Positions 1 to 35,279 of a stretch of 35,279 nucleotides of DNA are shown here, piece after piece. The position numbers and the translations under genes are program-made. How positions within the stretch are numbered: the first letter of the stretch is position 1; every line of letters starts with the position of its first letter. The stretch is from positions 1-35,279 of the forward strand of contig JACPXR010000051.1 of the NCBI GenBank assembly GCA_016196465.1, read 5' to 3'. The notes under the pieces are model-generated. The model ran no database searches, was not told the DNA's origin, and was given only the letters and a program-made list of their open reading frames with translations. Source of the stretch: Candidatus Omnitrophota bacterium (GTDB taxonomy: Bacteria; Omnitrophota; Gorgyraeia; 1-14-0-20-64-10).

Positions 1-2
1 CC

Positions 3-926
3 TATCACCTCACCGATCTTCGGCCCATGAGGGGAATGAGCGGCTTTCTCCATCGCAAGTGCAACGAACTCCACGGCAAGAAGCTCGAGGAGATCTTCCT
101 CGATCACCGGCCCGACGTCATCCTCGGAACCCACTTCTTCCCCATGGAAGTGGCGGCATTCTTGAAGAGGGGCGGTCAGTTGAAGAGCCGTCTCATCACC
201 GTGCTGACCGATTTTCTTCCCCACACGGTCTGGATCGCCCCGGCCATCGACGGCTATGTGATCGGCTCTGAGAAAGGAGAGGAGGAGCTCGTCCGGAGGG
301 GGGTGCAGCCCGAAAAGATCCGATGCCTGGGAATTCCCACCCACCCGAAGTTTTCAAAGCCGCAGGAGCGCCCCCTCCTGGAGAGGAAACTGGGCCTGGA
401 AAAAGACCGCTTCACCCTCCTCATCGGCTCGGGGGGGACAGGCACCGGCCCGGTCCCCTCCCTTGTCCGGACCCTGGAGAAGGTCCAAGGGCCCCTTCAG
501 ATTCTTGTGGCCGCTGGAACAAACGAAGGGCTCGTCAACGCCCTGGAGGGACTGAAGAGAAAACTGATTCACCCGATGAAAGTGTTCGGCTTCATCGACA
601 ACATGGAGGAGCTGATGAGTGCCTCCGACCTCTTGATCACAAAACCAGGGGGCTTGACCTGCGCCGAAGCGATGGTCCAGGGGCTTCCCATGCTCCTCAT
701 CCCGGCGATCCCAGGCCAGGAGGGCCGAAACGGACTCATGGCCGAAGAACTCGGAGCCGGAATCCGGATCCATCGCCTCGGAGAACTCCCGGGGCTCGTT
801 GAAGCCCTGAGGGCGGATCCCCGGCGGCTCGCGGGGATCGGTTCTCGGGCAAGGGAGGCGAGCTTCCCCGATGCCGCGAAACAGATCGCGCAGTGGGTGA
901 GGGATGAGTCCTCCGCGGCCGGATAA
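3..926 (+). CDS. Glycosyltransferase, MGDG synthase / processive diacylglycerol glycosyltransferase (MurG-like) family; 5' end outside window
   Basis: The frame is open to the left window edge (YHLTDLRPMRGMSGFLHRKCNEL...). It has HRPDVILGTHFFP, DFLPHTVWIAP, LLIGSGGTGTGPV and a C-terminal LITKPGGLTCAEAMVQGLPMLLIPAIPGQE nucleotide-sugar binding motif. Confidence 0.8.
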   Translation, partial: YHLTDLRPMRGMSGFLHRKCNELHGKKLEEIFLDHRPDVILGTHFFPMEVAAFLKRGGQLKSRLITVLTDFLPHTVWIAPAIDGYVIGSEKGEEELVRRGVQPEKIRCLGIPTHPKFSKPQERPLLERKLGLEKDRFTLLIGSGGTGTGPVPSLVRTLEKVQGPLQILVAAGTNEGLVNALEGLKRKLIHPMKVFGFIDNMEELMSASDLLITKPGGLTCAEAMVQGLPMLLIPAIPGQEGRNGLMAEELGAGIRIHRLGELPGLVEALRADPRRLAGIGSRAREASFPDAAKQIAQWVRDESSAAG

Positions 927-1590
927 ATCCGAAACCGTTCAAAGGGCGGTCCGTTCCGCCCGCCGCCGGCTTGAGGCCCTTCAGGCGCTCGGGGTGACCT
1001 CTCTTCCGGCTCCCAAGGAGAAGAGGGAGAGATCCTCCAAAGCGGAAATTCTCCAGCCGATCCAGCGCCAGGCCGAAGCCTGCCGGGCCTGCCGGCTGCA
1101 CGAAACCCGCAAGAGCGTCGTCTTCGGGGAAGGGAGTCTGGAGGCCCCGGTCGTTTTCGTCGGGGAGGGACCGGGGCGGGAGGAAGACCTCCAGGGGCGC
1201 CCCTTCGTGGGGCAGGCGGGAGGGCTTTTGACCAAGATGATCTTTGCGATGGGGTTCAAGCGGGAGGCGGTTTACATCGCCAATGTCGTCAAATGCCGGC
1301 CGCCGATGAACCGCCCTCCCGAACCGGACGAGGTGGCGGCCTGCTCCAGCTACCTCAAGGCCCAGCTGGAAACGATCCGCCCCAGGGTGATCTGCGCCTT
1401 AGGCAGGACGGCCGCCTCGACCCTCCTGAAGACGTCCGCCCCGATGGCCCATCTCCGGGGAAAAGCCTTCGCCTGGGAAGGAATCCCGGTCGTGGTGACG
1501 TTCCATCCGGCTTATCTCCTCAGAAACCCCTCCGCCAAGACCCTCGTCTGGCAGGACCTCCAGCAGGTCCTCGCCCTCCTCCAATCATGA
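904..1590 (+). CDS. Uracil-DNA glycosylase, family 4 (4Fe-4S type)
   Basis: CRACRLHETR, VFVGEGPGREEDLQGRPFVGQAGGLL, VVKCRPPMNRPPEPDEVAAC and TFHPAYLLRNP motifs. Overlaps the end of the upstream gene by 23 bp. Confidence 0.9.
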   Translation: MSPPRPDKSETVQRAVRSARRRLEALQALGVTSLPAPKEKRERSSKAEILQPIQRQAEACRACRLHETRKSVVFGEGSLEAPVVFVGEGPGREEDLQGRPFVGQAGGLLTKMIFAMGFKREAVYIANVVKCRPPMNRPPEPDEVAACSSYLKAQLETIRPRVICALGRTAASTLLKTSAPMAHLRGKAFAWEGIPVVVTFHPAYLLRNPSAKTLVWQDLQQVLALLQS

Positions 1591-3587
1591 GCTCGCCGAA
1601 GTATGCGGAGGTGGCGGTGGGGCTTCCGGTCCGCTCCACCTTCCACTACGCCATCCCCAGAGGGGTCTGGGCGAAGGCGACGGTCGGAACGCTGGTCTGG
1701 GTTCCTTTCAGGAACCGGAGAATTCTCGGGGTGATTGTCGGCCTCGTCGAGAAACCCGAAGTCCCCCGCGTCAAACCGATCGCAGAGACGGTGGGGGAGG
1801 AGCCGTTGATCAGCCGGGAACTTCTTGAGCTCACCCGCTGGATCAGCGAGACTTACCAGGCGGGCTGGGGAGAAACCCTGCTGGCTGCCCTTCCGGGCCC
1901 TCTTCGGCGGGGACGCACGCGGATGGAGTCCCGGGAGGCCCTTTCAACCCCTGAAGCCCCCCGGACCCTGCCGTTTCAACCCACTCCGGAGCAGGCCTCG
2001 GCGCTGGAGAAGATCCTTCCCCTCCTTCGGCAGAAGAAGCACCAGATCTTTCTCCTCCACGGCGTCACCGGAAGCGGCAAGACGGAAGTTTATCTTCAGG
2101 CGATCGCAGAAACGCTCGCTCAGGGCCGGTCCAGCATCGTCCTCGTCCCTGAGATCAGCCTCACCCCGCAGGCGATCGAGCGATTTCAGGGGCGCTTTGG
2201 AAAAGAGGAGGTCGCCCTCCTCCACAGCGGCATGCTGGAAAGCCACCGACTCAGCGAATGGAACCGGATCCGCCGGGGAAGCGCCCGGGTGGTGGTGGGC
2301 GCCCGCTCGGCTGTCTTCGCGCCGGTCTCTTCGCTGGGTCTGGTCGTGGTGGATGAAGAGCATGAACCTTCCTACAAGCAGGAAGACTCCCCCCGATACC
2401 ACGCCCGGGAGGCGGCCATCCGGCGGGCAGCCCTGAACCAAGCGGCGGTGATCTTGGGTTCGGCGACGCCGGCCCTCGAAACGTACCGCCGGGCCCTCCA
2501 GGGGGAATTCACGCTCATCCGCCTTCCTCACCGGATTGAACGGGTGCCTCTGCCGGAGGTGAAGATCGTCGACATGAGGCGGGAGTGGGCCTCGGGGCGC
2601 CGGGGAGGGATCTTCTCCAAGGCCCTCGAGGAGGCGATCGCCCAGACCCTGAAGGACCGCCAGCAGGGGATTCTCTTCCTCAATCGGCGCGGATTTTCCA
2701 CCAGCGTCCAGTGCCGTCGCTGCGGGCACACCCTCCGGTGCAAATCGTGCCAGGTGTCGCTCGTCTATCACATCGCCAAGCGGGAGATGATCTGTCACAC
2801 CTGCCGGGCCTCGAGCCCAGCGCCTCAGGTCTGCCCCCCATGCCGGAGCGAATACGTCCGCTTCCAGGGGATGGGAACCCAGCGGGTGGAAAGCGAACTC
2901 TCACGCCTTTTCCCCCACGCCTCCATCGCCCGGATGGACACCGACTCCACACGAAGCCGGGGATCCCATGACAAGCTGTTGAGGAGCTTCCGGCGGCACG
3001 AGATTGACTTCCTCGTGGGGACCCAGATGATCGCCAAGGGCCTGGATTTCCCGCGGGTGACCCTCGTGGGAATCATCTCGGCCGACACCGCCTTGAACCT
3101 GCCGGATTTCCGCTCGGCGGAGCGGACGTTCAACCTCCTCACCCAGGTGGCCGGACGCTCCGGCAGGGGGGAGCTTCCAGGACGGGTCATCGTACAAACC
3201 TACACCCCCCACCATTACGCGATTCAGGCGGCCGGCCGCCACGACTACGAGGGCTTCTACGCCCAAGAGATCAAGGTCCGCCGCGAGGTGAACCTCCCTC
3301 CTTTCTCGCGGCTCATCCAGATCCTCGTCCGGTCCATGCGGGAGAGCAAGGCGATCGAAGGGGCGGGGAAGCTCAGGGACCTTCTTCGGGAGGAGCTGGG
3401 CAGCTCGGTGACTCTCCTGGGACCCTCCCCCCATCCAATCCGGCGCGTGAGAAGGGTTTACCGCTGGCAGATCCTTCTCAAGGCTCCATCGCTCGATCTC
3501 ATCCAGGAAGCGCTCACCAGGGCCCTCCGCAAGGCCCCCTCCCCCCGGGGGTGCGTTGTCAGCGTCGACGTGGATCCTCTTTCGTAG
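1587..3587 (+). CDS. priA: Primosomal protein N' (PriA helicase)
   Basis: Start trimmed to the ATG at 1587 (ATGA overlap with UDG). Walker A GVTGSGKTEVY, DEEHEPSYKQ, Zn-binding CRRCGHTLRCKSC...CHTC...CPPC, GTQMIAKGLDFP. Confidence 0.95.
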   Translation: MSSPKYAEVAVGLPVRSTFHYAIPRGVWAKATVGTLVWVPFRNRRILGVIVGLVEKPEVPRVKPIAETVGEEPLISRELLELTRWISETYQAGWGETLLAALPGPLRRGRTRMESREALSTPEAPRTLPFQPTPEQASALEKILPLLRQKKHQIFLLHGVTGSGKTEVYLQAIAETLAQGRSSIVLVPEISLTPQAIERFQGRFGKEEVALLHSGMLESHRLSEWNRIRRGSARVVVGARSAVFAPVSSLGLVVVDEEHEPSYKQEDSPRYHAREAAIRRAALNQAAVILGSATPALETYRRALQGEFTLIRLPHRIERVPLPEVKIVDMRREWASGRRGGIFSKALEEAIAQTLKDRQQGILFLNRRGFSTSVQCRRCGHTLRCKSCQVSLVYHIAKREMICHTCRASSPAPQVCPPCRSEYVRFQGMGTQRVESELSRLFPHASIARMDTDSTRSRGSHDKLLRSFRRHEIDFLVGTQMIAKGLDFPRVTLVGIISADTALNLPDFRSAERTFNLLTQVAGRSGRGELPGRVIVQTYTPHHYAIQAAGRHDYEGFYAQEIKVRREVNLPPFSRLIQILVRSMRESKAIEGAGKLRDLLREELGSSVTLLGPSPHPIRRVRRVYRWQILLKAPSLDLIQEALTRALRKAPSPRGCVVSVDVDPLS

Positions 3588-3609
3588 CCCGCCGTGATAA
3601 GATAGCCGG

Positions 3610-4122
3610 ATGGTTGCCCCGATCTTAAAAGAACCGGATCCCCTCCTCCACCGGAAGGCCCTGACGGTCCCGAAAATCACCTCCGAGATTGAGGGGCTCA
3701 TCGAAACGATGATTGAAACGATGCACGCCGCGCAGGGGGTGGGGCTGGCCGCCAACCAGATCGGCTCTCCCCTGAACATCCTCGTGGCCAGCCCCAACGG
3801 GGAAAGGGGCGGGGAAATCGTCCTCGTCAACGCCTCCCTCACCAGGGGCCGGGGCCGCGCGAAATCTCCTGAAGGGTGCCTCTCCCTGCCTGGAATTTCA
3901 TCGGAGGTGAGCCGGCCGGGCTCGGTGAGCGCCTCGGGTCTGGACCGCCGGGGAAACCCCCTCACCCTTGAGGCGGAGGGCCTCCTGGCCAAGATCCTCC
4001 AGCACGAAGTGGACCATCTCGAGGGGCACCTCTTCCTCCACCGGCTGGGATTCTGGAACCGAAGGCGCCTTCTCAGGAAATACGAGGCCCTGTCCAATTC
4101 CCTTCGCCAAATCAAGCTGTAG
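3610..4122 (+). CDS. def: Peptide deformylase
   Basis: GVGLAANQIG, EGCLSLPG and QHEVDHLEGHLF motifs. Confidence 0.95.
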   Translation: MVAPILKEPDPLLHRKALTVPKITSEIEGLIETMIETMHAAQGVGLAANQIGSPLNILVASPNGERGGEIVLVNASLTRGRGRAKSPEGCLSLPGISSEVSRPGSVSASGLDRRGNPLTLEAEGLLAKILQHEVDHLEGHLFLHRLGFWNRRRLLRKYEALSNSLRQIKL

Positions 4123-5073
4123 ATGCGAATCCTCTTCTTTGGGACCCCTTCCTTCGCCGTTTGCGCCCTCGAAGCGCTCCTCGAAAGCTCCCACACGCTG
4201 GTAGGAGTCGTCACCCAGCCCCCACGCCCCGCCGGACGTCTGGGCAAACCGCAGGGGTCCGCCGTCGAGGAAGCGGCCCGCCGGCACGGGCTGGATCTCT
4301 TTCAGCCGGAATCCCTGACGGACGCTGCCTTCCTTCAAACGTTAAGGGAACTGAAGGCGGAGGCGGCCCTGGTCGTCGCCTACGGCCGAATCTTTCCCCC
4401 TCCCCTTTTAAGCTTATTCCCTCGGGGGGCCTGGAACCTCCACGCCTCCCTGCTCCCCAAATACCGGGGTGCCGCTCCCATTCAATGGGCCTTGATCCGG
4501 GGGGAAACCCAAACGGGTTTGACGGTCTTCCGGATGGACGAACAGCTCGATCACGGAAAGATCCTTCTCCAGGAAACCCTCCCGGTCTCACAAGAGGAAA
4601 CGGCAATGACCTTAGGCTCGACCCTGGCGGGGAAGGGGGGACCGCTTCTCTTCAAGGCGCTGGGGCTGATCGAAAGCGGAACGCCCACCCTCCTTCCACA
4701 GGAGGAGTCTCAAGCCAGCTTCGCTCCCCGCTTGACCAAGGCGGACGGAGTGATCGACTGGAAGGAGCCGTCTCTGCCGATCCACAACCGGATCCGGGGT
4801 GTCCAGCCCTGGCCGGGGGCCCTGACCGGGCTTGAGGGAAGGGTGCTCAAGATCCTCTCCGCCGTCCCCCACCCGCAGCGCGGGGATTCCAACGCCTCGC
4901 CAGGAACCGTAGTCCAAGCCGATCCCAAGAAGGGGATCCTCGTTCAAACCGGTTTGGGACAACTGGAGATCCGCGAGCTTAAGCTCTCAGGGGGAAAGGC
5001 CTTGAGCGCCTCTGATTTTCTCCGGGGCCATCCCCTTCATGCCGGGATTCACCTCCTGGCCCCGCCCCTGTGA
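4123..5073 (+). CDS. fmt: Methionyl-tRNA formyltransferase
   Basis: MRILFFGTPSFAV, NLHASLLPKYRGAAPIQWALIRGE, TGLTVFRMDEQLDHG; directly abuts def. Confidence 0.95.
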   Translation: MRILFFGTPSFAVCALEALLESSHTLVGVVTQPPRPAGRLGKPQGSAVEEAARRHGLDLFQPESLTDAAFLQTLRELKAEAALVVAYGRIFPPPLLSLFPRGAWNLHASLLPKYRGAAPIQWALIRGETQTGLTVFRMDEQLDHGKILLQETLPVSQEETAMTLGSTLAGKGGPLLFKALGLIESGTPTLLPQEESQASFAPRLTKADGVIDWKEPSLPIHNRIRGVQPWPGALTGLEGRVLKILSAVPHPQRGDSNASPGTVVQADPKKGILVQTGLGQLEIRELKLSGGKALSASDFLRGHPLHAGIHLLAPPL

Positions 5074-5104
5074 TAGAATACCCCCTTTTACACTAGGAGC
5101 CCCC

Positions 5105-6143
5105 ATGCCGGAACTCCGCAAAGATCCTCTGATGGGACGGTGGGTGATCATCTCCACCGAACGGGCCAAGCGACCGGACGAATTTCTGCCGCTGGCGCCG
5201 GTTCTCCCCGAGACAGAGCCGGATTGCCCCTTCTGTGAGGGAAACGAATCCAAAACCCCTCCGGAGATCATGGCGGTCCGTCCGGCGGGTTTGGCGCCCA
5301 ACAGCAGGGGATGGAAGGTCCGGGTGGTCCCCTCCATTGCTCCCGTCCTGCGCATTGAAGGGAAGATGGAGCGCCGTCCCCAGGGGATCTACGACGTCGC
5401 TTCGGGAATCGGGGCCCACGAGGTGATCGTCGAAACCCCTCAGCACCTCCCCTCCCTCTCCCATCTCACCCAGGAACAGATCCAGCAGGTGCTCGAGGTG
5501 ACCCTTCACCGGATGACCGATCTGGAAAAGGACCAGCGGTTCAAAAGCGTCCTCCTGTTCAAGAACGTCGGTGAGAACGCCGGATCGGGCAAAACCCAGC
5601 ATGCCCGCGCTCAGCTCATCGCCCTTCCGGTGATCCCCGTCCGCCTGAAGGATGAGCTCCACGGCGCGAACCAGTATTTCCAGCTGAAGGAGCGGTGCAT
5701 CTTCTGCGACATTCTCCGGCAAGAGCTCGACGCCCAGCAGCGCCTCGCGGTGGAGACCTCGCACTTCGTCGCCCTGGCCCCCTTCGCTTCCCGTTTTCCC
5801 TTCGAGCTGTGGATCCTCCCCAAGGGGCACGCCGCCGACTTCACAAAGATGACGCCCCACGAGAAAGGGGACCTCGCAAGGATCCTTCAGTGGACCTTCT
5901 TAAAGCTCTCCCGCGTCCTCAAGGATCCTCCGTACAACACGATCCTTCACACCGCCCCCTACCGCCGCGCCAAGGCGGGGGCGTGGCGCACGATCGACCA
6001 GGATTTTCATTGGCACCTGGAGATCATGCCCCGGCTGACCCGGGTGGCCGGGTTCGAATGGGGAAGCGGCTTCTACATCAACCCGACCCCTCCTGAGGAG
6101 GCGGCCAAATTCATGAAGGAGGCGGGGGTCCCCGTGATGAGTC

Positions 6144-6151
<8 letters not shown>
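5105..6151 (+). CDS. Galactose-1-phosphate uridylyltransferase-like protein, paralog 1 (HPH catalytic motif changed to HAR)
   Basis: [69 protein letters not shown]. Preceded by AGGAG (5095-5099). Active-site region reads GSGKTQHARAQLIA instead of GASLxHPHxQLIA. Confidence 0.85.
6017..6081 (+). repeat. 65-bp exact direct repeat, copy 1 (in GalT paralog 1; copy 2 at 7026-7090)
   Basis: ctggagatcatgccccggctgacccgggtggccgggttcgaatggggaagcggcttctacatcaa occurs at both positions. Extends to 74 bp with one mismatch (6008-6081 vs 7017-7090). Confidence 0.95.
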
Positions 6152-8149
<1,998 letters not shown>

Positions 8150-8153
8150 CGCG

Positions 8154-9347
8154 ATGGTGGAGAAGACTCCCTTTCGGACCCTCCCAGAGCTTCAGATCGA
8201 GGGAAAACGCCTCCTCATCCGGGTCGATTTCAACGTCCCCCTCCGGGGGGGGAAGGTGACCGACACCACCCGGATCGAGGCCTCTCTTCCGACGATCCGC
8301 TATGCCCTGGAGAAAAAAGCGAAGGTGATCTTGATGAGCCACCTGGGACGTCCGGACGGCGAGGTGAAGGAGGAGCTCCGGATGCGGCCGGTGGCAGAGA
8401 AACTCTCCGAGATCCTCGGAATTCCGGTGAAGACCGCCCCCGACTGCGTCGGCCCGGAGGCGAAGCGGCTCGCTTCGGGGCTTCAAGGGGGCGAGCTCCT
8501 TCTCCTCGAGAACCTCCGGTTTCATCCGGAGGAGGAAGCGAACGACCCCGGCTTCTCAAAGGACTTAAGCCGCCTGGGAGAGCTCTACGTCAACGACGCC
8601 TTCGGCGCCGCCCACAGGGCCCACGCCTCCACCGCGGGGGTCGCCAGGCACCTCCCCGCCGCGGCCGGGTTCCTCATGGAAAAAGAGATCTCCGCCCTCT
8701 CCCGCCTCCTCGAGGAACCGGAGCGCCCCTACTGGCTGATTCTGGGGGGAGCCAAGGTCTCCGATAAGATCCCTTTGATCCAACAGCTCATCGACCAGGT
8801 GGACGGGATTTTAATCGGCGGCGGGATGCAGTACACCTTCTTCGCCGCCCAGGGAATCGGGGTGGGGAACTCTCCCGTGGAGCGGGACCATTTGAAAACC
8901 GCCCGAGCCCTGGTGACCCAGGCGAAAGAGCGGGCCATTGAGCTCCTCCTCCCCCTCGACCATGTCATCGCCACCCGCGTGGCGCCCGACGCCCGGATGA
9001 GGACCACCGAGAAGCCAGGCGTTCCAGAAGGATGGGAGGGGGTCGACATCGGCCCCAAGACCGTGGCGGCGTTCCAGGCGAAGCTTCAACAGGCCAAAAC
9101 CGTCCTTTGGAACGGCCCGGTGGGGGTTTTTGAGATCGAACCTTTCTCCCGAGGGACCCGCGCCCTCGCCCAGACCCTGGCGGGCCTCGACTGCACCTCG
9201 GTGGTCGGCGGAGGAGACTCGGCGGCCGCCGTGGTCAAATTCGGGCTCAGGGAGCGGATGACCCACGTCTCAACGGGCGGCGGAGCCAGCCTCGAGTTCC
9301 TGGAGGGGAAGGTTCTCCCCGGCGTGGCGGCTTTGATGCGCCGATGA
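8154..9347 (+). CDS. pgk: Phosphoglycerate kinase
   Basis: RVDFNVPL, MSHLGRPDG, LLLENLRFHPEEEAND, VGGGDSAAAV, VSTGGGASLEFLEGK. Confidence 0.97.
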   Translation: MVEKTPFRTLPELQIEGKRLLIRVDFNVPLRGGKVTDTTRIEASLPTIRYALEKKAKVILMSHLGRPDGEVKEELRMRPVAEKLSEILGIPVKTAPDCVGPEAKRLASGLQGGELLLLENLRFHPEEEANDPGFSKDLSRLGELYVNDAFGAAHRAHASTAGVARHLPAAAGFLMEKEISALSRLLEEPERPYWLILGGAKVSDKIPLIQQLIDQVDGILIGGGMQYTFFAAQGIGVGNSPVERDHLKTARALVTQAKERAIELLLPLDHVIATRVAPDARMRTTEKPGVPEGWEGVDIGPKTVAAFQAKLQQAKTVLWNGPVGVFEIEPFSRGTRALAQTLAGLDCTSVVGGGDSAAAVVKFGLRERMTHVSTGGGASLEFLEGKVLPGVAALMRR

Positions 9348-10138
9348 ACCGACGGCGGATCATCGCTGGAAACTGGAAATTGAACGGCACCTTGAAGGAA
9401 GCCCTGGAACTGACCCAGGGGGTGCTCAAAGCCCTTTCCTCCCTTTCAGAGGAGGTGGAGGTGGTTCTCTGCCCCCCCTTCACCGCCCTCTCCAAGGTGG
9501 GAGAGCTCTTGAAGGGCAGCCGGATCCGCCTGGGAGCCCAGGACGTCCACTGGGAGCCGAAAGGGGCCTTCACCGGAGAAGTTTCCGCCCCCCTCCTGAA
9601 GGAGGCCGGCTGCCGGTTCTGCATCATCGGCCACTCCGAAAGGCGACTCTGGTTCGGTGAAACGGACTCGAACGTCCACAAGAAACTTCTCGCCCTGATC
9701 GAGGAGGGGCTCCATCCGATCCTCTGCGTCGGAGAAACGCTCGAACAGCGCCAGCGGGGGCACACCTGGGAAATCATCCGCCGTCAACTGGAAGCGGCCC
9801 TCGAGGGCCTTGAGCCGCTCGCGGCCGCCCGGCATCTCGTCATCGCCTACGAGCCGGTCTGGGCGATCGGAACCGGGCAGAACGCCACCCCCGCTCAAGC
9901 CCAGGAGGTCCACGCGAAGATCCGCGGCTGGCTCTCGACCCGGTTTGGAAAGGCCCAGGCCCAGTCCATCCGGATCCAGTACGGCGGGTCGGTGAAGCCG
10001 GAAAACGCCAAGGAACTCCTCGCGCAGACCGATGTCGACGGCGCCCTGGTCGGGGGAAGCAGCCTGCAGGTCAAATCTTTCGTACAGATCGTCGAATCGT
10101 CCCCTCAAGGGAGGCAGGCCCCATGCTGTACGGGTTGA
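9344..10138 (+). CDS. tpiA: Triosephosphate isomerase
   Basis: AGNWKLNGT, IGHSERR, VIAYEPVWAIGTG, YGGSVKPENA; ATGA overlap with pgk. Confidence 0.97.
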   Translation: MNRRRIIAGNWKLNGTLKEALELTQGVLKALSSLSEEVEVVLCPPFTALSKVGELLKGSRIRLGAQDVHWEPKGAFTGEVSAPLLKEAGCRFCIIGHSERRLWFGETDSNVHKKLLALIEEGLHPILCVGETLEQRQRGHTWEIIRRQLEAALEGLEPLAAARHLVIAYEPVWAIGTGQNATPAQAQEVHAKIRGWLSTRFGKAQAQSIRIQYGGSVKPENAKELLAQTDVDGALVGGSSLQVKSFVQIVESSPQGRQAPCCTG

Positions 10139-10431
10139 TTCTGGTCGTTCACCTCTTCATGTGCTTCATCCTCATCGCGGTGATCCTTCTTCAGGCAGGC
10201 AGGGGCGGGGGCCTCGCCGACGCCTTTTCCGGGGGAACGGCCCAGTCCATTCTGGGGACGCGGGGGGCGGCCTTCCTCACCAAGGCCACCTCCATCTGCG
10301 CGACCCTCTTCATGCTCACCTCCCTGTCCCTGGCGATCCTTTCCGTCCAGCGGGGCCGGTCCCTCATGGAGAGGGCGGCCCCCGCATCCAGCACGGTAGC
10401 CGGTGGCCCCCCACCAGCCGAACAGAAGTAA
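10123..10431 (+). CDS. secG: Preprotein translocase subunit SecG
   Basis: Two hydrophobic helices with LLQAGRGGGLADAFSGGTAQSILGTRGAAFLTKATSICATLFMLTSLSLA; directly after tpiA. Confidence 0.93.
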   Translation: MLYGLILVVHLFMCFILIAVILLQAGRGGGLADAFSGGTAQSILGTRGAAFLTKATSICATLFMLTSLSLAILSVQRGRSLMERAAPASSTVAGGPPPAEQK

Positions 10432-11371
10432 AAATCTCCTCCTCATCTACGCGATGTCGTCCCTGACCTACTTCAGTCAGGGAATTGGCGGACTGGCGGG
10501 CCAGCCCCTCTTCTTCCACCTCAAAGAAATTCTTGTTTTGGACGCTTTCGGAGGGGCGATCAAGGATGTCGCCATGGACGGAATCATGGTGGAAGAGGGC
10601 AGGCGGATGGGGCTCGTGGGGAAGATCCAGGCCGTCCAGTGGGGGTCTCTCACCCTGGCCTCCGTCATCACGGGGCTGGCTGGGGGGGTCATCGCGGAAC
10701 GGTTCGACTATCATCTGGGCTTCAAGCTGGTCGCCGTTTTCCCTCTTCTCGTCGCCGGCCTGGCCTTTTTTTACCGGGAGAATCCGGTCGGGGACCGCGC
10801 GCAACGGCCGCCGATGAGGGAGGTCCTGAAGAACAGGCGGCTTCTTCTGGCGATGCTGTTTTTATTCCTTCTCTGGTTCTCCCCCTCCTTCGGCGTTCCC
10901 GTCTCTTTCAAGATGAGGGACGAGCTGCACTTCTCCAAGCTCGCCATGGGCTTCCTGGGGACGCTGGGCTCCGCCTTTTCCATCCTGGGGGCCGTCTGGT
11001 ATTGGAGGGTGAGCAGCCGGATCGATCTGAAGAAGTGGCTCGTCATCAGCACCCTCCTCAGCGCCCTCTCCACGTTCGCCTATCTCTACCTGACCCCAAC
11101 GAGCGTGGTCGTCTATGCCGTTGGGTTCGGGATCGCCAGCATGGCGACCCAGCTTATCCTCATGGACTTCTGCGCCAGGATCTGTCCGGAGGGAAAAGAG
11201 GCGACCACCTTCGCCCTCATCATGTCGGTTCTGAACTTCGGCACCTTCCTGTCAGGGATCGTGGGAGGCAAACTCCATGACCTGGTCGGCTACCACTGGC
11301 TCGTGGTGATCTCAGGGGCAACCACCCTGCTCTGTCTGCCGCTGATCCCGCATTTGAAAGTGGAGCGCTGA
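10403..11371 (+). CDS. MFS transporter, folate/biopterin transporter (BT1)-like; appears to lack an internal TM segment
   Basis: GTG start, 322 aa, multiple hydrophobic helices. LTYFSQGIGGLAGQPLFFHLKE resembles FBT TM1 and AFGGAIKDVAMDGIMVEEGR resembles the FBT xDVxVDGxMVE motif. Confidence 0.7.
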   Translation: MAPHQPNRSKNLLLIYAMSSLTYFSQGIGGLAGQPLFFHLKEILVLDAFGGAIKDVAMDGIMVEEGRRMGLVGKIQAVQWGSLTLASVITGLAGGVIAERFDYHLGFKLVAVFPLLVAGLAFFYRENPVGDRAQRPPMREVLKNRRLLLAMLFLFLLWFSPSFGVPVSFKMRDELHFSKLAMGFLGTLGSAFSILGAVWYWRVSSRIDLKKWLVISTLLSALSTFAYLYLTPTSVVVYAVGFGIASMATQLILMDFCARICPEGKEATTFALIMSVLNFGTFLSGIVGGKLHDLVGYHWLVVISGATTLLCLPLIPHLKVER

Positions 11372-11373
11372 GC

Positions 11374-12192
11374 GTGCCTGCGCCTCCTTCAGGCCGATGG
11401 AACCGGATGGTCCGAAAGGCCCGCCGGGCGGTCTTTCGGGATGAACCGACTTACTACGACATGTTTGAAAATCCGGGGGAGAAATATTTCGCCCGGCTTT
11501 ATCTCGCCCAGATCCGGAAGGCGATCCAAGAGAGCCCTCCCCGGAAGGGGGAGCCCCTTCAAATCCTGGATGCCGGATGCCAGGCCGGACGGCTCGCCGT
11601 TCCCCTCGCCCTGGACGGCCATGAGGTCACCGGGGTGGACACCTCGGACCTCGCCCTGCGGCGGGCCAGGCGCCATGCCGGGGAGGCCCAAGTCCAGCTG
11701 AAGCTGATCCGGGCGGACCTGGCCTGGTGGCTTCCCGCGCAGCCGCAGGGCTCTTTCGATGCCGTCCTCTGCGCGGAGGTCCTCTACCTCAGGGAAAATT
11801 ACCGCCAGCTGCTCCAGGATCTCATCCGGGTCCTCCGCCCCGGGGGGCTTTGCTTCATCTCCCACCGGCCCACCGGCTACTACCTCGCTGAGGCGCTCCA
11901 GCGCCGGGACTGGGAAGGGGCGCGCCAGGTGCTGGAGAAAAGGGAGGGGAAGCTCTGGGGATCGTATTACAACTGGCAGGATCCGGAGGAGCTCATCCCC
12001 CTCTACCGGACCGTGGGGATCGATCCGGCGAGGGTCTTTCCGATCGGATTCTTCTCGTGGCTCGCCGTGAACCCCGAGGGGCTTCCGCCGGAGGGCCAGG
12101 AGCTTCTCTTTCAGGCGGACCAGGCCTTCGCCAACCCGATCAGCGCCTCCGGGCGGTATCTCTTGGTCTGCGGCCGGAAGGGGACGGCATGA
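11374..12192 (+). CDS. Class I SAM-dependent methyltransferase
   Basis: GTG start; ILDAGCQAGRLAVPLALDGHEVTGVDTSDLALRRARR, FDAVLCAEVLYL, VLRPGGLCFISHRP. Confidence 0.85.
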   Translation: MPAPPSGRWNRMVRKARRAVFRDEPTYYDMFENPGEKYFARLYLAQIRKAIQESPPRKGEPLQILDAGCQAGRLAVPLALDGHEVTGVDTSDLALRRARRHAGEAQVQLKLIRADLAWWLPAQPQGSFDAVLCAEVLYLRENYRQLLQDLIRVLRPGGLCFISHRPTGYYLAEALQRRDWEGARQVLEKREGKLWGSYYNWQDPEELIPLYRTVGIDPARVFPIGFFSWLAVNPEGLPPEGQELLFQADQAFANPISASGRYLLVCGRKGTA

Positions 12193-12890
12193 AACGGTGG
12201 TGGTACCCGCCGATTCTCACCTATCACCGGATTGAGCCGGCCCCCCGCAAAGAAACTCCCACCCTTTCTCCGGAAACCTTCGACCGCCAGATGGGGCTTC
12301 TTTCAAAACGCTGGAAAACAGTTTCCCTTTCGGAGCTGTTCAGACGGCTGGAGCGAAACAGTCCTTTCGGCGGCAGGGAAGTGGCCCTCACCTTCGATGA
12401 CGGAACGGGGGACGCTTTTCTCCATGCCTTTCCGATCCTCCGAAAACACCGGATCCCGGCAACAATCTTCCTCATCGCCGCCGACATCGGCAAACCGGGG
12501 ATGCTCTCCCAGCCCCAAATCCGCCTCATGCAGGAAGCAGGGATCTCCTTCGGCAGCCATACCCTCCACCATGCCTACCTGCCGGACCTGACGCCGGAGC
12601 GAGCCCTTGAGGAACTCGCCGGCTCGAGAAAACTCCTTCGTTCCCTGGGGATCGAGGCGGAATTCTTGAGTTACCCGGCAGGGGGCTTCACCCCGGAGGT
12701 GGTCCGGATGGCGAAGGAGGCGGGCTACCGGGGCGCCCTCACCACCAACCGGGGGGAGCGCCGCTTCCCCGTCGACCGCTGGGCCCTGCGCCGGATCACG
12801 ATGCACTCGGGGGGGAGTTCCCCCTTCGGAATCTGGCTCCGGTGCTCCGGCTATTACGGACTGAACCACCACCTCCGCCCGAGCGCTTAA
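12189..12890 (+). CDS. Polysaccharide deacetylase (NodB homology domain)
   Basis: ILTYHRIE, VALTFDDGTGDAFLHAFPILRKHRIPATIFLIA, SFGSHTLHHAYL, LSYPAGGF; ATGA overlap with the upstream gene. Confidence 0.88.
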   Translation: MKRWWYPPILTYHRIEPAPRKETPTLSPETFDRQMGLLSKRWKTVSLSELFRRLERNSPFGGREVALTFDDGTGDAFLHAFPILRKHRIPATIFLIAADIGKPGMLSQPQIRLMQEAGISFGSHTLHHAYLPDLTPERALEELAGSRKLLRSLGIEAEFLSYPAGGFTPEVVRMAKEAGYRGALTTNRGERRFPVDRWALRRITMHSGGSSPFGIWLRCSGYYGLNHHLRPSA

Positions 12891-12902
12891 GAGCCGGCTC
12901 CC

Positions 12903-12932
12903 TTGTGAAATGAGCGCCCGGGGCGCTATAAT
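12903..12932 (+). promoter_or_regulatory. Putative glgC promoter: TTGTGA (12903-12908) - N18 - TATAAT (12927-12932), with a 7-1-7 palindrome in the spacer
   Basis: Perfect consensus -10 in a GC-rich intergenic gap; palindrome AGCGCCC-G-GGGCGCT at 12913-12927. Confidence 0.5.
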
Positions 12933-12943
12933 GCCTTTTCTCG

Positions 12944-14185
12944 ATGAAAACCGCCACCGGAACCAGGATCAAGAACACGCTCACCTTCATCATGGCGGGC
13001 GGCAAGGGAGAGCGGCTGATGCCCCTGACCCGGGACCGGGCCAAGCCGGCGGTCCCCTTCGGGGGGATCTTCCGGATCATCGACTTCACCCTCTCCAACT
13101 GCATCAACTCCGGCATCCGGAAGATCCACGTCCTCACCCAGTACCGCTCCATCTCCCTGGTCAGGCACCTCTGGATGGGCTGGAACATCTTCGACGCGGA
13201 GCTGGGGGAATACATCGACATCGTCCATCCCCACCAGCGGGCTGAGGAACACTGGTACCAGGGGACCGCCGACAGCGTCTACCAGAACATCTATTCGATC
13301 GAGGCGGAGCGCCTGCCCTATGTCCTGGTCTTGGCCGGGGACCACATCTACAAGATGAATTACGCCCAGATGCTGGAATTCCACACCGACGCTCAGGCCG
13401 ACGCCACCGTTGGGGTCGTCCGGATGCCGATCTCCCAGGCCCCCTCCCTGGGGGTGGCGGATCTGGACCGCCAACAGCGGATCGTCCGCTTCACGGAGAA
13501 GCCGCTCTCCCCGCAGCCGATTCCAGGCGATCCGGGGCACATCTACGCCTCCATGGGGATTTACCTCTTCAACCGGGATCCCCTGGAAGAGGAGCTGAGC
13601 CTGGACGCCAAAAGCGCGAGCGACCATGACTTCGGGAGGAACATTCTGCCCAACTGCCTGGAGCATGGGCGGCGGGTGATGGGATATCTCCTCGAAGGGG
13701 GGGAGGGCCGGGAAGCGTACTGGCGGGACGTGGGGACCCTGGATGCCTACTACGAGGCGAACATGGACTTGATCCAGGTGACCCCGGTCTTCAACCTCTA
13801 CGACCGGGACTGGCCGATCCGGACTTACATGGAGCAAAACCCTCCGGCCAAGTTTGTCTTCAGCGGGGGGGAGAATCCTTCCCGCGTGGGCCGGGCGATC
13901 GACTCCCTCGTCTCCGGCGGCTGCATCCTCTCCGGGGGAAGCGTGGCCCGCTCGATCCTCTCCCCCAAGGTCCGGGTCCACAGCTATTCGGAAATTTCCG
14001 ACTCGATCCTCCTGGAGGGGGTGGAGGCCGGCCGCCACTGCAGGATCCGCCGGGCGATCATCGACAAGGAGGTGAAGATCCCCCCGAACACGGTGATCGG
14101 CTTTAACCCCGCCGAAGACCGAAAGCGGTTTGAGGTGACGGACAGCGGGATCACCGTCGTCGCCAAAGGGACTGCCCTTTCATGA
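12944..14185 (+). CDS. glgC: Glucose-1-phosphate adenylyltransferase
   Basis: [79 protein letters not shown]. Confidence 0.95.
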
Positions 14186-14964
14186 CGGAAGAGATGCTCA
14201 CCATCGGCCGCTACAGCTTCCGATCGCGCCTGATCATGGGCACCGGCAAGTACCCCACCCCTCAGATCATGCAGGAGGCGCTGGAGGCATCCCAGACGGA
14301 GCTCGTGACGGTGGCCCTCCGGCGGGTGGACTTGAAGAACCGCCAGGCGGACCCGGTCCTCGGGTTTCTGGATCCGAAGCGGTACACGATCCTCCCCAAC
14401 ACCGCCGGGTGCACGACGGCGGAGGAAGCGATCCGCACCGCCCGCTTGAGCAGGGCCTCAGGGGGGTCGGATCTCATCAAGCTGGAGGTGATTGGAGACC
14501 CCAAAACCCTGATGCCGGACACCCTGGGGCTTCTGGAAGCGACCCGGGCCCTCGTCCAGGAAGGCTTCACCGTCCTGCCCTACACCAACGACGACCCGGT
14601 GATGGCCAGGCGGCTGGAAGAGGCGGGGGCCGCCTGCGTCATGCCGCTGGCCGCCCCGATCGGATCGGGCCAGGGGGTCCTGAATCCGCTGAACATCCAA
14701 TTCATCCTGGAAGCGGTGAAGATCCCCGTCATCGTGGACGCGGGGGTTGGAACGGCCTCTGACGCCGCCGTCGCGATGGAGCTGGGGGTGGAGGGAGTCC
14801 TCATGAACACGGGCGTCGCGGGGGCGCGGGACCCCGTCCGGATGGCGCGGGGGATGCGCCTCGCCGTGGAGGCCGGGCGGCTCGCTTATCTCGCGGGACG
14901 GATCCCCAAGAAAACCTATGCCAGCCCCTCCAGCCCTCAAACAGGAAAGGTGGGCAGTCGATGA
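14182..14964 (+). CDS. thiG: Thiazole synthase
   Basis: [74 protein letters not shown]. Confidence 0.95.
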
Positions 14965-16022
14965 GCCGAAATTACCGAATCGCGGTGATCCCCGGAGATG
15001 GGACCGGACCGGAGGTGATCCGGGAGGGCCTGAAGGTCCTCACGGCGGTCTCCGACAAAGTGGGCTTCGATCTTGAGCTCGTCCCCTACGACATCGGCGG
15101 GGAACGCTTCTTGAAGACCGGCGAGACCCTGCCCCCCTCGGTCCTTGAGGAGATGAAGAGCGTCTCCGCCATTTACCTGGGGGCGATCGGCCACCCCGAG
15201 GTGAAGCCGGGGATCCTGGAGGGGGGGATCCTCCTGAAGATCCGCTTCGAGCTGGACCAGTACATCAACCTGCGCCCGGTGAAGCTTTACCCTGGGGTTT
15301 GGACTCCCCTCAAGGAGAAGGGCCCGGAGGAGATTGATTTCGTGGTGGTCCGGGAGAACACCGAAGGCCTTTACGTCGGAATCGGCGGAAACTTCAAGAA
15401 GGGAACGCCGGATGAGGTGGCCGTCCAGTTGGACGTGAACACCCGCAAAGGGGTGGAGCGCTGCATCCGCTACGCCTATGAATTCGCGAAGAAAAGGGGT
15501 TCCCCGAAGAAGAAGCTCACCCTCTGCGCCAAGACCAACGTCCTCACCTACGCCCACGACCTGTGGGTCCGGGTCTTTGAAGAGGTGGGGAAAGAATATC
15601 CCGACGTCCCCCGGGACTATTCCCACGTGGACGCCCTCTGCATGTGGATGGTGAAATCCCCCGAGGTGTTCGACTGCATCGTCACCAACAACATGTTTGG
15701 GGACATCATCACGGACCTGGGGGCCATGATCCAGGGGGGCTTGGGGATCGCCGCCGGAGGCAACATCCACCCCAAGGGGGTCTCCATGTTCGAGCCGATC
15801 GGAGGCTCTTCCCCCAAGTACGCCGGGAAGGGCATGATCAATCCCCTCGCGGCGATCGCCGCCGGCGGGATGATGCTCGACTTCCTGGGAGAGGGAGGGG
15901 CCGCCGCGGCGATCGAGGAGGCGGTGAAGGCGGTGACCGGCACGAAACTGAAGAGTCTCGCCGCGGGGAAAATGGGGTACACCACCACCGAAGTGGGGGA
16001 CCTCGTCGTCGAGGCCCTATGA
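14961..16022 (+). CDS. leuB: 3-isopropylmalate dehydrogenase (isocitrate/isopropylmalate dehydrogenase family)
   Basis: [75 protein letters not shown]. Substrate not certain from motifs alone. Confidence 0.8.
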
Positions 16023-17017
16023 AACCGCCCCTCAATGTCTGCGTCGTCGGCGTGGGGGCCGTCGGCATCGAGATCCTCCGCGTGCTTAAGGAACGCCGAT
16101 TCCCCATCCGCGCGCTGAAGGTCCTCGCCCGAAGCGCCCGCCCCCTCTCACTCGATGGGGAATCCCTCCGGGTGGAGGCCATCTCTCCCGAGGCCTTTCA
16201 AGGGCAGGATCTGGTCCTCTTCGCCGGCACCGAAGGAGAAAAGGGGGCGGCGGTCACCTACGCCCGCGAGGCGATCCGCCGGGGGGCGCTGGTCATCGAC
16301 AACGGGGCCGACTTCCGGATGGATCCCAAGGTCCCCCTGGTGATCCCCGAGATCAACCCGGAGGACGCCAAAAGGCATGAGGGGATGATCGCCAATCCCA
16401 ACTGCTCCACGATTCAAATGGTGATGGCCCTGGCCCCGGTTCACCGTCGCTTCAAGATCCGGCGGGTCATTGTCTCCACTTACCAGGCCGTTTCCGGAGC
16501 CGGAAGCAAAGCGATCGAAGCGTTGGAAGCCCAGACGGAGGCCACCGTCCGAAAAGTTGCTCTTCCCCCATCAGATCCATTGCCCCAGACCATCATCCAG
16601 AACGTTTTTCCAGAAATTGGCTCTTTTCAGGAGCTGGGATACACCAGCGAGGAATGGAAGATGGTCAGAGAGACCCAGAAAATCCTTCACGACGACCAGA
16701 TGGCCATTACCGCTACCGCGGTCCGGGTGCCGGTCGTCTCCGCCCATTCGGAATCGGTTTACTTTGAAATCGAGCATCCGGCAGCGCTTCAGGATCTGAA
16801 AGGCCTCTGGCGCCAAACTCCCGGCGTCAAGCTGGTGGAAGAGCCGTCCTATCCCATGCCGGTGGAGGCGGTCCATCGAGATGAAGTGTTTATCGGCCGG
16901 GTCCGGCAGGATCCCTTCATCAAGAACGCCTTCTCCTGCTGGGTGGTCTCCGATAACCTCCGGAAAGGGGCGGCCCTCAACGCCGTCCAGATCGCGGAAC
17001 TGTTTCTCACCCCTTGA
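16019..17017 (+). CDS. asd: Aspartate-semialdehyde dehydrogenase
   Basis: VVGVGAVGIEILRVL, IANPNCSTIQMVMALAPVH, VSTYQAVSGAGSKAIEAL, RVPVVSAHSESVYFE. Confidence 0.95.
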   Translation: MKPPLNVCVVGVGAVGIEILRVLKERRFPIRALKVLARSARPLSLDGESLRVEAISPEAFQGQDLVLFAGTEGEKGAAVTYAREAIRRGALVIDNGADFRMDPKVPLVIPEINPEDAKRHEGMIANPNCSTIQMVMALAPVHRRFKIRRVIVSTYQAVSGAGSKAIEALEAQTEATVRKVALPPSDPLPQTIIQNVFPEIGSFQELGYTSEEWKMVRETQKILHDDQMAITATAVRVPVVSAHSESVYFEIEHPAALQDLKGLWRQTPGVKLVEEPSYPMPVEAVHRDEVFIGRVRQDPFIKNAFSCWVVSDNLRKGAALNAVQIAELFLTP

Positions 17018-17721
17018 CCCGGACATTCAAATTCACCGTCGCCTATGACGGCTCCCGGTACGCCGGCTGGCAAAGGCAGAAAAACACCAAGACGATCCAG
17101 TCGGTCCTCGAAGAGACCCTCCAGCGCATCACCGGCAGGAGGGCGCACGCGGTGGGAGCGAGCCGGACCGACAGCGGAGTCCACGCCGAGGGGCAGACGG
17201 CCCACGTCCAGCTCCAGACCCGCCTCTCCCCTTCCACCCTTCAACGGGCGATGAACGCCCTCCTCCCGGAGGATATTCTCATCCGGAAAGTGGAGCTGGC
17301 CCCCAGGAGCTTCCACGCCAGGTATCAGGCGAAAAGAAAGTGGTACCGCTACCTCATCTGGAATGAAAAAACCAGGCCCCTCTTCGAGCGGAACCGGGTC
17401 CTCCACCTTCCGGGGCCCCTGGACCTCCAGGCGATGCGGCGGACGGCCCGGAAACTCACCGGCCGGAGGGATTTCCGTCCCTTCTGCTCGGCTTCCGACG
17501 GCCGCAACCACCCCGGCAGCGCCCTCCGGACGATTAGGAAACTTTCCGTCCGCCGGGAGGCAGATCTGGTCCTCATTGACGCGGAGGCGGACGGCTTCCT
17601 CTATCACATGGTCCGCCGGATCGTGGGGCTGCTGATCCAGGTGGGGCAGGGAAAGAGGGCCCTGATTCCCCCGACGGCCCCCGCCAGGGGGCTCTGCCTG
17701 ATGAGGGTCTCCTACCGTTAA
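17014..17721 (+). CDS. truA: tRNA pseudouridine(38-40) synthase
   Basis: TTG start overlapping the asd stop. VAYDGSRYAGWQRQKNTKTIQSVLEETL, GASRTDSGVHAEGQTAHV, YRYLIWN, MVRRIVGLLIQVG. Confidence 0.94.
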   Translation: MTRTFKFTVAYDGSRYAGWQRQKNTKTIQSVLEETLQRITGRRAHAVGASRTDSGVHAEGQTAHVQLQTRLSPSTLQRAMNALLPEDILIRKVELAPRSFHARYQAKRKWYRYLIWNEKTRPLFERNRVLHLPGPLDLQAMRRTARKLTGRRDFRPFCSASDGRNHPGSALRTIRKLSVRREADLVLIDAEADGFLYHMVRRIVGLLIQVGQGKRALIPPTAPARGLCLMRVSYR

Positions 17722-17742
17722 GCAAGAAAACTCATTTTTCGC

Positions 17743-17806
17743 TTGACAGGGCCGGGGTCATCCTTGATAATGAGACTCGATCTCAACTGAATGAACATGA
17801 GTCTCA
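17743..17806 (+). promoter_or_regulatory. Putative promoter/operator for the Fur-family gene: TTGACA (17743-17748) - N17 - GATAAT (17766-17771) with overlapping inverted repeats
   Basis: Consensus -35, 17-bp spacer and good -10. TGAGA-CTCGA-TCTCA (17771-17785), and 8-bp inverted repeat TGAGACTC (17771-17778) / GAGTCTCA (17799-17806) spanning the start codon. Confidence 0.65.
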
Positions 17807-18324
17807 ATATCGAACATCCCAAAGGCGCCGAGGTGATCCTCTTTCCTCGGCACGCCCGCCGCCCTGAGCAGTTCAAGGCGTGGCTGGCCAACATCCTCCA
17901 GACCTTCCAGGAGCACCTGGGCCGGCAGGGCCTGAAATTGACCCGCCAGCGGGAGGAGATCCTCCGGGCCCTCATGGCGGCCGACCGGCACCTGGGGATG
18001 GAGGAGCTCTACAGCTCGCTGAAGAAGCAGGACCCGACGATCGGCCGGGCCACGATCTTCCGGACGGTGAAGCTCCTCCAGGAGTGCGGGCTGGTGGCCG
18101 AGGTCGGCTCGGTGAACGGGGCGGCGAAGTTCGAGCTCAAGGCCGACCGCCCCCACCACGACCACATGATCTGCGTGGAATGTTCTCGGATCACCGAGTT
18201 CCAAAGCCCCATGATGGAGCGCTTTCAGGACGAGGCGATCCGCCGTCACGGCTTCACCGCCCTCTGGCACCGGCACGAGATCTTCGGCCGCTGCCGCGAC
18301 TGCTGGAAGAAACGGAACCGTTAA
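17791..18324 (+). CDS. Fur-family transcriptional regulator with N-terminal extension
   Basis: GLKLTRQREEILRALMAADRHLGMEELYSSLKKQDPTIGRATIFRTVKLLQECGLV, HHDHMICVEC, C-terminal CRDC. About 45 residues precede the winged-helix core. Confidence 0.9.
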   Translation: MNMSLNIEHPKGAEVILFPRHARRPEQFKAWLANILQTFQEHLGRQGLKLTRQREEILRALMAADRHLGMEELYSSLKKQDPTIGRATIFRTVKLLQECGLVAEVGSVNGAAKFELKADRPHHDHMICVECSRITEFQSPMMERFQDEAIRRHGFTALWHRHEIFGRCRDCWKKRNR

Positions 18325-18341
18325 CCGAAAGGAACCTTCGC

Positions 18342-18569
18342 TTGAAATCTTGGAGGGGCATCGGAGTGGTCCTTTTGTTCCTGGCCGGGTGCGCCCATGC
18401 CGGGGAGACACCCGTTCGTCTGGCCTCGGCCTGTCCCGCGAACCCCCCCGGTCCCACGGTCCTGTGCAAGCACTGCAACTGCTACATGCCGGCCGACGCA
18501 GACCCCGCCGCGCCGTGCACGGTCTGCAACTGCGGCTACCGGAACGCCCAGTGCGTCCGGGGAAAATAG
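18342..18569 (+). CDS. Small Cys-rich lipoprotein (75 aa), putative metal-binding
   Basis: TTG start after AAAGGAA (18328-18334). MKSWRGIGVVLLFLAGCAHAGETPVRLASACPANPPGPTVLCKHCNCYMPADADPAAPCTVCNCGYRNAQCVRGK. Lipobox LAGC and duplicated CxxCxC. The ORF track shows it only as the tail of a longer frame (17880..18569). Confidence 0.7.
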   Translation: MKSWRGIGVVLLFLAGCAHAGETPVRLASACPANPPGPTVLCKHCNCYMPADADPAAPCTVCNCGYRNAQCVRGK

Positions 18570-18570
18570 G

Positions 18571-19332
18571 ATGACAAAAGTTCAATCGCTGCTGATCGTG
18601 GGGCTCTCCGTCGGAGCCGCCTTGGCGTTTCCGCCGAAACCGGCCTTCGCCCACCTGCGGGATTACATCTTCAACCAGGGGTACCACACCTCCCGCAAGG
18701 GGGAGTTCGAGATCGAGCTGCACAACGACCTTAACTTGAAGGAGGCCGACAACGACGAGAGCTACAGCTCCAAACACCAGGTGGAGCTAGAATACGGCGT
18801 CACGGATCACCTTCAGCTGGCGACCTACGAGGTGTTCAAGTGGGACCGCAAGGATGATTTCGAGCGGGACGAGCTGAAGGTCGAGGGGAAGGTTCGCCTT
18901 CTGGAAAGCGGCGAGCTTCCGGTGGACATCGCCCTCTACGGGGAGTATAAGAATCCCAACGGGCACCACGACCAGAGAAGCGACGCCATGGAGCTCAAGC
19001 TGATCTTGAGCAAGGATCTCGGCCCCTGGAACGTCACCGGGAACCTGATCACGGAACGGAAGATCAACCAGCACGATCCCTGGGCCTTCGAGTACACGCT
19101 GGGCATCAGCCGTCCGGTCCATCCTCAGGTCCGGCTGGGCCTGGAGATCAAGGAGGGCCTGGGGACCACTGAGGATCTGGGAGTGCGCCGGAAAGGACAC
19201 AAATTCCAGCTGATGCCGATGGTGGCCTGGAGCCCGACGCCCCACAGCCGGGTCCTCTTCGGGCCGGCCTTCGGCCTGACCCGGGCCAGTGACGACATCC
19301 AGTTGAAAAGCATCGCGTCAATCGAGTTCTGA
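18571..19332 (+). CDS. Exported protein, probable outer-membrane beta-barrel of unknown function
   Basis: Start trimmed to the ATG at 18571. Signal peptide MTKVQSLLIVGLSVGAALAFPPKPAFA, alternating amphipathic strands (FEIELHNDLNLKE, QVELEYGVTDHLQLATYEVF) and C-terminal aromatic residue (SIEF). Confidence 0.68.
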   Translation: MTKVQSLLIVGLSVGAALAFPPKPAFAHLRDYIFNQGYHTSRKGEFEIELHNDLNLKEADNDESYSSKHQVELEYGVTDHLQLATYEVFKWDRKDDFERDELKVEGKVRLLESGELPVDIALYGEYKNPNGHHDQRSDAMELKLILSKDLGPWNVTGNLITERKINQHDPWAFEYTLGISRPVHPQVRLGLEIKEGLGTTEDLGVRRKGHKFQLMPMVAWSPTPHSRVLFGPAFGLTRASDDIQLKSIASIEF

Positions 19333-20486
19333 TGACTCCCCACCTCTCCGGACCGTGGCTCTTGGGGCTCCTCGCGGGAGGCACGATCTTCCTGGGGCTT
19401 CCGATCGCCCGCTTCAGCCGGGTCTCCTCCAAAACAAAGGCCTTTCTCAACGCCGTCTCCACCGGGATTCTGATCTTCCTCCTCGTGGAGATCACCGGAC
19501 ACTTGATCGAGGAGATCGAAGAGCTGGTCGAATCGGCGATCGGGTCGGGAGGAAACCTGAGCGCGGCGCTGCGCTATGGAGGGCTCTTTGCCCTCGGGTT
19601 CTCGGCGGGTCTGTTGAGTCTCGTCTACTTTGAGAAACGGTTTCTCGGCTCGATCAAGGACCAGGAGACAGCCCCGGCCAGAAAGGCAAAGCAGTTGGCG
19701 ATGATGATCGCCGTGGGCTTAGGGTTGCACAATCTCAGCGAGGGGTTGGCCATCGGGCAGGGGTATGTCGGCGGAGCGATGCAGCTGGCGTGGCTGATGG
19801 CGATCGGCTTCGCCCTTCACAACGCTACGGAGGGTTTTGGGATCGCAGCCCCTCTCTCCGGGCATCGGGCGAGCTGGGGGTTTCTCGGAACCGCGGGCTT
19901 GATCGCGGGAGGGCCCACGTTCCTCGGGACCCTCATCGGAAGCGGGTGGACGAACAAGTCAGTCGAGATCTTCTGTCTGGCGCTGGCGGCCGGAACGATC
20001 CTCTACATCATCGGGGAGCTGCTTCACCTGGGCCGGCTCCTGAAAGGGGAGGCGATCGTGGAGATGGGGCTCTTGGTGGGGTTCTTCGTCGCCATGGCCT
20101 CGGACTTCACCATCTCCGCGGCGATGGAGATGAACGCCCCCCACGCCCCCCGCCACGGCGGCTATTTCGGGGACGCCAACGACCTCTACCACTATGAACT
20201 GATCCCCGGGACCGACAACCGGCTCCTCCTGTACGTCAACGATCAGATGAACCGGCCTCTCGAGGCCTCGACCCTCCAGGGCCGCTGGACCCTGAACCCG
20301 GACTCCAGCGCCCCCACGATGGGCTTCTTTACCCCCTCCAGGGAAGGAAACTTCCTCGTGGGGGAGCTTCCGGGAAACTTCCGGAACGACCCCATCCACG
20401 TGAGGGTCGAGGTCCTCAAAGGAACCGCTTGGGCCCCCATGGAATTTTACGTCCCCCGCAAATCAAGCAAGTCTCCGGAAAAGTAA
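19332..20486 (+). CDS. ZIP-family metal transporter with C-terminal extracytoplasmic HGG/YHYEL domain
   Basis: Two ZIP motifs GLGLHNLSEGLAIGQ and GFALHNATEGFGIAAP plus hydrophobic helices. C-terminal extension APRHGGYFGDANDLYHYELIPGTDNRLLLYVNDQMNRPLEA...VPRKS. Confidence 0.85.
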   Translation: MTPHLSGPWLLGLLAGGTIFLGLPIARFSRVSSKTKAFLNAVSTGILIFLLVEITGHLIEEIEELVESAIGSGGNLSAALRYGGLFALGFSAGLLSLVYFEKRFLGSIKDQETAPARKAKQLAMMIAVGLGLHNLSEGLAIGQGYVGGAMQLAWLMAIGFALHNATEGFGIAAPLSGHRASWGFLGTAGLIAGGPTFLGTLIGSGWTNKSVEIFCLALAAGTILYIIGELLHLGRLLKGEAIVEMGLLVGFFVAMASDFTISAAMEMNAPHAPRHGGYFGDANDLYHYELIPGTDNRLLLYVNDQMNRPLEASTLQGRWTLNPDSSAPTMGFFTPSREGNFLVGELPGNFRNDPIHVRVEVLKGTAWAPMEFYVPRKSSKSPEK

Positions 20487-20489
20487 TCC

Positions 20490-20517
20490 TTGAATTTTAG
20501 GTAGGTCTTGCTACACT
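20490..20517 (+). promoter_or_regulatory. Putative rplM promoter: TTGAAT (20490-20495) - N16 - TACACT (20512-20517)
   Basis: Hexamers close to sigma-70 consensus in the only intergenic gap before rplM. Confidence 0.45.
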
Positions 20518-20528
20518 AAAGGTTTACG

Positions 20529-20963
20529 ATGCTGAGAACAAAAACCTTTCAAATCAGAGTGGAAGAGGTCTCCAGGCAGTGGCACTTGGTGGATGCCGAG
20601 GGGAAGATTCTGGGCCGTTTGGCGACCCAGGTGGCCGTCCTTCTAAGGGGCAAGCAGAAGCCGGTCTTCACCCCCTCGGTGGACTGTGGGGACGGGGTCG
20701 TCGTCATCAACGCTGAAAAGATCCGGGTGACGGGGACGAAGCTCGAGACCAAGATCTACCGACGCTTCTCCGGTTACCCGAGCGGCCTGAAAGAGGAGCC
20801 CTTAGGGTCCCTCCTCAGCCGCCGGCCGACGGAAGCGGTCCGCCGAGCGGTCATCGGGATGCTCCCCTCCAACCCTCTCGGACGGCAGGTGGCCAAGCGG
20901 CTGAAGGTGTACGCCGGAGCCCAGCATCCCCACGCCGCCCAGCTGAAAGGGGCCTCCTCATGA
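20529..20963 (+). CDS. rplM: 50S ribosomal protein L13
   Basis: [52 protein letters not shown]; followed by rpsI. Confidence 0.96.
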
Positions 20964-21337
20964 TCACGACGGGCAGAAGGAAAGAGGCGGTCGCCCGGGT
21001 GAGCCTAAAGGCCGGCAAAGGCCAGATCCTGGTGAACGGGCGCAGCTTAACCGACTATTTCCCACGAATCTCTTTGCAGACTCTGGTTCGCGAACCCCTG
21101 GAAGCCACCCAGGCCGCGGACCGGTTTGATTGTGTCGCTCAGGTGGCAGGTGGAGGCCTCACCGGCCAAGCCGGCGCTCTGCGCCACGGCCTGGCAAGGG
21201 CCCTGTGCGCCGCTGACGATTCCTTGAAAGCCGTTCTGCGCAAGTCCGGATTCCTCACCCGGGATTCCCGGGTGAGGGAACGGAAGAAATACGGCCAGAA
21301 GGGCGCTCGGAAGCGGTTCCAGTGGACCAAGCGTTAA
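20960..21337 (+). CDS. rpsI: 30S ribosomal protein S9
   Basis: [45 protein letters not shown]-terminal [11 protein letters not shown]. Confidence 0.96.
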
Positions 21338-21362
21338 CCAGCTCTTAACACCGGCCTATTCT
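21334..21362 (+). promoter_or_regulatory. Possible arg-cluster promoter: TTAACC (21334-21339) - N17 - TATTCT (21357-21362)
   Basis: Overlaps the rpsI stop codon and would give a leader of about 65 nt before argC. Pattern match only. Confidence 0.3.
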
Positions 21363-21433
21363 TCCTAAGAAACGAGTCGTCTTCAAAAGGGCTCTGTGGA
21401 AGAGGAAGGGTAGGTTGTTTTCTTTTTAAGAGG

Positions 21434-22468
21434 ATGAACATCCAAGCGGGAATCATCGGGGTCACCGGTTACGCCGGCAGCGAGCTTCTTCGAATTCTCC
21501 TCCGGCATGAGGGGATTTCTGTCCGGTACCTGGGGAGCCGACGGCTCCTCTCTCCGAAGCCGCTGGGGGAGCTCCTCCCCTCTTTCAGGGGGACCTCCGC
21601 GCTTGTGGTTCGCCCTTTCCGGCTGAAGGAGGCCCTCGAGGCCTGCGACGTTCTGTTTCTGGCCCTTCCCCATGGAACCGCCATGAAATTGGTCCCCCAG
21701 ATCTTCCGGAAGAAGTCCATCAAAGTGGTGGACTTCAGCGGCGACTTCCGCCTGGCCTCGAAGGCCTCATTCCGGAAGGCGTATCATCTTGGCCACTGCG
21801 CTTCCGCTCTCCTCAAAGAAGCGGTCTACGGACTCCCCGAGTGGAACCGGGAAGCGATCCGCTCCGCCCGCCTGGTGGCCAACCCCGGCTGCTACCCGAC
21901 CGCCGCGCTTCTGGCGCTGGCCCCGCTGGCTGTGGCGGGGCTTCTCGCCTCCGAGGGGCTCGTCGTCGACGCCAAGTCCGGCTTGACCGGCGCGGGCCGC
22001 TCCTTGAGAGAAGATCTGCTTTTTTCGGAGGTCAACGAGGATGTAAGGGCCTACCGGGTGAACCAACATCAGCACATGCCGGAAATGGAGCAAGAGCTCC
22101 GCCGGATGAACGGACGAAAAGTTCAGCTCACCTTTGTCCCGCACCTGGTGCCTCTCGACCGGGGGCTTTACGCGACGGTCTACGCGCCGCTGACCAAGGC
22201 CCTCACCGAGAAAGGCCTGCGCTCCCTCTACCGGAGGGCCTACGAAAAGGAACCGTTCATCCAGCTCCTTCCCGAAGAGGCCTGGCCTCAGGCCAAGTCG
22301 GTGGCGGGTTCCAACCGCTGCGAAATCGGGCTGCGCCTCGCCCCGGGAGGAAAGAGAGTGATCCTCCTTTCGGCCATCGACAACCTCGGCAAGGGGGCCG
22401 CCGGGCAGGCGGTCCAGAACATGAATCTCCTCTTCGATCTGGAGGAAACCCAAGGGCTCCTTCCATGA
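21434..22468 (+). CDS. argC: N-acetyl-gamma-glutamyl-phosphate reductase
   Basis: GVTGYAGSELLRILLRHEG, LALPHGTAMKLVP, VANPGCYPTAALLALAPL. Confidence 0.96.
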   Translation: MNIQAGIIGVTGYAGSELLRILLRHEGISVRYLGSRRLLSPKPLGELLPSFRGTSALVVRPFRLKEALEACDVLFLALPHGTAMKLVPQIFRKKSIKVVDFSGDFRLASKASFRKAYHLGHCASALLKEAVYGLPEWNREAIRSARLVANPGCYPTAALLALAPLAVAGLLASEGLVVDAKSGLTGAGRSLREDLLFSEVNEDVRAYRVNQHQHMPEMEQELRRMNGRKVQLTFVPHLVPLDRGLYATVYAPLTKALTEKGLRSLYRRAYEKEPFIQLLPEEAWPQAKSVAGSNRCEIGLRLAPGGKRVILLSAIDNLGKGAAGQAVQNMNLLFDLEETQGLLP

Positions 22469-23667
22469 CCGCGGTGGTGGGAGGGGTCACGGCCCCCCAG
22501 GGATTCCTCGCCTCCGGGGTCCCCTGCGGCATCAAGCGGCGGGGGAAAGATCTGGCCCTCATCATCTCCAAAAAACCGGCCGCGGCGGCCGGGGCCCTCA
22601 CCCAGAACGAGGTCAAGGCCTCCTGCGTGGACTGGGCCCGCAAGGTCCTCGAGGGGGGCAGGGCCCGAGCCCTGCTGGCCAACAGCGGCAACGCGAACTG
22701 CTGCACCGGCAGGCGGGGAGAAAGGGACACCCGCTCGATGGCGCGGCTGTTGGCGCAGAAACTGGGCATTCCTTCCGACCAAATCCTCGTCGCCTCCACA
22801 GGGATCATCGGCCAATTCCTCCCGATGGAACGGGTCAAAAAAGGAATCGGGCAGGCGGTCCGGCGTTTGACCCTTCACGGCTCCCACACCGCCGCGGAGG
22901 CGATCCTCACCACCGACACCCGGCCGAAGGAACTGGCTGTCCGGTTCAGGGCGGGAAACCGCTGGGTCACGATCGGCGGCATCGCCAAGGGCTCCGGCAT
23001 GGTCTCGCCTCACATGGCCACGATGCTCGCTTTCCTCACCACCGACGCCGACATCTCCCTGGCCGCCTTGAGGTCCGCCCTCAGGATCTGTGTGGGGGAG
23101 ACCTTCAACGCCATCACCGTGGACGGGGAGATGTCCACCAACGACATGGTCCTCCTCCTGGCCAACGGGGCCGCCGGCAACCTCCGGATCGTCGGGCCAA
23201 CCGGGACTTCCTACCAGGCGTTCCTCGCCGCCTTAAAGAAGGTCTGCCGGTACCTGGCCCATGAAATCGTCCGGGACGGGGAGGGGGTGACCCGTCTGAT
23301 GAGAGTCCGGGTCACCGGGGCCTCCAGTCTGGAGGCCGCGGCGAAAGTGGCCCGGCAGGTGGCCCAATCCCTGCTCGTGAAGACGATGGTGGCCGGGCGG
23401 GATCCCAACTGGGGACGGATCGCCTCCGCCGCCGGCGCCTCGGGCGTCCCCGTGAAGCCGGGAAAGCTCACCATCCGGCTGGGGAAAAGGACCGTCTTCC
23501 GATGGGGGGAGCCGATCCGGCTGCCGAGGGAGGAACTCCTTGAGACGGTGGATCCTCCGGAAGTCCAGATCGGAATCGACCTGGCTTCGGGGAGGCACTC
23601 GGCCGAAATCTTAAGCGGTGATCTCACCGAAGGGTACATTCGGATCAATGCCAAGTACACGACTTAA
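22465..23667 (+). CDS. argJ: Glutamate N-acetyltransferase / amino-acid N-acetyltransferase (ArgJ)
   Basis: Start trimmed to the ATG at 22465. ANSGNANCCTG, ASTGIIGQFLPM, autoprocessing region AILTTDTRPKE, VDGEMSTNDMVLLLANG, GRDPNWGRI. Confidence 0.95.
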   Translation: MTAVVGGVTAPQGFLASGVPCGIKRRGKDLALIISKKPAAAAGALTQNEVKASCVDWARKVLEGGRARALLANSGNANCCTGRRGERDTRSMARLLAQKLGIPSDQILVASTGIIGQFLPMERVKKGIGQAVRRLTLHGSHTAAEAILTTDTRPKELAVRFRAGNRWVTIGGIAKGSGMVSPHMATMLAFLTTDADISLAALRSALRICVGETFNAITVDGEMSTNDMVLLLANGAAGNLRIVGPTGTSYQAFLAALKKVCRYLAHEIVRDGEGVTRLMRVRVTGASSLEAAAKVARQVAQSLLVKTMVAGRDPNWGRIASAAGASGVPVKPGKLTIRLGKRTVFRWGEPIRLPREELLETVDPPEVQIGIDLASGRHSAEILSGDLTEGYIRINAKYTT

Positions 23668-24544
23668 ATCGAATCTCCGGTTTCCCAGGGAGGTGATCCA
23701 AAAGGCGGACGTCCTCCTGGAGGCGCTCCCGTACCTGCAGGCCTTCCGGGGGAAAACCTTCGTGATCAAGTACGGCGGTTCCGCCCTGTCGGACCCCCTG
23801 AAGCGGAGAAACATTCTCCAGGACATCGTCTTCCTGAGCATCGCCGGGATCCGGCCGGTCCTGGTGCACGGAGGGGGGGCGGAGATTTCACGGGCCATGT
23901 CCCACTGGGGAAAAGCGCCCCGGTTCGTCCAGGGGTTGCGGGTGACCAACGCCGCCACGCTGGCGCTCGTCATCCGCGCTCTCCTGAAGGTGAACCGCCT
24001 CTTGACTGGTGAACTGCGCTCCCTGGGGGCCAGGGCCCAGGGGCTAAACGGCTTCGAGGGGGGCTTGATCCGGGCGGAGCGGTACACCCTCGCCGGAGAA
24101 GAGCTCGGATTTGTCGGAAAAGTCACCGACATTCACCCGGGGCCTGTCCAGCGGCTCAACGCCCTCGGGGTGATCCCCGTCGTGATGCCGGTGGGGACCG
24201 GCTGGGATCATCAGCGCTACAACATCAACGCCGACGAGGCGGCCGCGGCGCTCGCCGCCGCCCTGAAGGCGGAAAAGTTCGTCCTGGTCACCGACGTCCC
24301 GGGGATCATGAGAAATCCGAACCATCCCAAGAGTCTCGTCTCCACCCTCAGCATCCGGCAAGCGCAGGAGTGGACGAGGCGGGGAATCCTCCACGGGGGG
24401 ATGATCCCCAAGACCAAGGCCTGCATCCACGCCCTCCAGGGGGGGGTGGGGAAAACCCACATGGTCGATGTGGCGGTTCCCCACGGGCTCCTCCTGGAAA
24501 TTTTCACCGACCGAGGGATCGGAACGGAGATTGTCCGAAAATGA
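23648..24544 (+). CDS. argB: Acetylglutamate kinase
   Basis: TFVIKYGGSALSD, RPVLVHGGGAEISRAM, YNINADEAAAALAAAL, FVLVTDVPGIM. Start inferred at the ATG at 23648, overlapping argJ. Confidence 0.94.
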   Translation: MPSTRLKSNLRFPREVIQKADVLLEALPYLQAFRGKTFVIKYGGSALSDPLKRRNILQDIVFLSIAGIRPVLVHGGGAEISRAMSHWGKAPRFVQGLRVTNAATLALVIRALLKVNRLLTGELRSLGARAQGLNGFEGGLIRAERYTLAGEELGFVGKVTDIHPGPVQRLNALGVIPVVMPVGTGWDHQRYNINADEAAAALAAALKAEKFVLVTDVPGIMRNPNHPKSLVSTLSIRQAQEWTRRGILHGGMIPKTKACIHALQGGVGKTHMVDVAVPHGLLLEIFTDRGIGTEIVRK

Positions 24545-25725
24545 GAACGGCGGACATCGAGAAACTGTATGAGCAATATGTGATCCCGGTCTACAACCGG
24601 AACGGGATCTGTGTGGCCCGCGGCTCGGGCTCCTGGGTCTGGGACCAGGAGGGGAAACGCTACCTGGACCTCTTCCCGGGGTGGGGGGTCAACATTCTGG
24701 GGCACTGCCACCCCCTTCTCGTCAAGGCGGTCCAGAGCCAGGCCAAGCGCCTCCTCCACGTCCCCAACACCTTTTACCACCAGCCCCAGGCGGAACTGGC
24801 CAGGGAGCTCATCGCCTTAAGCTTCAAGGGAAAAGCGTTCTTCTCCAATTCCGGCGCCGAATCGGTGGAGGCGGCGATCAAGCTGGCCCGGAAATTCGGA
24901 AACCCCGGCCGATGGGAGATCCTCACCATGGAGGGATCTTTCCACGGCCGCACGATGGCAGCCCTGGCCGCCACCGGCCAGGCCAAATACCACCGGGGGT
25001 TCGAACCGATCCCTCCGGGATTCCGGCACGTTCCCTTCAACGACCTGGAGGCCCTCCGGCGGGCGCTGCGCCCGGAGACGGTCGCCGTCATGGTGGAGCC
25101 GATCCAGGGAGAGGGGGGCGTTTTTGTGGGGGAAGAGGGTTATCTTCGAGGGCTCCGGAAGCTCTGCGACGAAGAGAAGCTCCTTTTGATCCTCGATGAG
25201 ATCACGACCTGCATGGGGAGGACCGGAACCTTCTTCGCCTTTGAGCCCTACGGCATCACCCCGGACATCGTTCTCCTGGCCAAGGGAGCCGCCGGCGGCC
25301 TCCCCCTTGGGGTCATGATCGCCAGAGAGGGGATCTCTGACCTCTGGGAGAAAGCGACCCATGCCACCACCTTCGGCGGAAACCCCCTCGTCACGGCGGC
25401 GGGGCTGTGCACCATCGAAATCATCCGGAAGGAGAAGCTCCTGGCCCATGTCCGAAGGGAGGGGAGGGTCCTTCTTGAAAAACTCGCGGCCCTCCAGAAA
25501 AAGCACCCGGTGATCCGGGAGATCCGGGGAAGGGGGTTCATGATCGGACTCGAGCTGGAAACGCCGGGGGCCCCCATCGTGAAGGCCGCCCTCCACCGGG
25601 GGCTCCTCATCAACTGCACCCAGGAGCGGATCCTGCGGTTTTATCCGGCCCTCAACGTGACCCGGGCCGAGCTGGAGCAGGGGATCAAAATCCTGGACCA
25701 GGCCTTGAGGGAGGCGGTTCCATGA
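24541..25725 (+). CDS. argD: Acetylornithine aminotransferase
   Basis: Start trimmed to 24541. YLDLFPGWGVNILGHCHP, FFSNSGAESVEAAIKLAR, LILDEITTCMGRTGTFFAFE, TTFGGNPLVTAAG. Confidence 0.93.
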   Translation: MRTADIEKLYEQYVIPVYNRNGICVARGSGSWVWDQEGKRYLDLFPGWGVNILGHCHPLLVKAVQSQAKRLLHVPNTFYHQPQAELARELIALSFKGKAFFSNSGAESVEAAIKLARKFGNPGRWEILTMEGSFHGRTMAALAATGQAKYHRGFEPIPPGFRHVPFNDLEALRRALRPETVAVMVEPIQGEGGVFVGEEGYLRGLRKLCDEEKLLLILDEITTCMGRTGTFFAFEPYGITPDIVLLAKGAAGGLPLGVMIAREGISDLWEKATHATTFGGNPLVTAAGLCTIEIIRKEKLLAHVRREGRVLLEKLAALQKKHPVIREIRGRGFMIGLELETPGAPIVKAALHRGLLINCTQERILRFYPALNVTRAELEQGIKILDQALREAVP

Positions 25726-26636
25726 ACCGGCGGCATCTCCTTTCCATCCAAGATCTCCAGGCGGCCGACATCGAGCGGCTTTTCCAATCGGCCCGGCGGC
25801 TGAAGCGGACCTCCGTCCAAAAGCGTCCCCTGTCCGGAAAAACCCTGGGGCTTCTTTTTCAAAAACCCTCCCTCCGGACCCGGGTCTCCTTCGAGGTGGG
25901 GATGTCACAGCTGGGGGGGCAAAGCCTGTACGTGGGGCCTGTAGAGCTGGAGCAGGGGCGGAGGGAATCGCCGAAGGACCTCGCCCAGGTCCTCTCCCGG
26001 TACCTGCAGGGGCTCGTGGTGAGAACCTTCTCGCACAAGGAAGCGGAGGAGATCTGTCGGTGGTCGAAGATCCCGGTGATCAACGGCCTCTCCGACCTTC
26101 ACCATCCCTGCCAGGCCTTGAGCGACCTGTTCACAGTGCAGGAGAAGCTCCATCGCCTTCGGGGGGTCCGGATCGCCTATGTCGGGGACGGGAACAACGT
26201 CTGCCACTCCCTCATGGAAGGATCAGCCCTCATGGGGATCCATCTGGCCATCGCCACCCCGAAGGGGTATCGGCCCGATCCAAAAATCGTCCGGGGGTCG
26301 CTGGCCGCGGCAAAACGCTCCGGAGGGACCCTCCGTCTCGGGAACGACCCGGGGAAGGCGGTTCATGGCGCCTGGATCGTCTACACCGACGTCTGGACCA
26401 GCATGGGCCAGGAAAGTGAGCGGGGCCTCCGGAAAAAACTGTTTCGCCCCTACCAGGTGAACCGCAGACTGATGAGCCGGGCCGAACCGGGGGCTTACTT
26501 CATGCACTGCCTTCCCGCCCATCGGGGGGAAGAGGTCACCGATGAGATCATGGACAGCCAACGTTCGATCGTTTATGATCAAGCGGAGAATCGGCTTCAT
26601 GTCCAGAAGGCGATTCTCCTGGCGCTCCTCAAATGA
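25722..26636 (+). CDS. argF: Ornithine carbamoyltransferase
   Basis: FQKPSLRTRVSFEVGMSQLGG, DLHHPCQALSDLFT, FMHCLPAHRGEEVTDEIMD. Confidence 0.95.
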   Translation: MNRRHLLSIQDLQAADIERLFQSARRLKRTSVQKRPLSGKTLGLLFQKPSLRTRVSFEVGMSQLGGQSLYVGPVELEQGRRESPKDLAQVLSRYLQGLVVRTFSHKEAEEICRWSKIPVINGLSDLHHPCQALSDLFTVQEKLHRLRGVRIAYVGDGNNVCHSLMEGSALMGIHLAIATPKGYRPDPKIVRGSLAAAKRSGGTLRLGNDPGKAVHGAWIVYTDVWTSMGQESERGLRKKLFRPYQVNRRLMSRAEPGAYFMHCLPAHRGEEVTDEIMDSQRSIVYDQAENRLHVQKAILLALLK

Positions 26637-27826
26637 GAAAAGACAAAGAGAAAGTGATCCTGGCCTACTCGGGGGGTCTCGACACCTCCGTCTGCATCCA
26701 TTGGCTTCGAAAAAGGGGCTTCCGGGTCTTCGCCTTCTGCGCCGACGTGGGGCAGGGGGAAGATTTTCGGCCGATCCGGAAACGGGCCCTTGCCTGCGGG
26801 GCGGAGCGGGTGATCCTCCGGGACTTGAGAACCCCCTTCATCCAGGAATACATCCTCCCCGCTCTCAAGGCGGGGGCCGTCTACGAGGGGAAATACCTTC
26901 TGGGCACCGCCCTTTCCAGGCCGCTCATCGCCGAGGCACTGGCGGAATGCGCCCGGCGGGAGGGGGCTGGGGCGGTCGCTCACGGCTGCACCGGCAAGGG
27001 AAACGACCAAGTCCGCCTGGAAGTCTCCTTGAAGATCCTGGCGCCTCATCTGAAAGTACTGGCCCCGGTCCGGGAATGGGAGTTGAAATCCAGAGGAGAG
27101 GAGATCCGCTACGCCCAAAGACACAAGCTCCCGATCGCCAGGAAATCGGAATCCCGCTTCTCCATCGATCAGAACCTCTGGGGCGTTTCCATTGAAAGCG
27201 GCCCCCTGGAGGATCCCTGGAAGGAACCCCCTTCCGCCGCGTACCGGTGGACGAAAGATCCCGCCCGGGCACCCTCGAAGGCCGAGCGGGTGACGGTTGA
27301 ATTCGTGAAGGGGGTCCCCGTGGCCTTGAACGGAAAACGCCTCTCCGCGGGGTCCCTGATCCAAAGACTGAACCTCCTGGGGGCCCGGCACGGGATCGGA
27401 AGGGCCGATCTCATTGAGGACCGGCTGGTGGGGATCAAATCCCACGAGGTGTACGAGGCGCCGGCGGCCACGCTTCTTCATGCCGCCCACCGGGAATTGG
27501 AACAGCTGACCCTGGACCGGGAACTTCTCGCCTTCAAGGAGCTGATTTCGCAGCGCTACGCCCGGATGATTTACGATGGGCTCTGGTTTACCCCCCTCAA
27601 ATCGGCCCTGGAGGCCTTCGTCGAGGAGACCCAGCGCTTTGTGACAGGCAGGGTCCGCCTCAGGCTCTACAAGGGAAACGCCGCGGCCGTAGGCCGGGCC
27701 TCGAGGCATTCCCTCTACTCAAAATCCCTGGCCACTTACGCCTCAAGCGACCGGTTCGACCCGCGGTGGGCCGAAGGGTTCATCACCCTCTGGGGCTTGC
27801 CTTACCTCCGGAGGCGGGCGCGATGA
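26633..27826 (+). CDS. argG: Argininosuccinate synthase
   Basis: VILAYSGGLDTSVCIHWL, AHGCTGKGNDQVRLEV, ENLW-type IDQNLWGVSIESGPLEDP. Confidence 0.96.
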   Translation: MRKDKEKVILAYSGGLDTSVCIHWLRKRGFRVFAFCADVGQGEDFRPIRKRALACGAERVILRDLRTPFIQEYILPALKAGAVYEGKYLLGTALSRPLIAEALAECARREGAGAVAHGCTGKGNDQVRLEVSLKILAPHLKVLAPVREWELKSRGEEIRYAQRHKLPIARKSESRFSIDQNLWGVSIESGPLEDPWKEPPSAAYRWTKDPARAPSKAERVTVEFVKGVPVALNGKRLSAGSLIQRLNLLGARHGIGRADLIEDRLVGIKSHEVYEAPAATLLHAAHRELEQLTLDRELLAFKELISQRYARMIYDGLWFTPLKSALEAFVEETQRFVTGRVRLRLYKGNAAAVGRASRHSLYSKSLATYASSDRFDPRWAEGFITLWGLPYLRRRAR

Positions 27827-29208
27827 GAAGGCCCAACCGGAAACTTTGGGGAGGACGCTTCAGCCGCCCCACGGCCCTTCCCATCGAGCGGTTCACCCAA
27901 TCCCTGAGGGTGGACCAGCGCCTGGGCGGGTGCGATCTGCGGGCCTCCATCGCCCATGCCAGGATGCTTGGAAAAACGAAGATCATTCCCGCGAGAATCT
28001 CCCGGCGGCTCGCGAAGGCCTTGACCGGGATGCTGAGAGACTTCAAGAGAGGGAAGATGAGGCTGGACCCTTCCGCTGAGGACATTCACACCGCCATCCA
28101 GCTGGAGCTGGAAAAAAGAGCGGGGGAAGCGGCCCAGTATCTCCACACCGCCCGCTCCCGGAACGATCAGGTCGTCACCGACCTGCGGCTCTACTGCAAA
28201 GAGGCGCTGGAGCGGGTCGATGATCAGATCCTGCGGCTTCAAAGGAAGATCCTCGATCAGGCCGGGCGGGCCGGGGCCCAGATCATCCCCGGCTACACGC
28301 ACCTTCAGCACGCCCAGCCGATGCTGGGGGCCCATCTGTTTCTCGGTTACCTGGAGGCCCTGGAGCGGGACCGGCAGCGCCTCAGGGCGGCCCGGGGCCG
28401 GGTGGATGAGCTGCCGCTGGGCTCCGGCGCCCTGACGGGAACCGGGCTTCCCATCGATAGAAAACTCGTCGCCGGGCTCCTTGGTTTCTCGCGGGTTTCT
28501 GAGAACTCAGTCGACGCCGTCACCGAAAGGGACTTCGCCGCGGAGATCCTGTCGGATTTGGGCATCCTGGGGCTTCATTTAAGCCGGATAGCGGAGGACC
28601 TGATCCTCTTCGCCACCCATGAATTCGGATTCATCCGGTTCGATGAACGCCTCCTCACGGGAAGTTCGATGATGCCCCAAAAGCAGAATCCGGACTTTCT
28701 GGAGCTCACCCGGGCGGGGACATCCCGCATCATCGGAAACCTCATGCAGCTCTTCACCCTGCTCAAAGGACTCCCCTCGGGATACCAGAGGGACCTCCAG
28801 CTGGACAAGGAATGCCTCTTCGAAGGCCTCGACCGGGCTCAGGGGATGCTGGACACACTCAGCCTGGGATTCGGCGCGATCCATTGGAACCCGAAAGCGG
28901 CCTTGAGGCAGCTCTCGGACGAGGCCCTTTACGCCACCGACCTGGCCGAATACCTCGTCCTCAAAGGGGTTCCTTTCGCGCTGGCCCACCGGGCGGTGGG
29001 CCAGCTCCTTGCCCATGCCGAGGGCCGGGGGATCTCTCTGGCTTCTCTTCCCCTGAAGGAGTTCCGCCGTTTCTCTCCGGCGTTTGAACAGGGGGTGTAC
29101 GCCCTCTTGAATCCCTCCGCCTCGATCCGGCGCAAGCGCTCCCTGGGCAGCACCGGTCCCGCCCGGGTCCGGGCCTGCCTCCTTCGCTGGCAGAAGAAGC
29201 TCCACTAA
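27823..29208 (+). CDS. argH: Argininosuccinate lyase
   Basis: LWGGRFSRPT, EDIHTAIQLELEKR, LHTARSRNDQVVTDLRLY, GSSMMPQKQNPDFLEL. Confidence 0.95.
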   Translation: MRRPNRKLWGGRFSRPTALPIERFTQSLRVDQRLGGCDLRASIAHARMLGKTKIIPARISRRLAKALTGMLRDFKRGKMRLDPSAEDIHTAIQLELEKRAGEAAQYLHTARSRNDQVVTDLRLYCKEALERVDDQILRLQRKILDQAGRAGAQIIPGYTHLQHAQPMLGAHLFLGYLEALERDRQRLRAARGRVDELPLGSGALTGTGLPIDRKLVAGLLGFSRVSENSVDAVTERDFAAEILSDLGILGLHLSRIAEDLILFATHEFGFIRFDERLLTGSSMMPQKQNPDFLELTRAGTSRIIGNLMQLFTLLKGLPSGYQRDLQLDKECLFEGLDRAQGMLDTLSLGFGAIHWNPKAALRQLSDEALYATDLAEYLVLKGVPFALAHRAVGQLLAHAEGRGISLASLPLKEFRRFSPAFEQGVYALLNPSASIRRKRSLGSTGPARVRACLLRWQKKLH

Positions 29209-29210
29209 AG

Positions 29211-30473
29211 ATGCACCGCTTCGCCTTGAAAAGAGGACGGCTCTGGTGCGAGGGGGTGCCTGTGGAGGAGGTAGCCCGGCGGGTGGGAACCCCCGCCTAT
29301 CTCTACAGCCACGGCACGATCCTCGACCATTACCGGAAGCTCCAAACCGCCTTCCGCCCGGTGAAGGCCTTGATCTGCTTCGCCGTCAAGGCCAACGGCA
29401 ACCTCGCCGTTTTGCGCCTGTTGGCCAGGGCCGGAGCGGGGTTCGACATCGTCTCGCAAGGAGAGCTCGAGCGAGCCCTCCGGGCGGGAGCGGACCCGAA
29501 GAAAATCGTTTATGCCTCCGTTGGAAAAACCGAAGAGGAGATCCGGAAGGCGGTTCAGGCGGGGATCCTCTTCTTCAACGTAGAGTCCGCTCAGGAGCTT
29601 CGGCAGATCCAGGAGGTCTGCCGGAAGCTCAAGAAGCGCCAGAGGGTGAGCCTCCGGCTGAACCCAGAGGTGGACCCCCACACCCATTCCTTCATCGCCA
29701 CCGGACAGGCGGCCAGCAAATTCGGCATGGACTTCTCCACCGTCTCGACCCTTCTGCGGCGCCGGGGGGAGTTTCCGAACCTCCTCTTCGCGGGACTCCA
29801 CATCCACATCGGCTCGCAGATTTTGGAGGCGGCCCCGTTTGAGGCCGCCGTTCGAAAGGCCCTCCGGATGATCTCCCTGGCGAGGAAAGAGGGCGCGCCG
29901 ATCGATACCCTCAACATCGGCGGGGGACTCGGGATCGTTTATCACCAGGAGGCCCCCCAGACTGCCGCCGAGTTCGCCCGAAGGATCCTTCCCCTCTTGA
30001 AAGGCAGGTCTCTTCAGATTATTCTGGAGCCGGGAAGATTCATCGTGGGAAACAGCGGAATTCTCCTCACCCGGGTTCTGGTTCTTAAGGAAAGCGGCAG
30101 AAAGAAGTTCGCCATCGTGGACGCGGGGATGAACGACCTGATCCGGCCGAGTCTCTACGGGGCTTACCATGAAATCGTTCCCGCCTCGCAAAACGGGATG
30201 CTAAGAAAAAAGGCGCGGTACGACGTCGTGGGGCCGGTCTGCGAAAGCGGAGATTTCTTCGCCAAGGGCCGGCTCCTCCCTTCGCTCGCAGCCGGGGACC
30301 TCCTGGCAATCCTCGGGGCGGGGGCATACGGCTTCACCATGTCCAGCAACTACAACGCCAGGCCGCGGGCGGCCGAGGTGCTGGTCCGGGGAAACCGATG
30401 GCACCTCATTCGCAGAAGAGAAACCTTCGCCGACCTGGTGCGCGGGGAAAGGATCCCCTCCTTTCTGAAATGA
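29211..30473 (+). CDS. lysA: Diaminopimelate decarboxylase
   Basis: VGTPAYLYSHGTI, ICFAVKANGNLAVLRLLA, GLHIHIGSQI, LNIGGGLGI, EPGRFIVGNSGILLTRVL, GAYGFTMSSNYNARPRAAEVLV. Confidence 0.96.
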   Translation: MHRFALKRGRLWCEGVPVEEVARRVGTPAYLYSHGTILDHYRKLQTAFRPVKALICFAVKANGNLAVLRLLARAGAGFDIVSQGELERALRAGADPKKIVYASVGKTEEEIRKAVQAGILFFNVESAQELRQIQEVCRKLKKRQRVSLRLNPEVDPHTHSFIATGQAASKFGMDFSTVSTLLRRRGEFPNLLFAGLHIHIGSQILEAAPFEAAVRKALRMISLARKEGAPIDTLNIGGGLGIVYHQEAPQTAAEFARRILPLLKGRSLQIILEPGRFIVGNSGILLTRVLVLKESGRKKFAIVDAGMNDLIRPSLYGAYHEIVPASQNGMLRKKARYDVVGPVCESGDFFAKGRLLPSLAAGDLLAILGAGAYGFTMSSNYNARPRAAEVLVRGNRWHLIRRRETFADLVRGERIPSFLK

Positions 30474-31282
30474 GAGAGCTCCCGTTCGTCAAAGTCGCGG
30501 GATGCGGCAACGACTTCATCCTCCTGGACCGGCGCAAGGTCCCCGCGCCCGTGGACTTCCAAGCGCTGGCCCGGAAGTGGTGCTCCCGCCAGAAGGGAAT
30601 CGGCGCGGATGGAGTTCTCCTCCTGCTCCCCTCCAGGCGCGGGGACGCCCGGATGAGAATCTTCAACCCCGATGGGAGCGAAGCGGAGATGTGCGGAAAC
30701 GGCCTGCGGTGCGTCGCCTGGTACCTGCACGAGATGAACGGCAAAGCCGCCTCCTTCACCGTGGAGACGAAAGCGGGCCTCCTCCGGTCGGAGGTGGTCG
30801 GGGAGGAGCGGGTCCGGGTCACCCTGACCCCGCCGAAAGCATTGCGCCTGGGACTTCAAGTCGCCTGGAAAGGGGGCCGTCTCGCGCTTCATGCCGTCCA
30901 GTCCGGCGTCCCCCACGCGGTCCTCCTCACCACCCGCCTGAAGGAGGCGGAGGTGGAGAGACTGGGGCCCTTCCTCCGGTTCCACAAACTTTTCAGACCC
31001 CAGGGAACCAACGTCAACTTCGTTCAGATCCGTTCCCCTCACCGGATCGAGATCCGAACCTACGAACGGGGAGTGGAAAAAGAAACCCTCGCCTGCGGCA
31101 CCGGCGCGGTCGCTTCCGTGGTCATTGGAAACTCCCTGGGCCGCCTGAAGCCGCCGGTCGCGGTCCTCACGGCAAGCGGGGAACTCCTCCGGGTTGACTT
31201 CCAGGAGAGGAAAAGGCCATGGGAGGACCTCACCCTGGAAGGCCCCGCCCGAGTGATCTTCGAAGGAAAGGTCCGCCCATGA
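30470..31282 (+). CDS. dapF: Diaminopimelate epimerase
   Basis: Start trimmed to 30470. FVKVAGCGNDFILLD, FNPDGSEAEMCGNGLRC, QGTNVNFVQ, ERGVEKETLACGTGAVAS. Confidence 0.95.
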   Translation: MRELPFVKVAGCGNDFILLDRRKVPAPVDFQALARKWCSRQKGIGADGVLLLLPSRRGDARMRIFNPDGSEAEMCGNGLRCVAWYLHEMNGKAASFTVETKAGLLRSEVVGEERVRVTLTPPKALRLGLQVAWKGGRLALHAVQSGVPHAVLLTTRLKEAEVERLGPFLRFHKLFRPQGTNVNFVQIRSPHRIEIRTYERGVEKETLACGTGAVASVVIGNSLGRLKPPVAVLTASGELLRVDFQERKRPWEDLTLEGPARVIFEGKVRP

Positions 31283-32181
31283 AAACCAGAGATCCTTCCC
31301 GCTGGCTCAAAGGGTCCATGGTGGCCCTCGTCACTCCCTTCCGGAACGGGGAAGTGGACTTCAAGACCCTCCGGTGCCTCATCGAATTCCAGATCCGGGG
31401 CGGGACCTCGGCCCTCGTCCCCTGCGGAACCACCGGGGAATCGGCGACCCTCTCCCACGAGGAACATGAGCGGGTGATCGAGACCGCCATCCAGACGGCC
31501 CGGGGCAGAATCCCGGTCATCGCCGGAACCGGCTCCAACAACACCCAGGAGGCCCTTCGCCTGACGCGCCACGCCCAGCGCTCCGGCGCTGACGCGGCCC
31601 TCCTCATCGCCCCCTACTACAACCGGCCGACCCAGGAAGGCCTCTACCGCCATTTCCGGACGATCGCCGAGTCGGTCTCCATCCCCCTCGTCCTCTACAA
31701 CATCGCCTCCCGCACCGGGGTGAACATCGAGCCGGAGACCTTCGGCAGGCTCTCCATGATCCCCAACATCGTGGGGGTGAAGGAGGCGAGCGGCTCCCTG
31801 GAGCAGATGTCGCGGATCAAGGCGGCTTGCCCCGAGCGCTTCGTCCTCATCTCAGGAGACGACGCCCTGACGCTGCCGGTCCTGGCGATCGGCGGAACCG
31901 GCGTCATCTCGGTCGTGGCGAACATCGTTCCGAAGAGGGTCCACGGCCTTGTCCATTCCTTCGAAGGGGGGCGCCGCGGCGAGAGCCGCCGGATCCACGA
32001 GCGCCTTCTCTCCCTGACCAAAGCGATGTTCATCGAAACGAACCCCATCCCCGTGAAAACCGCCATGGGCCTCATGGGGCTTCTCAAGGACGCCTCCCTT
32101 CGCCTGCCGATGTGCCCCATGAGCGAGGGAAACCTCGTCAAGCTCAAAGAGGTCCTCCGCTCCTACCGCCTCATCCGATGA
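31279..32181 (+). CDS. dapA: 4-hydroxy-tetrahydrodipicolinate synthase
   Basis: GSMVALVTPF, PCGTTGESATLSHEEH, VIAGTGSNNTQEA, YYNRPTQEGLYRHF, GVKEASGSLEQM. Confidence 0.96.
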   Translation: MKTRDPSRWLKGSMVALVTPFRNGEVDFKTLRCLIEFQIRGGTSALVPCGTTGESATLSHEEHERVIETAIQTARGRIPVIAGTGSNNTQEALRLTRHAQRSGADAALLIAPYYNRPTQEGLYRHFRTIAESVSIPLVLYNIASRTGVNIEPETFGRLSMIPNIVGVKEASGSLEQMSRIKAACPERFVLISGDDALTLPVLAIGGTGVISVVANIVPKRVHGLVHSFEGGRRGESRRIHERLLSLTKAMFIETNPIPVKTAMGLMGLLKDASLRLPMCPMSEGNLVKLKEVLRSYRLIR

Positions 32182-32969
32182 CCCCACCCCCCGCAAGAAT
32201 CCGCTTGGTCGTCAGCGGCTGCTGCGGCCGCATGGGCTCCCTCATCGCTGAGGAAGCAGCGAAGGATTCCGCCCATTTCGACCTCGCCGGGGCGCTCGAG
32301 CATCCCGGTCATCCCCAAGTGGGAAAACCCTATCCCGCGAAGCCCGGCCTGAAGGTGAGCGACGACCTGCCGGGACTGCTCCAACAGGCGGATCTTCTCA
32401 TGGAATTCACAACGCCGGAAGCAACCCTGGAACATGCGGGGATCTGTGCCGAGGCCCAGGTCGCCATGATCATCGGGACCACCGGACTTTCGCCGGAGCA
32501 AACGGACCGGCTGTTTCGAGAAACCGACAAAAAAATCCCCATCTTCATTTCGCCCAACATGTCCATCGGGATTTTCATTCTTCGAAAGATGATCGGCCAC
32601 GTCTCCGAGGAGCTCCGCAAGCTCAGCGTCCCGATCCAGGAGATGAAACTCTCCGAAGCCCACCACGCCAAAAAAAAGGACAGGCCCAGCGGAACGGCCA
32701 AGCAGCTCGCCAAAGAGATCGGGGAAGCCACGGGGCGGGTCATCCCGGAGAATCAGATCAGCGTCAGACGGGATGAGGAGTTTGACGTCGCCGGTGTTCA
32801 CACGGTGACCTTTGAGCTCGGCGCAGAGAAACTCCTCCTCACCCATGAAGCAACCGACCGGCGGCTCTTCGCCCAGGGGGCCCTTTGGGTCGCCCGACAT
32901 TTCCGCCAAGTCTGCACCGAACCCAAGGTCTACGGGATGGACGATTTCATGGCGCAGGTCCCTCGATGA
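32178..32969 (+). CDS. dapB: 4-hydroxy-tetrahydrodipicolinate reductase
   Basis: VVSGCCGRMGSLIAE, MEFTTPEATLEHA, IGTTGLS, ISPNMSIGIFIL, EAHHAKKKDRPSGTAKQLA. Confidence 0.95.
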   Translation: MTPPPARIRLVVSGCCGRMGSLIAEEAAKDSAHFDLAGALEHPGHPQVGKPYPAKPGLKVSDDLPGLLQQADLLMEFTTPEATLEHAGICAEAQVAMIIGTTGLSPEQTDRLFRETDKKIPIFISPNMSIGIFILRKMIGHVSEELRKLSVPIQEMKLSEAHHAKKKDRPSGTAKQLAKEIGEATGRVIPENQISVRRDEEFDVAGVHTVTFELGAEKLLLTHEATDRRLFAQGALWVARHFRQVCTEPKVYGMDDFMAQVPR

Positions 32970-34165
32970 GACACAGGCGCGTCATTCCGGCGGTCGCACG
33001 GCGGCTCACCCAGCTGCCCCCGTATCTTTTCGTCGAGATAGACGCCATGAAGGAAGAGATGATCCGCAAAGGCAGGGATGTCATCGACATGGGGGTGGGG
33101 GACCCGGACATGCCGACCCCCGGCTTCATCCTCCGAGCGATGGCGCGGGCCCTGCGCGACCCGGGCAACCACCCTTATCCAACGAACAGGGGATTGGAGG
33201 ATTTCCGGACCGTGATCGCCCAGTGGTACCGGCGCCGCTTTTCGGTGAGACTCGATCCCGCCACCGAAATCTTGCCGCTGATCGGATCGAAGGAGGGGAT
33301 CGCCCACCTTCCGCTGGCCTTCGTCAACCCGGGCGACCGGGTCTGGGTGCCGGACCCCTGCTATCCCCCTTACCGGACCGGGACGATTCTGGCCGGGGGG
33401 CGCCCGGTCTCCGTGCCCCTTCTCTCGGAAAACGGCTTCCTCCCGGACTTAGGCCCCCTGACAAGAGGCGCCTCGGGGGTGAAGCTCTTCTTCCTCAATT
33501 ATCCGAACAACCCCACCACCGCGGTGGCGGACCTGGCCTTCTACCGGCGGCTGGTCTCCTTCGCCCATCGAACCGGGGTCCCCATCTGCCACGATGCCGC
33601 TTATTCGGAAATCGCTTTCGATGGGGTGCGTCCTCCCAGCTTCCTGCAAATTCCGGGAGCCAAAGAGGTCGGAATCGAGTTCCACTCCCTCTCCAAGACC
33701 TTCAACATGACCGGCTGGCGGATCGGCTGGGTCTGCGGAAACGCTCAGATGATCTCGGCCCTGGCCAAGGTGAAATCCAACATCGACTCAGGCATCTTCC
33801 AGGCCGTTCAGAGGGCCGGCATCCAGGCGTTGAAGGATCCCAGAGGGCATCTGGAGCGGATGCTGGAGCTCTACGCCCTGCGGCGGGATCTTCTGGTCGG
33901 CGCCCTCCGGAAATCCGGCTGGAAGGTCACACCCCCCCAAGCCACCTTTTACCTCTGGGCCCCGATCCCCGGCAAAGGAAATTCCAGGCAGACCGCCCGA
34001 CAGCTTCTTGAAAAAGCGGCCATCGTCGCGACACCCGGTGTCGGATTCGGAGCCCACGGAGAAGGGTACGTCCGCTTTTCCCTCAGCGTCCCCACCGGGC
34101 GTCTTCGTGAAGCGGCCCGCAGGATCCAACGGCTGCCCCTATGGCCACCGCCCTCATCGGCCTAG
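32966..34165 (+). CDS. dapL: LL-diaminopimelate aminotransferase (class I/II PLP aminotransferase)
   Basis: VIDMGVGDPDMPTP, YPTNRGLEDFRTVIAQWYRRRF, NYPNNPTTAVADLAFY, HSLSKTFNMTGWRIGWVCGN. Context directly after dapF-dapA-dapB. Confidence 0.85.
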   Translation: MRHRRVIPAVARRLTQLPPYLFVEIDAMKEEMIRKGRDVIDMGVGDPDMPTPGFILRAMARALRDPGNHPYPTNRGLEDFRTVIAQWYRRRFSVRLDPATEILPLIGSKEGIAHLPLAFVNPGDRVWVPDPCYPPYRTGTILAGGRPVSVPLLSENGFLPDLGPLTRGASGVKLFFLNYPNNPTTAVADLAFYRRLVSFAHRTGVPICHDAAYSEIAFDGVRPPSFLQIPGAKEVGIEFHSLSKTFNMTGWRIGWVCGNAQMISALAKVKSNIDSGIFQAVQRAGIQALKDPRGHLERMLELYALRRDLLVGALRKSGWKVTPPQATFYLWAPIPGKGNSRQTARQLLEKAAIVATPGVGFGAHGEGYVRFSLSVPTGRLREAARRIQRLPLWPPPSSA

Positions 34166-34623
34166 GCTCGAACCTCGGCGACCGGGAAACCCTCCTTCAG
34201 CAGGCCCTAGAGGAAATTCGGAGGGTCCCCCGGACAAAGCTTCTCAAGGTTTCCCGTCTCGTTGAAACCGAACCGGTGGGGGGGCCTCCTCAAGGAAAAT
34301 ACCTCAACGGCGTCGCCAAGCTCTCCACGGAACTCCCTCCCGAGGAACTCCTGGCGGCTCTTCAGGGGATCGAGCGACGGCTGGGCCGTCCCATGAACCG
34401 GCCTCGCTGGGGACCCCGGGTGATCGACCTGGACCTTTTAAGCTATGACGAGGCGGTCCTCCAGACCCCTTCCTTGATCCTCCCTCACCCGAAGATGCAG
34501 GAACGGCTCTTTGTCCTCGTTCCCCTCTCCGAGGTGGACCCCCATTGGAAACACCCGGTCTCTGGAAAAAGAGTGGAGGAGCTTCTCCGGGAGCTTCACC
34601 ATGAAAGTCATTCGGCGCCTTAA
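34141..34623 (+). CDS. folK: 2-amino-4-hydroxy-6-hydroxymethyldihydropteridine diphosphokinase
   Basis: ALIGLGSNLGDRETLLQQAL, VETEPVGGPPQGKYLNGV, RWGPRVIDLDLLSYD, LILPHPKMQERLFVLVPL. Confidence 0.95.
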   Translation: MATALIGLGSNLGDRETLLQQALEEIRRVPRTKLLKVSRLVETEPVGGPPQGKYLNGVAKLSTELPPEELLAALQGIERRLGRPMNRPRWGPRVIDLDLLSYDEAVLQTPSLILPHPKMQERLFVLVPLSEVDPHWKHPVSGKRVEELLRELHHESHSAP

Positions 34624-35279
34624 CGAACTCCGCCGGGAGATCGAGCTCCTTCAAAAAAGAGGCAAGACCGTGGGCTTCGTCCCCACCATGGGGGCCTTTC
34701 ATGAAGGGCACCTCTCCCTGATCCGGCGGGCGGCCGGGGAAACGGATGCCGCCGTGGTGAGCCTCTTCGTCAATCCGATCCAGTTCGATGAGGCGAAGGA
34801 CCTCCGGAGCTACCCCAGGCCCTGGCGGAAAGACCTCCGCCTGGCCGCCCGGGCGGGAGCCAAGCTCCTCTTTGCCCCGACCGCAGCCGAGATGTACCCT
34901 CCCGGCTTTCAAACCTTTGTAGAGGTGGAAAAGCTCGGCCGTCTGCTCGAGGGGCAGTTTCGCCCGGGACACTTCCGTGGTGTGGCCACCGTGGTGGCCA
35001 AGCTCTTTCACCTTGTTCAGCCCGACGTCGCCTACTTCGGCCAGAAGGACGCCCAGCAGGCGAGGCTCGTGGAGCGGATGATCCGGGACTTGAATTTCCC
35101 GGTCCGCCTCAAAGTGCTGCCCACCCTCCGGGAGAAAGACGGCCTCCCCTTGAGCTCGAGAAACCGATTTCTCTCGTCGGAGGCTCGACGGTCGTCGAGG
35201 GCCCTCGCGGAAGCTTTACAGGAGGCCCGACGGTTGATAGAATGTGATGAGCCCCGGGCATCCCTCGTCGTCCGACGGA
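34601..35279 (+). CDS. panC: Pantothenate synthetase, 3' end outside window
   Basis: Absent from the ORF track because there is no stop in the window. ATG at 34601: MKVIRRLNELRREIELLQKRGKTVGFVPTMGAFHEGHLSLIRRAA...VSLFVNPIQF...GVATVVAKLFHLVQPDVAYFGQKDAQQ...SSRNRFLS. Confidence 0.93.
   Translation, partial: MKVIRRLNELRREIELLQKRGKTVGFVPTMGAFHEGHLSLIRRAAGETDAAVVSLFVNPIQFDEAKDLRSYPRPWRKDLRLAARAGAKLLFAPTAAEMYPPGFQTFVEVEKLGRLLEGQFRPGHFRGVATVVAKLFHLVQPDVAYFGQKDAQQARLVERMIRDLNFPVRLKVLPTLREKDGLPLSSRNRFLSSEARRSSRALAEALQEARRLIECDEPRASLVVRR

Follow-up and report, generated by a model that had tools for sequence, protein, structure and literature searches.

The window, a 35,279-nucleotide stretch of a Candidatus Omnitrophota genome (G000, 83% complete), contains four genes on the + strand in the order fur, Cys-rich lipoprotein, predicted outer-membrane barrel and ZIP permease with a C-terminal domain (Table 1). 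The genes are separated by 17 bp (fur/lipoprotein) and 1 bp (lipoprotein/barrel) or overlap by 1 bp (barrel/ZIP), and 42 bp lie between the ZIP gene and rplM. The flanking genes, as named from their sequences, are truA upstream and rplM-rpsI-argC downstream. No + strand terminator was found in the region by a terminator scan. Coordinates, profile matches and gaps agree with the consecutive, close-packed + strand genes described in an earlier sequence-only reading of this DNA. The closest named relative, a Candidatus Omnitrophota groundwater MAG, shows the same gene order (locus L002).

Table 1. Features of the fur-lipoprotein-barrel-ZIP cassette in the window.
Feature	Position	Strand	Remarks
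Sigma-70-type promoter TTGACA-17-GATAAT	17743..17771	+	11/12 consensus positions
Fur-box-like operator 1 ATGAGACTCGATCTCAA	17770..17786	+	overlaps -10; f1 relatives have this box ahead of fur
Degenerate second box ATGAACATGAGTCTCAA	17791..17807	+	right half conserved
fur, Fur-family repressor (putative), 177 aa	17791..18324	+	Pfam FUR 8.9e-33
Cys-rich lipoprotein, 75 aa, TTG start	18342..18569	+	LAGC lipobox, CxHCNC-MP-CxxCxC-C
Predicted outer-membrane 12-strand beta-barrel with signal peptide, 253 aa	18571..19332	+	AlphaFold2 mean pLDDT 88
ZIP permease, 384 aa	19332..20486	+	Pfam Zip 4e-11; HNLSEG/HNATEG/GELLHLG conserved
C-terminal beta domain of ZIP (HGG domain)	20112..20483	+	pLDDT about 90; placed after helix 8

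The consensus-like promoter proposed from the sequence alone was recovered as the sole such match in 3.1 kb, where 0.3 would be expected, and the inverted repeats noticed there correspond to the Fur-box-like operator. In locus L130 a second, perfectly inverted box lies 21 bp downstream of the first, and the window retains the right half of that copy. A 17-bp box of the TTGA-n9-TCAA type was detected near the -10 element in 28 of 28 loci with fur as the first gene, and was absent from four loci in which fur sits later in the cluster. The boxes range from TTGATAACGATTATCAA (L038), which is near the textbook Fur box, to TTGAGACTnAGTCTCAA in family f30 and TGAGACTCGATCTCA in family f1. The shuffle p was at most 0.03 in 27 of the fur-first loci and 0.053 in one, these values being descriptive, as the Fur-type box score was devised after the sites had been seen. 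Plain scoring for palindromes of any sequence (8-1-8) was set aside; it did not single out the window operator (p 0.46, versus p 0.01 with the Fur-type score). The genome-wide operator search in the family of the window revealed few sites beyond the fur locus, and matches with one or two mismatches are probably mostly due to chance (0-3 per genome in controls with the reversed pattern). In G059 one 1-mismatch site lies in front of another iron-like locus (L134:899-5955), a candidate second Fur target with genes for a DUF6662 barrel, an FMN-binding-like protein, an ApbE-like protein, ExbB, ExbD and TonB-like proteins.

The metal-site residues of the regulator (H67, E115, H122-H125, E143, H160) and its structural CxxC pairs (C128/C131, C168/C171) are invariant, and the Pfam assignment confirms the Fur-family membership suspected before. 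The best PDB matches of the Fur profile were Fur structures, and the NCBIfam equivalog cut-off was reached in no case. PerR-type sensing was set aside, as Glu and not Asp occupies the PerR-diagnostic positions. The protein presumably represses the operon.

Judging by its conservation, the short lipoprotein frame is more than a chance open reading frame, since six other genomes have homologues with the same cysteines at this position and since it was detected in only five of the 285 sampled genomes of the phylum, always at the cassette locus. In all seven genomes the gene is flanked by fur and the barrel gene, its product keeps the seven cysteines of the CxHCNC...CxxCxC...C block, and a lipobox (LAGC and equivalents, GC invariant in 7/7) follows a hydrophobic stretch, as expected for the Cys-rich lipoprotein proposed earlier. 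Close barrels of at least 49% identity (window, G285, G065, G059, G266, G209 and, with the contig ending within the gene, G286) were always preceded by Fur and the CxHCNC lipoprotein, which was never found alongside barrels of at most 34% identity. Small YHS-type Cys proteins adjoin the barrel at L040:7008-7310, L042:8254-8484 and L047:8602-8877 and are perhaps counterparts of the lipoprotein.

The third gene product, previously described as a barrel-like protein with signal peptide, was modelled as a 12-strand barrel whose nearest folds are FapF, COG4313 and KdgM at about 10-13% identity. Its score against COG4313 (PF13557) was 17.7 bits and missed the gathering cut-off of 22, and the barrel alignment gave no match when searched against PDB sequences. 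Homologues were detected in 30 of the 285 Omnitrophota genomes and were missing from the plasmid collection searched. In G088 an FTR1 permease and a barrel homologue, which retains a signal-like sequence, share one open frame of 519 aa (L057:1533-3092) next to a cupredoxin-like gene; this frame may be either a true fusion or the result of a lost stop or an assembly error.

The ZIP protein scored 43.0 bits against Pfam Zip (PF02535; gathering 35.1), with the metal motifs HNLSEG, HNATEG and GELLHLG present, and 44.8 bits (9e-12) against the ZupT equivalog NF003243, missing its cut-off of 252 bits. The model (overall pLDDT 74, lower confidence in the membrane part) comprises eight helices and aligns to the BbZIP fold. 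Together with the Pfam match it corroborates the claim of a ZIP transporter with an extra domain at its C-terminus. In the model this domain is probably periplasmic, because it is placed after helix 8 and the usual ZIP topology puts the C-terminus in the periplasm. No Pfam match was obtained for the domain, and its Foldseek matches were mostly immunoglobulin-type folds. CrdA, a copper protein, was matched only weakly (9ll4, E=0.08), and no argument was based on this match. Six genomes have the domain as part of the ZIP protein (window, G285, G065, G059, G113, G266); as a separate signal-peptide-type protein it was found beside FTR1 (G064) and in TonB cassettes (G190, G287). The separate homologues L096_7, L097_7 and L132_18 lie in Fur iron-type loci. 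Given this unfused, periplasmic-type form of the domain, a putative role in metal binding or delivery fits better than sensing.

The order Fur-lipoprotein-barrel-ZIP is kept in five genomes (window, G285 with L002/L130, G065, G059, G266), and in a sixth (G286) the contig breaks off within the barrel gene. The lipoprotein and the barrel therefore do co-occur with ZIP and Fur in related genomes, the point on which the sequence-only reading had staked its proposal. A neighbourhood of four unrelated genes brought together by chance or drift would be in line with the housekeeping genes around the cassette and with the many tightly packed genes of this organism. However, such an explanation has a negligible probability considering that the order holds down to 53% barrel identity, in two families and at different chromosomal sites, and that Fur lies at most three genes from the barrel in 23 of the 31 barrel loci across the phylum (those of the 30 genomes plus L002).

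The inner-membrane partner beside the barrel varies. ZIP was found at five loci, FTR1 at four and FeoB at 13, where 0.26 FeoB loci would be expected by chance (counts not corrected for relatedness). Twelve of the 13 FeoB placements match FeoB_C (Pfam) coordinates, the thirteenth genome (G181) being FeoB_C-positive, and all four FTR1 placements match Pfam coordinates. In several of the 13 loci FeoB is split into a G domain and a membrane part. The Fur-barrel pair with FeoB or FTR1 occurs in more distant Omnitrophota; in G209 the slot behind Fur-lipoprotein-barrel is filled by FTR1 instead of ZIP, a natural swap, and FTR1 further adjoins the barrel in G028, G248 and G088.

Based on gene content and neighbourhoods, the cassette may be understood as an iron-uptake operon that is autoregulated and repressed by Fur, with ZIP serving as the inner-membrane ferrous-iron permease, a reading to which we assign a probability of roughly 70%. 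The metal is most likely iron, as inferred from the context, since the slot of ZIP is taken by FeoB or FTR1 in relatives. The initial proposal of a trans-envelope metal cassette is upheld in so far as the cassette is Fur-linked and offers one part per envelope layer, and its unspecified metal is narrowed to iron by FeoB and FTR1 in the relatives.

Zinc is the main alternative substrate, given that it is a frequent cargo of ZIPs and that plasmid relatives of the protein lie in heavy-metal loci. In a system for zinc or manganese uptake the regulator would be a Zur- or Mur-like sensor of the Fur family, and ZIP would import Zn2+ or Mn2+ via the same envelope parts. ZIP proteins are commonly zinc permeases, the window ZIP is weakly similar to ZupT, some of its nearest plasmid relatives are annotated as zinc permease, and neither ZnuA nor Nramp was found in the incomplete genome of the window, so that a part in zinc supply is conceivable for its own ZIP. 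Taking into account that FeoB and FTR1 lie beside the barrel-Fur pair elsewhere in the phylum, that FTR1 replaces ZIP in G209, that the operator boxes are Fur-box-like and that the Fur profile fits Fur structures best, zinc or manganese uptake nevertheless appears unlikely. Furthermore, ZnuA-type binding proteins were detected in G059, G065, G113, G242 and G288, which include the most complete f1 genomes, so that zinc import has another candidate there.

The proposed iron-uptake role of ZIP is also consistent with the distribution of other importers. FeoB_C was detected in 213 of the 285 genomes and not found in G000, G059 (98% complete), G065 (95% complete), G242, G157 and G266. Of the nine genomes with a close ZIP, six thus lack it (Fisher p=0.009), as do all five genomes with the lipoprotein among the 285 sampled (Fisher p=0.0009), both values being uncorrected for relatedness. 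A clear FeoB G domain was detected in only one of the nine f1 genomes (G113). A point against the proposed role is that G113, G146 and G258 have FeoB alongside a close ZIP. In the window genome FeoB_N matched only at general-GTPase level; in the family genomes, matches weaker than 1e-16 were disregarded and attributed to general GTPases such as Era/Der. Nramp was found in none of the nine f1 genomes and FTR1 in none of the five f1 genomes sampled. The cassette need not be the sole iron route of this organism, since a TonB-dependent receptor is encoded elsewhere in the genome (L144:1348-3321, contig 92).

In the proposed iron-uptake operon, Fur-Fe2+ would bind the operator over the -10 element at high cytoplasmic Fe2+ and switch off its own operon, which would be expressed when iron is low. 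The barrel may then pass Fe2+ or a small iron complex across the outer membrane, the Cys-rich lipoprotein may bind the metal or hold it reduced at the periplasmic face, and the C-terminal domain of ZIP may take it over. ZIP itself would carry Fe2+ into the cytoplasm, substituting for FeoB or FTR1.

It is conceivable, though less likely than not, that the operon takes up iron while the barrel does not serve free Fe2+, but a hydrophobic or chelated iron compound or another outer-membrane task, with ZIP using iron released in the periplasm. The 12-strand fold is similar to COG4313 and FapF, and such relatives are thought to pass hydrophobic molecules, as proposed for the COG4313 channels (PMC4493636), or amyloid subunits, not ions (PMC5557850); sister cassettes moreover employ TonB receptors for complexes. 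On the other hand, the ferrous-iron permease FeoB adjoins the barrel at 13 loci, no siderophore genes were seen next to the barrel, and the TonB-free outer-membrane protein FupA of Francisella can serve Fe2+ (PMC4905997).

The nearest plasmid relatives of the ZIP, located in heavy-metal loci near cadmium, CDF and P-type ATPase genes, together with ArsP_1-type permeases observed near a few barrels, might indicate metal export or heavy-metal resistance, in which the parts would sequester and remove excess metal with Fur acting as a stress regulator. This seems highly improbable in view of the Fur-box repressor sites and the FeoB, FTR1 and TonB neighbours; moreover, established members of the ZIP family carry metal toward the cytoplasm. 

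In a Deinococcus plasmid (L153:5944-7755) the annotation makes one ZIP relative part of a multicopper oxidase protein; in an Arthrobacter plasmid (L154:4394-6750) another adjoins a multicopper oxidase protein and a metal-dependent regulator, arrangements which presumably resemble ferroxidase-permease pairs.

Within the sample, close ZIPs (E < 1e-100) were confined to families f1 and f30, where they also end cassettes of other composition. The same ZIP terminates Fur-DUF2292-TonB receptor-ExbB-ExbD-TonB cassettes (G146, G258 and G157, the latter with the Ton genes between Fur and receptor) and a Fur-linked porin/FMN-binding/ApbE cassette (G113, G242). The best models for the TonB receptors of these cassettes were those for siderophores and ferric citrate, below cut-offs. 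The absence of TonB or ABC parts stated initially holds for the cassette of the window, but not for the sister cassettes with the same ZIP, which use TonB/ExbB/ExbD; cassettes with the separate extra domain likewise use TonB and, in two genomes, also an ABC transporter (G190, G287). In family f1 the barrel, TonB and porin/FMN modules occupy one slot between truA (left border in 7/9 genomes) and rplM (right border in 5/9) with related Fur proteins and operators. In G288 only the operator and Ton genes are visible before the contig ends. We give even odds to the broader proposal that in two related Omnitrophota families this ZIP is the main ferrous-iron importer, mostly without FeoB, and the core of exchangeable iron cassettes. 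Within one family, at one site and under one Fur, modules of barrel and CxHCNC lipoprotein, of TonB receptor-ExbB/ExbD/TonB and of porin and flavin proteins would interchange, and the extra domain, also unfused, would be a new iron-delivery domain.

Compared with known systems, the cassette shares Fur control and the cytoplasmic-membrane Fe2+ step with FeoAB(C) operons, and the same barrel stands beside FeoB at the 13 related loci, whereas the window has a ZIP permease, no GTPase and the additional lipoprotein and barrel. Francisella FupA-FeoB likewise combines a dedicated outer-membrane protein with an inner-membrane Fe2+ permease without TonB; however, its permease is FeoB and a plug domain is predicted for FupA (PMC4905997), and the comparison made here is a functional analogy. 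The cassette would work in a Feo-like or FupA-FeoB-like manner, yet it is no Feo system, as no FeoB was found in the 83% complete genome. With E. coli ZupT and BbZIP (5tsb, 8ght) the window ZIP shares eight helices and the ZIP metal motifs; it differs in its HNxSEG/HNxTEG motifs, an identity of about 22%, the extra C-terminal beta domain and its place in a Fur operon. FTR1/EfeU, which occupies the ZIP slot in G209, adjoins the barrel in other genomes and has the extra domain beside it in G064, belongs to a sequence family unrelated to ZIP. The barrel model resembles the COG4313 channel (4rl8, PMC4493636) and FapF (5o65) in its 12 strands and apparently in a segment before strand 1, but the identity is low, the window barrel is Fur-linked, and the same cargo is unlikely. 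In the literature searched, which covered ZIP/TonB/Fur combinations and iron uptake in Omnitrophota, no description of the cassette arrangement was found.

ZIP at the FeoB/FTR1 position beside Fur would show that the core ferrous-iron importer of bacteria has been replaced by a non-orthologous protein. As ZIPs are usually annotated as zinc transporters, this clade would also correct automatic annotation: a widespread family labelled 'zinc transporter' probably provides a main importer of iron in the cassette-bearing Omnitrophota, a little-studied phylum with almost no cultured members. The cassette further defines three uncharacterised parts, namely the 12-strand Fur-linked barrel (about 10% of the sampled Omnitrophota genomes), the CxHCNC lipoprotein and the probably periplasmic HGG domain.

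A ferritin-like gene was observed divergent to fur in f30 loci (L093:12302-12721, L095:12398-12817, L035:2476-2895). Small DUF2292 proteins were encoded repeatedly between Fur and the outer-membrane gene of iron-type loci (L033:7679-7915, L131:5892-6068, L129:2345-2521, L132:8819-9037, L093:11448-11654), and this recurrence suggests a link of that uncharacterised family to iron.
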